From assembly GCA_028290545.1 (NCBI GenBank), contig JAQGJP010000008.1:1-64000 (forward strand): a stretch of DNA of 64,000 nt. Direction: 5' to 3'. A model generated the notes under the pieces. It did not search any database and was not told the origin of the DNA. It saw only the letters and a program-made list of their open reading frames with translations. This DNA comes from Rhizobium sp. GTDB lineage: Bacteria; Pseudomonadota; Alphaproteobacteria; Rhizobiales; Rhizobiaceae. Of the stretch, positions 1 to 64,000 are shown in pieces; the first letter of the stretch is position 1; every line of letters starts with the position of its first letter. The position numbers and the translations under genes were made by a program.

Positions 1-49
1 GCGAAAGAGCCGATAAATCGGCAGAATGACCAATCGTGCGCGACATCGT

Positions 50-84
50 AAACAAAAACAGGATGGAAACGAATCCCCATCCTG
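50..84 (-). terminator. Intrinsic terminator downstream of carD
   Basis: Read on the minus strand, an 8-bp stem (CAGGATGG at 59-66 pairing with CCATCCTG at 77-84) is followed by a T-rich tract (TTTTTGTTT). It lies about 85 bases past the carD stop and nothing else on the minus strand reads into it, so it most likely ends the carD transcript. Confidence 0.75.
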
Positions 85-168
85 CATCGTCAACCTTGCC
101 TGCAAATCACTAAGTGAACGGTATTAGGGACCAGCCCGGGTTTTTTGAATGGGGATCAAGAACCAGCC

Positions 169-741
169 TTATGCGGCTTCTTCCTGCTCGTCCTCTTCCG
201 TCAGTTTGCCGGCGCGGCGCGGGCTCTTGGCGAGATTGGCCTCGACCAGACGCACCGCTTCGGTTTCCGACATCTTGTTGACGGCGGCGATCTCACGGGC
301 CATCCGGTCCAGGGCCTGCTCATAGAGCTGGCGTTCGGAATAGGACTGTTCCGGCTGGTTGTCGGCGCGATACAAGTCACGCACCACTTCGGCGATCGAG
401 ATAAGGTCACCGGAATTGATCTTGGCATCATATTCCTGCGCACGGCGCGACCACATGGTGCGCTTGATGCGGGCCTTGCCCTGAACGACCTTGAGGGCGC
501 GTTCGACAAAATCCGTTTCAGAAAGCTTGCGCATACCGATGCTCACGGCCTTGGCGACCGGCACTTTGAGGCGCATTTTATCTTTTTCGAAATCGATAAC
601 AAAAAGCTCAAGCTTCATGCCGGCGACTTCCTGTTCCTCGATGGTCACGATCTGACCCACGCCATGCGCGGGATAAACGATCGATTCACCGGTCTTGAAG
701 CCGTGGCGTGTAGAAGAAGGTTTCTTGATCTGGGTTGTCAT
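169..741 (-). CDS. carD: CarD family transcriptional regulator
   Basis: 190-residue protein of the CarD/CdnL family, which binds the RNA polymerase beta subunit and stabilises open promoter complexes, chiefly at rRNA and other housekeeping promoters. The N-terminal CarD/TRCF interaction domain (about residues 8-65, with the SIVYPAHGVGQI signature) and a helical DNA-binding C-terminus are visible. The reading frame is open for 33 codons further upstream, but the ATG at 741 has an AGGGAG ribosome-binding site and gives the usual family start. It is a separate unit from fdxA, 453 bp away, and is followed by an intrinsic terminator. Family assignment is firm; target promoters are inferred from relatives. 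Confidence 0.95.
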   Translation of the reverse strand: MTTQIKKPSSTRHGFKTGESIVYPAHGVGQIVTIEEQEVAGMKLELFVIDFEKDKMRLKVPVAKAVSIGMRKLSETDFVERALKVVQGKARIKRTMWSRRAQEYDAKINSGDLISIAEVVRDLYRADNQPEQSYSERQLYEQALDRMAREIAAVNKMSETEAVRLVEANLAKSPRRAGKLTEEDEQEEAA

Positions 742-1194
742 GCTTTTCACAAACTCCCTAATATGCTTCCGGCGGACCGGGTACGGCCTGTACTGGCCGG
801 GGATTGGCGGAACGCCGCCTGGCGGTCTGACTGGGCCCACATTTAAATTGCAAACAAACCTTCAAAGCGGAACAGATGAAAACAAAGCAACCGTCAAGGC
901 GCAAATTTCAAAAATGCCACATGTGGGGATCATAGCTCTCGTGATGTCAGGGCAAAAATCTGCCCTCTGGGATCAGTGACGGCTTACATAACATAAAAAA
1001 CCGTGGAAATCAATAATTTGGTTTGACTGCGGCAAAGAGGCCCGACAGTTGCGCCGAACATGGTAAAAGCCGATTTGCAATTCCGATGCGAAATGTCGCC
1101 TGGCCTGCAATATTCTCAGCCGGTCGCGTTTTTCTTCAGCTGCCGCAAGAACGGCGGCCGGTTATGCCGGCAGTCTGCAAAACGCGCGGTCGGT
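742..1194. other. carD-fdxA intergenic region (453 bp)
   Basis: This gap holds the carD leader and promoter, both read leftward. I see no supported gene. A perfect 6-bp hairpin (AGGGCA 949-954, TGCCCT 961-966) without a T tail is present; the AT-rich 840-1020 stretch is the likely promoter area. No clear -35/-10 pair could be picked by eye. Confidence 0.5.
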
Positions 1195-1533
1195 TCAATC
1201 GCCCGAGCCGGGCTTATCGGAGAAGTACTTGTCGAGCTTGTCCTCGACGCCATCCATTTCCTTGGCGTCCGGCAGGGGATCGCGCTTCTGGGTGATGTTC
1301 GGCCAGATCGACGCATAATCCGCGTTCAATTTCAACCACTTATCAAGGCCCGACTCGGTATCGGGCTTGATCGCCTCGGCCGGGCATTCCGGTTCGCAGA
1401 CGCCGCAGTCGATGCATTCGTCGGGATGGATGACAAGGAAATTCTCGCCCTCGTAAAAGCAGTCCACAGGGCAGACTTCGACACAGTCGGTATACTTGCA
1501 CTTGATACAGTTGTCGGTCACGACATATGTCAT
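1195..1533 (-). CDS. fdxA: Seven-iron ferredoxin FdxA
   Basis: 112-residue soluble ferredoxin with one [3Fe-4S] and one [4Fe-4S] cluster. The cysteine pattern matches the 7Fe class: Cys9, Cys17 and Cys50 for the 3Fe cluster, and Cys21, Cys40, Cys43 and Cys46 for the 4Fe cluster, with further cysteines at 12 and 25. The C-terminal extension after residue 60 is typical of the alphaproteobacterial FdxA family. It carries electrons for unidentified partners. It follows the S4-protein gene on the same strand after 161 bp. A 5' leader inverted repeat (GGGATC ... GATCCC, about 1563-1579) lies just upstream of the start. Product identity is secure. Confidence 0.95.
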
Positions 1534-1694
1534 GTGACACTCCAGTCTACAGTCAACGTTCGGGGATCGGAACGATCCCGATTTTGATCGTCAACTAACG
1601 AGTTTGAGCCGTCATTGCAAGAACTGGAAGCCCCAAATGAGCCTTGCAAATATTGCAATTCTGCCCTGCTTTGGCGTGTTCCGGGCAATTTTTT

Positions 1695-2093
1695 CTAATC
1701 TTCGCCAAAATCCAGCCGGCCTTTGAGACGATCGATCTCACGGCGCTGTTTTTTCTCCGGACGACCCGCTCCCGGCTCGCGCGTCGCCTGCTCGAAACGG
1801 GTCAATTTCTGGCGTGGCGGCGAGATATCTTCATAAAGCAGCCTCGCCTCATCAAAGGGCCGGCGGCTTTCGCCCGGAGCCTTGACGATGACCACGACAT
1901 CCCTGTCCGGCGTCATGACTTCCAGCCGGTCGCCGATCTTCACATCGGCGCTCGGCCGGCGCACCTTTTCGTCATTGACGCTGACATGGCCCGCCTCGAC
2001 CCAGCCCTGCGCCAAAGTGCGGGATTTCGCAATACGCGCGAAAAACAGCCATTTGTCGAGACGCTGGCGTTGTCTGGCGGGCTCGTCAGCCAT
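1695..2093 (-). CDS. hslR: S4-domain RNA-binding protein, heat shock protein 15 type
   Basis: 132-residue basic protein with an N-terminal S4 RNA-binding fold (about residues 9-70: RLDKWLFFARIAKSRTLA then GHVSVNDEKV), followed by a charged tail. Hsp15 (HslR) binds stalled 50S subunits carrying nascent peptidyl-tRNA and helps recycle them. The start lies only 2 bp after the stop of the large helicase gene, so the two are almost certainly co-transcribed and perhaps translationally coupled, which points to a shared job in RNA or ribosome metabolism. The basic C-terminus (residues 95-132, rich in R, K, E) is longer than the core S4 fold. The family is clear; the exact orthology to E. coli HslR is probable. 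Confidence 0.88.
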   Translation of the reverse strand: MADEPARQRQRLDKWLFFARIAKSRTLAQGWVEAGHVSVNDEKVRRPSADVKIGDRLEVMTPDRDVVVIVKAPGESRRPFDEARLLYEDISPPRQKLTRFEQATREPGAGRPEKKQRREIDRLKGRLDFGED

Positions 2094-2095
2094 GA

Positions 2096-5000
2096 CTATT
2101 TCTTCATTTGCTCCTTCAGGATGGCGAGCTTGGCGAAAGGCGAATCCGGATCGATCGGCTTATCCTTGCGCGGCGGCTTGCTATCGAAGCGCTGCTGTTG
2201 CGGCTTGGCGTTCTTGTCCGGGCGCGGGCCACGGTTCTGATCCTGCTCGCGGTCGCCATTGCGTGGCCGATCCTGGCGCGGCGGACGATTGTCGGCACGC
2301 GGTTCACCTCGCGTCTCCGCCGGCCTGCCATCACGACGGCCTTCGCCGCGTTCACGCGGCGGGCCACGATGCTCGCCCTGCCGGTTTTCGCCCGGCCTGC
2401 CCTCGGCTGGCTTGTTTTCGCCCTGGCGGTTCTCGCCACCCTGACGGCGATTGTCGCGATTGTTCTGGTTGCCATGGTCGCGACGATTGCCGGCGCCCTG
2501 GTTGCCGCGGTTCTGGGTTTCGGGCTTGCCGCCGCCCGGCCGCCAGAGCAGCACGCGCTTTTCTTCCAGCGGGACAGCTTCCACCGGCGCGGCCTCCGGG
2601 GCAGTTTCGGCAGTCTCGGATTTTTCTTCAGCGACGACCGTTTCAGAAGCCTCAGTCGTTTCGGTTTCTGGCTTCTCTTCCACGGCCGGTTCGGCAACGG
2701 TTTCCACCGTAATGTCGACGGCAGGTTGTTCGGCACCCGGCTGTTCGACGGCAGACTCTATCGCGGATTCAGCGGTCTCCTCGGTCGCTGCCAGTTGCGC
2801 CGCGGCCTGTTCTGCGGTCACGCTATCGGCGCGATAGCCGAGGCCCTTGAGGATTTCTTCCATGTCGTCGGCAGTCGCGCCGAGAATGGACAGCATCGAC
2901 GGCGTGGCAATGAAATGGCGGCCGTCATAGGCGCCTTCCGGACGGCTCGCGGCACCCGGCTTCCATTGCAGGAGCGGACGGATGAGATCGGCGAGGCGTT
3001 CGAGGATATCGATGCGCACGGCGCGTTTTCCGAGGAAACGGAACCCGGCCAGCCGGTAGAAATTGCGCTCGAAACCATGATCGGTGACGATCGAGGTGCG
3101 GCCGGCCGCCAGGGCGGGAATCAGGTCGCCATAACCGGGCTTGCCGAGCGCATCATTCTTCAATGCCCAGAGCAGCGTGATCAGTTCGGCCGGAGCCGGC
3201 TTCAGCAGCGCCGGCATGAAGACATGATAGGCGCCGAAACGGATGCCATATTTGCGCATCGAGGCGCGGCCATCCTGATCCAGCGACTTGACGTCCTCGG
3301 TGACATCGCGGCGGAACAGCACGCCGAGATTTTCGGCGATCTGGTAGGCAAGGCCCTTGGCGATGCCTTGCAGGTCTTCGGCGCGCGTCAAATCGTCGAT
3401 CGGCTTGAGCACCGTGGCAATATGGTGATTGACGAAGCGTTCGATGCGGGCTTGCACGTGTTCGCGCGCATGGCCGGACAGCAGCTCGTCGGCCAGAAGC
3501 ACGATGCGCGGACGCAGGATATGGTCGGACGGGGTCAGGCGCGCCACCGGCTCGCCGAGCCAGCGCACCAGGCCGTCGTTCGATAGCGCCAGGTCATTGT
3601 TGCCGGCAGCGTGAAGCCGCGCGGCGCGCGCCTCGAATTCGAGCGCCAGTGCCTTGCTGGCGGCATTTTCCACCGCCTTGAGGTCCTGGCCATCGGCGCC
3701 GCTCGCAAGCGTGAACCGGAAGCCGGACAATTGACCCACATGATGCCCCTCGACGAAGACATCACCATTCACACTGATTTCAGCTTCCAGCATAGTATTC
3801 TCTCTTAGCCGCCTCATGAGCACAGATGTCCTGCGGTCAACGAAGCGTTTGGTCAACCTCTCGTGCAACGCGTCCGAGAGGCGATCCTCAATTCCGCGCG
3901 TTTTTTCCTGCCAGTGTGCTGGATCTGCAAGCCAGCCCGGCCGGTTGGACACATAGGTCCAAGTTCTGATTTGCGCAATACGCGCCGACAAAGTGTCTAT
4001 CTCGCCATCAGTCCGGTCAGACCGGCGAACCTGTTCGGCAATAAAGGCTTCGTTGACGGCGCCATGCCGGACGATATCCTTGTAAATGGCCGCAACAAGA
4101 TCGGAATGCTGGAGCGATGTAATCCGCCTGTAATCGGGAAGCGCGCAAATCTCCCAGAGCTTTTCCACTCTTTCACGCGTCGTGGCAAGCTCCAAAATGT
4201 CCGGATAGCGCGCCAGATGCTCCAGCGCCTGCAGATCGTCGGATGGAAGCGCCCTGGTCAGGCCGTGCACGCGGGGCCCGACTTCGAGGCTGCTCCTCAG
4301 ATTGGAGAGCGTCGAAAAATCGAGCGATTTCGATCGCCATTGCATGACCTTGACCGGATCGAACTGATGGGCCTCGATTCGCCGCACCATTTCGTCGTCG
4401 AAAGGCTGCGTATGGCCGGTCACCCCGAACGTGCCGTCGCGCATGTAGCGTCCGGCGCGTCCGGCGATCTGACCGAGTTCGCCCGGATTGAGGTTGCGGT
4501 ATTGAAAGCCGTCGAATTTACGATCCTGGGCGAAGGCGACATGATCGACATCGAGATTGAGGCCCATGCCGATCGCGTCGGTGGCGACGAGATATTCGAC
4601 ATCGCCTTGCTGGTAGAGTTCGACCTGCGAATTGCGGGTGCGAGGGCTGAGCGCGCCGAGAACGACTGCGGCGCCGCCACGCTGGCGCTTGACGAGTTCG
4701 GCGATCGCATAGACCTCGTCGGCGGAGAAGGCGACGATGACGCTGCGATGCGGCAGGCGGGTGATCTTCTTCTGTCCGGCATAGAACAGCTGGGAAAGGC
4801 GTGGGCGTTCGACAATGGTGATGCCGGGCAGGATTTGATTGAGGATCGGTTTCATCGTGCCGGCACCAAGCAGCAGGGTTTCCTCCCGGCCACGCAGATG
4901 CAGGATGCGGTCGGTGAACACATGACCGCGCTCGAGATCGCCAGCGAGCTGGACCTCATCGATGGCGACGAAGGCCGCACGGGTCTCGTTCGGCATGGCC

Positions 5001-5257
5001 TCGACGGTACAGACGGAAAAACGGGCCGTCGGAGGCGCTATCTTTTCCTCACCGGTGATTAGCGCGACATTGGCGACCCCGACTTTTTCCGCAACCCGGC
5101 CATAGACCTCGCGTGCCAACAGGCGCAGGGGCAGACCTATGATGCCCGAGGAATGCGCGACCATACGCTCGATTGCGTAATGCGTCTTACCGGTATTGGT
5201 TGGGCCGAGAACCGCGGTAACTCCGCGGCCGCTCACTATCAGGGGATCGGAATTCAA
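2096..5257 (-). CDS. Suv3-like superfamily 2 RNA helicase with disordered basic tail
   Basis: 1053-residue helicase of the SUV3 family, the bacterial relatives of the mitochondrial degradosome helicase. Walker A GPTNTGKT is at residues 18-25, the DEVQ Walker B box at 100-103, and motif VI (QIAGRAGR) near 265. After the helicase core the protein has a long alpha-helical middle, an acidic Glu/Ala/Thr-rich linker (about 814-904), then an Arg/Gly/Asn/Gln-rich tail (about 905-1030), ending in a short hydrophobic-basic motif (SPFAKLAILKEQ). Such tails bind RNA or drive condensates. The start appears to be a TTG at 5257, since an in-frame stop lies just upstream; GTG at 5236 is the alternative. A 7-bp hairpin (5284-5301) sits in the leader. 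The S4-protein gene follows after 2 bp. Confidence 0.88.
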   Translation of the reverse strand: MNSDPLIVSGRGVTAVLGPTNTGKTHYAIERMVAHSSGIIGLPLRLLAREVYGRVAEKVGVANVALITGEEKIAPPTARFSVCTVEAMPNETRAAFVAIDEVQLAGDLERGHVFTDRILHLRGREETLLLGAGTMKPILNQILPGITIVERPRLSQLFYAGQKKITRLPHRSVIVAFSADEVYAIAELVKRQRGGAAVVLGALSPRTRNSQVELYQQGDVEYLVATDAIGMGLNLDVDHVAFAQDRKFDGFQYRNLNPGELGQIAGRAGRYMRDGTFGVTGHTQPFDDEMVRRIEAHQFDPVKVMQWRSKSLDFSTLSNLRSSLEVGPRVHGLTRALPSDDLQALEHLARYPDILELATTRERVEKLWEICALPDYRRITSLQHSDLVAAIYKDIVRHGAVNEAFIAEQVRRSDRTDGEIDTLSARIAQIRTWTYVSNRPGWLADPAHWQEKTRGIEDRLSDALHERLTKRFVDRRTSVLMRRLRENTMLEAEISVNGDVFVEGHHVGQLSGFRFTLASGADGQDLKAVENAASKALALEFEARAARLHAAGNNDLALSNDGLVRWLGEPVARLTPSDHILRPRIVLLADELLSGHAREHVQARIERFVNHHIATVLKPIDDLTRAEDLQGIAKGLAYQIAENLGVLFRRDVTEDVKSLDQDGRASMRKYGIRFGAYHVFMPALLKPAPAELITLLWALKNDALGKPGYGDLIPALAAGRTSIVTDHGFERNFYRLAGFRFLGKRAVRIDILERLADLIRPLLQWKPGAASRPEGAYDGRHFIATPSMLSILGATADDMEEILKGLGYRADSVTAEQAAAQLAATEETAESAIESAVEQPGAEQPAVDITVETVAEPAVEEKPETETTEASETVVAEEKSETAETAPEAAPVEAVPLEEKRVLLWRPGGGKPETQNRGNQGAGNRRDHGNQNNRDNRRQGGENRQGENKPAEGRPGENRQGEHRGPPRERGEGRRDGRPAETRGEPRADNRPPRQDRPRNGDREQDQNRGPRPDKNAKPQQQRFDSKPPRKDKPIDPDSPFAKLAILKEQMKK

Positions 5258-5423
5258 ATCGGTCCAGTCCAGGCTTCATTTATGCGGGAGGCAACTCCCG
5301 CTGGGGCATTCCTTGCATCTCCTTTGTTGCAATTGCAAGACAGGATGTCGGCAAGGGGCGAAATCGATCGACGGTACCGCTTAGATAGGGACGATTATGG
5401 AATCGACAATCACACAAGGTTCG

Positions 5424-5500
5424 GAACAGGTTGGGAACGAATCAGCGACGAATCAATGACTCCGTGATGTTCTCTCATTGTTCACCACAATATATTGTGG
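5424..5500. promoter_or_regulatory. Regulatory module copy 1: two LexA-type boxes, GANTC cluster, palindrome
   Basis: A perfect alphaproteobacterial LexA direct repeat GAAC-N7-GAAC is at 5424-5438 and a second, GTTC-N7-GTTC, at 5469-5483. Between them are GANTC sites at 5439, 5450 and 5458, the first two one helical turn (11 bp) apart inside two CGAATCA repeats. A perfect 16-bp palindrome, CCACAATATATTGTGG, follows at 5485-5500. The LexA motif is established for Rhizobiales; its function here, about 170-240 bp upstream of the helicase start, is inference. Confidence 0.6.
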
Positions 5501-5564
5501 ATTTTAGTTATCTCCGGCCGAGAACCTGATGCCGGGTAGATGCACCCTGCATGCGGAGAGGACA

Positions 5565-5590
5565 ACAGCGAAATCAACGGATTTCGCTGT
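5565..5590. repeat. Perfect 11-bp inverted repeat between the two modules
   Basis: ACAGCGAAATC (5565-5575) and GATTTCGCTGT (5580-5590) pair perfectly around a 4-base loop (AACG). There is no T tract on either strand, so it is not a classical terminator. It lies between the two LexA/GANTC modules and could be the folded part of a small RNA, or simply an operator. It also falls inside a 32-codon open frame on the minus strand (5504-5602), which I do not call as a gene. Confidence 0.55.
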
Positions 5591-5668
5591 CAAAGCCATC
5601 ATGGGAGTAGGGTTAATATATTGTAGCTTCTAGCTTTTCGTCGTCCCATTCAAGAGCAGTCAAGACGC

Positions 5669-5745
5669 GAACCGAATCGGAACGAATCACTGACGAATCA
5701 GGGCCCGAGAAAGTTTCTGTATTTGTTCACCACAAAATGTAGTGG
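5669..5745. promoter_or_regulatory. Regulatory module copy 2: LexA-type box, GANTC cluster, imperfect palindrome
   Basis: This is the second copy of the module, 245 bp to the right of the first. GAAC-N7-GAAC is at 5669-5683. GANTC sites are at 5674, 5684 and 5695. The position matching the second LexA box (5714-5728) reads TTTC-N7-GTTC, one mismatch. The palindrome position (5730-5745, CCACAAAATGTAGTGG) is imperfect. Same order and spacing as copy 1 show that the two arose by duplication or are kept by selection, while the sequence between the motifs has diverged. Confidence 0.55.
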
Positions 5746-5918
5746 ATTAGCCATTCGTTTACCATCACACCGGCATACCATTGTTCGGTGCGCTGGCGAA
5801 GGACATAAAAGCTCGAACATGTCGAGACGACCGCTTACCCGTCCGGCCTCGTCCAGTGCCATTATAGAATCATTTGATAGCGCGAGCGACATCGCCGGAT
5901 GCCGCTCACCGAAGAACC

Positions 5919-6644
5919 TCAGGCCAGATACTGGCCTCCATTGGCTGACATCGTCGAACCAGTGATGAAGCCGGCGTCATCGGAGGCTAGGAACACCACG
6001 CAACGCGCAATTTCCTCGGGTTCGCCCAGACGGCCGACCGGGATCTGCGGAATGATCTTTTCGTTCAGCACCTTTTCCGGCACGGCCTTGACCATTTCGG
6101 TGGCGATATAGCCCGGGCAGATGGCGTTGACGGTGATGCCCTTGGCGGCACCTTCCTGGGCGAGCGCCTTGGTGAAGCCGAGATCGCCGGCCTTGGCGGC
6201 CGAATAGTTCACCTGGCCCATCTGGCCCTTCTGGCCATTGATCGAGGAGATATTGATGATCCTGCCGAAAGAGCGATCGCGCATGCCGGTCCAGACAGGA
6301 TGGGTCATATTGAAGAGGCCGCTGAGATTGGTGTTGATCACCGCGCTCCATTGGTCCGGCGTCATCTTGTGGAACATGCCGTCACGGGTGATGCCGGCAT
6401 TATTGACGAGGATTTCCACCGGCCCGAGATCGGCTTCGACCTTGGCAATTCCGGCCGTGCAGGCCTCGTAGCTCGACACATCCCACTTATAGGCGGGGAT
6501 GCCTGTATCGCTGGAGAAGGCCGATGCCGCCGCGTCATTGCCGGCATAGTTGGCTGCCACGTTGTAGCCGGCATTCTTGAGTGCGATCGAGATCGCCGCA
6601 CCGATGCCACGGGTACCGCCCGTGACGATGGCTGTTCTGCGCAT
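5919..6644 (-). CDS. phbB: Acetoacetyl-CoA reductase
   Basis: 241-residue short-chain dehydrogenase that reduces acetoacetyl-CoA to (R)-3-hydroxybutyryl-CoA with NADPH, the second step of polyhydroxybutyrate synthesis. The Rossmann motif TGGTRGIG is at residues 8-15, the NNAG motif near 87, and the catalytic Ser and YxxxK (NYSAAKAG) near 140-157; the family signature IPVGRLGEPEEIA is near the C-terminus. It lies 73 bp downstream of phbA on the same strand, the standard rhizobial phbAB pair. The strongest clue against other SDRs is this partner gene. No polymerase gene (phbC) is in the window, as is usual for rhizobia. Confidence 0.96.
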   Translation of the reverse strand: MRRTAIVTGGTRGIGAAISIALKNAGYNVAANYAGNDAAASAFSSDTGIPAYKWDVSSYEACTAGIAKVEADLGPVEILVNNAGITRDGMFHKMTPDQWSAVINTNLSGLFNMTHPVWTGMRDRSFGRIINISSINGQKGQMGQVNYSAAKAGDLGFTKALAQEGAAKGITVNAICPGYIATEMVKAVPEKVLNEKIIPQIPVGRLGEPEEIARCVVFLASDDAGFITGSTMSANGGQYLA

Positions 6645-6717
6645 GATGTCGTTCCTCCCCTATCGTTCTTCTTTCGTCAGTCATGCGGCCGGGAGAACAT
6701 TCCCGGCCGCGAATGGA

Positions 6718-7899
6718 TCACATTGCCTCGATGCACATGGCGATGCCCATGCCGCCGCCAATGCACAGCGTCGCGAGGCCTTTTTTTGCCGAACGACGCC
6801 GCATCTCGAACAGCAGCGTGTTGAGGACGCGGGCACCGGATGCGCCGATCGGATGGCCGATGGCGATGGCGCCGCCATTGACGTTGACAATCTCCGGATT
6901 CCAGCCGAGATCCTTGTTGACGGCACAGGCCTGGGCGGCAAAAGCTTCGTTGGCTTCGACGAGATCGAGGTCGCCGACCGACCAGCCGGCCTTTTCGAGC
7001 GCCTTGCGCGATGCGGGAATGGGTCCTGTGCCCATGATCTTCGGATCGACGCCGGCCGTTGCCCACGAAACGATCCGCGCCATCGGGGTGATGCCGCGTC
7101 TGGAGGCTTCGGCCTCGCTCATCAGCAGGGTGGCAGCGGCGCCGTCGTTGAGGCCCGAGGCATTGGCCGCGGTCACGGTGCCGTCCTTGTCGAAGGCCGG
7201 ACGCAGCTTCTGCATCGATTCGATTGTCGAGCCATGACGGATAAACTCATCGGCGTCGACGGTCACGTCCCCTTTCCTGCCCTTGATGACAAAAGGCACG
7301 ATTTCATCCGTGAAGCGGCCGGCCACCTGGGCGGCTTCCGCCTTGTTCTGCGAGCCCACGGCGAAAATGTCTTGGTCCTCACGGCTCAACTGCCACTGCC
7401 TGGCGATATTTTCGGCGGTGATCCCCATGTGATAGCCGTGAAAGGCGTCGGTCAGGCCGTCCTTGATCATCGTATCGATCATCTTGAAGTCGCCCATCTT
7501 CACGCCGGCGCGGAGATGCTGGCAATGCGGGGCCATGGACATCGATTCCATGCCGCCGGCGATGATGATGCTGGCATCACCCGAGGCGATCTGCTGCATG
7601 CCCAGCGCAACGGCGCGAAGGCCGGAGCCACAGAGCTGGTTGATGCCCATGGCGGTGGCCTCGATCGGAATGCCGGCCTTGACCGCCGCCTGACGGGCCG
7701 GGTTCTGGCCCTCGCCGGCCTGGAGAACCTGGCCGAGAATGACTTCATTGACCTCGCCGGCGTCGACATTGGCGCGTTCGAGGACGCCCTTGATCACGGC
7801 CATGCCGAGTTCATGCGCGGGCGTATTGGCAAAGCTGCCATTGAACGAGCCGACTGCGGTGCGGGCCGCGCTGGCAATAACGATGGACGGGCTGCTCAT
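6718..7899 (-). CDS. phbA: Acetyl-CoA acetyltransferase (beta-ketothiolase)
   Basis: 393-residue thiolase that condenses two acetyl-CoA to acetoacetyl-CoA. The nucleophilic Cys90 sits in NQLCGSG, the catalytic His in GHPIGASG near 350, and the second catalytic Cys in CIGGGMG near 380; length matches the biosynthetic thiolase family. It is the first gene of a phbAB operon and is transcribed away from phaR, whose product is the expected regulator. The 288-bp divergent region contains two perfect palindromes and a spaced inverted repeat. The same enzyme can also work in ketone-body or leucine breakdown. Confidence 0.96.
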
Positions 7900-7921
7900 G
7901 ATGTTGCCTCCTTGGCAAGGT

Positions 7922-8013
7922 TTTGCGTGACACTCGCAAACGACTGTGGGCCTGTCAATGACATGTCATTGCGACGATTTGGGCATCGGCTGCGAATATG
8001 TTCATGCATGAAC
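7922..8013. promoter_or_regulatory. Palindromes in the phbA-phaR divergent promoter region
   Basis: Three symmetric elements lie upstream of phbA: TTTGCG-N7-CGCAAA (7922-7940), the perfect 16-bp palindrome CAATGACATGTCATTG (7956-7971) and the perfect 14-bp palindrome GTTCATGCATGAAC (8000-8013). They are 23-114 bp before the phbA start. TGC/GCA-rich sites are known targets of PhaR in other alphaproteobacteria, so the first is the best PhaR candidate; the other two suggest another dimeric regulator. Assignment is inference. Confidence 0.5.
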
Positions 8014-8187
8014 TAAGTTTATGCCGCACCGCATCTTGTGCGCAACAAAAAATTTTTCCCCCTCACGCCGCATTGCACAAAACGATTGTCTTTGCCTACG
8101 TTTTGCATAGACTGGCCAAAACGCCGCATGAGACTATGGGAGGGGCGTTTGTAAAAACAAAAATATTGCGGGGGTAAGGAGGAACAT

Positions 8188-8775
8188 ATGGCCAAGAATG
8201 ATGGGCAGATCGTCATCAAGAAATATGCCAATCGGCGGCTCTACAACACCGGAACGAGCACCTATGTGACCCTTGATGACCTTGCCCAGATGGTCAAGCG
8301 CGGCGAGGATTTTACCGTACAGGACGCCAAGAGCGGCGACGATATCACCCATTCCGTTCTGACCCAGATCATTTTCGAGCAGGAATCCAAAAACGGCAAT
8401 ACGTTGCTGCCGATCTCGTTCCTGCGTCAGCTGATCTCCTATTACGGAGACCAGATGCAGACCTTCGTGCCGTCGTACCTCGAACAATCGATGCATGCCT
8501 TCGGTGAACAGCAGGTGCAGATCCGCGAACATATGGCAAAGACGCTGGGCGATACGCCGATCGCCAAGAACCTGCAGATTCCGATGCAACTGATGGAAGA
8601 GCAGATCAAGCGCAATACCGAGATCTTCCGCAAGGCGATGGAAGTGTTCACGCCGTTCTCGGCGACTGCCGCCAAGCCGGAAACCAAGGATGCAGGCCGC
8701 AAGGCCGATGCCAAGGACGTCGAGGACCTGAAGGAGCAGTTGCGCGCGCTTCAGACCAAGATCGAGAATATGTGA
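8188..8775 (+). CDS. phaR: Polyhydroxyalkanoate synthesis repressor PhaR
   Basis: 195-residue regulator of carbon storage (also called AniA in rhizobia). The N-terminal PHB/PHA accumulation DNA-binding domain (residues 7-65, with the hallmark KKYANRRLYNT) is followed by the PHB accumulation repeat region around 70-110 and a charged, Ala/Lys-rich tail. PhaR senses PHB granules and represses phasin and PHB genes. A strong ribosome-binding site (AAGGAGG at 8176-8182) fixes the start. It is transcribed divergently from phbAB, a layout shared by many rhizobia. Confidence is high. Confidence 0.95.
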   Translation: MAKNDGQIVIKKYANRRLYNTGTSTYVTLDDLAQMVKRGEDFTVQDAKSGDDITHSVLTQIIFEQESKNGNTLLPISFLRQLISYYGDQMQTFVPSYLEQSMHAFGEQQVQIREHMAKTLGDTPIAKNLQIPMQLMEEQIKRNTEIFRKAMEVFTPFSATAAKPETKDAGRKADAKDVEDLKEQLRALQTKIENM

Positions 8776-8796
8776 AAAATCCGCCTTGCCGGGCTG

Positions 8797-8872
8797 CAAA
8801 TGGTAGTTTTCTCGCTTCCGGTGCTCACGTACCTTGAGTACGCTCCGCTCCGGATCTCGAAACCATCATTTT
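8797..8872. repeat. Palindromic intergenic repeat after phaR
   Basis: A 76-bp imperfect inverted repeat starts 21 bp after the phaR stop. Its centre is CGTAC-CTTGA-GTACG (about 8828-8842), flanked by GC-rich arms and outer arms AAATGGTAGTTTT / AAACCATCATTT. It resembles the dispersed palindromic repeats that I recall at gene ends in Rhizobiaceae genomes. It may stabilise or end the phaR mRNA. Only one copy is seen in this window. Confidence 0.45.
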
Positions 8873-8951
8873 CGCTCCGGCACGACGAATTTTTGGACCT
8901 GTAGGTGTGGTCTCAGGCGCCTGGTGAGGGGTGAATTGTAAATTTCCCCAC

Positions 8952-9356
8952 TCAAAGGCCGATCGATACGTCCCGGCCGGCGGTTTTTATCGAGACGGTG
9001 AAGCCGGCGATCACATCGACGAGACTGATCAACATCAGAATGAAGAAAATCTGGGTGGCGGCTCCGGCGACCAGCAGGAATTCCACCAGGAAGACCACGA
9101 ACAGCGCCATCGAGAACAGATGGTCGAGCAGCGCGATCGCGCTGCGGCGCGTGGCCTTGAAGATTTCCATGAAAAGAATGATGAGGCTGATGACGATGAA
9201 AAGATCGCCCAGCGACATCGTCCAGGTGGCTCCCGACATCATGTTGACGCTGAGAACCTTGTCGTTCAGCACGGCTGTGCCGCCGCCGCCGAAAATCCCG
9301 AACATCGCGAGATTGTAGAGAATAAACGGAATCAGCATCAGTGGTACGGCGGCCAT
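8952..9356 (-). CDS. Conserved integral membrane protein, unknown function
   Basis: 134-residue hydrophobic protein. Four membrane segments can be seen at about residues 4-22, 45-66, 78-98 and 100-122. There is no recognisable enzymatic motif, and the loop before the second segment is Gly-rich (FGGGGTA). A GAGG ribosome-binding site precedes the ATG. It lies between phaR and rpmF; the rpmF gene is upstream on the same strand but is cut off by a terminator, so it is probably a separate unit. Similar small membrane proteins next to rpmF occur in rhizobia, but I do not know their function. Confidence 0.75.
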   Translation of the reverse strand: MAAVPLMLIPFILYNLAMFGIFGGGGTAVLNDKVLSVNMMSGATWTMSLGDLFIVISLIILFMEIFKATRRSAIALLDHLFSMALFVVFLVEFLLVAGAATQIFFILMLISLVDVIAGFTVSIKTAGRDVSIGL

Positions 9357-9461
9357 CGGTCACATCCTCGATAGTTTTTAGATTTGAGCGTGGCGAAACT
9401 CATAATACACAACACGCCGCCGACAAACACGGATAGTCATCGCATTTTATTCGGCAAACAA

Positions 9462-9490
9462 AAAGGCCGGCATCGCTGCCAGCCCTTTTA
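9462..9490 (-). terminator. Intrinsic terminator downstream of rpmF
   Basis: On the minus strand a GGCTGGCA / TGCCGGCC stem with a short loop (about 9470-9486) is followed by TTTTTGTTT. It lies 23 bp past the rpmF stop. Confidence 0.7.
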
Positions 9491-9512
9491 TAAATTCATG
9501 ACCGAATAGAAA

Positions 9513-9704
9513 TCAGCTGCCGCTGCTTTCCTTCGGGGTCAGAACCTGCCGGCCGCGATACATGCCGGTCTTCAGATCGACATGGTGCGGACGGCGAAGT
9601 TCGCCGGAATTCTTGTCTTCGACATATGTCGGAGCCTTGAGACCATCAGCGGAGCGGCGCATGCCACGGCGCGACGGGCTTGTTTTTCTTTTAGGAACTG
9701 CCAT
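9513..9704 (-). CDS. rpmF: 50S ribosomal protein L32
   Basis: 63-residue basic protein of the large ribosomal subunit. It starts with the invariant [18 protein letters not shown] and has the alphaproteobacterial L32 body. The open frame extends 7 codons further upstream, but the ATG at 9704 is universal for the family. An intrinsic terminator follows. Unlike enterics, where rpmF sits with plsX and fab genes, it stands alone here. Confidence 0.98.
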
Positions 9705-9813
9705 TTTTCTAACTCCAAATCTCAACCGGACATTCCAGCGATCAGCCAGACAGGCCGTACCAGTCAGTGATCATTTCCGGAAAAGTTGCCGGGCTTATAC
9801 ATGCGGAAAGATA

Positions 9814-9857
9814 ATTTGACCAGTCCCCAGAAAAATTTTTCTTGGAGCTGGTCAAAT
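9814..9857. repeat. 44-bp near-perfect palindrome between gst and rpmF
   Basis: The two 22-bp arms (9814-9835 and 9836-9857) match at 19 of 22 positions, with outer arms ATTTGACCAG / CTGGTCAAAT and a centre AAAAATTTTT with no loop. It begins 8 bp after the gst stop. As RNA it would form a long hairpin and may end the gst transcript; as DNA it could extrude a cruciform. Confidence 0.65.
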
Positions 9858-9864
9858 CCGTCGC

Positions 9865-10512
9865 TCAGGCTTCATCCTCCGGCACGATCCAGGTCTCTTC
9901 GGCGGCATCCGCCGTCCAGGCGATCCAGGCCGGATGCGCCTTGAAAGCAGCGATGTAGGCCAGCGTTTCAGGATGTTGCGAGAGCACATAGGCTTCGAAT
10001 CGGTTGATGACGGGGGCGAACATAGCGTCAACCGCAGAGAACGCGCCGAACAGGAAGGGGCCGCCGCTTTTGCGGATGCTTCGATGCCAGATGGTTTCGA
10101 TCCGGTCGATATCCGCCCGCATGTCGGCGGTAACAGGCGCGGCCTTCGTTGGGCGGCGCAGGTTCATGGGGCAGGCATTGCGAATGCCGCGAAAGCCGGT
10201 CGCCATTTCCATGCTGTAGGCGCGCGCCAGCGCCCTGTCCTTCCGGTCGGCGGGCCAGACCGGCCTGTCGGGGAAGAGTTCTGCGGCATATTCGATAATC
10301 GCCAGCGATTCCCAGACCTTGAAGCCGTCGTGAACAAGCAGGGGCACCTTGCCGGTTTCGGAGACAGCCCTGATGGCGGGATTATCGTTGAGGAAATCGA
10401 ATGGAATGACTTCGTCGGTAAAGTCGATGCCGGCGGCTTTCATTGCCATCCACGGCCGCATCGACCATGAGGAATAGTTCTTGTTGCCGACGATCAGCTT
10501 GAGGTCGCTCAT
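9865..10512 (-). CDS. Glutathione S-transferase family protein
   Basis: 215-residue protein with an N-terminal thioredoxin-like GST domain (residues 4-80) and an all-helical C-terminal domain. The N-terminus (NYSSWSMRPW) offers Ser14 and Ser15 as candidate catalytic residues for activating glutathione, and the glutathione gamma-Glu site is VWESLAIIEY near 66-75. Such enzymes conjugate or isomerise small electrophiles with glutathione. The substrate cannot be inferred. It is monocistronic, with a long palindrome directly after the stop and mtgA upstream on the same strand, 70 bp away. Confidence 0.9.
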   Translation of the reverse strand: MSDLKLIVGNKNYSSWSMRPWMAMKAAGIDFTDEVIPFDFLNDNPAIRAVSETGKVPLLVHDGFKVWESLAIIEYAAELFPDRPVWPADRKDRALARAYSMEMATGFRGIRNACPMNLRRPTKAAPVTADMRADIDRIETIWHRSIRKSGGPFLFGAFSAVDAMFAPVINRFEAYVLSQHPETLAYIAAFKAHPAWIAWTADAAEETWIVPEDEA

Positions 10513-10582
10513 GTTTTGCTCCGGTTGACAGGCCGGGACTATAGGACGGACGGAAATCCCTCACAAATCAATAGAAGTGCGC

Positions 10583-11347
10583 TCAGTCATAAAGGCATTT
10601 GATATAATCGCCTGAACCCTTGGCGCGCCTCTCGATCAGCGACGCCAGGCGCTTCATCCCCTTGGCGGGTTTGGAGGCGACGCGTTTGATCGGGTTCGGC
10701 AGGGATATGGCCAGCAAGGATGCCTGCCTGCGGCTGAGCTTCGAGGCAGGGATCTTGAAATGATATTGCGATGCGGCCCCGATGCCATAGATGCCCGGAC
10801 CCCATTCGGCGATGTTGAGATAGATCTCCATCAGCCGCCTCTTGGACCAGACCAGATCGGCTCCGAGCGCGAGCGGCAGTTCCAGGCCCTTGCGGATGAA
10901 GGAGCGGCCGTTCCAGAGAAACAGGTTCTTGGACGTCTGCATGGGAATGGTGGATGCACCGCGGGTGGATTCGCCATCCAGCGCATCCTGGATCACGCCG
11001 TTCATCTGTACCCAGTCGACACCGTCGTGATTGCAGAACTGGCCATCTTCCGACATCATCACCGACTGCACCAGCACCGGGGCGATATCCTCGAACTCCA
11101 CCCATTGCCGGTCGTAGCCCTGCAATGTCGCGAGATCCCAGAGCATCAGCGTCGAGACGGGGTGGATGAATTCGAGCTTGTAGATAAGGATCAGCGCATA
11201 AGGCAGCAGAGCAATGCCGATCACCCATTTGAGGACTGTCTTGAAGCGCCTGCGCATCGGCGACTCAACGGCAATGGCGGGAACGGCCGGGGGCCTTGCC
11301 GCCGGAGATGGGTCTTCGACCAGTCGTGCCTCGGGAGTGACGTCCAA
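10583..11347 (-). CDS. mtgA: Monofunctional biosynthetic peptidoglycan transglycosylase
   Basis: 254-residue GT51 glycosyltransferase that polymerises lipid II into glycan strands without a transpeptidase domain. A membrane anchor is at about residues 40-57. The catalytic Glu100 lies in [11 protein letters not shown], the [13 protein letters not shown] motif is near 135, and [15 protein letters not shown] is near 168-182; all are GT51 hallmarks. It is divergent from the polyprenyl synthase gene, whose pathway makes the lipid carrier precursor, a sensible neighbour. Confidence is high. Confidence 0.95.
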
Positions 11348-11492
11348 ACTGCAATGCCTCGGGTTTCCTCGCTGCTCGGATGATTTCTTAAACCGGCAGC
11401 CACTCCATTGCCAGTATTTTGACGGAAGTTTGTTAACCCGGTCGGCTTATCCCGTGTTGCAAGCACATTTCCGGCATGCCAAAGAGCACTGT

Positions 11493-12401
11493 ATGCAGGA
11501 TACGATCTTTCTGGACAGGCTGGGAGCGCATGCCGTAGCGGTGGAAACGCTGCTCGCGGCGCTATTGTCCACGTCGAAACGCGATGGTGAGATCGCCCGG
11601 CCAACGCGGTTGTTCGCAGCCATGCGCCACGGCGCCCTCAATGGCGGCAAGCGCCTGCGTCCGGCGCTGGTGATCGAAAGTGCGGCGCTGTTCGGAGGCA
11701 GTGCCGAGGCGGCGCTGCGGGTGGCGGCGGCACTCGAATGCATCCATTGCTACTCGCTGATCCATGACGATCTGCCGGCCATGGACAATGACGACCTGCG
11801 GCGTGGCCAGCCGACCGTCCACAAGGCGTTCGACGAAGCGGCGGCGATCCTCGCCGGCGACAGCCTGCTGACCTATGCGTTCGAGATCGTCGCTTCGTCC
11901 GAGACGCCGCTGGCTGCGGAACAGAAAATAGATCTGACGCTGGCTTTGGCGCAGGCGGCCGGCCCCGGCGGCATGGCCGGTGGCCAGGCGCTCGATCTCG
12001 AAGCCGAGACGAAAGTTTTGTGTGAAGCCGAAATCATTGTCATGCAATCGATGAAGACCGGCGCGCTGATCCGCTTTGCCTGCGAGGCGGGTGCGATCAT
12101 CGGCTCAGCCGGCAGGCAAGAGCGAGACCGGATGATCCGCTTCGGCCAGATCATCGGCCTTGCTTTCCAGTTGCGTGACGATCTCCTCGACCTGGTTGCC
12201 GACAGCGCGACGCTCGGCAAGGCGACCGGAAAGGACGCGGCCCGCGGCAAGGGCACGCTGCCATCGCTGAAGGGGGTCGCCTGGACGGAAAACCGGCTGG
12301 CGGAATTGATCGCCGAGGCCCAATCGCTGCTGTCGCCCTATGGCGCGCGCGCTGCAATGTTGATCAAGCTGGCGTCCTACGTCGCCACACGGGAAAAATG
12401 A
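11493..12401 (+). CDS. ispA: Polyprenyl synthetase (farnesyl diphosphate synthase type)
   Basis: 302-residue trans-prenyltransferase that extends C5 units to geranyl/farnesyl diphosphate. The first Asp-rich motif DDLPAMD is at residues 92-98 and the second (DDLLD) near 229; the GGKRLRP signature is at 51-57. The frame is open 93 codons upstream, but residues before ATG 11493 are not family-like. Bacterial FPP synthases have two spacer residues in the first motif as here. It is followed, with no gap, by hisC, with a GTG next to the stop codon, so the two are co-transcribed. Confidence 0.92.
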   Translation: MQDTIFLDRLGAHAVAVETLLAALLSTSKRDGEIARPTRLFAAMRHGALNGGKRLRPALVIESAALFGGSAEAALRVAAALECIHCYSLIHDDLPAMDNDDLRRGQPTVHKAFDEAAAILAGDSLLTYAFEIVASSETPLAAEQKIDLTLALAQAAGPGGMAGGQALDLEAETKVLCEAEIIVMQSMKTGALIRFACEAGAIIGSAGRQERDRMIRFGQIIGLAFQLRDDLLDLVADSATLGKATGKDAARGKGTLPSLKGVAWTENRLAELIAEAQSLLSPYGARAAMLIKLASYVATREK

Positions 12402-12404
12402 GTG

Positions 12405-13469
12405 ATGAGCAAATTCTGGTCGCCGATCGTCTCAAGCCTGAAACCCTATGTGGCCGGCGAGCAGCCGCGCATCGAAAACCTCATCAAGCTCAACACCAAT
12501 GAAAATCCTTATGGCCCGTCGCCAAAAGCAGTCGCGGCAATCGCAGCGGAGGCCGGCGACCGGCTTAGGCTCTACCCCGATCCGGCCTCGATGCGGCTGA
12601 GGACTGCGATTGCCGATCTGCACGGGATAAAGGTCGAGGAGGTGTTCGTCGGCAACGGCTCCGACGAGGTGCTGGCGCATGCGTTCCAGGCACTGCTGAA
12701 GCATGACAAGCCGCTGCTCTATCCGGATATCACTTACAGCTTCTACCCGGTCTATTGCCTGCTCTATGGTATCGAGGCCAACGAAATTCCCCTCGACGAG
12801 AATTTCCTTATCCAGCTAAGCGATTACGAGGCGGATTGCGGCGCGATCATTCTGCCCAATCCGAATGCGCCGACCGGCATCGGCCTGTCGGTTGCGGAAA
12901 TCGAGCAACTTGTCTCCAGTCATCCGGATCAGCCGGTGGTGATCGATGAAGCCTATATCGATTTTGGCGGCGAGAGCGCCATTCCGTTGACCCGCAAATA
13001 TGCCAATCTGCTGGTCGTGCATACGCTGTCGAAATCGCGCTCGATGGCCGGCATGCGCGTCGGTTTCGCAATCGGCCAGCGGCCGCTGATCGAAGCGCTG
13101 GAGCGGGTGAAGGACAGTTTCAATTCCTATCCGATCGACCGTCTCGCCGAAGCCGGCGCGACCGCCGCGATCGAGGATGTCGAATGGTTCGACCAGACGC
13201 GCAGCAAGGTCATCGAATCACGTGAACGCGTCACCGGTGCTCTGCGCCAGCGCGGCTTTCAGGTCCTGCCGTCTCAGGCAAATTTCGTCTTCGCACGGCG
13301 TCCGGCTCATGAGGGCGCGGCGCTGGCCGCCGGCTTGCGCGGTCAATCCGTGCTGGTCCGGCATTTTGCCAAGCCGCGGATTTCTGATTTCCTGCGGATA
13401 TCGATCGGCACGGCAGACGAATGCGACCGCCTGATCGAGGCGATCGATATCGTTATCGGCACTCCATAA
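12405..13469 (+). CDS. hisC: Histidinol-phosphate aminotransferase
   Basis: 354-residue PLP-dependent class I/II aminotransferase that converts imidazole acetol phosphate to histidinol phosphate in histidine biosynthesis. The PLP lysine is in [11 protein letters not shown] near residue 210, the pyridoxal-ring contacts NPNAPTG and DEAYIDF lie near 150-190, and NENPYGPS near the N-terminus is a HisC signature. The ATG at 12405 is chosen over the adjacent GTG at 12402. Rhizobia often carry more than one HisC paralogue, and it is not next to other his genes here, so it may act on another 2-oxo acid or on an aromatic amino acid. Confidence 0.9.
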
Positions 13470-13477
13470 TCAAGAAT

Positions 13478-13834
13478 TCAAGGCCGAATCACGCAGACAC
13501 GGTGTTCCATCCGGCAATCGCTGTTGCCGGCCAGGCTGCCAATGTCGATGATCTTGGCGCCGGGATGCTCGATCACCACGCGCGAAGGCATGCTGACCGT
13601 GCCATAGGACCATGCGCCGACATTGCGGCGGTGATAGACCACAACATTTCCGGAATAGGTATTTGCCTGACGATGGGCACGGGCACGGTGGCGGAAATTG
13701 ATGTTGATGACGACCTTGGTCGGCTTGCCGACATGGTGGTGGCGGCGCATCCTCTCGCCGGCACTGGTCTCAAATGCCGTGACCGTCAGAAGCAAGGTGG
13801 CGGCAAGTGCTAACAGGGCGGAACGCTGAAACAT
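13478..13834 (-). CDS. Small secreted basic protein, unknown function
   Basis: 118-residue protein with a clear signal peptide (hydrophobic stretch at about residues 5-20, cleavage likely after TSA). The mature part has a His/Arg cluster (MRRHHH, then RHRARAHRQ) and two cysteines near the C-terminus (DCRMEHRVC) that may form a disulfide. I do not recognise a domain. The ATG at 13834 has an upstream AAGGGA. It converges on hisC with an 8-bp gap. A perfect CtrA-type box lies 55-69 bp upstream of its start, so it may be cell-cycle controlled. Confidence 0.75.
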   Translation of the reverse strand: MFQRSALLALAATLLLTVTAFETSAGERMRRHHHVGKPTKVVININFRHRARAHRQANTYSGNVVVYHRRNVGAWSYGTVSMPSRVVIEHPGAKIIDIGSLAGNSDCRMEHRVCVIRP

Positions 13835-14172
13835 GGCCTTGATCCCTTTGACTCGAATTGCTCGCCGCGAGCGGCATGTGCGCAATCGTTAACAAACAGT
13901 TAACACTGAGTTCACTTTTGAATCAAGAACCTGAAAAGCCGGTTTTGCCAGTACTTTAGCAAAAGGTTAACGCGGCAGGCGAAGCTTTTGAAAAAAGTGA
14001 GATAAAATAATCGATTAAATCGGAAATACGTCTTTGACAGGGCTTGCGGTGGCGCAATCGCACGACTAAACACCGTTTTGACGCAATGCACATAAATTCC
14101 TGTGCGTGCCTTGCAGCCGATTGCGCTGATCTCGTTTGGCGCATGATTTTGCCCTCCCGGGAGGTCCCATTA
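13835..14172. other. 338-bp divergent intergenic region before sdhC
   Basis: This gap separates the small secreted protein gene (leftward) from sdhC (rightward). It contains the CtrA-type boxes described separately, GANTC sites (GACTC about 13850, GAATC about 13920) and a possible -35 hexamer TTGACA at 14034-14039. A leftward open frame of 78 codons (13956-14192) is present but not supported as a gene. Confidence 0.55.
13889..13904. promoter_or_regulatory. CtrA-type box TTAA-N7-TTAAC
   Basis: TTAA (13889-13892), seven bases, TTAAC (13900-13904) matches the alphaproteobacterial CtrA consensus exactly and does so on both strands. A second near match, TTAG-N7-TTAAC, is at 13956-13971. They lie 55-137 bp upstream of the small secreted protein gene and 200-280 bp before sdhC. 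CtrA is the master cell-cycle regulator in this class; binding here is inferred from sequence alone. Confidence 0.55.
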
Positions 14173-14565
14173 ATGGCGAATGCCGCAAACAACCGTCCTT
14201 TATCCCCGCATCTGCAAATCTATAAACCGATCCCGACCATGATCTCCTCGATCATGCACCGAATCACGGGCGGCGCGCTGTATTTCGGCACGGTGCTGGT
14301 CGCCTGGTGGCTGATCGCCATCGCTTCCGGCGAAGGCTACTACAATGCCGCGCAATGGGTGTTCGGCTCGATCATCGGCCAGATCATCCTGTTCGGGTTC
14401 ACATGGGCGCTGGTGCAGCACATGTTGGGCGGGCTGAAGCATTTCATGTGGGATCTTGGCTACGGCTTCGAGAAGCATTTCACGACGCGGCTCGCCAAAG
14501 CCCAGTTCGTCGCCGCACCTGTTATCACCGTGATCCTCTGGATCATCGGCTATCTCGTTCGCTAG
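14173..14565 (+). CDS. sdhC: Succinate dehydrogenase cytochrome b556 subunit
   Basis: 130-residue inner-membrane subunit that anchors complex II and shares the heme b and quinone site with SdhD. Three membrane segments are visible (about 30-52, 63-85, 105-127). The SdhC motif RPLSPHLQIY is near the N-terminus, HRITGG near residue 33 and the heme ligand His in HMLGGLKHFMWD near 84. The frame is open 43 codons upstream, but ATG 14173 (MANAANN) gives the family start. First gene of sdhCDAB; the sdhD start follows after 8 bp. Confidence 0.97.
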   Translation: MANAANNRPLSPHLQIYKPIPTMISSIMHRITGGALYFGTVLVAWWLIAIASGEGYYNAAQWVFGSIIGQIILFGFTWALVQHMLGGLKHFMWDLGYGFEKHFTTRLAKAQFVAAPVITVILWIIGYLVR

Positions 14566-14573
14566 GAGCTCCC

Positions 14574-14957
14574 ATGGTCGATATGCGCACGCCGCTCGGC
14601 AAGGTTCGCGGGCTCGGCTCCGCCAAGGACGGTACCGAACATTTCTGGCGCCAGCGGCTGACGGCTGCCGCCAATGTGCCGCTGCTGATCTTTTTCATTG
14701 TCTTCATCATCGCCCACAGCAGTTCCTCCTATGCGGAAGTGCGTTCGGCGCTCGGCAATCCGTTCGTTGCCGTGCTGATGGGCCTGGTGGTGATCTCGGG
14801 TCTCGTCCATATGCGCATCGGCATGCAGGAGATCATCGAGGACTATGTCCATCACGAGGGCGGCAAGGTCGTGTGCCTGATGCTCAACACATTCTTCACG
14901 GTTCTCGTCGGCGGGCTCTGTCTTTTCGCCGTGCTGAAGACCGGGTTCGCGGGGTAG
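14574..14957 (+). CDS. sdhD: Succinate dehydrogenase membrane anchor subunit
   Basis: 127-residue inner-membrane subunit of complex II with three membrane segments (about 33-52, 58-78, 98-122). The heme ligand candidate is the His in LVHMRIGMQEIIEDYVH near residue 83, and the same stretch carries the family's Asp/Tyr quinone-site residues. The upstream extension of the frame lies in sdhC and is ignored; ATG 14574 has GGAGCTCCC before it. It sits 6 bp before sdhA. Confidence 0.96.
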   Translation: MVDMRTPLGKVRGLGSAKDGTEHFWRQRLTAAANVPLLIFFIVFIIAHSSSSYAEVRSALGNPFVAVLMGLVVISGLVHMRIGMQEIIEDYVHHEGGKVVCLMLNTFFTVLVGGLCLFAVLKTGFAG

Positions 14958-14963
14958 GTTATC

Positions 14964-16805
14964 ATGGCTCTCGTTTCCAATCCCGCCAACGGCGGCAAGG
15001 CCTATGAATATGTCGATCACGCCTATGACGTGGTGGTCGTCGGCGCCGGCGGCGCCGGTCTGCGCGCCACCCTCGGCATGGCCGAACAGGGCTTCAAGAC
15101 GGCCTGCATCACCAAGGTGTTTCCGACGCGTTCGCATACGGTCGCCGCACAGGGCGGTATCGCGGCCTCGCTGCGCAACATGACGCCAGACAGCTGGCAG
15201 TGGCACCTCTACGATACGGTCAAGGGTTCCGACTGGCTCGGTGACGTCGACGCCATGCAATATATGACCATGGAAGCGCCGAAGGCGGTCTATGAACTCG
15301 AGCATTACGGCGTGCCGTTCTCACGCACCGAGGATGGCCGCATCTACCAGCGGCCGTTCGGCGGCCATATGCAGAATTACGGCGAAGGTCCGCCGGTGCA
15401 GCGCACCTGTGCTGCCGCCGACCGCACGGGTCATGCGATCCTGCACACGCTCTACGGCCAGTCGCTCAAGCACAACGCCGAATTCTTCGTCGAATATTTC
15501 GCGCTCGACCTGATCATGTCCGACGACGGCCGCTGCACCGGTGTGGTTGCGTGGAACCTGGACGACGGCAAGATCCACCGCTTCACCGCCAAGATGGTGG
15601 TTCTGGCGACCGGCGGCTATGGCCGCGCCTATTTCTCGGCGACCTCGGCGCATACCTGCACGGGCGACGGAGGCGGCATGGTGGCGCGGGCCGGCATGCC
15701 GTTGCAGGACATGGAATTCGTGCAGTTCCATCCGACCGGCATCTACGGGGCCGGCTGCCTGATCACCGAAGGTGCGCGCGGCGAAGGCGGTTATCTCGTC
15801 AATTCCGAGGGCGAGCGTTTCATGGAGCGCTATGCGCCGACCGCCAAGGACCTTGCTTCGCGTGACGTTGTCTCGCGCTGCATGACGCTGGAAATCCGAG
15901 AGGGTCGCGGTGTCGGCAAGGCCAAGGACCACATCTTCCTGCATCTCGACCATCTCGATCCCGCCGTGCTGCATGAGCGCCTGCCGGGGATTTCCGAGTC
16001 GGCCAAGATCTTTGCCGGCGTCGATGTCATCCGCGAGCCGATCCCGGTCCTGCCGACCGTGCATTACAACATGGGCGGCATCCCGACCAATTACTGGGGC
16101 GAAGTGCTGAACGCCGACGGCGCCAATCCCGAGCGCATCCTGCCCGGCCTGATGGCCGTCGGCGAAGCCGGCTGCGCCTCGGTGCATGGCGCCAACCGGC
16201 TCGGCTCGAACTCGCTCATCGACCTCGTGGTGTTCGGCCGCGCCGCCGCCATCCGCGCCGGCGAAGTCATCGACCGCGCCGCATCGATCCCGGCGCTCAA
16301 TGTCGCGGCCTGCGACAAGATCATGGCGCGCTTCGATCGCCTGCGTCATGCAAACGGCGCGACGCCGACTGCGGTGCTGCGCGAAAAGATGCAGCGGACC
16401 ATGCAGGAAGACGCCGCCGTGTTCCGTACCCAGGAATCGCTGGAATCGGGCTGCAAGCGGATGAGCGCCATCTGGAAGGAGCTGCCGGACATCAAGGTCA
16501 CCGACCGTTCGCTGATCTGGAATTCCGACCTGGTCGAAACGCTGGAACTCGAAAACCTGATGGCCAACGCCATCACCACGGTGGTCGGTGCCGAGGCCCG
16601 CAAGGAAAGCCGCGGTTCGCATGCCCGCGAAGACTATGTCAGTGGTCCGTTCGCCGGCCGCGACGACGTCAACTGGCGCAAGCATTCGCTGGCATGGGTC
16701 AATGAGGCCGGCGAGGTCAGGCTCGACTATCGTCCGGTGCATACCAAACTGATCGCCGAGGGCATGGACCCGCATAAGATCGAGCCGAAAGCTCGGGTGT
16801 ATTGA
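14964..16805 (+). CDS. sdhA: Succinate dehydrogenase flavoprotein subunit
   Basis: 613-residue FAD subunit that oxidises succinate to fumarate. The dinucleotide motif GAGGAGLRA is at about residues 27-35, the His that bonds FAD covalently is His58 in [10 protein letters not shown], the substrate-binding motif HPTGIYGAG is near 252 and the catalytic Arg region near 295-300; [13 protein letters not shown] is near 408. The length is typical. It is the third gene in sdhCDAB; sdhB follows after 12 bp with a GGAG site. Very secure. Confidence 0.98.
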
Positions 16806-16817
16806 GGAGAATGAACA

Positions 16818-17597
16818 ATGGTTGAACTCGCTCTCCCCAAGAATTCGCAGATGACCCAAGGCAAGGTCTGGCCGAAGCCGCAGGGCGCTCAGAATGTCCG
16901 CGAATACAAGGTTTACCGCTGGTCGCCGGATGACGGCAAGAACCCGTCCGTGGACACTTACTACATCGATGTCGACGATTGCGGGCCGATGGTGCTCGAT
17001 GCGCTGATCTACATCAAGAACAAGATCGATCCGACGCTGACCTTCCGCCGATCCTGCCGCGAAGGTATTTGCGGCTCCTGCGCGATGAATATCGACGGCA
17101 CCAACACGCTTGCCTGCACCAAAGGCATGGACGAGGTGAAGGGCACGGTAAAAATCTATCCGCTGCCGCATATGCCGGTGGTCAAGGACCTGGTGCCGGA
17201 TCTGAGCAATTTCTACGCCCAGCATCGCTCGATCGAACCCTGGCTGAAGACGGTGTCGCCGCCGCCAGCCAAGGAGTGGAAGCAGAGTCATGAGGACCGA
17301 CAGAAGCTCGACGGCCTTTATGAATGCATTCTCTGTGCTTGCTGCTCTGCATCCTGTCCCAGCTACTGGTGGAACGGAGACCGCTATCTCGGTCCCGCCG
17401 TTCTGCTGCAGGCCTATCGCTGGCTGATCGACAGCCGTGACGAAGCCAAGGGCGAGCGCCTCGACAATCTCGAGGATCCCTTCCGGCTCTATCGCTGCCA
17501 CACGATCATGAACTGCGCCCAGGCCTGCCCGAAGGGGCTCAATCCGGCCAAGGCCATCGCCGAGATCAAGAAGATGATGGTGGAGCGCCGGTTCTGA
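16818..17597 (+). CDS. sdhB: Succinate dehydrogenase iron-sulfur subunit
   Basis: 259-residue subunit that relays electrons from FAD to quinone through [2Fe-2S], [4Fe-4S] and [3Fe-4S] clusters. The plant-type [2Fe-2S] cysteines are in [15 protein letters not shown] near residue 75-90, the [4Fe-4S] set in [12 protein letters not shown] near 172-183, and the last set in [14 protein letters not shown] near 230. Length matches the family. Five bases later an unrelated nucleotidyltransferase gene starts, probably on the same transcript. Confidence 0.98.
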
Positions 17598-17602
17598 GCG
17601 CG

Positions 17603-18421
17603 ATGCTCGAAGGTTTCGACCCGGAAGCCGTCAGCCAGATACGCGCGCGGCTCGATCTTGTCCGGGAGCGCGGTGTCCGCATTTTGTTTGCGATCGAAAG
17701 CGGCAGCCGTGCCTGGGGCTTTCCGTCTCCGGATAGCGATTACGACTGTCGCTTCGTCTACGTCTGGCCGGTCGAGCAACATCTGGTGCTGCAGGTCCAG
17801 CGTGATGTGATCGAGTTCCCGATCGAGGGCGATATCGATGCCGGCGGCTGGGATTTGCGCAAGGCGCTCATGCTGGCGCTCAAGGGCAATGCCGTCATCC
17901 TCGAATGGGTGAAGTCGGTTTATGTCTATGAGCAGGTTGACGGCTTCCGCACCGCACTGGCAGAGGTTCTGGCCGAAATCGTTGATCCCCTTTCGGTCTC
18001 CCGGCATTATATCGGCCTTCTCAAGAAGCATATGTTCGGCGCCGCCGATGACGAAATTCGCCTGAAAAAGCTGTTCTATGCGATCCGGCCGGCGCTTTCG
18101 CTCCGCTACATGGAAGAGCGGGATTTTCGAGACCTTCCGCCGATGGATCTTCCATCCCTTCTGGACGGCGTCCGGCTGGAGCCGGATTTGTTCCAATTGA
18201 TTGGTTCCATGGTCGAAATCAAGAAAACGACGCGAGAAATGGGAACCGGACCGGTGCCCCGGTTGTTGGCTGAATATCTGGCGGAAACCCACAAGCGATA
18301 TGATACACTCGTCGACAGGATTGGCGGTGCGAACCCTGTCCCGGAAGTGGAACGAACTCGTATCGCAGAGGCTTTTTATCGGAGGACTGTGCAGGCCAAT
18401 AGCGGGTGGTCGCACAGTTAG
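17603..18421 (+). CDS. Predicted nucleotidyltransferase, RlaP/YcgL-like (polymerase beta superfamily)
   Basis: 272-residue protein of the nucleotidyltransferase family PF10127, named RlaP after members found with RNA repair ligases. The catalytic GSRAWG (residues 34-39) with DSDYD (44-48) is intact, as expected for metal-dependent nucleotidyl transfer; the rest is helical. The ATG lies 5 bp after sdhB stop (GAGCGCG in between). No RNA ligase or 2',3'-phosphatase gene is adjacent, so its substrate is unknown. It is followed by an 89-bp gap and the Omp19-like gene. Family call is firm, role open. Confidence 0.85.
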   Translation: MLEGFDPEAVSQIRARLDLVRERGVRILFAIESGSRAWGFPSPDSDYDCRFVYVWPVEQHLVLQVQRDVIEFPIEGDIDAGGWDLRKALMLALKGNAVILEWVKSVYVYEQVDGFRTALAEVLAEIVDPLSVSRHYIGLLKKHMFGAADDEIRLKKLFYAIRPALSLRYMEERDFRDLPPMDLPSLLDGVRLEPDLFQLIGSMVEIKKTTREMGTGPVPRLLAEYLAETHKRYDTLVDRIGGANPVPEVERTRIAEAFYRRTVQANSGWSHS

Positions 18422-18510
18422 TGCTTGATTAACTATATCGTCCTACGGTAATTCCGCCATATTTCCCCGGTTGTCAGTAGCTGCCGGTCACGAGTTTCAA
18501 GGAGTTGGGG

Positions 18511-19044
18511 ATGCGGATATCGCTTGCTGTCGGTGCGCTTTCAGTCGCACTCATGCTGGCCGGTTGTGCCAGCGACCGGATGGATGCAGCGGATGATCTG
18601 GCCGCGAGGCCACAGCCTCTCGAAGCGCAGCCCGTTGCGCCGGTCGAAAGCAATTCGTTGCCCGATCCGACCACGGATACCGCGGCTTTCCCGCAAAAGC
18701 CGGTGGTCGACCCGGCACTCGGCCAGAATGCGGCCACCAACGATGCCGCTGCCGCGACCGCGCTGGATGTCAAGAAAGAGCAGATGGTCGGCGGGTGGAA
18801 GGTCAATGCCGGCGGCTCCAATTGCGATATGTTCCTGACGCTGACCAATCTCGGCTCGGGCTCGCGCGGCGGCACCAAGGGCTGTGCCGGTGAACTTTCA
18901 GTGATGGGATCGTGGGAAGTGACGGGCAAGCAGGTCGTGCTGAAGGATCGCAACGGCAACACGCTGGCACGACTCTACAAGTCCGCGGAGAATCGCTTTG
19001 ACGGATCGCTCAGCTCCGGACAACCGGTCAGCCTTTCCAGATAA
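18511..19044 (+). CDS. Omp19-like lipoprotein, AprI/Inh protease-inhibitor domain
   Basis: 177-residue outer-membrane lipoprotein. The signal peptide ends in the lipobox LAGC with lipidated Cys19, followed by a Pro/Ala-rich linker to about residue 85 and a C-terminal beta-barrel inhibitor domain (about 88-177) with a paired cysteine (SNCDMFLT ... KGCAGEL) and the conserved VMGSWEV. The arrangement is that of Brucella Omp19, which inhibits proteases. ATG 18511 with GGAG six bases before is preferred to TTG 18505. It is followed by zapE, 27 bp away. Confidence 0.9.
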   Translation: MRISLAVGALSVALMLAGCASDRMDAADDLAARPQPLEAQPVAPVESNSLPDPTTDTAAFPQKPVVDPALGQNAATNDAAAATALDVKKEQMVGGWKVNAGGSNCDMFLTLTNLGSGSRGGTKGCAGELSVMGSWEVTGKQVVLKDRNGNTLARLYKSAENRFDGSLSSGQPVSLSR

Positions 19045-19071
19045 GCCGGTCTCATACGCGGATAAGGTCTG

Positions 19072-20217
19072 ATGCAACCACCTCCCGATTACTCGCAGAG
19101 CGTCGTCGAACGCCTGGAGACGATGGTTGCGGCGGGTGAAATTCAACGTGACCAGCCGCAATTTGCGATCGCTCGCAAACTAGACCACGTTCTTTCCACC
19201 CTTCGTTCCCGCAAGCCGGCAACAAAATCCTCCGTGCTTGGCTGGCTGTTTGCCGCGGGCCGGAAGGTGGGTGAGCCGGTTCGCGGCCTGTATATCCATG
19301 GCAGCGTCGGCCGCGGCAAGACCATGCTGATGGATATCCTTTACGAACTCGCGCCGGTCGAGCGCAAGCGGCGGGCGCATTTCAACGAATTCATGGCGGA
19401 TGTGCACAATCGCATCCATGCGCACCGGCAGAAGCTGAAGAACGGCGAGACCAGGCAGGCCGATCCCGTGCCGCCGGTCGCCGCAAGCCTGCATGAAGAA
19501 GCGATGCTGCTGTGCTTCGATGAGTTCACGGTCACCGATATCGCCGATGCGATGATCCTGTCGCGATTGTTCACCGAGCTATTCCGGCTGGGTTCGGTCC
19601 TGATCGCCACGTCGAACGTCGAGCCGGACAACCTCTACCGGGACGGCCTGAACCGCCAGTTGTTCCTTCCTTTCATCGACCTGCTCAAGCACCATGTCGA
19701 TATCGTTTCGCTCGATACGCCAACCGATTACCGGCTGGAAAAAACCAGAAGCCTGCCGGTCTGGCTGGTGCCGATCAGTGGCGTCAACGACACGAGGATC
19801 GAACAGGCCTGGCATGAATTGACGGCCGGTGCCAAATCCAGGCCCGAGACGATCGACATGAAGGGGCGTCAGGTCGTCGTGCCGCAAGCGGCCGCCGGTG
19901 CCGCCCGCTTCAGCTTCAAGGAGCTTTGCGAGGCGCCGTTGGGCGCGTCGGATTACATCGCGATCACAGATCGCTACAAGACCCTCGTCATCGAGCACAT
20001 CCCCATCCTTGCACCCGAAAAACGCAATGAGACCAAGCGCTTCATCAACCTTGTGGACACGCTTTACAATAGCCACACACGGCTGATCGCCTCGGCGGCG
20101 GCGATGCCCGAGGACCTGCTGCCGGTGCGTAAAGGAACGGTGGGTTTCGAGTTCGACCGGACTGTGTCGCGACTGTTTGAAATGCGCAGCGCAGAATACC
20201 TCGAAAATTGCCCCTGA
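19072..20217 (+). CDS. zapE: Cell division protein ZapE (AFG1-like ATPase)
   Basis: 381-residue AAA-type ATPase of the ZapE/AFG1/LACE1 family. Walker A is GSVGRGKT (residues 77-84) and Walker B LLCFDEF near 146. Bacterial ZapE associates with the divisome and the FtsZ ring; the mitochondrial relative AFG1 helps turnover of respiratory complex subunits, and ZapE lies beside respiratory genes here and in many alphaproteobacteria. The stop is followed by a 197-bp gap to mdh. Confidence 0.94.
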   Translation: MQPPPDYSQSVVERLETMVAAGEIQRDQPQFAIARKLDHVLSTLRSRKPATKSSVLGWLFAAGRKVGEPVRGLYIHGSVGRGKTMLMDILYELAPVERKRRAHFNEFMADVHNRIHAHRQKLKNGETRQADPVPPVAASLHEEAMLLCFDEFTVTDIADAMILSRLFTELFRLGSVLIATSNVEPDNLYRDGLNRQLFLPFIDLLKHHVDIVSLDTPTDYRLEKTRSLPVWLVPISGVNDTRIEQAWHELTAGAKSRPETIDMKGRQVVVPQAAAGAARFSFKELCEAPLGASDYIAITDRYKTLVIEHIPILAPEKRNETKRFINLVDTLYNSHTRLIASAAAMPEDLLPVRKGTVGFEFDRTVSRLFEMRSAEYLENCP

Positions 20218-20252
20218 TTTACGACAGTCGTGTTACGCATCAACAAAATTAA

Positions 20253-20268
20253 TTGACGTTTACGTAAG
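20253..20268. promoter_or_regulatory. MerR/LiuR-like box upstream of mdh
   Basis: TTGACG-TTTA-CGTAAG is a nearly symmetric 16-mer 147-162 bp upstream of mdh. It resembles the TTGACGTTTACGTAAA-type operators I recall for the MerR-family regulator LiuR of branched-chain amino acid breakdown. A related 16-mer (TTTACG-TTTT-TGTAAG) lies upstream of the cytochrome b561 gene at 31723. The regulator is inferred, not seen. Confidence 0.4.
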
Positions 20269-20402
20269 ATAATAGTGATCTAACCGATTGAATTTGCTCA
20301 CCTCATTTTTACCAGTTGAAATATTTACCTTTTGGGTCTAAGCCCTTCGCCCATCGGGACCCTGAAAGCGCAAATCAGTCTCCTGCGGTCTAATAAATGT
20401 GA

Positions 20403-21377
<975 letters not shown>

Positions 21378-21412
21378 GTCGGCTGCCGACGTCACATTGA
21401 CAGGACAAGATC

Positions 21413-22606
21413 ATGAACATTCATGAATATCAGGGCAAAGCTCTTCTGAAGGGCTTCGGTGCTCCCGTCGCCGAAGGCATTGCCATCTTTTCGGCAGATG
21501 AAGCGGAAGCTGCAGCAAAGAAGCTGCCCGGCCCGCTTTATGTGGTCAAGAGCCAGATCCATGCCGGTGGCCGCGGCAAGGGCAAGTTCAAGGAACTCGG
21601 CCCGGATTCCAAGGGCGGCGTTCGCCTCGCCAAGTCGATCGAGGACGTGGTTGCCAACGCCAAGGAAATGCTCGGCAACACGCTGGTGACCAAGCAGACA
21701 GGGCCTGCCGGCAAACAGGTCAACCGCCTCTATATCGAGGATGGTGCCGATATCGATCGCGAGCTTTATCTCTCGCTTCTGGTCGACCGTTCCGTGGGTC
21801 AGGTGTCGTTCGTCGTCTCGACCGAAGGCGGCATGGACATCGAGGCTGTTGCCCATGACACGCCCGAGAAGATCATCAATGTGGCGATTGATCCGGCTGC
21901 CGGCGTCACTAGCGCCAATCTCGCGGAACTGACCTCGGCGCTAAAGCTCGAAGGCGAAGCCAAGGCCGATGCCGAAAAGCTTTTCCCGATCCTCTACACG
22001 GCGTTTGTCGAAAAAGACATGAGCCTGCTTGAGGTCAATCCGCTGATCGTCATGAAGGATGGTCGCATGCGGGTGCTCGACGCCAAGGTGTCGTTCGACG
22101 GCAACGCGCTGTTCCGCCATCCCGACGTCGTCGAACTGCGGGACACCACCGAGGAAGACGCCAAGGAAATCGAAGCGTCCAAATACGACCTTGCCTATGT
22201 GGCTCTCGATGGCAATATCGGCTGCATGGTCAATGGGGCCGGCCTTGCCATGGCGACCATGGACATCATCAAACTCTACGGCGCGGAGCCTGCGAACTTC
22301 CTCGATGTCGGCGGCGGCGCCAACAAGGAGAAGGTGACGGCGGCCTTCAAGATCATCACCGCCGATCCGGCAGTGAAGGGCATCCTGGTCAACATCTTCG
22401 GCGGCATCATGAAATGCGATGTCATTGCCGAGGGTGTGATCGCGGCCGTCAAGGAGGTCGGACTTCAGGTTCCGCTCGTCGTCCGCCTCGAGGGCACCAA
22501 TGTCGAACTGGGCAAGAAGATCATCAACGAAAGCGGGCTGAACGTGATTTCGGCCGACGATCTCGATGACGCCGCCCAGAAGATCGTCAAGGCGGTCAAG
22601 GGCTGA
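21413..22606 (+). CDS. sucC: Succinate-CoA ligase, beta subunit
   Basis: 397-residue ATP-grasp subunit of succinyl-CoA synthetase, which makes ATP or GTP from succinyl-CoA. The N-terminal [12 protein letters not shown], the ATP-grasp core (to about residue 240) and the C-terminal CoA-ligase domain with [12 protein letters not shown] near 322 are visible. In most rhizobia sucD follows within a few bases; here a 243-bp spacer with a small open frame separates them. Confidence 0.97.
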
Positions 22607-22617
22607 CGGTGAATTGA

Positions 22618-22833
22618 ATGCTGAGGGTCGTATGCGCAATCGCAATTACGGCTCTCGCCGGCTGCTGGTTCTGGTGGCTCGAAGAAGAAAGATGGTGCGA
22701 GGACTTCGAACAGAAGGCTTCACCCGCAGCCTTAACGTTCTGCGTGCCTCTTTCTCCCTTCGTCGCCTTCGGCATAGTTTTCTTCAGTGGCGCAGTGATC
22801 ATTTGGATGGTGCTTCGCAAGCGTCGAATTTAG
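22618..22833 (+). CDS. Small hypothetical membrane protein between sucC and sucD
   Basis: 71-residue open frame, 11 bp after sucC and 16 bp before sucD, on the same strand. Two hydrophobic segments are seen, at residues 1-20 (ending in WFWW) and about 41-64 (FVAFGIVFFSGAVIIWMVL), with a Glu-rich loop between them and a basic end (RKRRI): a plausible two-pass membrane protein. The ribosome-binding site is weak. I do not recognise the protein. It could be a real inserted gene or just the best frame across a spacer. Its KASPAALTFC peptide also occurs in a leftward frame at 13956-14192. Confidence 0.45.
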   Translation: MLRVVCAIAITALAGCWFWWLEEERWCEDFEQKASPAALTFCVPLSPFVAFGIVFFSGAVIIWMVLRKRRI

Positions 22834-22849
22834 AGATCGGGATTAACGC

Positions 22850-23752
22850 ATGTCCATTCTCATCAATAAAGACACCAAGATCCTGGTTCAGGGTTTGACC
22901 GGCAAGACCGGCACGTTCCACACCGAGCAGGCGCTCGCCTACCACGGCACCAAGATGGTCGGCGGTATCCACCCCAAGAAGGGTGGCGAGACCTGGACCG
23001 GCGCCAAGGGCGAACAGTTGCCGATCTTCGCGACAGTGGCTGAAGGCCGCGACGCGACGGGCGCTGGCGCATCGGTGATCTATGTGCCGCCGGCAGGCGC
23101 CGCTGAAGCCATTATTGAGGCGATCGATGCGGAGATCCCGCTGATCGTCTGCATCACCGAAGGCATTCCGGTCGCCGACATGATCAAGGTCAAGGCGAGG
23201 CTCGACGCGTCGACGTCGCGGCTGATCGGCCCGAACTGCCCCGGCGTGATGACGCCGGACGAATGCAAGATCGGTATCATGCCCGGCAACATCTTCAAAA
23301 AGGGTTCGGTCGGGGTTCTTTCCCGCTCCGGAACACTTACATATGAAGCGGTGTTCCAGACCACCAACGAAGGCCTCGGCCAGACCACGGCCGTCGGCAT
23401 CGGCGGCGACCCGGTCAAGGGTACCGAATTCATCGATATCCTCGAAATGTTCCTTGCCGACGACGAAACCAAGTCGATCATCATGATCGGCGAGATCGGC
23501 GGTTCGGCCGAGGAAGATGCGGCACAGTTCATCAAGGACGAAGCCAAGCGCGGCCGTTCCAAGCCGATGGTCGGCTTCATCGCCGGCCGCACGGCACCTG
23601 CCGGCCGCACCATGGGCCATGCCGGCGCGGTGATTTCCGGCGGCAAGGGCGGTGCGGAAGACAAGATCGCGGCGATGGAAGCGGCAGGCATCCGCGTGTC
23701 GCCGTCGCCCGCACGCCTTGGAAAAACCTTGGTCGAAGTGCTCAAGGGCTGA
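22850..23752 (+). CDS. sucD: Succinate-CoA ligase, alpha subunit
   Basis: 300-residue subunit that binds CoA and carries the phosphorylated histidine. The CoA-binding Rossmann part starts with [13 protein letters not shown] near residue 11, the LIGPNCPG motif is near 125, and the active-site His is in [11 protein letters not shown] near 250. The gene is intact, and a conserved ending ([13 protein letters not shown]) supports the full length. A 161-bp spacer with two hairpins leads to sucA. Confidence 0.97.
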
Positions 23753-23766
23753 ACGAAAAAACAGGT

Positions 23767-23818
23767 GGAGGCGATCCTCGCCCCCGCCTCTGAAAGCTTT
23801 GCCGGCCGATCCGGCAAA
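23767..23818 (+). other. Tandem hairpins between sucD and sucA
   Basis: Two stem-loops lie in the spacer: GAGGCG (23768-23773) with CGCCTC (23785-23790), and the stronger TTTGCCGG (23798-23805) with CCGGCAAA (23811-23818) around a 5-base loop. No T tract follows, so they are more likely RNA processing or stability elements than terminators. Confidence 0.5.
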
Positions 23819-23913
23819 TATAACGCGGCGTCCCGGAAGTGTTCGCGGTTTCGGGACAGGCGTCGCGAAAACATGATGACAAGGAGGCGGAGAAGGCTCT
23901 CCGCATTGGAAAT

Positions 23914-26898
23914 ATGGCAAGGCAAGAGGCCAATCAGCAGTTCTCGGCGACATCGTTCCTCGACGGCGCCAATGCGCATTACATCGAGCAGCTCCATGCG
24001 CGCTACCAGGACGATCCGTCGTCGCTGACGCAGGAATGGCAGGATTTCTTCAAGGCGCTTGAGGACAATCCGGCCGATGTGTCCAAGGCTGCGAAGGGCG
24101 CCTCCTGGCAGCAGAAGAACTGGCCGGTGCCGGCCAATGGCGAACTCGTCAATGCGCTCGACGGTGACTGGCCGGCGATCGAAAAGGTCGTCGCCAGGAA
24201 AATCGAAGCCAAGGCCGTGGTGGCCGAGACGCCGCAGAGTCCGGAGCAGATCGAGCTCGCGGCACGCGATTCCGTCCGCGCTATCATGATGATCCGGGCC
24301 TATCGCATGCGCGGCCATCTGCATGCCAATCTCGACCCGCTCAAGATTGCCGCCCCGGTCGAGGATTATCACGAGCTGTCGCCGTCCAACTATGGCTTCC
24401 AGCCCGAGGATTACGATCGCAAGATCTTCATCGACAATGTGCTCGGCCTCGAATACGCGACCGTGCGCGAGATGCTTGAAATCCTTGAGCGCACCTATTG
24501 CTCGACGCTCGGTTTCGAATTCATGCACATCTCCGATCCGGAAGCCAAGCAATGGCTGCAGGAGCGTATCGAAGGTCCGGACAAGGGCGTCGAGTTCACG
24601 CCCAACGGCAAGAAGGCCATTCTCTCCAAACTGATCGAGGCCGAAGGTTTCGAACAGTTCATCGACGTCAAGTACAAGGGCACCAAGCGTTTCGGCATCG
24701 ACGGCGGCGAGTCGCTGATCCCGGCGATGGAGCAGATCATCAAGCGTGGCGGCCAGGACGGGCTACAGGAAGTCGTGGTCGGTATGGCTCATCGCGGCCG
24801 CCTCAACGTGCTGACCAATGTCATGCACAAGCCACACCGCGCTGTGTTCCACGAGTTCAAGGGCGGTTCCTACGCGCCTGACGATGTCGAAGGTTCGGGC
24901 GACGTCAAGTACCATCTCGGTGCCTCGTCGGACCGCGAGTTCGACGGCAACAAGGTGCATCTGTCACTGACAGCCAATCCGTCGCATCTGGAAATCGTCG
25001 ATCCTGTCGTCATGGGCAAGGCGCGCGCCAAGCAGGACCAGCTCGCCACCCAGTGGGATGGCGACGTGATCCCGCTCAAGGAACGCGCCAAGGTCATGCC
25101 GCTGCTGCTGCACGGCGACGCGGCGTTCGCCGGCCAGGGCGTGATTGCCGAAATCCTCGGCCTGTCCGGCCTGCGCGGCCATCGCGTTGCCGGCACGATG
25201 CATATCATCATCAACAACCAGATCGGCTTCACCACCAATCCGGCCTTCTCGCGTTCGTCGCCGTATCCGTCCGACGTCGCCAAGATGATCGAGGCGCCGA
25301 TCTTCCACGTCAATGGCGACGATCCGGAAGCCGTGGTCTATGCAGCCAAGATCGCCACCGAATTCCGGATGAAGTTCTACAAGCCTGTCGTCATCGATAT
25401 GTTCTGCTATCGCCGCTTCGGTCACAACGAGGGCGACGAACCTTCGTTCACGCAGCCGAAGATGTACAAGGTCATCCGTTCGCACAAGACTGTGGTGCAG
25501 CTTTATGGCGAGCGCCTGATCGCCGAGGGCCTGATCACCCAGGGCGAACTCGAAAAGATGAAGGCCGACTGGCGCGCCCATCTCGAACAGGAATTCGAAG
25601 CCGGCCAGGCCTACAAGCCCAACAAGGCCGACTGGCTGGACGGCGTCTGGTCCGGCCTGCGCACCGCCGACAATGCCGACGAACAGCGCCGCGGCAAGAC
25701 AGCCGTGCCGATGAAGTCGCTCAAGGAAATCGGCAAGAAGCTCTCGGAAATCCCCGAGGGTTTCAAGGCGCACAAGACCATCCAGCGTTTCATGGAAAAC
25801 CGTTCGCAGATGGTGCAGACCGGCGAAGGGCTCGACTGGGCGACGGCGGAAGCCTTCGCGTTCGGCTCGCTCTGCCTCGATGGCCACAAGATCCGCCTGT
25901 CGGGCCAGGATTGCGAACGCGGCACGTTCTCGCAGAGGCATTCGGTGCTCTACGATCAGGAGACCGAGGATCGCTATATCCCGCTTGCCAACCTGTCGCC
26001 GACCCAGGCGAGATTCGAAGTCATCAATTCGATGCTTTCGGAAGAAGCGGTGCTTGGCTTCGAATACGGCTATTCGCTGGCGAGGCCGAATGCGTTGACG
26101 CTCTGGGAAGCGCAGTTCGGCGATTTCGCCAACGGCGCCCAGGTGGTGTTCGACCAGTTCATCTCGTCGGGCGAGCGCAAGTGGCTGCGCATGTCCGGCC
26201 TCGTCTGCCTTCTGCCGCACGGCTATGAAGGCCAGGGCCCGGAACATTCGTCGGCTCGCCTCGAACGCTTCCTGCAAATGTGCGCGGAAGACAATATGCA
26301 GGTAGCCAACTGCACGACGCCGGCTAACTATTTCCACATCCTGCGCCGGCAGATGAAGCGCGATTTTCGCAAGCCGCTGATCCTGATGACGCCGAAGTCG
26401 CTGCTGCGTCACAAGCGGGCCGTGTCGTCGCTGTCGGAACTGGCCGGCGAATCCTCGTTCCACCGTCTCCTCTGGGACGACGCGGAAGTGATCAAGGACG
26501 GACCGATCAAACTGCAGAAGGATGCCAAGATCCGTCGCGTGGTGATGTGCACCGGTAAGGTCTATTTCGATCTTCTGGAAGAGCGCGAAAAGCGCGGCAT
26601 AGACGATGTCTACCTGCTGCGCGTCGAGCAACTCTATCCGTTCCCGGCCAAGGCGCTGATCAACGAACTCTCCCGCTTCCGCCATGCGGAAATGGTCTGG
26701 TGCCAGGAAGAGCCGAAGAACATGGGCGCCTGGTCGTTCATCGATCCGTATCTCGAATGGGTGCTGGCGCATATCGACGCCAAGTACCAGCGCGTCCGCT
26801 ACACCGGCCGTCCGGCTGCCGCCTCAACGGCGACAGGCCTGATGTCCAAGCATCTGGCGCAGCTGGCGGCCTTCCTCGAAGACGCGCTCGGCAGCTGA
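23914..26898 (+). CDS. sucA: 2-oxoglutarate dehydrogenase E1 component
   Basis: 994-residue thiamine diphosphate-dependent E1 that decarboxylates 2-oxoglutarate and passes the succinyl group to the E2 lipoyl arm. The N-terminal E2-binding helix region (SFLDGANAHYIEQLHARY) opens the protein, HRGRLNVLTNVM is near residue 292, the thiamine-binding GDD motif near 468 and the transketolase-like C-terminal half with HGYEGQGPEHSSAR near 770. The frame is open 25 codons upstream; ATG 23914 gives the usual start. The gene is about 415 bp upstream of sucB, with a YciI gene between. Confidence 0.97.
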   Translation: MARQEANQQFSATSFLDGANAHYIEQLHARYQDDPSSLTQEWQDFFKALEDNPADVSKAAKGASWQQKNWPVPANGELVNALDGDWPAIEKVVARKIEAKAVVAETPQSPEQIELAARDSVRAIMMIRAYRMRGHLHANLDPLKIAAPVEDYHELSPSNYGFQPEDYDRKIFIDNVLGLEYATVREMLEILERTYCSTLGFEFMHISDPEAKQWLQERIEGPDKGVEFTPNGKKAILSKLIEAEGFEQFIDVKYKGTKRFGIDGGESLIPAMEQIIKRGGQDGLQEVVVGMAHRGRLNVLTNVMHKPHRAVFHEFKGGSYAPDDVEGSGDVKYHLGASSDREFDGNKVHLSLTANPSHLEIVDPVVMGKARAKQDQLATQWDGDVIPLKERAKVMPLLLHGDAAFAGQGVIAEILGLSGLRGHRVAGTMHIIINNQIGFTTNPAFSRSSPYPSDVAKMIEAPIFHVNGDDPEAVVYAAKIATEFRMKFYKPVVIDMFCYRRFGHNEGDEPSFTQPKMYKVIRSHKTVVQLYGERLIAEGLITQGELEKMKADWRAHLEQEFEAGQAYKPNKADWLDGVWSGLRTADNADEQRRGKTAVPMKSLKEIGKKLSEIPEGFKAHKTIQRFMENRSQMVQTGEGLDWATAEAFAFGSLCLDGHKIRLSGQDCERGTFSQRHSVLYDQETEDRYIPLANLSPTQARFEVINSMLSEEAVLGFEYGYSLARPNALTLWEAQFGDFANGAQVVFDQFISSGERKWLRMSGLVCLLPHGYEGQGPEHSSARLERFLQMCAEDNMQVANCTTPANYFHILRRQMKRDFRKPLILMTPKSLLRHKRAVSSLSELAGESSFHRLLWDDAEVIKDGPIKLQKDAKIRRVVMCTGKVYFDLLEEREKRGIDDVYLLRVEQLYPFPAKALINELSRFRHAEMVWCQEEPKNMGAWSFIDPYLEWVLAHIDAKYQRVRYTGRPAAASTATGLMSKHLAQLAAFLEDALGS

Positions 26899-26908
26899 GG
26901 GTCAGGCG

Positions 26909-27220
26909 ATGGGCTATTATCACCTGAAGCTCCTCTCCCCCCGGGCGACCTTCCCGTTCGACATGAACGAGCGGGAAAAGCAAGCCATGACCGAACATTC
27001 GCACTACTGGCAACGGCTCGCCGAGAAACACCGCGCCGTTGTCGTCGGCCCGGTTTTCGATCCCAAGGGGGCTTATGGCATGGCGATCGTGGAAACTGAA
27101 AACGAAGCTGAAGCCGAGGCGCTGGCTTCGGCAGATCCGGTCATCACCGCGTCGCTGGGTTTCCGTTATGAAGTGTCACCCATGCCTTCGCTGATTATCC
27201 GCGATATCGACGATCTCTAG
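26909..27220 (+). CDS. YciI family protein (first of three in the window)
   Basis: 103-residue ferredoxin-like alpha/beta protein of the YCII family. It begins GYYHLKLLSP and has the family His (EHSHYWQRL, His near 32) and a conserved Asp/Gly region (VVVGPVFDPKGAYGM). Family members bind small ligands or act as decarboxylase-like enzymes. It starts 10 bp after sucA and is probably carried on the suc transcript. The function here is unknown. Confidence 0.82.
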   Translation: MGYYHLKLLSPRATFPFDMNEREKQAMTEHSHYWQRLAEKHRAVVVGPVFDPKGAYGMAIVETENEAEAEALASADPVITASLGFRYEVSPMPSLIIRDIDDL

Positions 27221-27269
27221 AGCAAAGGACGTTCAGCTGCAGAACGATCATTTGAACGCCCTTTGCTCT
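27219..27269. repeat. Palindromic element between yciI and sucB
   Basis: Two 17-bp arms (27219-27235 and 27253-27269) match at 16 of 17 positions around a 17-base centre; the outer part is AGAGCAAAGG / CCTTTGCTCT. It overlaps the YciI stop. This is the type of small dispersed inverted repeat, beginning near CTAGAGC, that is common between genes in Rhizobiaceae. It may modulate mRNA levels ahead of sucB. Confidence 0.6.
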
Positions 27270-27313
27270 GAACCAAACGACCAAACGCAATTCAACATTC
27301 AGGACTTCAAACA

Positions 27314-28540
27314 ATGGCCACCGAAATCCGCGTCCCGACACTCGGCGAATCCGTCAGCGAAGCCACGATTGGCACCTGGTTCAAGAAAGTCGGCGATGCC
27401 GTCAAGGCCGACGAGATCCTCTGTGAGCTCGAAACCGACAAGGTGACGGTCGAAGTGCCGGCGCCGGCCTCCGGCGTGCTTTCCGAAATCGTTGCCAATA
27501 CCGGTGACACCGTCGCGCCGGGCGGGCTTCTGGGCCAGATCGCCGAAGGTGCCACCGCAACTGCGGCCGCTGCACCGGCTGCCAAGGTCGAAGCGCCGGC
27601 TCCGAAGGCCGCACCTGTCGCAGCCGCTGCCCCGACGGCAATGCCGGCCGCACCGTCCGCCGCCAAGCTGGCAGCCGACAGCAACATTGCCGTATCGAGC
27701 GTCGACGGTTCCGGCAAGCGCGGCCAGGTCCTGAAGGAAGATGTTCTGGCGGCGATCGCCAAGCCGGCGACCGGTGGTGGCGCTGCGGCGGCACCGGCCC
27801 CGGTTCAGGCGCCGCGCGTCGCCTCGTCAGCCACCGATCAGGAGCGTGAAGAACGGGTGAAGATGACCCGCCTGCGCCAGACAATCGCCCGCCGGCTCAA
27901 GGATGCTCAGAACAGCGCTGCCATGCTGACCACCTATAACGAGGTGGACATGACGGCGGTGATGAGCATGCGCACCAAGTACAAGGACCTGTTCGAGAAG
28001 AAGCACGGCGTCAAGCTTGGCTTCATGGGCTTCTTCACCAAGGCGGTGACGCATGCGCTGAAGGAGATTCCGTCCGTCAATGCCGAGATCGACGGCACCG
28101 ATATCATCTTCAAGAATTACGCCCATATCGGCGTCGCCGTCGGCACCGACAAGGGCCTCGTCGTGCCGGTGGTGCGCGATGCCGACCAGATGGGAATCGC
28201 CGAGATCGAGAAGGATATCGGTCGCCTGGGCAAGGCCGCGCGCGATGGTGCGCTGTCGATGGCCGATATGCAGGGCGGCACGTTCACGATTTCGAACGGC
28301 GGTGTCTATGGTTCTTTGATGTCCTCGCCGATCCTGAATGCGCCGCAATCCGGCATTCTCGGCATGCACAAGATCCAGGAACGGCCGATGGCGATCGGCG
28401 GCCAGGTGGTCATCCGCCCGATGATGTATCTGGCGCTCTCCTATGATCACCGCATCGTCGACGGCAAGGAAGCCGTGACCTTCCTCGTTCGCGTCAAGGA
28501 AAGCCTCGAAGATCCGGAACGCCTGGTGCTCGATCTCTGA
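27314..28540 (+). CDS. sucB: Dihydrolipoyllysine-residue succinyltransferase (E2)
   Basis: 408-residue E2 core of 2-oxoglutarate dehydrogenase. The lipoyl domain carries Lys43 in [10 protein letters not shown], followed by an Ala/Pro/Lys-rich hinge (about 77-110), a peripheral subunit-binding domain (near 115-150, [15 protein letters not shown]) and the catalytic acyltransferase domain with [13 protein letters not shown] near 377-389, where the catalytic His-Arg lie. It transfers succinyl to CoA. It is followed by a strong 8-bp hairpin and a MAPEG gene. Confidence 0.97.
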
Positions 28541-28557
28541 TCCGGCAGTCTGAACAA

Positions 28558-28579
28558 CGGGGCGCGGCTATGCGCCCCG
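28558..28579 (+). other. Stable hairpin between sucB and the MAPEG gene
   Basis: CGGGGCGC (28558-28565) and GCGCCCCG (28572-28579) pair perfectly around the 6-base loop GGCTAT. It lies 17 bp after sucB. No T tract follows, so it could attenuate or stabilise the 3' end of the suc mRNA rather than terminate fully. Confidence 0.55.
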
Positions 28580-28597
28580 GCCAATGAAAGACAGGCC

Positions 28598-29005
28598 ATG
28601 GACATTTTCGTCTTCACGAGTTTCCCCGTGCTCGCGGCATGGAGCGTGGCGTTGCTGGTGATCCATGTGATGCTGCAGGCGCGACTGGTGACGCGCGAAC
28701 TCGGGCGGAAGTGGAACGCCGGACCGCGCGACGAGGAGAAGACGCCCAAGGGTGCGCTTGCCGGCCGTGCCGTGCGCGCCTCGGCGAATTTCCGCGAGAC
28801 CTATCCGGCTTTCGTGGCGTTGGCGCTCGGCCTGGCGATCGCCGATCCGCTGTCGGGCTGGGGGCATGCCGGCGCGCTCCTGTGGTTCGCCGCGCGGCTG
28901 ATCTATATCCCGCTCTATCTCTCAGGCATTCCCTACATCCGCTCTGCTGCATGGACTGTTGCGATGCTCGGGCTTTTGGCTATGTTTCTGACGCTGGTCA
29001 TGTGA
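28598..29005 (+). CDS. MAPEG family membrane protein (first of two)
   Basis: 135-residue integral membrane protein of the MAPEG family (membrane-associated proteins in eicosanoid and glutathione metabolism). Four membrane segments can be seen (about 3-25, 63-80, 86-106, 112-132), and the signature Arg/Glu (ASANFRETYPAF) is conserved near residue 62-73. Bacterial members are usually of unknown substrate. It lies between sucB and lpd, on the same strand, so it is carried along in the suc-lpd transcript. Confidence 0.85.
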   Translation: MDIFVFTSFPVLAAWSVALLVIHVMLQARLVTRELGRKWNAGPRDEEKTPKGALAGRAVRASANFRETYPAFVALALGLAIADPLSGWGHAGALLWFAARLIYIPLYLSGIPYIRSAAWTVAMLGLLAMFLTLVM

Positions 29006-29012
29006 GGGCAAG

Positions 29013-29525
29013 ATGAATGCTTATTCCTTTCTCGCTATCTTGTCGGCCGCGACTGGTCTTGCGCAGATGCAGGCTGGTGCGGCGTTTTCCGCCGAATGCA
29101 CGCAGGAACGCGCCCAATATGTCGATGCGCAGGCACTCTACGAACTGAGCTTTGAGGCGGTCGATCCCGAATCCTCGGCTTCCAGCCACAGTTTCAAAGT
29201 GACCATCAAGAACAGTCCACTCGTGCTCGACGGCTATGTCATGCCGTCCGAACCGGTCCACCGCACCAACGGTTTCCTGTTCAACAACTGCCCAGAAGGC
29301 GACATTACCGGCGCCGATATTGCCGCCTGCACGGTCTGGGAGGGTGTGATCTATGCCAGCGACAATGGCAAGATCGACCTCCTGCCGCAACAGGGCGCCA
29401 ATGCCGCAGGACAGATTCTGCTGCCAAACCTGGGTGCGGCCCTGCAGGCCTCGTCCGCCTGGGGTCCGAAGAAAGCCCAGGTCGCGCCCTGGGACGTGCT
29501 GACATTGAAAGGATGCCGATCATGA
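29013..29525 (+). CDS. Secreted hypothetical protein
   Basis: 170-residue protein with an N-terminal signal peptide (hydrophobic stretch about residues 4-26, likely cut after AFSA). The mature protein has four cysteines (ECTQ, NNCPEG, AACTVW, KGCRS), probably two disulfides, and no recognisable domain. It starts 7 bp after the MAPEG gene and its stop overlaps the next ATG (ATGA), so the three genes are likely translated together. Exported to the periplasm by inference. Confidence 0.78.
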   Translation: MNAYSFLAILSAATGLAQMQAGAAFSAECTQERAQYVDAQALYELSFEAVDPESSASSHSFKVTIKNSPLVLDGYVMPSEPVHRTNGFLFNNCPEGDITGADIAACTVWEGVIYASDNGKIDLLPQQGANAAGQILLPNLGAALQASSAWGPKKAQVAPWDVLTLKGCRS

Positions 29526-30274
29526 TTGACGCTCGCGTTCTGCTGGTCACCGGCGGAAGCCGTGGCATCGGTGCAGCCGTCTGCCGCAAGGCGGCAAGCC
29601 AGGGCTGGCAGGTGATGATCAACTACGTATCCAACGAGGCTGCGGCACGCGCGCTTGCTGACGAGATCAATGCCGGCGGCGGCGTGGCGAAAATTATCCA
29701 GGGCGACACCGGCACGGAAGAAGGGATTGCGGCGATCTTCGCGGCCGTCGATCAGGCGTTCGGCCGGCTCGATGGCCTGGTCAACAATGCCGGCGTCGTC
29801 GATCTCAAGGCGAGGCTCGACACGTTCTCCCGCGAGAGGCTGGAGCGGATGTTCAACATCAACGTCATCGGTGCGATCCGCTGCGCCGCCGAATCGGTCA
29901 AGCGCATGTCCACGGCGCATGGCGGCCGGGGCGGGGTGATCGTCAATGTCTCGTCGGTGGCCGCCCTGCTCGGAGGCCCGAATTTCTACATCGACTACGC
30001 CGCCTCCAAGGGTGCGATCGACAGCATGACAGTCGGCCTTTCGAAGGAAGTCGCGGCCGAAGGCATCCGTGTCAACGCCGTCAGGCCGGGCATTATCGAT
30101 ACCGATATTCACGCCTCCGGTGGCACGCCGGACCGGGCGCGCGAAACGGCGCGCGATATTCCCATACAGCGTCCGGGTTCGGCCGATGAAGTCGCCGATG
30201 CGGTCACCTATCTGTTATCCAGCCAGGCATCCTACATTACCGGTGCCATATTGAATGTCAGCGGCGGGCGATAA
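29522..30274 (+). CDS. Short-chain dehydrogenase/reductase
   Basis: 250-residue classical SDR. The cofactor motif TGGSRGIG is near residues 10-17, NNAGV near 90, the catalytic Ser and YAASK near 145-163, and the C-terminal QRPGSADEVADAV follows the fabG-like pattern. It reduces or oxidises an unidentified carbonyl/alcohol pair with NAD(P). ATG 29522 overlaps the previous stop by 4 bases with AAAGGA ahead of it; ATG 29513 is the alternative. It lies 24 bp upstream of lpd. Confidence 0.9.
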   Translation: MIDARVLLVTGGSRGIGAAVCRKAASQGWQVMINYVSNEAAARALADEINAGGGVAKIIQGDTGTEEGIAAIFAAVDQAFGRLDGLVNNAGVVDLKARLDTFSRERLERMFNINVIGAIRCAAESVKRMSTAHGGRGGVIVNVSSVAALLGGPNFYIDYAASKGAIDSMTVGLSKEVAAEGIRVNAVRPGIIDTDIHASGGTPDRARETARDIPIQRPGSADEVADAVTYLLSSQASYITGAILNVSGGR

Positions 30275-30298
30275 CCGTCGAAACCGAAGGATAGTTTC

Positions 30299-31705
30299 AT
30301 GTCATACGACGTCATCGTTATCGGATCCGGCCCCGGCGGCTATGTCTGCGCCATCAAGGCGGCCCAGCTCGGCCTGAAGACCGCGGTCATCGAGAAGCGC
30401 GCCACCTTCGGCGGTACCTGCCTGAACATCGGCTGCATTCCTTCGAAGGCATTGCTGCATGCGTCCGAAGTCTACGCACATGCCAGCCACGGCATGGACA
30501 GCCTCGGCGTCGAGCTTTCGGGCGTCAAGCTGAACCTCGAGAAGATGCTGGCCCACAAGGATGCCGTGGTGAAATCCAATGTCGACGGCGTTGCCTTCCT
30601 GTTCAAGAAGAACAAGATCGATGCTTTCCAGGGCACCGGCAAGATCATCGGCCAGGGCAAGGTCTCGGTGACCAGCGACAGCGGCGAGACGCAGGTGCTG
30701 GAAGCCGGCAACATCGTCATTGCCACGGGTTCGGATGTGGCCGGCATTCCCGGCGTGCAGGTCGATATCGACGAGAAGGTGATCATCTCCTCGACCGGCG
30801 GCATCGCGCTGGACAAGGTGCCGGAAACAATGATCGTCGTCGGCGGCGGCGTGATCGGGCTCGAACTCGGCTCGGTGTGGAACCGGCTCGGCGCCAAGGT
30901 CACGGTTGTCGAGTATCTCGATACGATCCTCGGCGGCATGGATGGCGAAGTTTCACGCCAGTTCCAGCGCATGCTGACCAAGCAGGGCTTTGAATTCAAG
31001 CTCGGTGCCAAGGTCACGGGCGTCGAGAAGACCGGCAACGGTGCGAAGGTGACGTTCGAACCGGTCAAGGGCGGCGAGGCGCAGTCGCTGGAAGCCGATG
31101 TCGTGCTGATCTCCACGGGCCGCAAGCCTTTCACCGACAATCTCGGCCTTGCGGAAGCCGGTATCGTACTCGACAATCGCGGCCGCGTGGAAGTCGATGG
31201 CAATTACCATACGTCCGTTCCGGGCATCTATGCGCTCGGCGACGTGATCCGGGGGCCGATGCTGGCCCACAAGGCCGAGGACGAAGGCGTGGCCGTGGCC
31301 GAGATCATTGCCGGCCAACACGGCCATGTGAACTATGATGCGATTCCCGGCGTCGTGTATACCCAGCCGGAAGTCGCCTCGGTCGGCAAGACCGAAGAAG
31401 AACTGAAAAGTGCCGGGATCGCCTACAAGGCCGGAAAGTTTCCCTTCACCGCCAATGGCCGGGCGCGGGCCATGGAGGCCACGGAGGGCTTCGTCAAAGT
31501 GCTTGCGGACGCGAGCACCGACCGGGTGCTTGGAGTCCATATCGTCGGCTTCGGCGCCGGCGAGATGATCCATGAGGCGACGGTACTGATGGAATTCGGC
31601 GGTTCTTCCGAGGATCTGGGACGGACGACGCACGCGCATCCGACGATGTCGGAAGCGGTGAAGGAGGCGGCGCTCGCGACCTTCTTCAAGCCGATCCATC
31701 TCTGA
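30299..31705 (+). CDS. lpdA: Dihydrolipoyl dehydrogenase
   Basis: 468-residue FAD-dependent E3 that re-oxidises the lipoyl group of E2 with NAD+. The FAD motif GSGPGGYV is at residues 9-16, the redox-active disulfide Cys41/Cys46 in GGTCLNIGCIP, the NAD-binding motif GGGVIGLELG near 180 and the catalytic HPTMSE near the C-terminus. Location downstream of sucAB indicates that it serves 2-oxoglutarate dehydrogenase. Rhizobia usually have further lpd copies for pyruvate dehydrogenase. Confidence 0.97.
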   Translation: MSYDVIVIGSGPGGYVCAIKAAQLGLKTAVIEKRATFGGTCLNIGCIPSKALLHASEVYAHASHGMDSLGVELSGVKLNLEKMLAHKDAVVKSNVDGVAFLFKKNKIDAFQGTGKIIGQGKVSVTSDSGETQVLEAGNIVIATGSDVAGIPGVQVDIDEKVIISSTGGIALDKVPETMIVVGGGVIGLELGSVWNRLGAKVTVVEYLDTILGGMDGEVSRQFQRMLTKQGFEFKLGAKVTGVEKTGNGAKVTFEPVKGGEAQSLEADVVLISTGRKPFTDNLGLAEAGIVLDNRGRVEVDGNYHTSVPGIYALGDVIRGPMLAHKAEDEGVAVAEIIAGQHGHVNYDAIPGVVYTQPEVASVGKTEEELKSAGIAYKAGKFPFTANGRARAMEATEGFVKVLADASTDRVLGVHIVGFGAGEMIHEATVLMEFGGSSEDLGRTTHAHPTMSEAVKEAALATFFKPIHL

Positions 31706-31722
31706 TCTTACCTGACCTGCAC

Positions 31723-31738
31723 TTTACGTTTTTGTAAG
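31723..31738. promoter_or_regulatory. MerR-like box upstream of the cytochrome b561 gene
   Basis: TTTACG-TTTT-TGTAAG, 84-99 bp upstream of the b561 start, resembles the box upstream of mdh at 20253. It also sits inside a wider inverted repeat (TTACC ... GGTAT). Inferred operator; the regulator is not in the window. Confidence 0.35.
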
Positions 31739-31821
31739 GTATCACATCGCGCCTTGCTCCTGGGGGCGCGATCTGTTTTTGTTGCCGAGAACCCATTATC
31801 TGTTTGATAAAAGGCAACTAA

Positions 31822-32319
31822 ATGAAACCCCTTGCTTACAGTATCGCCCAGCGCACACTTCATTGGCTGACCGCGCTCCTGATCTTCTTCAACCTGTTGT
31901 TTCCCGGTCGGATCGAGCGGGTCACCGACCAGTTGGCCGAAGGCAGCGTCCCCGCTCCGCAGGATTGGACATCTGCCAATCTGCATATCTACACCGGTTT
32001 TGCGATCATCGGCCTGACTGTCCTGCGGTTGATTCTGCGGGCTGTGCAGGGCGCACCGGATTCGCCGGCTGAAGAGCCTGCGTTCTTCCGCCTCGCCTCC
32101 AAGGTGGCTCACGGTCTGTTGTATCTATTGCTGTTTGCCATGCCGGTTGCCGGAATTGCGAAATTCTATCTGGGCGTGGATTTCGCGGGCTTCCTGCATG
32201 CAGGGCCGATGAAAGTTGCCCTCTGGACACTGGTGATCGCCCACGTCTGCGGGGTCTTGGTCCACAAGTTCTATTGGAAGACCAATGTGCTGGATCGCAT
32301 GACGCGCGGCGTCAATTGA
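31822..32319 (+). CDS. Cytochrome b561 family protein
   Basis: 165-residue integral membrane di-heme b cytochrome of the bacterial b561 type (CybB-like), which moves electrons from quinol, for instance to superoxide. Four membrane segments are visible (about 15-30, 55-73, 97-116, 131-150), and histidines at 14, 55, 141 and 148 are the likely heme ligands, with further ones at 97 and 126. The stop region overlaps the convergent TraB gene by 8 bp. Confidence 0.9.
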   Translation: MKPLAYSIAQRTLHWLTALLIFFNLLFPGRIERVTDQLAEGSVPAPQDWTSANLHIYTGFAIIGLTVLRLILRAVQGAPDSPAEEPAFFRLASKVAHGLLYLLLFAMPVAGIAKFYLGVDFAGFLHAGPMKVALWTLVIAHVCGVLVHKFYWKTNVLDRMTRGVN

Positions 32320-33409
32320 CCGGAGTGGCCTTGTAACCTTTCTGACGCAAGAGTTCCACGACGCCCTGGTCGCCGATCAGATGCAGGGCGCCGACCGCCA
32401 TGAAGACATTGCCATCCGCGAGGATAGGGTCGGCGCGGTCGGCCATGTGGTGATTGCGCTGGGTGATCAGCTTTTCCTCGAACAGCGCGATGTCCTTGAA
32501 ATCGCTGCTGTTCTTTTCCGGCGCGAAATAGGCGGCGGCAGGAAAGACAAGGCCGATCTGGCCGTTGAGATAAAGCTGCAGCGTGGTTTCCATCATATCG
32601 GCGGTATATTTTGGATAGCGCACGGCACTGACCAATGCCCGGACATGGAAATCCATCGGCAGGCTTGCCATGGCTTCGATCTGCTCCTGCAAAGTTTCGA
32701 CGCCCTTGACCTTCTTGCCGGCGGCTTGCGCCTCGACGGCAAGTTTCATATCGAGGAACGGAGCGCCGCTGGCCTTGCGGGACAGTTCGCAGGTGGACAG
32801 CGAGACCATCGAGGCGATGATATAGGGCTTCATCTTGACGACCGACAGCAGCGGAATGCCGCGATCCATCAAGCCCTTCTCCAACACTTTCCGGGCGTCT
32901 GCCGAGAGGTAGTCGGTGATCGTCTTGGTGCCACCGAACATCATCAGGTCCGGCTTGGCGAACAGCTTCAATGATGCCGCCTGCTGGTCGAGAATTTCGT
33001 CGGATTCGAGAACGACCGTGCTGGACGCGTCATATGCCGCTTTTGCCGCGTCCGGCAGACCGGTGACGCGCGGATCGGACAGATGCATGGTGCCGAGCAG
33101 CCAGTCGGGCGCCTGGCCGTCTTTTTCCAGCTTCCAGAACCGGTAGCCGGAATTCTTGATCCTGTCTCCCTCGGCGCGGAGTTTGGCATAGGCGGCCGGA
33201 TCCGATTTCTTCAGCGCGCCGACCAGATCCGTCGCCCCGCAGGTCAGATCCTCGGCCTTTGCTGGCGCCGAAAACAGGGTGAAGACCAGGAGGAAAAGCG
33301 CCAGGAAATGGATGACAACAAGGCCGAAAGCCAATCCGCCGGCAAGCCGGTCCAGCTTGACTCGCGTCAACTCTCGAGTGGCGGAGTTTTTCAGTGCTGC
33401 TGACGTCAT
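32312..33409 (-). CDS. TraB/GumN family protein
   Basis: 365-residue protein with a membrane segment near residues 25-48 followed by a TraB/GumN (Tiki-like metalloprotease fold) domain. The two family His motifs are present: GTMHLSDPRV near 107, where GxxH is the presumed metal site, and GALHLIGDQG near 345, with a conserved Glu pair (LESDEI) near 135. It faces the periplasm or is anchored at the inner membrane. It overlaps the convergent b561 gene by 8 bp. The next minus-strand gene, xerC, lies upstream after 103 bp. Activity is unproven for bacterial members. Confidence 0.85.
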   Translation of the reverse strand: MTSAALKNSATRELTRVKLDRLAGGLAFGLVVIHFLALFLLVFTLFSAPAKAEDLTCGATDLVGALKKSDPAAYAKLRAEGDRIKNSGYRFWKLEKDGQAPDWLLGTMHLSDPRVTGLPDAAKAAYDASSTVVLESDEILDQQAASLKLFAKPDLMMFGGTKTITDYLSADARKVLEKGLMDRGIPLLSVVKMKPYIIASMVSLSTCELSRKASGAPFLDMKLAVEAQAAGKKVKGVETLQEQIEAMASLPMDFHVRALVSAVRYPKYTADMMETTLQLYLNGQIGLVFPAAAYFAPEKNSSDFKDIALFEEKLITQRNHHMADRADPILADGNVFMAVGALHLIGDQGVVELLRQKGYKATPVN

Positions 33410-33484
33410 GCCGGATCCATATCGTTACGTGTCGGAACGATAACGTCTGAGGCTGTCATTTTCATTAACGTCCATGGTTAATCG

Positions 33485-33526
33485 GCACGGCTCAGCCGGC
33501 CCGGGGCACGGTTCAGCCGGCCCGGG
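33485..33526. repeat. Tandem 21-bp duplication at the xerC 3' end
   Basis: Two adjacent 21-bp units (33485-33505 and 33506-33526) differ at one base (GCACGG-C/T-TCAG...). The xerC stop codon (33513-33515) is inside the right unit; the left one repeats it just downstream, so the duplication does not change the protein. Confidence 0.75.
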
Positions 33527-34457
33527 GATGGGCGCGGTCGAAGACATCCAGCAGCCGGGCGGCATCGACGCCGGTATAGACCTGCGTGGTCGAGAGGCTC
33601 GCATGGCCCAGGAGTTCCTGGATAGCGCGAAGATCACCGCCGGCCGACAGAAGATGTGTCGCGAAGGAATGGCGAAGCGCATGCGGCGTCGCCGTTTCCG
33701 GCAGGCCGAGCGCCGAGCGCATTTTCTGCATTTCGCGCTGGATGATCGCCGGTTGCAATGGCCCGCCGCGTGCGCCGAGAAACAAAGCCGATTCTGCCGC
33801 GATAGGATAGGGGCAGAGCTTGATATAGGCTTCGACCGCTTCCCGCGCCGCAGCGAGCAACGGCACGACGCGGGTCTTGTTGCCCTTGCCGGTGATGCGC
33901 AGAGTGGCGGCACCATCGGCGAAATCGGTCTTCTTCAAGGACAGTGCTTCGGAGATGCGCAGACCCGAGCCATAGAGAAGGCTCAACAGTGCTGCGTTGC
34001 GCGCGGCGATCCAGGGTTCCTCGGCCAGTTGACCGAGGTCGGAGGAAACCATAATCGCCTGTTCGGCGCTCAGCGGCTTGGGCAGGCTTTTCGGCTGCTT
34101 CGGCGAGCGGACTGCGCGCGAGCCCGCGGCATTGACCATGCCCTTCTTTTCCAGATGGCGGAGAAATGACCGCAGACCGGCCAGGCCGCGCCCTAGCGTC
34201 CGGGCGCCGGCGCCGTCCTTGCGGCGGCTGGCGAGAAAGGCGCGCAGATCGGCCGGACGCAATTGCCTGATGTCCGAGAGTCGCGCCGGTCCGCCCGCGT
34301 GTTTGGCCAGGAATTGCAGGAACTGCCGCGTGTCGCGCTCATAGGCTTCGACCGTCAGCGCCGACAGCCGCCGCTCATGGGCGAGCGCATCGAGCCAGGT
34401 CTGCCGTTCGGCCAGAAGTGCCTCGTCCGCCATGATCAGGATTTCGTTCACGTGCAA
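33513..34457 (-). CDS. xerC: Tyrosine recombinase XerC
   Basis: 314-residue site-specific recombinase that, with XerD, resolves chromosome dimers at dif. The N-terminal core-binding SAM-like domain spans about 15-105. All catalytic residues are visible: Arg in SGLRISEALSL, Lys in ITGKGNKTR, His-x-x-Arg in HALRHSFATH, His in LGHASLSTT and the Tyr in QVYTG. The GTG start at 34457 has GGGGAG six bases upstream. It is housekeeping rather than mobile: no attachment site or integrase partner is seen. A short tandem duplication lies at its stop codon. Confidence 0.95.
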   Translation of the reverse strand: MHVNEILIMADEALLAERQTWLDALAHERRLSALTVEAYERDTRQFLQFLAKHAGGPARLSDIRQLRPADLRAFLASRRKDGAGARTLGRGLAGLRSFLRHLEKKGMVNAAGSRAVRSPKQPKSLPKPLSAEQAIMVSSDLGQLAEEPWIAARNAALLSLLYGSGLRISEALSLKKTDFADGAATLRITGKGNKTRVVPLLAAAREAVEAYIKLCPYPIAAESALFLGARGGPLQPAIIQREMQKMRSALGLPETATPHALRHSFATHLLSAGGDLRAIQELLGHASLSTTQVYTGVDAARLLDVFDRAHPRAG

Positions 34458-34500
34458 CTCCCCAAGGTTGGAGAAGCATTGCGGCGAAATGGTTAGCGGA

Positions 34501-35145
34501 TCATGAAAATTTCCACACCGTGGTCTGTTTCACCTCGGCATCCTCAAGCGCCCGGGTCACCGGCACCTGATAGGTCGCAAGCGGCTGCATGCGGCTGCGC
34601 GGGCAGTAGGAGCGGCCGGGATCACCAACGATGACGGTGATCCCGGCCTTGACGAGGCTCTCGAACCACGGGATCAGGCGCTCGGCAAAGCGCTCGTCGT
34701 AGAAGACGTCGCCGGCGAGCAAAACATCAGCCAGGATCGTCGAGCCGATCATATCTTCACTGGAGAATGTGATTTCGATATCATTTAGCCGGCTATTTAA
34801 TTCGACGGCCATCGTGGTCCACGGATCGATATCGACGGCGTGAACGGATTGCGCGCCAGCCATCTTCGTGGCGATCGCCACCAGCCCGGAACCGGAGGCG
34901 AAATCAAGCACGCGCTTGCCGGAAACCGTTTCCGGATTGTCGAGGATATAGCGGGCAAGACCTTGTCCGCCCGCCCACGCGAAGGCCCAAAAGGGTGGCG
35001 GCAGGCCGATCGCTTGCAGTTCCTCCTCGGTCTTCAGCCAGAGATCATGCGCCTCACTGGCGAGATGCAGGCGGATTTCCGGCACATGCGGCGGCGCCAT
35101 GACGGAAGTGTTGTCGAGGATGAAGCGTTTCGGATCCGTTTTCAT
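34501..35145 (-). CDS. Class I SAM-dependent methyltransferase, ETFB-lysine methyltransferase-like
   Basis: 214-residue Rossmann-fold methyltransferase of the METTL20/ETFBKMT-like group (Nnt1 family). The SAM-binding motif VLDFASGSGLVAIA is near residue 80, an acidic VDIDPW follows at about 104, and a GDVFYDE motif near 147 is the family's active-site region. Relatives methylate a lysine of electron transfer flavoprotein beta; a protein lysine target is therefore likely, not shown. Its ATG overlaps the EVE gene stop (ATGA), so translation is coupled. The frame is open 62 codons further but that is EVE coding. Confidence 0.85.
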   Translation of the reverse strand: MKTDPKRFILDNTSVMAPPHVPEIRLHLASEAHDLWLKTEEELQAIGLPPPFWAFAWAGGQGLARYILDNPETVSGKRVLDFASGSGLVAIATKMAGAQSVHAVDIDPWTTMAVELNSRLNDIEITFSSEDMIGSTILADVLLAGDVFYDERFAERLIPWFESLVKAGITVIVGDPGRSYCPRSRMQPLATYQVPVTRALEDAEVKQTTVWKFS

Positions 35146-35576
35146 GGAGAAAGGGGAGGTTTCTCCAATCCGCCCATCTTGCAGACTTCGAGATATTCCG
35201 CTTCGGTGACCGGCTGCACGGAAAGCCGCGAAAACTTCACCAGCGCCATTTCCGCCAGCGATGGCGTATTCTTGACCACGTCGAGCGTCACGGGCCTTGG
35301 CACATCGCAGATGGCGCGGATATCGACGCATTCCCAGGTCGGCACCTCGGCGGTCGAATCGTGGTGCGCCAGCGCGCAGACTTCCGCGATGCCGACGACG
35401 GCGAGCCCTTCATTGGAATGATAGAAGAAGCCCTTGTCGCCGATCTTCATGGCGCGCATGTTGTTGCGCGCCGCGTAGTTGCGCACGCCATCCCATTCCT
35501 GGCCGGCTTCGCCCGTGGCTTTCAGCATGTCCCAGGAGAATTTGAACGGTTCGGATTTGAACAGCCAGTAGGCCAT
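35142..35576 (-). CDS. EVE domain protein
   Basis: 144-residue protein consisting of one EVE domain, a PUA-like fold that reads modified bases in DNA or RNA in related proteins. It starts YWLFKSEPFKFSWDML and has the aromatic cage residues W7, W29 and conserved GDKGFFYHSN and GIAEVC segments. It sits in a five-gene minus-strand run, 2 bp after the YciI gene and overlapping the methyltransferase start. Function in the cell is unknown. Confidence 0.9.
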   Translation of the reverse strand: MAYWLFKSEPFKFSWDMLKATGEAGQEWDGVRNYAARNNMRAMKIGDKGFFYHSNEGLAVVGIAEVCALAHHDSTAEVPTWECVDIRAICDVPRPVTLDVVKNTPSLAEMALVKFSRLSVQPVTEAEYLEVCKMGGLEKPPLSP

Positions 35577-35578
35577 GA

Positions 35579-35872
35579 TCAGGCCTCCGGATTATTGAAG
35601 ACCCAGTTCCACGGCCGGATATCGACCGAGGCGAACAGGCCGGCCTTGGCATAGGGATCGGCGGCGGAAATCGCCTTTGCGTCTTCCAGCGTTTCTGCCT
35701 TGACGACCACGAGGCTGCCGTTCGGCTTGCCATCGGCATCGAGGAAAGGACCGGCGAAAACCAGCGTACCGGCAGCATTGATGCTGTTCAGCCACTCTAC
35801 ATGGACAGTTCTCGTATCCATCCGCAATTGCAGCGCGCCGGGTTTGTCCTGGCAGAGGAAGGCAAAAAGCAT
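35579..35872 (-). CDS. YciI family protein (second of three)
   Basis: 97-residue YCII-fold protein (LFAFLCQDKPGAL start, His near 24 in TVHVEWLN and AGPFLDADGKPNGSLVV), with an extension ending WNWVFNNPEA. ATG 35872 is preceded by AAAGGA and chosen over the ATG at 35887, which would overlap the gpsA stop as ATGA but has no ribosome-binding site. It separates gpsA from the EVE gene. Ligand unknown. Confidence 0.85.
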   Translation of the reverse strand: MLFAFLCQDKPGALQLRMDTRTVHVEWLNSINAAGTLVFAGPFLDADGKPNGSLVVVKAETLEDAKAISAADPYAKAGLFASVDIRPWNWVFNNPEA

Positions 35873-35883
35873 GGTCGTTCCTT

Positions 35884-36882
35884 TCATTCGGTCGTGATTG
35901 GGCGGGACATAAGTGCGTTCATGGCGGTCTTCACATCAAGCCGCCCCTCTATGATCGAAGCGACCGCATTTGTCACCGGCATATCGACGGCTTTGTCGTC
36001 GGAAAGTCGGGCCGCGACGGCTGCTGCATGCGCGCCTTCGACCAGTTCGCCGGATGGCAGGACGGCATGACCCGTGCGGCCGGTTTCGATGCCGAAGCGC
36101 AGATTGCGGGATTGATGGCTGGTGGCCGTCAGAACGAGGTCTCCAAGGCCGGAAAGACCGCGTACCGTTTCGGGCAGGCCACCGAACGCAGCTGCAAAGC
36201 GCGACATTTCAGCCAGCCCGCGTGAAATCAGCGCAGCCCGGGCCGAATCGCCGAGGCCTGCGCCTTCGACGATGCCGCAGGCAATGGCCAGCACGTTCTT
36301 GAGCGCGCCGCCAAGCTGGACGCCGATGCGGTCGGCGGAGGGATAGAGCCGAAAGGTCGGCCCCGAAATCAGCTTCGCGATCCGCTCGGCCTCGTCAAGA
36401 TCAACGGAGGCGACCACCATCGCTGTCGGCAGGCCCCTGGCGATATCGGCGGCAAAGCCGGGGCCGGAAAGAACCGAGATCGTTCGGCCCGGAAGCTCCT
36501 GTTCGAGCACGTCTGTCAGCAGGCCGCCGGTTGGCTTGTCGATGCCCTTGGCGCAGGTGACGATCGATTGGCCCGCCTTCAGGAAAGGGCTGAGATCGTG
36601 TGCCGCCTCGCGCTGCGCCTGGCTCGGCATGACGAAAAGAACGACGGAGGCAGTTTCAAGAATTCGAGGATCGGCGCTGAATGCAAGTCGTTCGGGCAGC
36701 GAAATACCCGGCAGATTGCGGGCGTTGGTCCGGGTCGCCTCAAGATCCCTTGCCTGTTCGGTGCTCCGGCACAGCAGCGTCACATCGGCATTGTCGGACG
36801 TGGCGGCAGCGGCGGCGAGCGCCGTGCCGAAGGCGCCGGATCCGACCACGACGATGCGTTCTCTCGCAATCTCGCCGATCAT
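35884..36882 (-). CDS. gpsA: Glycerol-3-phosphate dehydrogenase [NAD(P)+]
   Basis: 332-residue enzyme that reduces dihydroxyacetone phosphate to sn-glycerol-3-phosphate for phospholipid synthesis. The cofactor motif [10 protein letters not shown] is at residues 14-23, the catalytic Lys in [13 protein letters not shown] near 188, and the [11 protein letters not shown] motif near 215. The start overlaps the tsaD stop by 4 bases (ATGA). The tsaD-gpsA order is common in rhizobia. Confidence is high. Confidence 0.96.
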
Positions 36883-37970
36883 GCCTTGGCGCCTCTTTTT
36901 CCCGAGCCGAGCAGGCTTTGCGCATTATGGTCGAGCGGCCAGCGGGAACGCGGCGCCACCGTCAGGTCATCCGGCCCAAAACCCTCAGCCATCCGCTCAA
37001 GTCCCGCCCAGGCGATCATCGCGGCATTGTCGGTGCAGAGCGCCATCGGTGGTGCGATGAAGCGGAATCGATTCTTGTCCGAAATCTCTTGCAGCGTCTC
37101 ACGCAGTTCTCGGTTGGCCGCGACGCCGCCGGCGACGACCAGCGCCCGATCGGCCGCTTCGGGAAAACGTTCCTTGAACCGTTGGAGGCCACGGCCGATA
37201 CGGTCGCGCATCGTGCGGCTGACGGCATTCTGGAAGGAGGCACAGATATCGGCGATGTCCTGGTCGCTGATCGGCGCAATCGATTCGGCGGCCTGGCGCA
37301 CGGCGGTCTTGAGCCCGGAGAAGGAGAAGTCCAGCCTGGCTTCGCCCACCAGCGGCCGCGGAAACATAAAGCGCTCCGGATTGCCATCGCGCGCGGCTTT
37401 CTCCACCGCCGGACCGCCGGGATAGGGCAGGCCGAGCAGCTTGGCGGTCTTGTCGAAAGCCTCGCCCAGCGCATCGTCGATCGTCGTGCCCCAGCGCTCG
37501 TAGTCGCCCACGCCCTTGACAAGGATCAGCTGCGTGTGGCCGCCGGACACCAGCAACAGCAGATAGGGGAAGGCAAGGCCATCGGTCAGCCGCGCCGTCA
37601 GCGCATGGCCCTCCAGATGATTGATCGCATAGAGCGGCTTGCCGGTGGCCATCGATATCGCCTTGCCGGTCATCAGCCCGACCAGCAGGCCGCCGATCAG
37701 GCCGGGGCCGGAGGTCGCGGCAATGGCGTCGATATCATCGAGCGTCATATCGGCGCGGTGCAGCGCCTCGGCGATCAATGTGTCGAGCGCTTCGACATGG
37801 GCGCGCGCGGCGATTTCCGGCACCACGCCGCCATAGACCGAATGTTCCTCGAGTTGCGACAGCACGACATCCGAAATGATCCGGCCGCTGCCGTCGGCGG
37901 CGCGTTCGACGACGGAAGCCGCGGTTTCATCGCAGCTCGTTTCGATCCCGAGAACGCGCGAGACAGACAT
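36879..37970 (-). CDS. tsaD: tRNA N6-adenosine threonylcarbamoyltransferase
   Basis: 363-residue ASKHA-fold enzyme that, with TsaB and TsaE, adds threonylcarbamoyl to A37 of ANN-decoding tRNAs. The metal ligands His118 and His122 are in INHLEGH, the start reads [12 protein letters not shown], and the third ligand Asp is in ALCTDNAAM near the C-terminus. The first 28 residues of the longest frame are dropped because [12 protein letters not shown] is the family start. It is divergent from hemC, 74 bp between, so both promoters share this gap. Confidence 0.97.
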
Positions 37971-38044
37971 GCCTGACCTTTTGTCCGATTGCGGAAGCAG
38001 TGAAAGATGGTTACTTGGATGCCGATTACAACGGATTCCTCCAA

Positions 38045-38974
38045 ATGAAAACAAAAGCTTTCAGGATCGGAACGCGGGGCAGTCCGCTGGCGCTGGCGCA
38101 AGCCCATGAAGCGCGCGGTCGGCTGATGGCGGCCCATGGCATGGCCGAAGCGATGTTCGAGATTGTCGTGCTTTCGACCAAGGGCGATCGCGTCACCGAC
38201 CGGCCGCTTTCGGAGATCGGCGGCAAGGGGCTTTTCACCGCCGAACTTGAAGACCGGCTGCTGTCGGGGGAGCTCGATTTCGCCGTGCACTCCTCCAAGG
38301 ACATGGCGACCAGGCTGCCGGATGGGCTTGAACTTTCCGCCTATCTGCCGCGTGAAGATATCCGCGACGCCTTTGTGGGCCGTACGGCCCCGAAGCTGAT
38401 GGATATGCCGCGGGCCGCGATGATCGGCACCGCGTCGCTCCGTCGCCAGGCGCTGGTGAAGAAGCTGCGGCCTGATCTCGACGTCAAGATTTTCCGCGGG
38501 CTTGTCGATACGCGTCTGCGCAAATTGGCGGAAGGCGAGGCGGATGCGACGCTGCTCGCCTATGCCGGCCTGAAGCGGCTTGGCAAGCCGGACGTCGCGA
38601 CCGAGATTCTGGATCCGGAAATCTTCCCGCCGGCACCGGCGCAGGGGGCGATCGGCATCGAGTCACGAATCGGCGATACCCGGGTCAGGGACCTGTTGTC
38701 CGCGATTAATCACGCCCCGACTTTTGCCGCAGTCACTTGCGAACGCGCCTTCCTGGAAGTGCTCGACGGCTCCTGCCGGACGCCCATTGCCGGCTATGCG
38801 CTGGTCGAAGATGATACTCTCAGATTTTCGGGCATGATTTTGACACCGGATGGTGCGAGCCATCACTCAATTGCCGCCGACGGGCCATTGTCGCAATGTC
38901 ATGCGATCGGCCAGCAGGCCGGATATGACATCCGCGCCAAGGCGGGTTCGTCCTTCTTCGAATTTTGGAACTAG
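38045..38974 (+). CDS. hemC: Hydroxymethylbilane synthase
   Basis: 309-residue enzyme that joins four porphobilinogen units to hydroxymethylbilane in heme synthesis. The dipyrromethane cofactor Cys is in [13 protein letters not shown] near residue 245. Other family sites seen: [13 protein letters not shown] near the N-terminus, the catalytic Asp segment [11 protein letters not shown] near 83 and GTASLRRQA near 130. ATG 38045 gives the family start. It opens the hemC-hemD-mitofilin-hemY run. Confidence 0.97.
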
Positions 38975-38978
38975 AACA

Positions 38979-39704
38979 ATGCGTGTGCTGATCATCCGGC
39001 CGGAACTGCAGGCAAAACAGACAGCCGGGAAACTGGCCGAGCTTGGCCATGAGCCGATAATCTTCCCGCTGTTCCGGCCCCAGCATGATCCGGTGCAGTG
39101 TCTCGATGCGTTGAAATCGAACTATGCGGCACTCGCCATCACATCGGCCGAATCCGTCCGTTGCCTGCGGCAACTGGGCCCGGCGCTGGAACCGTATCTG
39201 GCTGTGCCGCTCTTCACCGTCGGCAGGAGGACAGCGCGATTGGCAAGGGATCTAGGCTTCACCAATGTGATCTCCGCGAGCGGCAACGGCCACGATCTGG
39301 CAGCTGTCGTGGCGGGATTCGTCGCGGGTTCGACGAATGCGGTAAAGCCCATCCTCTACCTTGCCGGCGTCCGGCGCTCCGGTATTTTCGAGCACACGCT
39401 GAGGGACAACGACATCGCTTGCGTGACCGCAGAAATCTACGACATGGAGCCGACCTCCTACACGCTGGAGCAGCAGCAGGCGATTCTGGTGAACCGAGCG
39501 GTCGATGCCGCGTTCTTCTTCTCGCGGGAGAACGCCAATGCCTTCTTCGGACTCGAAGTTTTCCAGCAGAGCAAGGAAGCCTTAAGAAAGACTCTGTTCT
39601 TCTGTCTGAGCCGCAATATCGCCGAAGCCGTGCCGGAGGCATTGAGGAACAGCGCCGTCGTCAGTCTCAATCCGGACGAGGATGAACTCCTCGATCTGCT
39701 CTAA
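38979..39704 (+). CDS. hemD: Uroporphyrinogen-III synthase
   Basis: 241-residue enzyme that cyclises and inverts ring D of hydroxymethylbilane. The two-lobed HemD fold begins MRVLIIRPE and the few conserved sites (AITSAESVRCL near 46, YLAGVRRSG near 124, a conserved Tyr in AEIYDMEPT near 151) are present. HemD sequences are poorly conserved, but position 4 bp after hemC makes the call firm. Confidence 0.93.
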   Translation: MRVLIIRPELQAKQTAGKLAELGHEPIIFPLFRPQHDPVQCLDALKSNYAALAITSAESVRCLRQLGPALEPYLAVPLFTVGRRTARLARDLGFTNVISASGNGHDLAAVVAGFVAGSTNAVKPILYLAGVRRSGIFEHTLRDNDIACVTAEIYDMEPTSYTLEQQQAILVNRAVDAAFFFSRENANAFFGLEVFQQSKEALRKTLFFCLSRNIAEAVPEALRNSAVVSLNPDEDELLDLL

Positions 39705-39773
39705 CCTATAAAGACCTTGCGACGCCAATACGCTTCGCTAAGGTTCAAAATGAAACCAAAGAGGGCTTTACCC

Positions 39774-40946
39774 ATGGAAACGGATCCTGACCGCCACTCC
39801 AAGAGCAATGCCGACCCGCGCACCATCGACCTGTCGGCCGAGGAAGTGAAGACGATCGCGCCCGGCGAAGCCGAGGGGACCGATGAGGACGTCACGGCCT
39901 CGACGGCGGCGGAAGCCGAACCTGTTGCCGCCGATGAGCCGCTGGAAAAGCCCGCGTTCGCCGAAGCGTCGCGCCCGGTGACGGAAACGCGGAGCCAGAG
40001 CAGCATGTCGCTGCTGGCAGCAAGCCTGATCGGTGGCGTTGTCGTGCTCGCGGGCGCCGCCGGCCTGCAATATTGGGGCGTGCTGCCTTCGCTGAATTCA
40101 GACAACAAGACGGCCGAGAGCGTCAATTTGCTCTCCGGTCAGGTCGAGGCGATGAAGAAGAGCATCGCAACCCTGGAAGCGGCCAAGCCCGAGGTCGATT
40201 TCGGACCGGTGAACGACAAGATCGCCGCAATCGAGACCAAGCTGGCATCCGTGCCGCAACCGAACGGCCTGTCAGCCGATGCCGATACGCGGCTCTCGGC
40301 GCTGAACACGCAGGTGACCGGCATCGAGGCTGCGATTGCCGTTGCAAAGAAGGCCGAGGAAGAGGCCCGTGCCGGCCTGTTGATGCGTTTCGAAGCACTG
40401 GAAAAGAAGGCCAATGAGCCGCGCGACGATGTCGAGGTGGCGATCGCCATTGCTTCGGCCGGGCTGAAGGCTGCGATCGATCGCGGCGGACCGTTCACCA
40501 CCGAGCTCGATACCCTGACGGGCATTGACCCCGAAGACCCGGCGGTCAAGGAACTCAAGACCTTTGCCGCGATCGGCGTGCCGGCGCGCTCGAAGCTGAT
40601 TGCCGATTTCCCGGCTGTCGCCGACCGTATTCTCGCCTCCATCAATTCCAGCAATCCCGACCAGAGTCTGACAGACCGGCTGATCTCAAGTGCGTTTTCG
40701 TCGATCAAGGTGCGGCCGGTCGGCAATGTCGAGGGCGAAGGCCCGGACGCGATCGTCGCGCGGATGGAAGCCAGGCTGACCGATGGCGACCTCAAGGGTG
40801 CCGAGGCCGAATGGCAGAAGCTGCCGGAGACCGGCAAAGCGGCGTCGGCAGACTATCAGAAAGCGCTGAACGCGCGCATTCGTGTCGAGGAACTGGTGGG
40901 TTCGACCCTGACCAGGGCCGTGCGCGGCACCGATACCAAAGGCTGA
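39774..40946 (+). CDS. Mitofilin-like inner membrane protein (bacterial Mic60)
   Basis: 390-residue protein with an acidic Ala/Glu-rich cytoplasmic N-terminus, one membrane segment (about 79-100), a coiled coil (about 115-230) and a C-terminal mitofilin domain (about 290-375). Alphaproteobacterial relatives of the mitochondrial MICOS subunit Mic60 (COG4223) shape intracytoplasmic membranes and sit between hemD and hemY as here. The ATG at 39774 has GAGGG ahead; ATG 39750 is an alternative start. It lies 14 bp before hemY. Confidence 0.87.
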   Translation: METDPDRHSKSNADPRTIDLSAEEVKTIAPGEAEGTDEDVTASTAAEAEPVAADEPLEKPAFAEASRPVTETRSQSSMSLLAASLIGGVVVLAGAAGLQYWGVLPSLNSDNKTAESVNLLSGQVEAMKKSIATLEAAKPEVDFGPVNDKIAAIETKLASVPQPNGLSADADTRLSALNTQVTGIEAAIAVAKKAEEEARAGLLMRFEALEKKANEPRDDVEVAIAIASAGLKAAIDRGGPFTTELDTLTGIDPEDPAVKELKTFAAIGVPARSKLIADFPAVADRILASINSSNPDQSLTDRLISSAFSSIKVRPVGNVEGEGPDAIVARMEARLTDGDLKGAEAEWQKLPETGKAASADYQKALNARIRVEELVGSTLTRAVRGTDTKG

Positions 40947-40960
40947 AGAGAGGCTTGTCA

Positions 40961-42562
40961 ATGATCCGTATTCTTTTCTTCATCCTCGTGGTTCTGGCGC
41001 TCGGGTTCGGTTTTTCCTGGCTCGCCGAACGGCCGGGTGATCTCTTCATCATCTGGCAGGGACAGCGGATAGAGATGAGCCTGATGGTCGCGGCCACCAT
41101 GGTGGTTGTGCTGTTGGCGCTTGTGATGTTCGTCTGGTGGCTGATCCGGACCATCTGGACCTCGCCGCAATCCATGACCCGATATTTCCGCGCCCGCAAG
41201 CGTGATCGCGGCTATCAGGCGCTGTCCACCGGACTGATCGCCGTCGGTTCGGGCGATGCTCCGCTGGCGCGCAAGATGCTCGACCGGACCAGGGGTCTGA
41301 TCAACGCCGATCAGGAGCCGCTGATCCATCTGCTGGAGGCCCAGGCCTCGCTGATAGAAGGCAAGACCGAGGACGCACGCAAGAAATTCGAGGCAATGGC
41401 CGAGGATCCTGAAACGCGCGAACTCGGCCTGCGCGGCCTCTATCTCGAAGCCCAGCGGCTTGGCGCCCATGAGGCGGCCCGGCATTATGCCGAGAAGGCT
41501 GTCGAGAAGGCTCCGCATCTGCCATGGGCGGCGGAAGCAACGCTCGAATACCGCACCCAGGCCGGCCGCTATGACGATGCCATCCGCTTACTGGAAAGCC
41601 AGCGCGTGCTGAACGGCATGGACAAGAAGATTCATGACCGCAAGAAGGCTGTGCTGCTGGCCGGCCGGGCCCTCTCCAGGCTTGAAGGCGATCCGAAGGG
41701 CGCGCGTGACGATGCATCCTATGCGCTGAAGCTCGATCCCGGCCTGGTGCCGGCGGCGACGATCGCCGCCAAGGCCTATCTCAGGGAAAACAACAGCCGC
41801 AAGGCGCTGACGACGCTGGAACAGGTATGGCGTCTCACGCCGCATTCCGATCTTGCCTCGGCCTATGTCACGGCCGGTGGCGGCGCTGCGGTCGACAAAT
41901 TGCGGCGCGCCGAGCGGCTGGAATCGATCCAGCCGAATGCCTATGAATCGCTCTACGCGGTGGCATCCGCCGCCTATGATGCGCGCGAATTCGCACGCGC
42001 CCGCAAGACGGCGCAGGCTGCTGCAAGGGTCGACGAGCGCGAAAGCGTCTATCTGCTGATGGCCGATATCGAGGAGGCGGAAACCGGCGACCAGGCGCGC
42101 GTCCGGCACTGGATGTCGCAGGCGCTGCGCGCGCCGCGCGATCCAGAATGGGTGGCCGATGGCCAGGTTTCGTCGCATTGGCTGCCGATCTCGCCCGTCA
42201 GCGGACGGCTGGATGCCTTTGAATGGAAGCGGGCGGTGGCACAAGCTGCCGGCACGATCGAAGACCAGAGTGGTAACAGGGGCGAGGAAGCCTTCCGCCT
42301 GCTGCCGGAGCTCAAGCAAGACATGGCCGAGCCTGAACCGGCCGCGATCGTCGTGGCGGACGAGGTGAATTCGGAGGCGGTCCCCGCCCAGTCGCCGATT
42401 GTCGACGCGGTCGCAACGCCGACGGTCGAGGAAGAGGTGAAGCCCGCGCCCTCGAAAATCGCTGCCAACGATCTTGATAAGCCATTCTTCGGTGGTGCGC
42501 CGGATGATCCGGGCGTCAAGACCGGCACAGTAGTTGAGAAAAACAGTTTCCGGCTGTTCTAG
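40961..42562 (+). CDS. hemY: HemY N-terminal domain protein (heme biosynthesis operon, TPR)
   Basis: 533-residue inner-membrane protein with two membrane segments (about 2-20 and 40-64), a HemY N-terminal domain and TPR-like helical repeats to about residue 420, then a Glu/Pro/Ala-rich tail. This is the proteobacterial HemY of the hemCDXY type, not the protoporphyrinogen oxidase of Gram-positive bacteria. Its role in tetrapyrrole synthesis is presumed structural; the true biochemical job is unsettled. It ends in SFRLF and is followed by a TerB-like gene. Confidence 0.9.
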   Translation: MIRILFFILVVLALGFGFSWLAERPGDLFIIWQGQRIEMSLMVAATMVVVLLALVMFVWWLIRTIWTSPQSMTRYFRARKRDRGYQALSTGLIAVGSGDAPLARKMLDRTRGLINADQEPLIHLLEAQASLIEGKTEDARKKFEAMAEDPETRELGLRGLYLEAQRLGAHEAARHYAEKAVEKAPHLPWAAEATLEYRTQAGRYDDAIRLLESQRVLNGMDKKIHDRKKAVLLAGRALSRLEGDPKGARDDASYALKLDPGLVPAATIAAKAYLRENNSRKALTTLEQVWRLTPHSDLASAYVTAGGGAAVDKLRRAERLESIQPNAYESLYAVASAAYDAREFARARKTAQAAARVDERESVYLLMADIEEAETGDQARVRHWMSQALRAPRDPEWVADGQVSSHWLPISPVSGRLDAFEWKRAVAQAAGTIEDQSGNRGEEAFRLLPELKQDMAEPEPAAIVVADEVNSEAVPAQSPIVDAVATPTVEEEVKPAPSKIAANDLDKPFFGGAPDDPGVKTGTVVEKNSFRLF

Positions 42563-42583
42563 ATCCACGGAAATGGAGAGACG

Positions 42584-43039
42584 ATGTTCGACAGGCTGAT
42601 GGCATTCCTGAATTCGCTCGGCGGCGATGCGCCGGTGGCCGAGCCCGATAGCGTCGCTGTCGCCGTCATCGCGTTGGCGCTCAATGTCATCCAGGCGGAT
42701 GGCATTGTCGCCGACTCCGAAAAGGACATGCTGGAATCGGTCATTCGGGCCTATTTCAACCTCAGCAAGGGCGAGTTCGATGTCATGCTGAACGCCGCCA
42801 GACGCCAGGAAGAGGATGCCATCGATCTTTTCCGCTTTACATCGCGGGTCAATCGGGCTCTTGATGAGAGGCAGAAGGCGGAATTCATCGGCATGCTCTG
42901 GCAGATCGTTCATGCGGACAACAGTCGCAATGAACTGGAAGATCATCTGGTCTGGCGGATCGCGGAGCTGATCGGGGTTTCGGGTCGCGAGCGCGTCAAC
43001 AAGCGGCTGGAAGCGGAAAATCGCCGGAAAGAAATTTGA
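42584..43039 (+). CDS. TerB-like (tellurite resistance domain) protein
   Basis: 151-residue all-helical protein of the TerB family. The two helical repeats and the conserved acid motif QADGIVADSEKDML near residue 36-49 and the matching VHADNSRNELEDHLVW near 107-122 are clear; these motifs bind divalent metal in TerB relatives. The 21-bp spacing after hemY suggests co-transcription. It is a cytosolic protein; no tellurite gene cluster is nearby, so the name reflects the domain only. Confidence 0.85.
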   Translation: MFDRLMAFLNSLGGDAPVAEPDSVAVAVIALALNVIQADGIVADSEKDMLESVIRAYFNLSKGEFDVMLNAARRQEEDAIDLFRFTSRVNRALDERQKAEFIGMLWQIVHADNSRNELEDHLVWRIAELIGVSGRERVNKRLEAENRRKEI

Positions 43040-43055
43040 GCGGATCCGAACTGCC

Positions 43056-43793
43056 ATGCTGCGTGTTGCCCCCAGAACCATGAAGGTCGATGACCGGCCT
43101 GTTTTGATCGTCTTGCATCAGGAAATGTCCACACCCGGCCGCGCCGGGCAGATGCTTGTCGATCGAGGCTATCGACTCGACATCCGCCGTCCGGTATTGG
43201 GCCAGAAGCTTCCCGACACGATGCGAAATCATTCCGGTGCGATCATATTCGGCGGGCCGATGAGCGCCAACGATCCGGATGATTTCGTGAAAGAGGAGAT
43301 CGACTGGATTTCAGTGCCGCTCAGCGAGAACCGGCCGTTCCTCGGCATCTGCCTCGGCGCCCAGATGCTGGTCAAGAATCTCGGCGGCAGGGTGGAAAGC
43401 CACACGGATGGTCACACGGAGATCGGCTGGTATCCGCTCGAGGCGACCGACGAGGGCCGCAAGGTGATGGACTGGCCTGACATGGTCTATCATTTCCATC
43501 GCGAAGGTTTCGACCTGCCTGACGGGGCGACATTGCTGGCGCGCGGGCAGACCTACGAGAATCAGGCGATCCGCTATGGCGACAATGCCTGGGGCGTGCA
43601 GTTCCATGGCGAGTTGACGCGGGTGATGATGCATCGCTGGGTCGTGCGCGGCGCGCACCGCTTTGAGTTGCCCAACGCCCAAACCGGCGACCGGCATCTC
43701 GAGGGCCGTTTCCTGCACGATGCCGCCTTGCGGGCCTGGATGTCGAACATGCTCGATCTGGTGTTCGGGCACAGGCTGATAAATGCGGCTTAA
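43056..43793 (+). CDS. Class I glutamine amidotransferase-like protein
   Basis: 245-residue protein with a GATase1 fold. The nucleophile Cys is in GICLGAQML near residue 90 and the His-Glu pair in WGVQFHGEL near 180-188; the usual FHPE is FHGE here, but both catalytic residues stay. Family relatives are stand-alone GMP-synthase-like amidotransferases whose acceptor is unknown. Neither possible start (43056 or 43080) has a good ribosome-binding site. The stop overlaps the convergent MFS gene by 4 bp. Confidence 0.88.
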   Translation: MLRVAPRTMKVDDRPVLIVLHQEMSTPGRAGQMLVDRGYRLDIRRPVLGQKLPDTMRNHSGAIIFGGPMSANDPDDFVKEEIDWISVPLSENRPFLGICLGAQMLVKNLGGRVESHTDGHTEIGWYPLEATDEGRKVMDWPDMVYHFHREGFDLPDGATLLARGQTYENQAIRYGDNAWGVQFHGELTRVMMHRWVVRGAHRFELPNAQTGDRHLEGRFLHDAALRAWMSNMLDLVFGHRLINAA

Positions 43794-45043
43794 GCTGCCC
43801 TGATATCTTCCTGCGTTGGTGCCTCGAGCGTGTCGATCTTCCGCAGCGCCGGGAAGATGCCTGCCCAGGCGAGCGACACGGCAAGCGTACCGAGGCCGCC
43901 GATGACCACGGCCGGGACTGCGCCGAAACCCCAGGCCATGACACCGGCGCGCGCCTCGCCGAGCTCGTTGGACGCGCCGACAAAGACCGAATTCACCGCA
44001 TTGACCCGGCCACGAACCTGATCCGGGGTCCAGAGTGCGATCAACGTTTCCCGGACATAGACCGATATCATGTCGCCCGCGCCCATCAGCGTGAGGGCGA
44101 CGATCGACAGCCACGTGGTCTCGGATAGACCGAAGATGACGGTGGCGATGCCGAAGATCGCCACGCCGGAAAACATCTTGATGCCGGAATAGTGCCTGAT
44201 CGGGAAGAGCGCCAGATAGAGCGCCATGGCGATCGCGCCGATCCCGGGTGCCGCGCGCAGCAGGCCGAGGCCGAGCGGACCAAGCGCGAGGATATCCGAG
44301 GCAAACACCGGCATCAGCGCGGTTGCGCCGCCGAGAAGAACTGCGAAGAGGTCGAGCGAGATCGCACCCAGCACGATCTTCTGCCGGCTAATGAAGCCGA
44401 AGCCCGCGAGGATATAGCTCCAGCTGGGCGGTTCGCTCGTTGTCTTTTGGGCGGGCTTGGGGATGAGAAACACCAGCAGCGCACCGGCAACCATGAACGC
44501 CAGTGCGACGGAATAGGCGACGACCGGCCCGATGCCGTAGAGCAGTCCGCCGGCGACCGGTCCGGTGATCGAGGCTGCTTGCCAGGAGGACGAATTCCAG
44601 GCGAAGGAATTGGGAAGATCCTCAACGGGTACCAGATTGGGCAGAAGCGATTGCACGGCCGGGCTCATGAAGGCGCGCTCGATGCCAAACACGGTCAGGA
44701 TCGTGAAGACGAGTAACGGCGAGAATGTCCCAGTAACGGTGACCAGCAGCAGGGCCATGGCACAAAGGGCGCTGACTGTCAGGCAGATGGAGACGATGGC
44801 GCGGCGATTGTAACGATCGGTCACCGAGCCGGTGACCAGGATCAAAAGCAGTGACGGCAGGAACTGCACCAGGCCGATCAGGCCGAGATAGAGCGTGCTC
44901 CTGGTGGTGTCGTACATCTGCCAGCCGACCGACACGGAGATGATCTGTGTGGCGAATGCAGCCATGAAGCGGGCGAAGAACAGAAGGGTATAGGAACGAT
45001 GACGGAAAGCGCCAAAACGGTTGTTCGCCGTTGCGGTATTCAT
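43790..45043 (-). CDS. MFS transporter, EntS-like exporter family
   Basis: 417-residue major facilitator superfamily protein with about 12 membrane segments, of the MFS_3 (enterobactin exporter-like) group. The N-terminal SYTLLFFARFMAAFATQI, the loop motif DRYNRRAIV between segments 2 and 3 and VRGRVNAVNSVF in the second half are family features. Drug or small-molecule efflux is likely; the substrate is not known. It is divergent from yggT. Confidence 0.9.
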   Translation of the reverse strand: MNTATANNRFGAFRHRSYTLLFFARFMAAFATQIISVSVGWQMYDTTRSTLYLGLIGLVQFLPSLLLILVTGSVTDRYNRRAIVSICLTVSALCAMALLLVTVTGTFSPLLVFTILTVFGIERAFMSPAVQSLLPNLVPVEDLPNSFAWNSSSWQAASITGPVAGGLLYGIGPVVAYSVALAFMVAGALLVFLIPKPAQKTTSEPPSWSYILAGFGFISRQKIVLGAISLDLFAVLLGGATALMPVFASDILALGPLGLGLLRAAPGIGAIAMALYLALFPIRHYSGIKMFSGVAIFGIATVIFGLSETTWLSIVALTLMGAGDMISVYVRETLIALWTPDQVRGRVNAVNSVFVGASNELGEARAGVMAWGFGAVPAVVIGGLGTLAVSLAWAGIFPALRKIDTLEAPTQEDIRAA

Positions 45044-45168
45044 GGTAGGAACCTTCGTGAAGGGACTTCAGGTCAGCTGTTAAGCATGAAAACGGAGTGG
45101 TGCGGTGCACTCTTGCCCGATAAAGAGCCAATGACTACATGTCTGTCAACGTAAAAACGGAGCCCCAT

Positions 45169-45459
45169 ATGATTCCCGTCCTCAACACGATCATGTACGC
45201 GTTGAACATCTACATCTGGATACTGATCGCATCGGCGATTTTTTCCTGGCTTTTTGCTTTCAATGTCATCAATTCCCGCAATCAATTTGTCAACATGATC
45301 GGACGGTTTCTCTACAACGTCACCGAACCTGTGCTGAAACCGATCCGGCGCTTCATGCCCGATCTGGGCGGCGTCGATATCTCGCCGATCGTGGTGTTCA
45401 TCATCATCTATCTGATCCAGCAGCTGATCATCTATTACCTCTACCCGCTCGCTTATTAA
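45169..45459 (+). CDS. YggT family membrane protein
   Basis: 96-residue integral membrane protein. The first membrane segment (about residues 8-28) is followed by the conserved loop with [23 protein letters not shown] near 53-75 (quoted in part) and a second segment to residue 94. YggT proteins are implicated in osmotic or cation tolerance and occur next to YggU, as here. ATG 45169 with GGAG six bases ahead is preferred over the upstream ATG 45139. Confidence 0.92.
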
Positions 45460-45466
45460 CCGACCG

Positions 45467-45766
45467 GTGGCGATTTCAGTCCATGCCGATCACATCCGGC
45501 TGACCGTGCGGCTGACACCCAACGGTGGCCGGGATGCGATCGAGGGCATCGAGGTCGATGCCGGCGGAGCGCGCTACCTGAAGGCGCGGGTCAGCGCGGT
45601 GCCGGAGGACGGCAAGGCCAACAAGGCACTGGTCGAACTGATCGCCAAGCGGCTGCATGTGGCCAAATCGTCGGTCAGCTTCGTTTCGGGCGAGATAGCG
45701 CGTAAAAAAATCCTCCGGATCGATGGCGATCCGAAGGATTTGAAGAACAAATTCGAAACGATCTGA
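45467..45766 (+). CDS. YggU/DUF167 family protein
   Basis: 99-residue soluble protein of the UPF0235/DUF167 family. The conserved LTPNGGRDAIEG near the N-terminus and VPEDGKANKALVELIAKRL in the middle match the family. Function is not known. It starts with GTG 8 bp after yggT stop and abuts the convergent ppa stop with no gap. Confidence 0.92.
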   Translation: MAISVHADHIRLTVRLTPNGGRDAIEGIEVDAGGARYLKARVSAVPEDGKANKALVELIAKRLHVAKSSVSFVSGEIARKKILRIDGDPKDLKNKFETI

Positions 45767-46306
45767 TTACTTCTGCTTGGCTGCCTTGGCGCGCTCGATC
45801 GACTCGAGAATCAGTTCCTTGGCCTTGACCGAACCCTCCCAGCCGAACAGCTTCACCCATTTGCCGGGCTCGAGATCCTTGTAGTGCTCGAAGAAATGCT
45901 CGATCTGCTTGAGGGTGATGTCGGGCATGTCGGTGTATTCGTGCACCCGCTCGTACCGCAGCGTCAGCTTTGGCGACGGGACGGCGATGATCTTCTCGTC
46001 CTTGCCGGCATTGTCTTCCATCATCAGCACGCCGATCGGCCGCACGTTGATGACGCAGCCCGGCACCAGCGGTCGGGTACTGGCGATCAGCACGTCGATC
46101 GGGTCGCCGTCTTCCGAAAGCGTGTGCGGCACGAAGCCGTAATTGCCCGGATAGGTCATCGGCGTATAGAGGAAGCGATCCACCACAAGAGTGCCGGCCT
46201 CCTTGTCCATTTCATACTTGATCGGATGGCCACCGACGGCCACTTCCACGATTACATTGATATCTTCGGGTGGGTTCTTGCCGATAGCAATGGCGTCAAT
46301 GCGCAT
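45767..46306 (-). CDS. ppa: Inorganic pyrophosphatase
   Basis: 179-residue family I pyrophosphatase that hydrolyses PPi released by biosynthesis. The PPase signature with Asp ligands ([10 protein letters not shown] near residue 66-75), [12 protein letters not shown] near 54-65 and Lys-Trp-Val-Lys near the C-terminus are seen. The ATG with GGAG seven bases ahead fits; the longer upstream frame is not family-like. Its stop lies directly beside the YggU stop. Confidence 0.97.
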
Positions 46307-46474
46307 GGGATGCTCCGCTGGTGAGATTTTGCAACGCGATATAGGAATCCGCCAGCGAAGACAATATTGTTCTTCAGAACAAGGCGATATGATTATGGGT
46401 GGGCTCATATGCGATCGAGTCCCGAGAATATTCGCAGGAGGTCATCCGTTGTTGCAGAAACGAGGAGGAGCCAT

Positions 46475-47113
46475 ATGCCTATTCGAGCCGCCGTCACCGG
46501 ACTGCTTTTGCTGCTTCTGACGATTGCCTCCGAACTATCAGCCGCGGAAAGCGCCTATACGACCCTGAACTTCGACGACAGCAGTTGCAGACAGATCGGT
46601 GACGCTCCGACGGAGGAGGATATATCCCTCGGCGTCGTCAGGCTGCTCTGCCCGGGCCACAGGGATTACCCGGTGGAATATAATTCAGGCGATGAACGAA
46701 CGAGCGTGCATTACGGCGATCCATCGACGGCCACGACCGAAAGCGTCTGGGAGTCTTTCAGTCCGTTCAACAGCGTGGCGGATAAATTCGAATGGCGGAT
46801 CGAGAACGGCGTACCGTTCGCTGCGATCCATCGCTTCATGATTTCGACCGGCGAGGAAGAGCCGGCGCCGGGAACCGCCAGGGGGCCGGTCAAGGGACAG
46901 GTACTGGTGGTTTCCAAGGTCGGCCAGCCGGGCCAGCCATCAGGTTGCGTGGTCGGCCTGGTCGATGCGCTTGCCAATCCGGATGCCAACGAGCTGGCGC
47001 GCAAGATTGCCGATGAATTGGCGCGGGGTTTTCAATGCGGCAGGGACAAGGCCGTTTATCACGGCAAGCGCGGCGATAAATCCGCCGATCTGCAGACCAA
47101 CTTCCGTCAATGA
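46475..47113 (+). CDS. Secreted hypothetical protein
   Basis: 212-residue protein with a signal peptide (hydrophobic stretch about 6-22, cut after LSA), preceded by a GAGGAGG ribosome-binding site. The mature part is soluble with four cysteines (SSCRQ, LLCPG, SGCVVG, FQCGRD), and no domain is recognised. The frame is open upstream of ATG 46475, but that part has no signal-like features. It stands between ppa (divergent) and a convergent GNAT gene. Confidence 0.78.
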   Translation: MPIRAAVTGLLLLLLTIASELSAAESAYTTLNFDDSSCRQIGDAPTEEDISLGVVRLLCPGHRDYPVEYNSGDERTSVHYGDPSTATTESVWESFSPFNSVADKFEWRIENGVPFAAIHRFMISTGEEEPAPGTARGPVKGQVLVVSKVGQPGQPSGCVVGLVDALANPDANELARKIADELARGFQCGRDKAVYHGKRGDKSADLQTNFRQ

Positions 47114-47165
47114 CGGCGGCAGCACGAGGAAGCCTACGATCTATCGTCAGCTATGGATTTTTCGC

Positions 47166-47675
47166 TCAATCCGGCCAGACGAAACCAAGCTTTTTCAGCG
47201 AGACGTCGCCGAAATCTTCCATGCCTTCGGCAATGTCCATGCCGCCGGTGGCGCGGAAGAATGTCGCGGTGATTATGCTGTCCTCCAGGCACCAGGCCGT
47301 CAGGCCGACGAGGCCGAGGTTGTTGAGGATGCTGCGGCATTCGCGGAACATATAGCCGCCAAGACCGGTCCCCTGGAATTCGGGCAGAAGGTAGAGTTCG
47401 TAGATCTCGCCTTCCTGCTTCAGGGCCGGCGCACGATTGACTCCGATCGTCGCATAGCCGGCGATCTTGCCGGCAATATCGAGGACCAACAGCGTGGAAG
47501 GGCCCTTGGCGGCGCGGCGCCACCAGCCTTCGCCGCGACGCTCGAGCATCGCCAGCAGTATCTTGTGCGGAATAAGGCCGCTATAGGCCTGCAGCCACGA
47601 TGCCCTGTGGACATCGGAGACCGCACGCGCATCGCGCGGTTCAGCCGGCCTGACCTCGATCGACAACGTCTTCAT
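47166..47675 (-). CDS. GNAT family N-acetyltransferase
   Basis: 169-residue GNAT-fold enzyme. The acetyl-CoA loop Q/R-x-x-G-x-G/A is seen as EFQGTGLGGYMF near residue 102-113, with beta-strand 4 YELYLLPEF before it; the N-terminal RPAEPRDARAVSDVHRASW is typical. Substrate not predictable. The ATG at 47675 starts a family-like sequence; the longer frame is ignored. A TTAA-N7-TTAA site lies about 90 bp upstream. Confidence 0.9.
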   Translation of the reverse strand: MKTLSIEVRPAEPRDARAVSDVHRASWLQAYSGLIPHKILLAMLERRGEGWWRRAAKGPSTLLVLDIAGKIAGYATIGVNRAPALKQEGEIYELYLLPEFQGTGLGGYMFRECRSILNNLGLVGLTAWCLEDSIITATFFRATGGMDIAEGMEDFGDVSLKKLGFVWPD

Positions 47676-47765
47676 AACGTCACTCTCACCCGTACTCCCG
47701 GAAAACGACCGCCGGTTCATCCGACAAACACTTTCCTACTCAACGCTGGGCACATCCAGAGAAAG

Positions 47766-47780
47766 TTAACGTTTTTTTAA
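47766..47780. promoter_or_regulatory. CtrA-like box upstream of the GNAT gene
   Basis: TTAA (47766-47769), seven bases (CGTTTTT), TTAA (47777-47780) fits the CtrA half-site spacing. It is 91 bp upstream of the GNAT start and lies in a T-run, so chance is a real possibility. Confidence 0.3.
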
Positions 47781-47811
47781 TCTGCGCCGCAAGCCGCATT
47801 CTGCTTTCCTA

Positions 47812-47846
47812 CCAAGAAAAACCCGGCTTCGGTGAAGCCGGGTTCT
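47812..47846 (-). terminator. Intrinsic terminator downstream of typA
   Basis: An 11-bp perfect stem (AACCCGGCTTC 47820-47830 with GAAGCCGGGTT 47834-47844) around a 3-base loop is followed, on the minus strand, by TTTCTTGG after the stem's final T's. It lies 30 bp after the typA stop. Confidence 0.9.
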
Positions 47847-47873
47847 TCAATCCACAGGTTTCCGCGCGAAATA

Positions 47874-49706
47874 TCAGGCGGCGCCGGCGCTACGCGACTT
47901 TTCGGCGCGCTTGCGCTCGTTGGGATCGAGATGCATCTTGCGCAGGCGGATCGACTTCGGCGTGACTTCCATCAACTCGTCGTCCTGGATCCAGCTGAGT
48001 GCGCGATCGAGCGTCATGCGGATCGGCGGCGTCAGCTTGACGGCCTCGTCCTTGTTGACCGAGCGGATGTTGGTCAGCTGCTTGCCCTTGAGCACGTTGA
48101 CTTCCAGATCGTTGTCACGGCTGTGGATGCCGATGATCATGCCTGCATAGACTTTCTCACCCGGCTCGATGATCATCGGACCACGATCTTCCAGGTTGAA
48201 CATCGCATAGGCGACGGCTTCGCCCGATGCATTGGAGAGCAGGACGCCATTGGTGCGGCCGCCGATTGCACCCTTGAAGGGCTGATAGGCATGAAACAGG
48301 CGGTTCATGATCGCCGTGCCGCGCGTATCGGTCAGCAGTTCCGACTGGTAGCCGATGAGGCCACGGGTCGGCGCGAAGAACTTCAGGCGAAGACGGTTGC
48401 CGCCGGACGGACGAAGCTCGACCATCTCGGCCTTGCGCTCGGACATCTTCTGCACGACGATACCGGAATGCTCTTCATCGACGTCGATGACGACTTCCTC
48501 GACCGGCTCCATCAGCTGGCCGCTTTCATCCTTGTGCATGACGACGCGCGGACGCGAAACGGCCAGTTCAAAGCCTTCGCGGCGCATGGTTTCGATCAAC
48601 ACCGCGAGCTGCAATTCGCCACGGCCGGAGACGTAGAACGAATCCTTGCCTTCGGCTTCCTCGATCTTCAGCGCGACATTGCCTTCGGCTTCCTTGAACA
48701 GGCGGTCACGGATGACGCGGCTGGTGACCTTGTCGCCCTCGGTGCCGGCCAGCGGGCTGTCGTTGACGATGAAGGACATGGTGACGGTCGGCGGATCGAT
48801 CGGCTGGGCATGCAGCGGCTCGGTGACCGAGGGATCGCAGAACGTGTCGGCGACGGTCCCCTTGGAAAGGCCGGCGATGGCGACGATATCACCCGCATGT
48901 GCTTCGTCGATCGGCGTCCGCTCGATGCCGCGAAAGGCGAGGATCTTGGAGATACGGCCGGTTTCGATCAGCTTGCCGTCCTGGCTCAGAACCTTGACGG
49001 CCTGGTTCGGCTTGATCGAACCGGAATGGATGCGGCCGGTGATCACGCGGCCGAGGAATGGATTGGCTTCGAGCAGCGTGCCGATCATGCGGAACGCGCC
49101 GTCTTCCTCGCCGACGCTTGGCTCCGGCACATGCTTCAGCACCAGGTCGAGAAGCGGGCCGAGGCCATCTTCGATCGGGCCTTCGGGGGCGGTGTTCATC
49201 CAGCCGGCGCGGCCCGAACCGTAGAGGATCGGGAAATCGAGCTGTTCATCGGTCGCGTCAAGGGCTGCGAAAAGATCGAAAACTTCGTTGACAACTTCCT
49301 CATGGCGGGCATCCGGACGGTCGATCTTGTTGATCGCCACGATCGGGCGCAGGCCGACCTTCAGCGCCTTGCCGACCACGAACTTGGTCTGCGGCATCGG
49401 GCCTTCGGAGGAATCGACCAGCACGATCGCGCCATCGACCATCGACAGGATGCGCTCGACTTCGCCGCCGAAATCGGCGTGGCCAGGTGTGTCGACGATG
49501 TTGATGCGGGTGTCCTTCCAGACGACGGACGTCGCCTTGGCGAGAATGGTGATGCCGCGCTCTTTTTCGAGGTCGTTGGAGTCCATCATGCGCTCGACGG
49601 TGCGCTGATTGTCGCGGAAGGAACCGGACTGCTTCAGGAGTTCATCGACCAGTGTCGTCTTTCCATGGTCGACGTGTGCGATAATCGCGATATTGCGCAT
49701 TTTCAT
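47874..49706 (-). CDS. typA: Translational GTPase TypA/BipA
   Basis: 610-residue ribosome-binding GTPase that helps 50S assembly and stress growth. G1 [10 protein letters not shown] is at residues 9-18, the G2 switch ERGITI, G3 [12 protein letters not shown] near 72-83 and G4 NKIDRPDA near 125. EF-G-like domains III and V and the TypA-specific C-terminal domain follow. The gene is single, with a strong terminator behind and a 119-bp gap ahead. Confidence 0.97.
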
Positions 49707-49825
49707 TTTTCAAGATCTCTGAGGTTTTGGCGCAATGCTGGGAGGCGCCGAATTCGTTTTGCGGGCCTCATACCTGCTTTTTTGCATTTGCGAAAGAGGG
49801 GAGGTGGACAAAGTGCCCCACAGCC

Positions 49826-50311
49826 TTAATTTGCCGGCTTTTGATCCGTCTTCCGCACGTTCCACCAGTGCAGGAAGGGTGGCACCGAAATGATCATTAG
49901 GGCGACTATCGAGGCGACGAGTGTCAATGTGGGGCTCTCGGTATCGTCGGCGTTGAACGAATCCAGCAGCAGCTGATAGCCGATCACGATCGTCACGATG
50001 GAGGTGATCGACAGCGCGAGGCTTGCGGTGGGTGCCTTCCCCCAGCGGGCGAAGCGAAGCACGATGCCCACAGTTGCCACGGAAAACAGGATGAAAGCGA
50101 CCGACGGGATGATGAACAATGGTATCCAGTTTCGATTGGAATCGAGGAACCTGAACCCCTCATAGCTCCATGCCACGACCCAGAAGCCCAGGACCACAAG
50201 TCCTATGATGCCTGGAATGAGCAGCAGGATGGCCAGCAAGATCCTGAGCACGACAGGCGCGTTGCTGACCGGGACCGTCGCTTGCGGTTTGTTTTGAGCG
50301 GGGGTGGTCAT
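49826..50311 (-). CDS. Hypothetical four-pass membrane protein (paralogue of 50313-50795)
   Basis: 161-residue integral membrane protein with four predicted segments (about 21-45, 63-85, 93-113 and 129-150). It is a diverged paralogue of the gene 1 bp upstream: both share a R-F-x-x-W-x-K-A-P-x-A-S-L stretch in the middle and PPFLHW near the C-terminus. ATG 50311 follows the upstream stop after 1 bp. No function is known. Confidence 0.7.
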   Translation of the reverse strand: MTTPAQNKPQATVPVSNAPVVLRILLAILLLIPGIIGLVVLGFWVVAWSYEGFRFLDSNRNWIPLFIIPSVAFILFSVATVGIVLRFARWGKAPTASLALSITSIVTIVIGYQLLLDSFNADDTESPTLTLVASIVALMIISVPPFLHWWNVRKTDQKPAN

Positions 50312-50312
50312 A

Positions 50313-50795
50313 TCAGGACGCCCTCGGGATTTTGGTGGTCGCGGAAGCCGGCCTGGGCCTGGCAAGCATCCAGTGCAGGAAAGGCGGCAGCGCCAGAACG
50401 AACAGTCCGAGGATACAAATACCCTGTAGCAGCACGACCTCATTACTATCGTCTGCGTTGCCGGTCTGGGAATAGATCAGGAAAGTGGCGATCAAGAAGG
50501 CCACCGAGACGACCGCAAGCCCGAGGCTTGCGAGCGGCGCCTTGTTCCAACTCAGAAAGCGGAAGAAGAAACCGGCGAGCAACAGGCCGGCGGCGACGAT
50601 GCCACCGCCAAACAGACCAACAATCCAGTCGATCATGCCCCAGCCCTTGAATAGGTAATGATCCTCGGCCCATCTCGCGATGCCGTAGCCCCAGGCACTT
50701 CCGCCGGTCATGATGCAGGCGATGCTGACGAGCGCCCATAGGCCGAACAGAATCCGGATCAGCCAGACGCCTGTCCCTACGTTGTTTTCCGTCAC
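50313..50795 (-). CDS. Hypothetical four-pass membrane protein (paralogue of 49826-50311)
   Basis: 160-residue integral membrane protein with four segments (about 10-32, 52-77, 85-107 and 120-142), first of the two-gene unit. It shares RFLSWNKAPLASLG and PPFLHW with the downstream protein, so the pair arose by tandem duplication. A Gly-rich second segment (GLFGGGIVAAGLLLAG) is notable. Function is unknown. Confidence 0.72.
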   Translation of the reverse strand: MTENNVGTGVWLIRILFGLWALVSIACIMTGGSAWGYGIARWAEDHYLFKGWGMIDWIVGLFGGGIVAAGLLLAGFFFRFLSWNKAPLASLGLAVVSVAFLIATFLIYSQTGNADDSNEVVLLQGICILGLFVLALPPFLHWMLARPRPASATTKIPRAS

Positions 50796-50913
50796 GATTG
50801 TCCCCTCGAAAAGCCCGCTCTGACGAGATTAGGCCCGTCCAGTCAAAAACGCATCAAAAACCATCGCGCAGCCTGCTTGATGAACGCGGCGTGACAGCAT
50901 TTTATTCTGGCAA

Positions 50914-50945
50914 ACAAAAAGGCGCGCGGGGGAAGCGCGCCTTTG
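50914..50945 (-). terminator. Intrinsic terminator downstream of the M3 peptidase gene
   Basis: GGCGCGC / GCGCGCC stem (about 50921-50942) around a GC-rich loop, followed on the minus strand by TTTTTGTTTG. It lies 20 bp past the stop. Confidence 0.85.
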
Positions 50946-50965
50946 GAGTAGATGATGAAACGCCG

Positions 50966-53029
50966 CTACGCCGCCAGCCCTTTTTTCCTCAGCATCGCTT
51001 CCGGACTAGGCAGTTTGCCGCGGAAGGCCCTGTAGGCATCTTCCGGATCGACGGAGCCGCCAGCGGAATAGATATTATCCTTCAACTTCCTCGCGGTCTC
51101 AGGATTGAACGGATTGCCCGTTTCCATGAAAGCGTCGAAGGCATCGGCATCCAGCACTTCAGACCACATGTACGAATAGTATCCGGCCGAATAGCCATCA
51201 CCGGCGAACACATGGCTGAAATGCGGCGTCCGGTGACGCATGACGATCGAGGACGGCATGCTGATCCCGGCCAGCACTTCGCGTTCGACGGTCATCGGTT
51301 CGTCCGTCGGCTCGCGGGTGTGGAAAGCCATATCGACCAGCGCGGACGATGTAAATTCGACCGTCCCGAAGCCCGAATTGAAGGTGCGGGCGGCAAGCAC
51401 CTTGTCGAGCAGCGCTTCCGGCATCGGTTCACCGGTCTCGAAATGCACCGCGAATTCCTTGAGGATCGCAGGCACGGTCAGCCAGTGCTCGTAAAGCTGC
51501 GAGGGCAGCTCGACGAAATCGCGCGACACGCCCGTACCGGAGACCGAGGGATAGGTGACGTTGGACAACATGCCATGCAGGGCGTGGCCGAATTCATGGA
51601 ACAGTGTCCGGGCATCGTCGATCGACAGCAGGGCCGGCTTGCCCTCGGCAGGCTTGGCGAAATTGCAGACATTGTAGATGATCGGGATTTCGCCCTTGAT
51701 GCCGCTCTTCAACAGTAGTTTATGCTGGCTCTGGAACGAACTCATCCAGGCGCCGGAGCGCTTCGACGGACGGGCGAAATAATCACCCAGGAACAGCGCG
51801 ATCAGATTGTCGTTGAAGTCGCGGATCTCGAACACCCGCACATCCGGATGATAACCCGCCACATCGGCCCGGGGCACGGCCTTGACGGCGAATAGCCGCG
51901 ATGCGACCGAGAAGCAGGCCTCGATGATCTTTTCAAGCTGCAGATAGGGCTTCAACTCGCCTTCGGAAAAATTGAATTTCTGCGTCCGCAGTTTTTCCGC
52001 AAAGTGCCGCCAGTCCCAGGGCTGCACCGCATGGTTCCCGCCTTCGTCGGCGATGACGCGCGCCAGGTCGGCCTCTTCCTCGAGGGCCCGGAGCCGCGCC
52101 TTTTCCCAGACCTGCATCAGAAGTTCGTTCACGTTTTCAGCGGTCTTGGCCATGGTATTGTCGAGCTTCAGCGCCGCGAAATGCGGATAGCCGAGCAGCT
52201 TTGCCTTCTCTGCACGCAGTTGCAGTGTCTCGGCGACGATCAGTCGATTGTCGGTGAGGCCGTCATTTTCGCCGCGGGCGGTCCAGGCATTGAATGCCTG
52301 TTCACGCAGCTCGCGATTTTCCGAAAATGTCAGGAAAGGTTCGATGATCGAGCGGGAAAGGGTGACGGCGAACTTGCCGCCCTCGCCGCGATTGGCGGCG
52401 GCACCGGCCATGGCATCGCGGAGAAAATCCGGCAGTCCGGCAAGTTCGGCCTCGGTCGAGAGATAGAGAGCCCAGCTCTTCTCGTCCGCAAGCACGTTCT
52501 GACCGAAATTGGCGCCAAGGCTTGCCAGCCGCTCGTTGATCGCCGCCAGCCGCTGCTGCTGATCTTTCGGCAGCTTGGCGCCGGATTTGACGAAGCCCTT
52601 CCAGTGCCGCTCCAGCACACGCATTTCCTCGAGCGTCAGGCCAAGCGTTTCGCGGCCCTCCCAGAGCGTGTCGATGCGCTTGAACAGCGCCTCGTTCTGG
52701 CCGATCCTGGAGTAATGCCGTGACATTTCCGGCGAGATTTCGCGCTCCAGTTGCTGGATGACATCGTTCGTGTCGGAGCCCGCCTTGTTCCAGAACAGCG
52801 CCGAGACGCGAGACAGTTCGTCACCGGCAATTTCCGAAGCGATGATCGTGTTCGCAAAGCTCGCAGCATCGGGGTTATCGGCGATCTGGTCGATTTCGGC
52901 GTCATGGGCCTTCAGCGCGTAATCGAAGGCTGGCTTGAAATCCTCGTCCTTCACCGCTTCGAAACGCGGCAGGCCATGCGGCCCGTCCCAGGTGAATACG
53001 GCTTGGTTGAGCGGTTGCTTGTCTGTCAT
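50966..53029 (-). CDS. M3 family oligopeptidase (PrlC/Dcp-like)
   Basis: 687-residue zinc metallopeptidase of the thimet oligopeptidase family, degrading short peptides in the cytoplasm. The zinc site HEFGH is near residue 470 with the third ligand Glu about 25-30 residues later, and the family core FATRPSKRSGAWMSSF-type region with SRDFVELPSQ follows. ATG 53029 is chosen over the earlier start by family alignment. The divergent MarR gene shares its upstream region. Confidence 0.94.
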   Translation of the reverse strand: MTDKQPLNQAVFTWDGPHGLPRFEAVKDEDFKPAFDYALKAHDAEIDQIADNPDAASFANTIIASEIAGDELSRVSALFWNKAGSDTNDVIQQLEREISPEMSRHYSRIGQNEALFKRIDTLWEGRETLGLTLEEMRVLERHWKGFVKSGAKLPKDQQQRLAAINERLASLGANFGQNVLADEKSWALYLSTEAELAGLPDFLRDAMAGAAANRGEGGKFAVTLSRSIIEPFLTFSENRELREQAFNAWTARGENDGLTDNRLIVAETLQLRAEKAKLLGYPHFAALKLDNTMAKTAENVNELLMQVWEKARLRALEEEADLARVIADEGGNHAVQPWDWRHFAEKLRTQKFNFSEGELKPYLQLEKIIEACFSVASRLFAVKAVPRADVAGYHPDVRVFEIRDFNDNLIALFLGDYFARPSKRSGAWMSSFQSQHKLLLKSGIKGEIPIIYNVCNFAKPAEGKPALLSIDDARTLFHEFGHALHGMLSNVTYPSVSGTGVSRDFVELPSQLYEHWLTVPAILKEFAVHFETGEPMPEALLDKVLAARTFNSGFGTVEFTSSALVDMAFHTREPTDEPMTVEREVLAGISMPSSIVMRHRTPHFSHVFAGDGYSAGYYSYMWSEVLDADAFDAFMETGNPFNPETARKLKDNIYSAGGSVDPEDAYRAFRGKLPSPEAMLRKKGLAA

Positions 53030-53159
53030 CGGTCGTCGTCCTTGCAAATCAAATTGCTGTTTTTCCTATATAGGAGCAAAAGTTTCGGAATTGCGATGGC
53101 GCCTGGTCCTTGCTAGGAAATTTCCAGAGCGGCCGATGCCTTGTAATGCTTGGACCGGC

Positions 53160-53180
53160 ATAATAAGTAATGCTTATTAT
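53160..53180. promoter_or_regulatory. Inverted repeat upstream of the marR-type gene
   Basis: ATAATAAG (53160-53167) and CTTATTAT (53173-53180) are perfect arms separated by TAATG, ending 16 bp before the MarR start. A palindrome of this size close to the start is typical of MarR self-regulation. It also lies about 130 bp from the divergent peptidase start, so it could act on both. Confidence 0.6.
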
Positions 53181-53196
53181 TGTATGAGATGGTGAC

Positions 53197-53703
53197 ATGC
53201 CCTTGAAAGCCAATCCGGATTCGCTTGGATTCATGATGACCGAGACCGCCCGCCTGCTTCGGGTCGCATTCGAGCGGCGGATCGCCGAGGTCGGGCTTGA
53301 CATCACGCCAGCTGAGGCGCGGACGCTGGTCTATGTCGCGGCAGGCGAAGGCTCGCGGCAGAACGTGATCGCCGAGCGCATGGGTGTCGAGCCGATGACG
53401 GTCTGCGCCTATCTGGACCGGCTGGAAAAGCTCAATCTCATTGCCCGTTGCCCCGACCCCAACGATCGGCGCGCCAAGAATGTCCGGACGACGGATGAGG
53501 CAGACCGGATGATCCTCAGCGTTCGGCAGCAGACATCCGAGCTTTTTGATCAGGTGCAAGTCGGGATAGAACCGGAGACGCGCAAGATTTTTCTGGAAAC
53601 GCTTAAATCGATCCGCGACAATCTGCACCTGCTGATCAACGACAGGCCATTGCCGGAACGCCATGCGGACGAAGCGGCGGCGGATGGTTCCGCCGCCCTA
53701 TAA
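53197..53703 (+). CDS. MarR family transcriptional regulator
   Basis: 168-residue winged-helix regulator. The helix-turn-helix (about residues 45-85, with VIAERMGVEPMTVCAYLDRLEKL, quoted in part) and wing (NDRRAKNV near 88-95) are clear, and the longer C-terminal tail (residues 130-168) is Ala/Glu-rich. A palindrome lies just upstream. The effector and regulon are unknown; it may control the divergent peptidase gene. It converges with argG at a 9-bp gap. Confidence 0.92.
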   Translation: MPLKANPDSLGFMMTETARLLRVAFERRIAEVGLDITPAEARTLVYVAAGEGSRQNVIAERMGVEPMTVCAYLDRLEKLNLIARCPDPNDRRAKNVRTTDEADRMILSVRQQTSELFDQVQVGIEPETRKIFLETLKSIRDNLHLLINDRPLPERHADEAAADGSAAL

Positions 53704-53712
53704 TTATTCGGC

Positions 53713-54936
53713 TCAGCCCTTGAGTTTGCGCTTGCCGAGTGTCCGCAGGCGCAGCGCATTGAGTTTGATGAAGCCGGCAGCGTCCTTCTGGTCGTAGGCG
53801 CCCTGGTCATCCTCGAACGTCACCAGCTTGTCGGAATAGAGCGACTTGTCGCTTTCACGGCCGATGACCATGACATTGCCCTTGTAGAGCTTCAGCGTCA
53901 CTTCGCCCTCGACATGCTTCTGGCTGAGGTCGATCGCCGCCTGCAGCATTTCGCGTTCCGGCGAGAACCAGAAGCCGTAATAGATCAACTCGGCATAGCG
54001 CGGCATCAGGTCGTCCTTGAGATGCGCGGCACCCCGGTCGAGCGTGATGGATTCGATGGCGCGATGGGCGCTGAGCAGGATCGTGCCGCCCGGCGTTTCA
54101 TAAACCCCGCGCGATTTCATGCCAACGAAGCGGTTTTCCACCAGGTCGAGCCGGCCGATGCCGTTGTCGCGGCCATAATCGTTGAGCCTGGCAAGCAGGG
54201 TCGCCGGCGACAGGCGCTCGCCATTGATCGAAACCGCGTCACCCTTTTCGAAGCCGATCTTGATGATCGTCGCCTTGTCGGGCGCGGCCTCCGGCGAAAT
54301 CGTGCGCATATGCACATATTCCGGTGCTTCGATGCTCGGGTCTTCCAGGACCTTGCCCTCGGACGACGAGTGCAGCAGGTTGGCATCGACCGAGAACGGC
54401 GCTTCGCCCATCTTGTCCTTGGCGACCGGAATCTGGTGCTGTTCGGCGAAAGCCAGCAGGTCCGTGCGACTCTTGAAGGTCCAGTCGCGCCACGGGGCGA
54501 TGATCTTGATATCCGGGTTCAGCGCATAGGCCGCCAATTCGAAACGAACCTGATCGTTGCCCTTGCCGGTGGCGCCATGGGCGATGGCGTCGGCGCCGGT
54601 CTTCCTGGCGATCTCGACGAGATGCTTGGAGATCAGCGGCCGGGCGATCGACGTGCCGAGCAGATAGACGCCTTCATAGACCGCGTTGGCACGGAACATC
54701 GGGAAGACGAAATCGCGGACGAATTCCTCGCGCACGTCCTCGATAAAGATTTCCTTGATTCCCATCATCTCGGCCTTCTTGCGGGCCGGCTCAAGTTCTT
54801 CGCCCTGGCCGAGATCGGCCGTGAAGGTCACGACTTCTGCGCCGAGTTCGGTCTGTAGCCATTTGAGGATGATCGAGGTATCGAGGCCGCCCGAATAGGC
54901 CAGCACGACTTTTTTCACGTCTTTGGGAAGCGCCAT
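53713..54936 (-). CDS. argG: Argininosuccinate synthase
   Basis: 407-residue ligase that joins citrulline and aspartate using ATP in arginine biosynthesis. The P-loop AYSGGLDTS is at residues 13-21, [12 protein letters not shown] near 120 and the citrulline/aspartate site further on. The usual length is 400-410. ATG 54936 starts [10 protein letters not shown]; the longer frame is ignored. It is transcribed alone with a 281-bp gap upstream. Confidence 0.98.
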
Positions 54937-55217
54937 GGCAATGTTCCGTTGCTTGAAACGATGGAATTGCCGGTCTTTTAGCGGGATTGGCGGCAGTTGC
55001 AAGTGGTGTGCGGCAAAGGGTGCACGATTCAATTCAGCCGCCCAATGGCGGGATTGCTGAAATGGTGTTGGCGATCTGCCTGCCGACAAAAGCTTCGGAA
55101 ACATCGTCGAGAAGGATGGAAGTGGGATGGCGCATGGTTTAAGCCTGCATCGAACCATAACTGAACGATATCGCAAATCGCTTCAGCCAATCCACAACGC
55201 TCAGCACGGAATGTTCG

Positions 55218-56087
55218 ATGTCCAACACCACACTCCACCCCGCCTTCAAATCCGGCAATACCGCCGTCATCACCGGCGCTGCGTCGGGCATCGGCCTTGC
55301 GGCCGCCAAGAATTTCGCAACGCTTGGGCTCAATGTCGTGCTCGCAGATCTCGGTGGCGACCGGCTGGCGAATGCGGAAAAGGCGGTTATCGAAATTTCG
55401 CCGCGCGGCAAGGAAGCCGTGGCTGCGATCCCGACCGATGTTTCCAGTGTCGCAGATATCGAAATCCTCGCCGAGGACACGACGGCACGCTTCGGTAATA
55501 TCCACGTGGTGATGAACAATGCCGGTATCGGCACCGGCAGCGCCGTGTTCGGCCCGCTCGAGAACTGGGAAAAGGTGTTCGCCGTCAATCTCTGGGGCGT
55601 CATCCATGGTTCCCGCGTGTTCGGGCCACGGATGGTTTCGCATGGCGAACGCGGCCTGATCATCAACACCGGCTCCAAGCAGGGCATCACCACCCCGCCG
55701 GGCGATCCGGCATACAACGCCACGAAAGCCGGCGTGAAGGCTTTCACCGAAGCGTTGCAGCACGAGTTGCGCAATATTCCGAATGGCGCGGTTTCCGCCC
55801 ACCTTCTCATCCCCGGCTTCGTCTTCACCGGCCTGACGAAGGGCGACCGCGCTGAAAAGCCTGCCGCTGCCTGGACGTCGGAGCAGACCGTCGATTTCAT
55901 GATGGAATCGCTGGCGCGGGACGATTTCTACATCCTCTGCCCCGACAATGACGTGCCGCGTTCGCTGGACGAGAAGCGCATTTTCTGGGCGGCGCACGAC
56001 ATCATCGACAACCGGCCGCCGCTGTCGCGCTGGCATCCGGATTTCAGCGAGAAGTTCAAGGCGTTCCTCGAAGAGAACCAGGCCTGA
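55218..56087 (+). CDS. Short-chain dehydrogenase/reductase
   Basis: 289-residue SDR with an unusually long C-terminus. The cofactor motif TGAASGIG is near residues 18-25, NNAGIG near 96, and the catalytic Ser-Tyr-Lys (YNATKAG) near 170. The C-terminal 60 residues contain a His/Trp-rich tail. Substrate unknown; the Asp/Leu after beta-2 suggests NAD(H). It is 5 bp before a LysE-family gene, so the two are co-transcribed. The 130 bases directly upstream hold no clear motif. Confidence 0.9.
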   Translation: MSNTTLHPAFKSGNTAVITGAASGIGLAAAKNFATLGLNVVLADLGGDRLANAEKAVIEISPRGKEAVAAIPTDVSSVADIEILAEDTTARFGNIHVVMNNAGIGTGSAVFGPLENWEKVFAVNLWGVIHGSRVFGPRMVSHGERGLIINTGSKQGITTPPGDPAYNATKAGVKAFTEALQHELRNIPNGAVSAHLLIPGFVFTGLTKGDRAEKPAAAWTSEQTVDFMMESLARDDFYILCPDNDVPRSLDEKRIFWAAHDIIDNRPPLSRWHPDFSEKFKAFLEENQA

Positions 56088-56092
56088 GCGAC

Positions 56093-56734
56093 ATGGCATT
56101 CCTGCCCGATCTGACGACGCTGGTCACATTCACCATCGCTGTCTGGGTGCTTGCCATCACACCAGGACCGGACATGACCGTGTCCATTGCCCGCGCGCTC
56201 AGCGATGGCCGGCTTGGCGGCTCGATGGTCGTCCTCGGCACATCGACCGGGCTTGTCGTGCATACGTTCCTGGTGGCGCTGGGCGTGTCCGCGCTGATCA
56301 TCGCTTCGCCGACGGCGTTCCTGATCCTGAAAACCGGCGGCGCCGCCTATCTCGTCTGGCTTGCCATTCAGGCGATCCGCTATGGATCCAGTCTTTCGGT
56401 CAAGCGGGCGGAGGGGCCCGCCAATTCCGCCGCAAGGAACTACCTGACCGGTTTCTGGGTCAATCTGCTCAACCCCAAGGTCATCATCTTCTTCATGACC
56501 TTCCTGCCGCAATTCGTCACCGCAGACGATCCGCATGTCACCGGCAAGCTGATATTTCTCGGCCTCTGGGCAATCCTGACGGGCATGCCCGTGAATTTCG
56601 TGATCGTGCTGGTCGCGGAAAAACTGTCGGCGTGGCTGCAGCGCAATCGCCAAGTGTTGCGCGGCGTCGATTACACATTCGCCGCAGTGTTTTCGCTGTT
56701 TGCGGTCAAGATCCTGATGACGCAGACGAGGTAG
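56093..56734 (+). CDS. LysE/RhtB family exporter
   Basis: 213-residue inner-membrane amino-acid exporter of the LysE/RhtB type. The family motif near the N-terminus (TPGPDMTVSIARAL) is present, then six membrane segments, with NPKVIIFFMTFLPQF near 122-136 as the second signature. Substrate could be an amino acid or a metabolite linked to the adjacent SDR. Its 3' end overlaps the convergent DUF1801 pseudogene by 29 bp. Confidence 0.92.
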   Translation: MAFLPDLTTLVTFTIAVWVLAITPGPDMTVSIARALSDGRLGGSMVVLGTSTGLVVHTFLVALGVSALIIASPTAFLILKTGGAAYLVWLAIQAIRYGSSLSVKRAEGPANSAARNYLTGFWVNLLNPKVIIFFMTFLPQFVTADDPHVTGKLIFLGLWAILTGMPVNFVIVLVAEKLSAWLQRNRQVLRGVDYTFAAVFSLFAVKILMTQTR

Positions 56735-57121
56735 ATTTCCTCTTCTGCTTTTGGGCCATGGCGGCATCGCGATTTTGTTCGATCCGCATCATGGTAATCT
56801 TCTTCACGAGATCGTCCGGCAGCGGATTGTCCGCTGTGAACTGGATCCTACCCTTCGAGATCCTGTAGCCGGCGAGTTCGTCCTTGAACGCTTCGTTCTG
56901 GGCAATTCCGCCCGGAAAGAAAGAGCAGTGTTTCTTGAAGGCGGCGTAGTGAACGAGATTGCCGTTCAGTTTGAAGGTCGGAATGCCGTAGGCAATGACT
57001 TCTTCGGCGTCAGGTGCCGCTGACCAGACGATATTCTGATGCGCTCCAGCATCTCGCGCGTCGGTTCTGCCACGGCGTCGAGATAGGCTTGCACGTCGGG
57101 CGATGTTTTGCGATCGGCCAT
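56706..57121 (-). pseudogene. DUF1801 family gene broken by a one-base frameshift
   Basis: The ORF begins with ATG 57121 (GGAGG upstream) and reads as a DUF1801 protein for 29 residues (MADRKTSPDVQAYLDAV...). After REMLERIR the frame fails, and the rest of the domain continues one frame over (IVWSAAPDAEEVIAYG, then the KKHCSFFPGG motif) to a stop at 56706-56708. Adding one base near 57031-57037, in an A/T run, restores a 138-residue protein. So it is either a recent pseudogene or a sequencing error. DUF1801 proteins are small YdhG-like proteins of unknown role. Confidence 0.75.
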
Positions 57122-57146
57122 TGCATCCTCCATACTGGCGGAAGAT

Positions 57147-58415
57147 TTAACCCGCTTGAAGCGATTGGCCAAGTGCCGCCAGTTTCTCCAGAAGGAACCG
57201 CTTTTCCGCATCGGATTGCGAAAGCCGGATCGCAGCCTCATAGGCGATCCGGGCGGCAGCGTTTTGTCCGGTTCTCACAAGCAGGTCGGCCTGAACCGCA
57301 TGGAATGGTTGATATTGGACGAGGGCCTGGGCAATCGGGCGCAGCCGCTGCAACGCTGCCGCCGGTCCTTCGACATAGGATAATGCCACGATCCGGTTGA
57401 GCTCGAACACAGGGTTATCGGCCATGTCCGAAAGTGCGCCATAGATCAGCGCAATTTCCCGCCAGTCGGTCTCGGCAAAGCTCGACGCCTCTGCGTGGAC
57501 CGCGATGATCGCAGCTTGCAACTGGTAGGCTCCGGGTCGCCCTCTGCGAAGCGCTTTTTCCAGAAGTGTTGTTCCTTCGGCGATCTCCGCCCTGTTCCAC
57601 AGCGTGCGGTCCTGCGTTTCGAGCGACATGATTTGCCCACCCGATCCGAGGCGCGCACTGCTGCGGGCATGATGCAGCAGCATCAATGACAGAAGGCCTT
57701 CGACCTCCGGCTCGCGGGGGCAAAGGTCGGCAAGCAGCCGGCTGAGCCGGATCGCCTCTTCGCACAGGTCGCTACGGATATGGACTTCGCCGGAAGAGGC
57801 GTAACCCTCGTTGAAAATCAGATAGATGACCGCGAGCACGCCTTCCAGCCGATCGGGCCAGCCGTCCGGTCCGGGCACTTCATAGGCGATGCCGGCCTTT
57901 GTGATCTTGTGCCGGGCGCGCACCAGGCGCTGCGCCATCGCGTCATGTCCATCGAGGAAGGCGTCGGCGATCTCCTCCGTCTTCAGGCCGCAGACGGAGC
58001 GCAACGTCAGCGCGACCGAGGTCTTGCGTTCGAGCGCGGGATGACAACAGGTGAAGATCAGCTTCAACCGCTCGTCGCCGATGTGCTCTTCGCTCTCGTC
58101 GGAAGAAGACTCGTTTTCCACTTTGATGAGATACGCCAGTTCATCCGATTTGGAGCGGAAATTGGCAGACCGCCGCAGGCGGTCGATGGCCTTGCGCTTG
58201 GTGGTCTGCATGATCCAGCCTTGCGGCGAGACGGGCAACCCGTTGCGGTTCCAGTGAACAAGAGCCGATTCCAGGGCATCCTGAAGACTATCCTCGGCGA
58301 GCTGGAAATTCCTCAGCGTGCCGACCAGGCTGGAAAGGAGGCGACCCCCGTCGCGTCGCGCGATCATATCGATCGCTGCGGCAATTGTGGTCGTCCCCCG
58401 ATCCATAGTCGTCAT
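57147..58415 (-). CDS. ECF sigma factor with C-terminal TPR extension (ECF42-like)
   Basis: 422-residue sigma factor of the group with a DUF6596 domain. Sigma region 2 (about residues 15-85, FQLAEDSLQDALESAL, WIMQTTKRKAIDRL) and region 4 (about 125-170) are followed by DUF6596 (about 180-285) and TPR-like helices to the end. ECF42 members are coupled to a DGPF/YCII protein instead of an anti-sigma factor, and here the YCII gene overlaps its start by one base (TGATG). It is expected to direct a small stress regulon with its partner. The usual ECF signal input is not known. Confidence 0.9.
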   Translation of the reverse strand: MTTMDRGTTTIAAAIDMIARRDGGRLLSSLVGTLRNFQLAEDSLQDALESALVHWNRNGLPVSPQGWIMQTTKRKAIDRLRRSANFRSKSDELAYLIKVENESSSDESEEHIGDERLKLIFTCCHPALERKTSVALTLRSVCGLKTEEIADAFLDGHDAMAQRLVRARHKITKAGIAYEVPGPDGWPDRLEGVLAVIYLIFNEGYASSGEVHIRSDLCEEAIRLSRLLADLCPREPEVEGLLSLMLLHHARSSARLGSGGQIMSLETQDRTLWNRAEIAEGTTLLEKALRRGRPGAYQLQAAIIAVHAEASSFAETDWREIALIYGALSDMADNPVFELNRIVALSYVEGPAAALQRLRPIAQALVQYQPFHAVQADLLVRTGQNAAARIAYEAAIRLSQSDAEKRFLLEKLAALGQSLQAG

Positions 58416-58768
58416 CAGTAATCAAAAACCATGATCGGGCGGATCTCCACCGATCCGTTGGCGGCGTGCGGAATCATCGCTGCGTAACGGATGGCATCAT
58501 CGAGATTAGCGCAATCCAGCATATAAAAGCCGCCCAGTTGTTCCTTGGTTTCGGCAAACGGTCCGTCCATCGATTCCGTCTTGCCGTTTCGGACACGCAC
58601 CGTGGTGGCGGTCGTGACCGGCTGCAGTGCATCGCCTGCCATCCAGACGCCATCCTTCTTGTAGGTTTCCGTGGCGGTTTGATAACCCGCCATCATTTTG
58701 CCGAACTCCGGGGTGTTCGGCGGCGTGGCGGTTTCTGGGTTCATATAGATCAACGCAATATACTTCAT
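58415..58768 (-). CDS. YCII/DGPF domain protein partner of the ECF sigma factor
   Basis: 117-residue YCII-related protein with the DGPF motif (SMDGPFAETKEQLGG near residue 70-84) and the characteristic MKYIALIYMN start. It precedes the ECF gene with a one-base stop/start overlap, so the two are translated together. It is the third YCII-fold protein in the window and the only one of the DGPF type; members probably modulate or respond with their ECF42 sigma factors. Confidence 0.92.
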   Translation of the reverse strand: MKYIALIYMNPETATPPNTPEFGKMMAGYQTATETYKKDGVWMAGDALQPVTTATTVRVRNGKTESMDGPFAETKEQLGGFYMLDCANLDDAIRYAAMIPHAANGSVEIRPIMVFDY

Positions 58769-58864
58769 TTCAGTCTCCTCTGTGATGATCCAATCCGGCC
58801 TTGCCGGTTGGTGAACTGATGACGAACGGTGTTTTTGAAATCGACATGCGTTGCAGAAAAAATC

Positions 58865-59251
58865 TCAACGCAGCGACCATAGCAGGAAAACCACCACGCC
58901 GAGCATCGATAGGTGGGTGCCGACGGCGCCGGCGACCCGAAGCGGATCGGCGGGTTTATCGGCCTTGAGCCCGATGACGTGGATGAGCCGGGCGGCGAGC
59001 AGGAGGATGCCGATCGCATTCAGCCAGATCACGGGCATGCCGCGCGCTTCGGCAAGTCCCATCAGAAGGATGGCGAACGGCACGTTTTCTGCGAAATTGC
59101 CATGCTTGCGGATCCACAATGCGAGATCGATATTGCCGCCGTCCATGATGGCGACGCCGGCCTTGCCGCGTTTGGTACTGACGATGATGGAAAGGACGAT
59201 GGCGGCGATCGCCAGAATGGATGCGTATAGTGCTGTGACAGGTAAGGCCAT
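58865..59251 (-). CDS. MAPEG family membrane protein (second of two)
   Basis: 128-residue membrane protein with four segments (about 4-25, 52-70, 75-95, 107-125). The N-terminal half ends in the MAPEG motif HGNFAENVPFAILL near residue 50-63, with the conserved Asn/Glu. It is about 80 bp from the ECF-YCII gene pair and 79 bp from rlmN, and appears separate from both. It may catalyse a glutathione-dependent step, as some relatives do. Confidence 0.88.
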   Translation of the reverse strand: MALPVTALYASILAIAAIVLSIIVSTKRGKAGVAIMDGGNIDLALWIRKHGNFAENVPFAILLMGLAEARGMPVIWLNAIGILLLAARLIHVIGLKADKPADPLRVAGAVGTHLSMLGVVVFLLWSLR

Positions 59252-59330
59252 GTGTCAAACTCCCGTGTTGACGATGCAGCACGGTGACGAATGGCGGTCA
59301 ATTAAATCGACATCGGCCGAAAATTTTTAC

Positions 59331-60563
59331 TCAGTCTTCGCCGTGATTGGCGATCATCATTGCCTCGAATGCCAGCCGGTCGGTCTTGCGCATCCGCTCG
59401 GAGTCCGACTTGAGCTGGCCGCAGGCGGCGAGGATATCGCGGCCGCGCGGGGTGCGGATCGGGCTTGCGTAACCCGCCTGGTTGATGAACTCGGCGAAAG
59501 CCTCGATCGTCTCCCAATCCGAGCATTCGTATTTCGAGCCCGGCCAGGGATTGAACGGGATGAGATTGATCTTGGCCGGCACGCCCTTGAGCAGTTTTAT
59601 AAGATCCCGCGCATCGGCGAGCGAATCGTTGACGCCCTTGAGCATCACATATTCGAAGGTGATGCGGCGGGCATTGGAAACGCCGGGATAGGCGCGGCAG
59701 GCTTCCATCAGTTGCTTGAGAGGGAACTTCTTGTTGATCGGCACGAGATGATCGCGGAGATCGTCTCGCACCGCATGCAGCGAGATCGCCAGCATGACAC
59801 CGGTCTCGGCGCCGGTGCGGTAGATCTCCGGCACGACGCCGGAGGTCGAAAGGGTGATGCGGCGCTTGGACAGCGCCAGCCCGTCGCCATCAGAGGCGAT
59901 GAGAAGTGCGGTCTTGACGTTTTCGAAATTGTAGAGCGGCTCGCCCATGCCCATCATCACCATGTTGGAGACCTTGCGGCCTTCGGCGGGAACGATGGCA
60001 CCCTGCGGCGTGTTGCGGTCGGGGAAGTCACCCAACCGGTCGCGTGCGAGAAGAAGCTGCGAAAGAATTTCTTCAGCGGTCAGGTTGCGGACCAGCCGCT
60101 GTGTGCCGGTGTGGCAGAAATCGCAGGTCAACGTGCAGCCGACCTGTGAGGAAACGCAGAGCGTGCCGCGGCCTTCTTCAGGAATATAGACGGTTTCGAT
60201 CTCGACCGGACGGCCGGCACCGCGCGGCGGAAAGCGCAGCAGCCATTTGCGCGTGCCGTCATTGGAAATCTGTTCCTCGACGATCTCGGGGCGCTGAATG
60301 GTGAAATGGGTCCGCAGCAGCTCCCGCAAATCCTTGGAGACATTCAGCATGTCATCGAAATCGGAAATGCCGCGCACATAAAGCCAATGCCAGATCTGCT
60401 GCACCCGCATTTTCACCTGGCGTTCGGCGATGCCTTTTTCGACAAGCGCCTTGGCGAGCTCTTCCCGCGAGAGGCCGATCAGCGAGGGCTTGGTGTCGAA
60501 CATCGCCGGCGAAACGGCCATAGGTTTGAGAGCGGCGGGGCTCAATGCTTCCATTGCGGTCAT
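59331..60563 (-). CDS. rlmN: 23S rRNA (adenine-2503-C2)-methyltransferase
   Basis: 410-residue radical SAM methyltransferase that methylates A2503 of 23S rRNA and A37 of some tRNAs. The [4Fe-4S] Cys143, Cys147 and Cys150 are in [13 protein letters not shown], the methyl-carrying Cys is near the C-terminus (ILAACGQL), and GMGEPLYNF near 209 binds SAM. The N-terminal 25 residues are a family extension. AGGA seven bases ahead of ATG 60563 fits. Confidence 0.96.
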
Positions 60564-60686
60564 GTCTGATTCCTGTGAGCCGCGTGTCGCCGGTATTCAT
60601 CCGGCAAGCGGCAGATCCCTGATATATGGGAGAATTGCCGCCCAATACCATTGTTTTGCACGCGAGTCATCCCCCAAGGCCAGAAA

Positions 60687-60713
60687 CGAAAAGGGCCGGC
60701 AGTGCCGGCCCTT
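60687..60713 (-). terminator. Intrinsic terminator downstream of the ialB-like gene
   Basis: A 10-bp perfect stem (AAGGGCCGGC 60691-60700 with GCCGGCCCTT 60704-60713) around a 3-base loop is followed on the minus strand by TTTTCGTTT. It ends the gene's transcript, 25 bp after the stop. Confidence 0.9.
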
Positions 60714-60737
60714 GAAGCAAACTCCACCAGGAGATGA

Positions 60738-61247
60738 TTACCGGCAGGTCTCGATCTTCTTGAGGGCCGCGGAGATGCCCGACAGCGAGAACACATAGCC
60801 GGTCTGGGTACCCTTCTTGGACACGGCGCCCATGGTCATCGATTTTCCAGAACGCAGGGCGGCGACCAGCGCCGGCTCTTCTGCGGCGTTTTCCAGCCAG
60901 GCCGAACGGCCCTTGGTGAACAACACAAAATTCCTGTCGTCGACTTTCACGCTGACCTTGGATCCAGCCTGAAGATCGTAACCGAGCATGGCTTGCGGCT
61001 CATAGGAAATATTCTGACCCGGACGTTGCGTGACCAGGAAGAACACGTCGCCATGATTGACCTTGGCCGGGGTCAACTGCTTCGGATCGGGAACGGTCAG
61101 GACGTAGCAGACCTTTCCGCTGGAACCCTGATAGAAATAAGCACCCCATGCCTTGAACTGCTCGATACGAGTCGGCGCCTGCGCGGCAGCGGATGATGCA
61201 ACGGCCAGGACGGCCAGGATGGCGGCAGCCAGTTTTTTCACGAACAT
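60738..61247 (-). CDS. Invasion-associated locus B (IalB) family protein
   Basis: 169-residue periplasmic protein of the IalB family. The signal peptide (hydrophobic stretch about 6-20, cut after AAA) is followed by a beta-rich domain with two cysteines (GKVCYVLT near 49 and the terminal TCR, probably a disulfide). In Bartonella IalB aids erythrocyte invasion; free-living rhizobia keep homologues of uncertain role. ATG 61247 begins the signal peptide; the longer frame is ignored. Confidence 0.9.
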   Translation of the reverse strand: MFVKKLAAAILAVLAVASSAAAQAPTRIEQFKAWGAYFYQGSSGKVCYVLTVPDPKQLTPAKVNHGDVFFLVTQRPGQNISYEPQAMLGYDLQAGSKVSVKVDDRNFVLFTKGRSAWLENAAEEPALVAALRSGKSMTMGAVSKKGTQTGYVFSLSGISAALKKIETCR

Positions 61248-61506
61248 GTTTCCTTCCGATTTCACTCGAGGGTCGGCACGGATGCGGGACCACCACATTT
61301 TTCCGTTGATTATGACTTAATTCAGGTTACCAAACCGTCAACACCATTGCCTTGCGCTCGAATATTGTTCCGCGATGGAACATCCGCAGGTTGTTACGAG
61401 CAACGTCAAAGAAGAGTTTCACCGACCCTGAACCAAACGCGCTCAGAGATGGGAAGAATGGGGCAAGAGTTGGGCAAACTCTTTGGCACAAGCCGAGCTG
61501 TTGCGC

Positions 61507-61887
61507 CTAGGGGGATTTGTTCTCGCCAACAAGGGCTTTGTCGGCCTTTTCATAATGTTCCGGTTTCATATGGCCGCGAACAGCTGCAAGCGCTGCGGCG
61601 AGAACAGCGATGTCGTCGGAAAAGCCGACAAGCGCCAGGAAATCCGGAACCGCGTCGAATGGCAGGATGAAATAGGCAAGAGCACCCAGGAGGATCGCGC
61701 GAACCCGCTTCGGCGTTGCCGGATCGAGCGCGCAGTAGAAACCGGCAACGACATCGCGGGCAAAAGGCAACTGGCTGAACGCGCGCTTGAAAACCGGCCA
61801 GAAACGCGCCTTGACATTCTTTTCCCGCTTTTCGGTCTCGGCCTCTTCGCCCGGCAGAAGGATTTCACCGTATTTGACGTCGTCCAT
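61507..61887 (-). CDS. YkvA/DUF1232 family membrane protein
   Basis: 126-residue protein with the DUF1232 domain: LGALAYFILPFDAVPDFL near residue 68-85 and GFSDDIAVLAAALAAV near 88-103, the two adjacent membrane helices of the family. An acidic N-terminus precedes a basic stretch. Function is unknown. A GAGGAG ribosome-binding site sets the start at 61887. Confidence 0.9.
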   Translation of the reverse strand: MDDVKYGEILLPGEEAETEKREKNVKARFWPVFKRAFSQLPFARDVVAGFYCALDPATPKRVRAILLGALAYFILPFDAVPDFLALVGFSDDIAVLAAALAAVRGHMKPEHYEKADKALVGENKSP

Positions 61888-61938
61888 GTCTCTCCTCAAA
61901 GCCACATAACAGCGATATGGTGCAGGCTTTTGCCCGTT

Positions 61939-62238
61939 TCAATGGTGGCTTGCGGCCTTGTCCATGAAAACCGCCATGTCGAAATCGAGCTGCGTCAGAC
62001 CCTTGGCGGAATGCGTCGCCAGCTTGACCTCAACCGTGCGGTAGACATTGCTCCATTCCGGATGATGGTCGATCTTCTCGGCAAAAATCGCACATTCCGC
62101 CATGAAGCCGAAGGCCTGCGCGAAGCCGGCAAATTTGAAAGTCCTGCGGATCGCCAGCCCATCCTCGATCACGCTCCAGCCATCGAGACCTTGAAGCAGT
62201 GCCAAGACCTCTTTACTGTCCAGTTTTTCACGACTCAT
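61939..62238 (-). CDS. phhB: Pterin-4a-carbinolamine dehydratase
   Basis: 99-residue enzyme that dehydrates 4a-hydroxytetrahydrobiopterin after aromatic hydroxylation, or acts as a moonlighting coactivator. The active-site motif is in KIDHHPEWSNVYRTVEV near residue 56-72, and the terminal DFDMAVFMD is typical. Start MSREKLDSK is the family start; the long frame upstream is antisense to the phosphatase gene. The pathway partner (a hydroxylase) is not in this window. Confidence 0.95.
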   Translation of the reverse strand: MSREKLDSKEVLALLQGLDGWSVIEDGLAIRRTFKFAGFAQAFGFMAECAIFAEKIDHHPEWSNVYRTVEVKLATHSAKGLTQLDFDMAVFMDKAASHH

Positions 62239-62271
62239 CGTCTCATCTCCAATTCCTGGCGGCACGCTATC

Positions 62272-62745
62272 ATGGATAAAAGGCGAATTCTCTTCGTTTG
62301 TCTCGGCAATATCTGCCGCTCGCCGCTGGGGGAAGGCATCTTGCGGACGATGGCGACCAAACGCGGGCTTGAATCGCGCGTCGAGGCGGATTCGGCCGGC
62401 ACCGGCGGCTGGCATCACGGCGAGGCGCCTGACCGGCGTTCGATCGATGTGGGGCGCGAGAACGGCGTCGATATTTCCGGCCTCAGGGCCCGCAAGATCA
62501 AGCCCGCCGACTTCAGCGATTTCGATATGATCTTTGCGATGGACCGCAGCAATCTGCGCGATCTGGTCAAGATCGCCCCGCATGACTCGCATGCCGATAT
62601 CCACCTGTTCATGGATTTCGTCAGCGGACAGAAACGTGACGTCCCGGATCCCTATTATGGTGACCGGACCGATTTCGAAGCGGTCTATCAAATGCTGTCT
62701 TCGGGCTGCGAAAAGCTTCTCGCGACTCTTTTCAGGACGGCTTGA
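62272..62745 (+). CDS. Low-molecular-weight protein-tyrosine phosphatase
   Basis: 157-residue phosphatase of the Wzb/PtpA-type family. The P-loop CLGNICRS uses nucleophile Cys10 and Arg16, and the general acid Asp is in VPDPYYGD near residue 123-130. No tyrosine kinase or exopolysaccharide genes are in the window, so the substrate is not known. The 3' end overlaps the convergent lipoprotein gene by 14 bp. Confidence 0.95.
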   Translation: MDKRRILFVCLGNICRSPLGEGILRTMATKRGLESRVEADSAGTGGWHHGEAPDRRSIDVGRENGVDISGLRARKIKPADFSDFDMIFAMDRSNLRDLVKIAPHDSHADIHLFMDFVSGQKRDVPDPYYGDRTDFEAVYQMLSSGCEKLLATLFRTA

Positions 62746-63076
62746 CGCTCGCACAGGTCTTTGCCTGCGACGCCTGGTCGATGGCGTTTATCTGACCCTT
62801 GAGCTCCGCGATCTGCTTTGCATTGTCGCCCCTGCTCATCGAGGCCACCGGCACATGGATAATCGCCATCCACGCCGCATCGCGGTTTGCCGTCTCCTCC
62901 TGCGCGCCCGAAAGCGTGCCGAGCTGGCTTTCCTTGCCGGCCCTTTCGGACGCAAGGTTCTCGCAACTCATCTGCAGATAGGCATCCGTCGGTATGGCAG
63001 CGGCGACAATGTCGCCAGGCTGCTTTGCGCATCCCGACAGAAGCAGGAGCATACACAGAGCTGTCTTATGTTTCAT
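62732..63076 (-). CDS. Small hypothetical lipoprotein
   Basis: 114-residue protein with a lipoprotein signal peptide: MKHKTALCMLLLLSGCAK, lipobox LSGC with Cys16. The mature part is helical (Ala/Glu/Lys-rich) with two cysteines (MSCENL and KTCASV), perhaps a disulfide. No domain is recognised. ATG 63076 is chosen over the GTG at 63085. It converges with the phosphatase gene, 14 bp overlap. Confidence 0.8.
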   Translation of the reverse strand: MKHKTALCMLLLLSGCAKQPGDIVAAAIPTDAYLQMSCENLASERAGKESQLGTLSGAQEETANRDAAWMAIIHVPVASMSRGDNAKQIAELKGQINAIDQASQAKTCASVKPS

Positions 63077-63218
63077 TACACCCACGCGTTATTCCAGTCA
63101 CCCACGACTGTTTTATCGAACTTTAACGGGTGCTTGTAAAGCGAAGGATGGTCGCATCGAACAGCCGTCTACCACTGCCTTACGCAGGCGGGGCAGAATG
63201 GATTGCCCGCTTCAGAAA

Positions 63219-63797
63219 TTATGGATGCAGTTCGCTGACGGCGAATGGCTTGGGGGCCAGGGGCACGTCGAGGGGATAGGCTTCCTCGACAACGTAAGGT
63301 CCGCCGCCAACTGAATCGCGCGACGACATCAGCACGAACCGCGACGCCGTGAACGGCCCGGCTGTGAAATTGCCGCGTCCGGTCAGGTAGTGAACGACAT
63401 CGTCGACGCGCGCGTTCCTGAGGCGTGCAAGCGTTACATGCGGGGTGAACTTGCGTGGCTCGGGCGGTAGGCCGAGCCGCTGGCAGATGCGTTCGTGCTC
63501 TGCCTGAAGCGCCATCAGCGCCGGCGTCGGCTGCACGCCAGCCCAGATGCTGTGTGGTTTCTTCGAACCGAAAAAGCCGGTGCCTGAAAGAGTGAGATCG
63601 AATTGCTGGCGACGCACCCGATCAAAGCCCGCAACGACTTCGTCTGCCGTCCTGTGGTCGATGTCGCCGATGAAACGCAGAGTGATATGATAGTATTCCC
63701 TGTCGATCCAGCGAGCACCAGGGACGCCACCTCGCAATAGCGACAAGCTCATTGCTGCGCTTTGCGGGATTTCGAGGGCAGTAAACAATCTCGGCAT
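63219..63797 (-). CDS. thpR: RNA 2',3'-cyclic phosphodiesterase
   Basis: 192-residue 2H phosphoesterase. The two catalytic motifs HxTL are present: HITL at residues 37-40 and HVTL near 122. The enzyme opens 2',3'-cyclic phosphates of RNA ends (formerly LigT). It follows the esterase gene on the same strand after about 100 bp. Length fits the family. The protein may relate functionally to RNA repair together with other RNA-acting proteins of the window, but no direct link is seen. Confidence 0.93.
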   Translation of the reverse strand: MPRLFTALEIPQSAAMSLSLLRGGVPGARWIDREYYHITLRFIGDIDHRTADEVVAGFDRVRRQQFDLTLSGTGFFGSKKPHSIWAGVQPTPALMALQAEHERICQRLGLPPEPRKFTPHVTLARLRNARVDDVVHYLTGRGNFTAGPFTASRFVLMSSRDSVGGGPYVVEEAYPLDVPLAPKPFAVSELHP

Positions 63798-63894
63798 GAC
63801 GAGCTCCTCGAATTGTATCTACGTCATCAACGAATCATTGTTTCGTTGTCGGCGCAATCACTAAATTCTATTTATCCCGCACTGCGTGAAAAAA

Positions 63895-64000
63895 TCACAT
63901 TTTGATCATTTTCACGAAAGTTTCGGCGATGCTTAAAAACTTTTCGGCCATGATCCTTGTCCCATCGCCATTCGGATGCATGCCATCGTCCAGCTGCAGA
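63895..64000 (-). CDS. C-terminal fragment of a TesA-type GDSL (SGNH) esterase
   Basis: The last 34 codons of a minus-strand gene that enters at the window's right edge. The motif LDDGMHPNGDGTRIMAE carries the SGNH block V Asp and His (DxxHPN), and the gene ends FVKMIKM. The N-terminal part is outside. This is the end of a GDSL lysophospholipase/thioesterase family protein, with thpR downstream. Too short for a standard frame list but strongly matched to the family's end. Confidence 0.8.
   Translation of the reverse strand, partial: LQLDDGMHPNGDGTRIMAEKFLSIAETFVKMIKM

Follow-up and report, generated by a model that had tools for sequence, protein, structure and literature searches.

The two copies of a direct repeat in the window, the 64,000-nucleotide stretch of Rhizobium sp. 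DNA analysed here, are best explained as copies of an ancient composite element that regulates the mgpS/Suv3-like helicase gene in cis through NrdR and CcrM/GcrA inputs, a reading that we put forward tentatively and rate slightly below an even chance. The sequence of the module, its conservation, its orientation and synteny with the helicase gene and the geometry of its boxes are direct observations. Spacing in bacterial regulatory DNA usually drifts, and it is unusual for a non-coding module to stay nearly free of gaps before one and the same helicase across distant alphaproteobacteria. If the NrdR and CcrM/GcrA inputs are correct, a little-studied Suv3-like helicase would be tied to S phase and to dNTP supply, and the module could serve as a reporter for the coupling of gene expression to replication. 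No description of the module was found in titles and abstract openings, while an entry in a supplementary table or in RegPrecise is possible.

The module pair sits in the intergenic gap between the stop codon of phaB and the start of the helicase gene. The acetoacetyl-CoA reductase gene phaB (positions 5919 to 6644, minus strand; TIGR01829 over the cut-off) forms the upstream border of the gap. The helicase gene (2096 to 5257, minus strand, with a putative TTG start) encodes a Suv3-like (MgpS) protein of 1053 residues with a Suv3-type DEXQ domain and a Helicase_C domain (PF22527 and PF00271). The first-pass annotation had described the region as gene-free with no obvious gene; the gap is indeed intergenic, but it is the upstream region of this minus-strand helicase gene. 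In S. meliloti, SMc03877 bears the name mgpS and is termed an RNA helicase in an excerpt of PMC4941405. Based on the name and on the synteny, which is seen in S. meliloti Ak57, SMc03877 is probably the orthologue of the window helicase. Between the helicase start and the proximal module lies a CTTGC(AATTG) block (5326 to 5340, minus strand), with CTTGC present in 11 of 11 aligned loci, which is possibly a promoter or leader element. Between both modules, at 5565 to 5590, ACAGCGAAATC and GATTTCGCTGT form a perfect inverted repeat whose loop has 4 bases and which has no T-run.

The repeat search showed an 80-nt direct repeat (5424 to 5503 and 5669 to 5748) with 73% identity and an offset of exactly 245 bp, confirming the two-copy arrangement claimed in the first-pass annotation. 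Within this repeat, a module of 76 to 80 bp is present twice, at 5424 to 5499 and at 5669 to 5744. Both copies are read on the minus strand, which is the strand of the helicase. The proximal copy (76 bp) matches model R1 with 67.8 bits (E 2.3e-18) and scores 101.0 on the module matrix, and the distal copy (model match 5669 to 5743) reaches 59.9 bits (E 6.7e-16) and 85.8. A palindrome lies at the same place in both copies, as had been noticed before, with CCACAATATATTGTGG at 5485 to 5500 and the imperfect CCACAAAATGTAGTGG at 5730 to 5745. The GANTC sites start at 5439, 5450 and 5458 in the proximal copy and at 5674, 5684 and 5695 in the distal one, so that the spacing of 10 to 11 bp given earlier holds for the distal copy (10 and 11) and only partly for the proximal copy (11 and 8). 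Two further GANTC sites are found within the gap at 5400 and 5867, and across the two repeat copies the motif is about 10 times denser than in the whole window (6 per 325 bp versus 120 per 64 kb). Each copy includes an exact GATTCGT-N4-GATTCGT pair on the minus strand (5437 to 5454 and 5682 to 5699), which, with at most one mismatch allowed, is confined to the helicase locus in six genomes, own included.

The blastn search with this DNA yields a single place in its own genome and matches in 20 of 61 genomes (its own among them), and the helicase was found at all 28 loci returned. Scanning 20 distinct loci for the palindrome together with GAAC..GAAC and GTTC..GTTC yields 44 modules, spread over 19 of these loci, in which the parts are spaced identically and the GATTCG pair hardly varies; this set was picked by motifs other than GATTCG, at loci from the blastn search with the window DNA. 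Alignment A1 and the sequence-only model comprise 43 of these 44 modules, one with an indel being left out. The sequence model matches 40 of the 61 genomes (E 0.01) and, at the level of the class, 14 of 152 genomes, counting its own (E 1e-4), and 11 of the 13 other class-level loci have a helicase downstream that is 52 to 68% identical. The first-pass annotation had named conservation in relatives as a check, and the module is kept with fixed internal spacing upstream of the same helicase.

A larger set of 119 stretches (118 genomic and one viral, with genomic stretches numbering at least 118) was found in named genomes with the pattern YGATTCGTCNNYGATTCGTTC. Among the matches listed, the helicase lies downstream in 103 of the 119, each time oriented like the module; of the remaining 16, also among the matches listed, 11 end too near the module, one is ambiguous (L147) and four are without the helicase (L112, L133, L144 and L177). 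Because the pattern itself demands them, the conservation of the GATTCG pair, of the first GTTC half and of at least two GANTC sites per locus is built into this set. Less biased support comes from the 44-module scan and the model searches, all of which start from blastn loci. A reversed module copy was found in none of the 103 helicase upstream regions (237 to 7644 bp) among the matches listed. The hosts among the matches listed include Rhizobium, Mesorhizobium, Ensifer, Brucella, Bartonella, Hoeflea and Ahrensia, joined by metagenome-assembled genomes of Beijerinckiaceae and Hyphomonadaceae, and the module is found in many Hyphomicrobiales and some other alphaproteobacteria. One assembly with 6% contamination shows two inverted helicase upstream regions about 2.9 kb apart (L003/L022, G006:C24:413854-419836), which is possibly a misassembly.

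The proximal copies make up one subtype and the distal copies another, represented by 93 and 82 modules (score of at least 50, enough flank, identical modules removed). The proximal subtype has the order GATTCAgcATnTgGtg, aaatCnAnATnTaGccGTGAACAAAacctGAAtc (cores 31 bp apart) and GAGTCAgcGATTCGTCgCcGATTCGTTCcagactcGTTCC, and the distal subtype the order cACaAnATnTtGngGtGAACaAAncggGAA, gTCngtGATTCGTCgccGATTCGTTCCGgcTTTGntC and GTtAAcg. The conserved parts are the palindrome CWANATNTWG, GAAC..GAA and GTTC, together with two YGATTCG sites that belong to an array of as many as six GANTC sites. In the 86 helicase loci with more than 1.2 kb of upstream sequence, the matrix counts two copies in 49, one in 16, three in 13, four in 6 and none in 2. 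Some distal copies are located 1.3 to 3.4 kb upstream of the helicase with other ORFs intervening. Helical phasing between modules was rejected, as the 39 distinct spacings give no tested period that stands out. Within 800 bp upstream of the helicase, GANTC occurs at 12.8 per kb, a density that is partly by construction and inflated by the pattern selection, versus 1.2 to 1.3 in two control regions, and GTTAAC at 2.1 per kb versus 0.01 to 0.05 in controls, which is about 40-fold or more. GTTAAC flanks many modules in the pattern-found loci.

The palindrome core carries C and G nine positions apart in 96% of the 93 proximal and 96% of the 82 distal modules, and resembles, with this spacing and its AT centre, the NrdR box pairs in the promoters of ribonucleotide reductase genes. 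The NrdR-DNA cryo-EM study, as far as its excerpt goes, describes conserved GC pairs of both boxes at 9/18 and 40/49, 31 bp apart, and both boxes bound by one tetramer (PMC9110341). Most proximal modules have a partner core at the same distance, which is shared with this structure and with the nrdJ promoters of relatives. The second core at -31 bp scores 5.47 of 8 in proximal modules, against an offset median of 2.31 and a next best offset of 4.12, and a C..G partner is found there in 83% of the proximal and 27% of the distal modules. Of 33 nrdJ-type promoter loci of relatives, 20 have 31 bp as a best spacing; 19 bp follows with 4. Both window copies have an NrdR-like core on the minus strand with 8 of 8 informative positions: CAATATATTG at 5488 to 5497, with a partner 31 bp upstream that fits 5 of 8, and CTACATTTTG at 5733 to 5742, with a partner that fits 2 of 8. 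Unlike the NrdR boxes of ribonucleotide reductase genes, the module precedes a helicase gene, is fixed in spacing to a GANTC array and occurs in tandem copies, and its partner core is weak in the window as well as among distal copies and distant species. The mean for the -31 partner over 17 modules at order and class level is 3.59 of 8, which is level with another offset.

The second predicted input is the GANTC array. In the 93 proximal modules, GANTC is present at position -33 in 76, at 27 in 64, at 37 in 78, at 45 in 93, at 56 in 92 and at 67 in 46, where positions 45 and 56 are conserved by construction and -33, 27 and 37 are free of any selection. The YGATTCG pair of the 44 scanned modules is conserved in 43 to 44 modules per position for the first site and in 41 to 44 for the second, with Y at both sites in 44 of 44. 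The link to CcrM methylation made by the first-pass annotation gains support from this near-invariant pair (n = 44) and from the unselected GANTC sites. YGATTCG fits YGAKTCG, which an excerpt of PMC7987155 describes as the extended form of the motif at promoters activated by GcrA, and in this the module is like the GcrA/CcrM-controlled promoters of alphaproteobacteria. It differs from them in having two sites 11 bp apart with as many as four others in set positions, and in the loss of the second site in 8 of 12 class-level modules. Methylation of both sites is therefore not essential in these cases; GTTC is retained in 7 of the 8 when a one-base shift is allowed. No conserved sigma-70-like promoter pair was found in the module.

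From these sequence patterns we infer that NrdR, GcrA or LexA may bind, where the promoter may lie and which sign any effect may have. In the proposed mechanism, NrdR with dATP/ATP would occupy the palindrome or palindromes and shut the region as long as dNTPs are plentiful. CcrM would methylate the GANTC array, which would be read by GcrA together with the housekeeping polymerase, tying activation to replication, and additional module copies would supply more sites.

Some copies are kept at places apart from the helicase, which counts against the main reading and would fit a role of the module's own beyond the helicase promoter. On this view, which we consider unlikely, the module would be one fixed unit of 76 to 110 bp in tandem that reads both dNTP supply through NrdR and replication-dependent methylation through CcrM. 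One genome of 2 Mb (G013) contains two degenerate and opposed modules 10.7 kb apart on contig C12 (L324:3075-3150, minus strand, and L324:13782-13857, plus strand), located away from the helicase, whose match is partial with a stop. One of them is flanked by an Abi_2 gene and by a gene that matches nothing in Pfam, and on the other, DFP/flavoprotein and nitroreductase genes converge. At the G120 locus, a LolA-like ORF follows the module. Likewise counting against the main reading, the helicase is present in 23 of the 24 genomes in which the model match is absent, weak or detached (21 without a model match, and G013, G029 and G031 with a weak or detached one). The upstream check covered 20 of the 24 loci, four partial loci being left out; the module was not found in 16 of these 20 regions (best score below -30), while two score 14.0 and 9.7 and two are near 0. 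The helicase can therefore dispense with the module. Some Rhizobiaceae are without it.

The tandem copies, the detached copies in G013 and G120, and the occurrence of the GATTCGT pair at one locus per genome in six genomes would also suit a chromosome-maintenance site, similar to datA or DARS, that acts as DNA and precedes the helicase by coincidence. With hemE, which we take to be a marker of oriC from work in S. meliloti and Caulobacter, the distances in 11 genomes are about 47, 50, 51, 108, 131, 133, 144, 180, 433, 482 and 523 kb, and DnaA-like boxes occur upstream of some distal modules. However, hemE is 492, 558, 593 and 598 kb away in four other class members, and the orientation of the module relative to replication is inconsistent (toward hemE in 6 and away from it in 5 of the 11 genomes), whereas, among the matches listed, it is tied to the helicase in every one of the 103 cases. 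A count of the exact box TTATCCACA showed no clustered DnaA boxes in a fixed arrangement either: the 78.9 kb upstream of the helicase hold just 7, versus 0 in controls of 140.8 and 146.8 kb. We consider such a site unlikely as well. DnaA-like boxes (GTGGATAA) lie 20 to 40 bp upstream of the distal module in L068, L157, L164 and other Mesorhizobium loci, which also have an AT-rich block between the modules.

The LexA-type boxes were placed correctly by the first-pass annotation: GAACN7GAAC at 5424 to 5438 and 5669 to 5683 (GTTC-N7-GTTC on the minus strand), GTTCN7GTTC at 5469 to 5483 (plus strand) and a one-mismatch box in the distal module at 5714 to 5728 (plus strand). The window has 8 perfect boxes, of which 3 are in the gap; the cluster is not due to chance, as had been argued, with an expectation of about 0.05 boxes per 661 bp, calculated from the other five, and not 0.02. 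These boxes could form an SOS operator array, on which LexA would repress the helicase until DNA damage occurs. The half-sites and spacing are like those of the alphaproteobacterial LexA operator GTTC-N7-GTTC, 87 of 93 proximal modules have the box at 5424 in perfect form, and the box at 5469 is the top LexA match in the 64-kb window. The LexA matrix is based on 41 boxes of relatives (27 perfect and 14 with one mismatch) and leans toward lexA/recA, because they were hand-picked from lexA and recA promoters; in a leave-one-out run they have a median of 23.0 and a 10th percentile of 15.3. The 5424 box (10.6) and its homologues (median 10.9) fall below this percentile, and their spacers and flanks differ from the lexA/recA boxes of the same genomes. 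The box at 5469 (17.1) is the only one in the window that scores like lexA/recA operators, yet it is perfect in just 9 of 93 proximal modules. Among 82 distal modules, in which such boxes are mostly absent, 12 have a perfect equivalent of the box at 5669 (3.6), and the one-mismatch box scores 8.6. LexA binding or control is possible in this species, but LexA appears not to be what the module is conserved for. We regard the SOS array as an improbable explanation. The earlier proposal of SOS and CcrM control in one element finds support in its methylation half but mostly not in its SOS half, where the case for LexA is weak.

Neighbouring copies are mostly 202 to 300 bp apart and one G013 module lies between two convergent genes, as might be expected of tandem small-RNA genes or of a leader RNA, with the module as the start of each. 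However, Rfam gives no match save one of 15.3 bits, which is probably a chance hit, RNAalifold predicts six pairs of which none has a two-sided change, mutual information reveals no helix, and the folds of the intermodule segments have z of -0.75 and -0.46 (13 segments). The terminator test gave 0 of 87 and likewise 0 in the shuffles, leaving it without power. An RNA element was rejected on these grounds, with a chance that we regard as quite small, and since neither covariation nor a helix is seen, the module is read as DNA.

Several further candidates were rejected: a replication origin itself (hemE 47 to 598 kb away in 15 genomes), a dispersed repeat (one place in its own genome by blastn, the third model match, G000:C29, being weak and scoring -6.6 on the matrix), a phage element (one viral stretch only, L177, with a matrix score of 1.8) and a plasmid element (5 plasmid-collection records, of which the two examined, H1 and H2, show the same helicase context). 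A related dyad, GAACGAATCGGGAATCG..CGATTCGTCCGCGATTCGTTC, is found in Methylopila (L112:1891, minus strand) and Chelatococcus (L133:3103, plus strand), where it lies by a mutase-like gene and not by the helicase.
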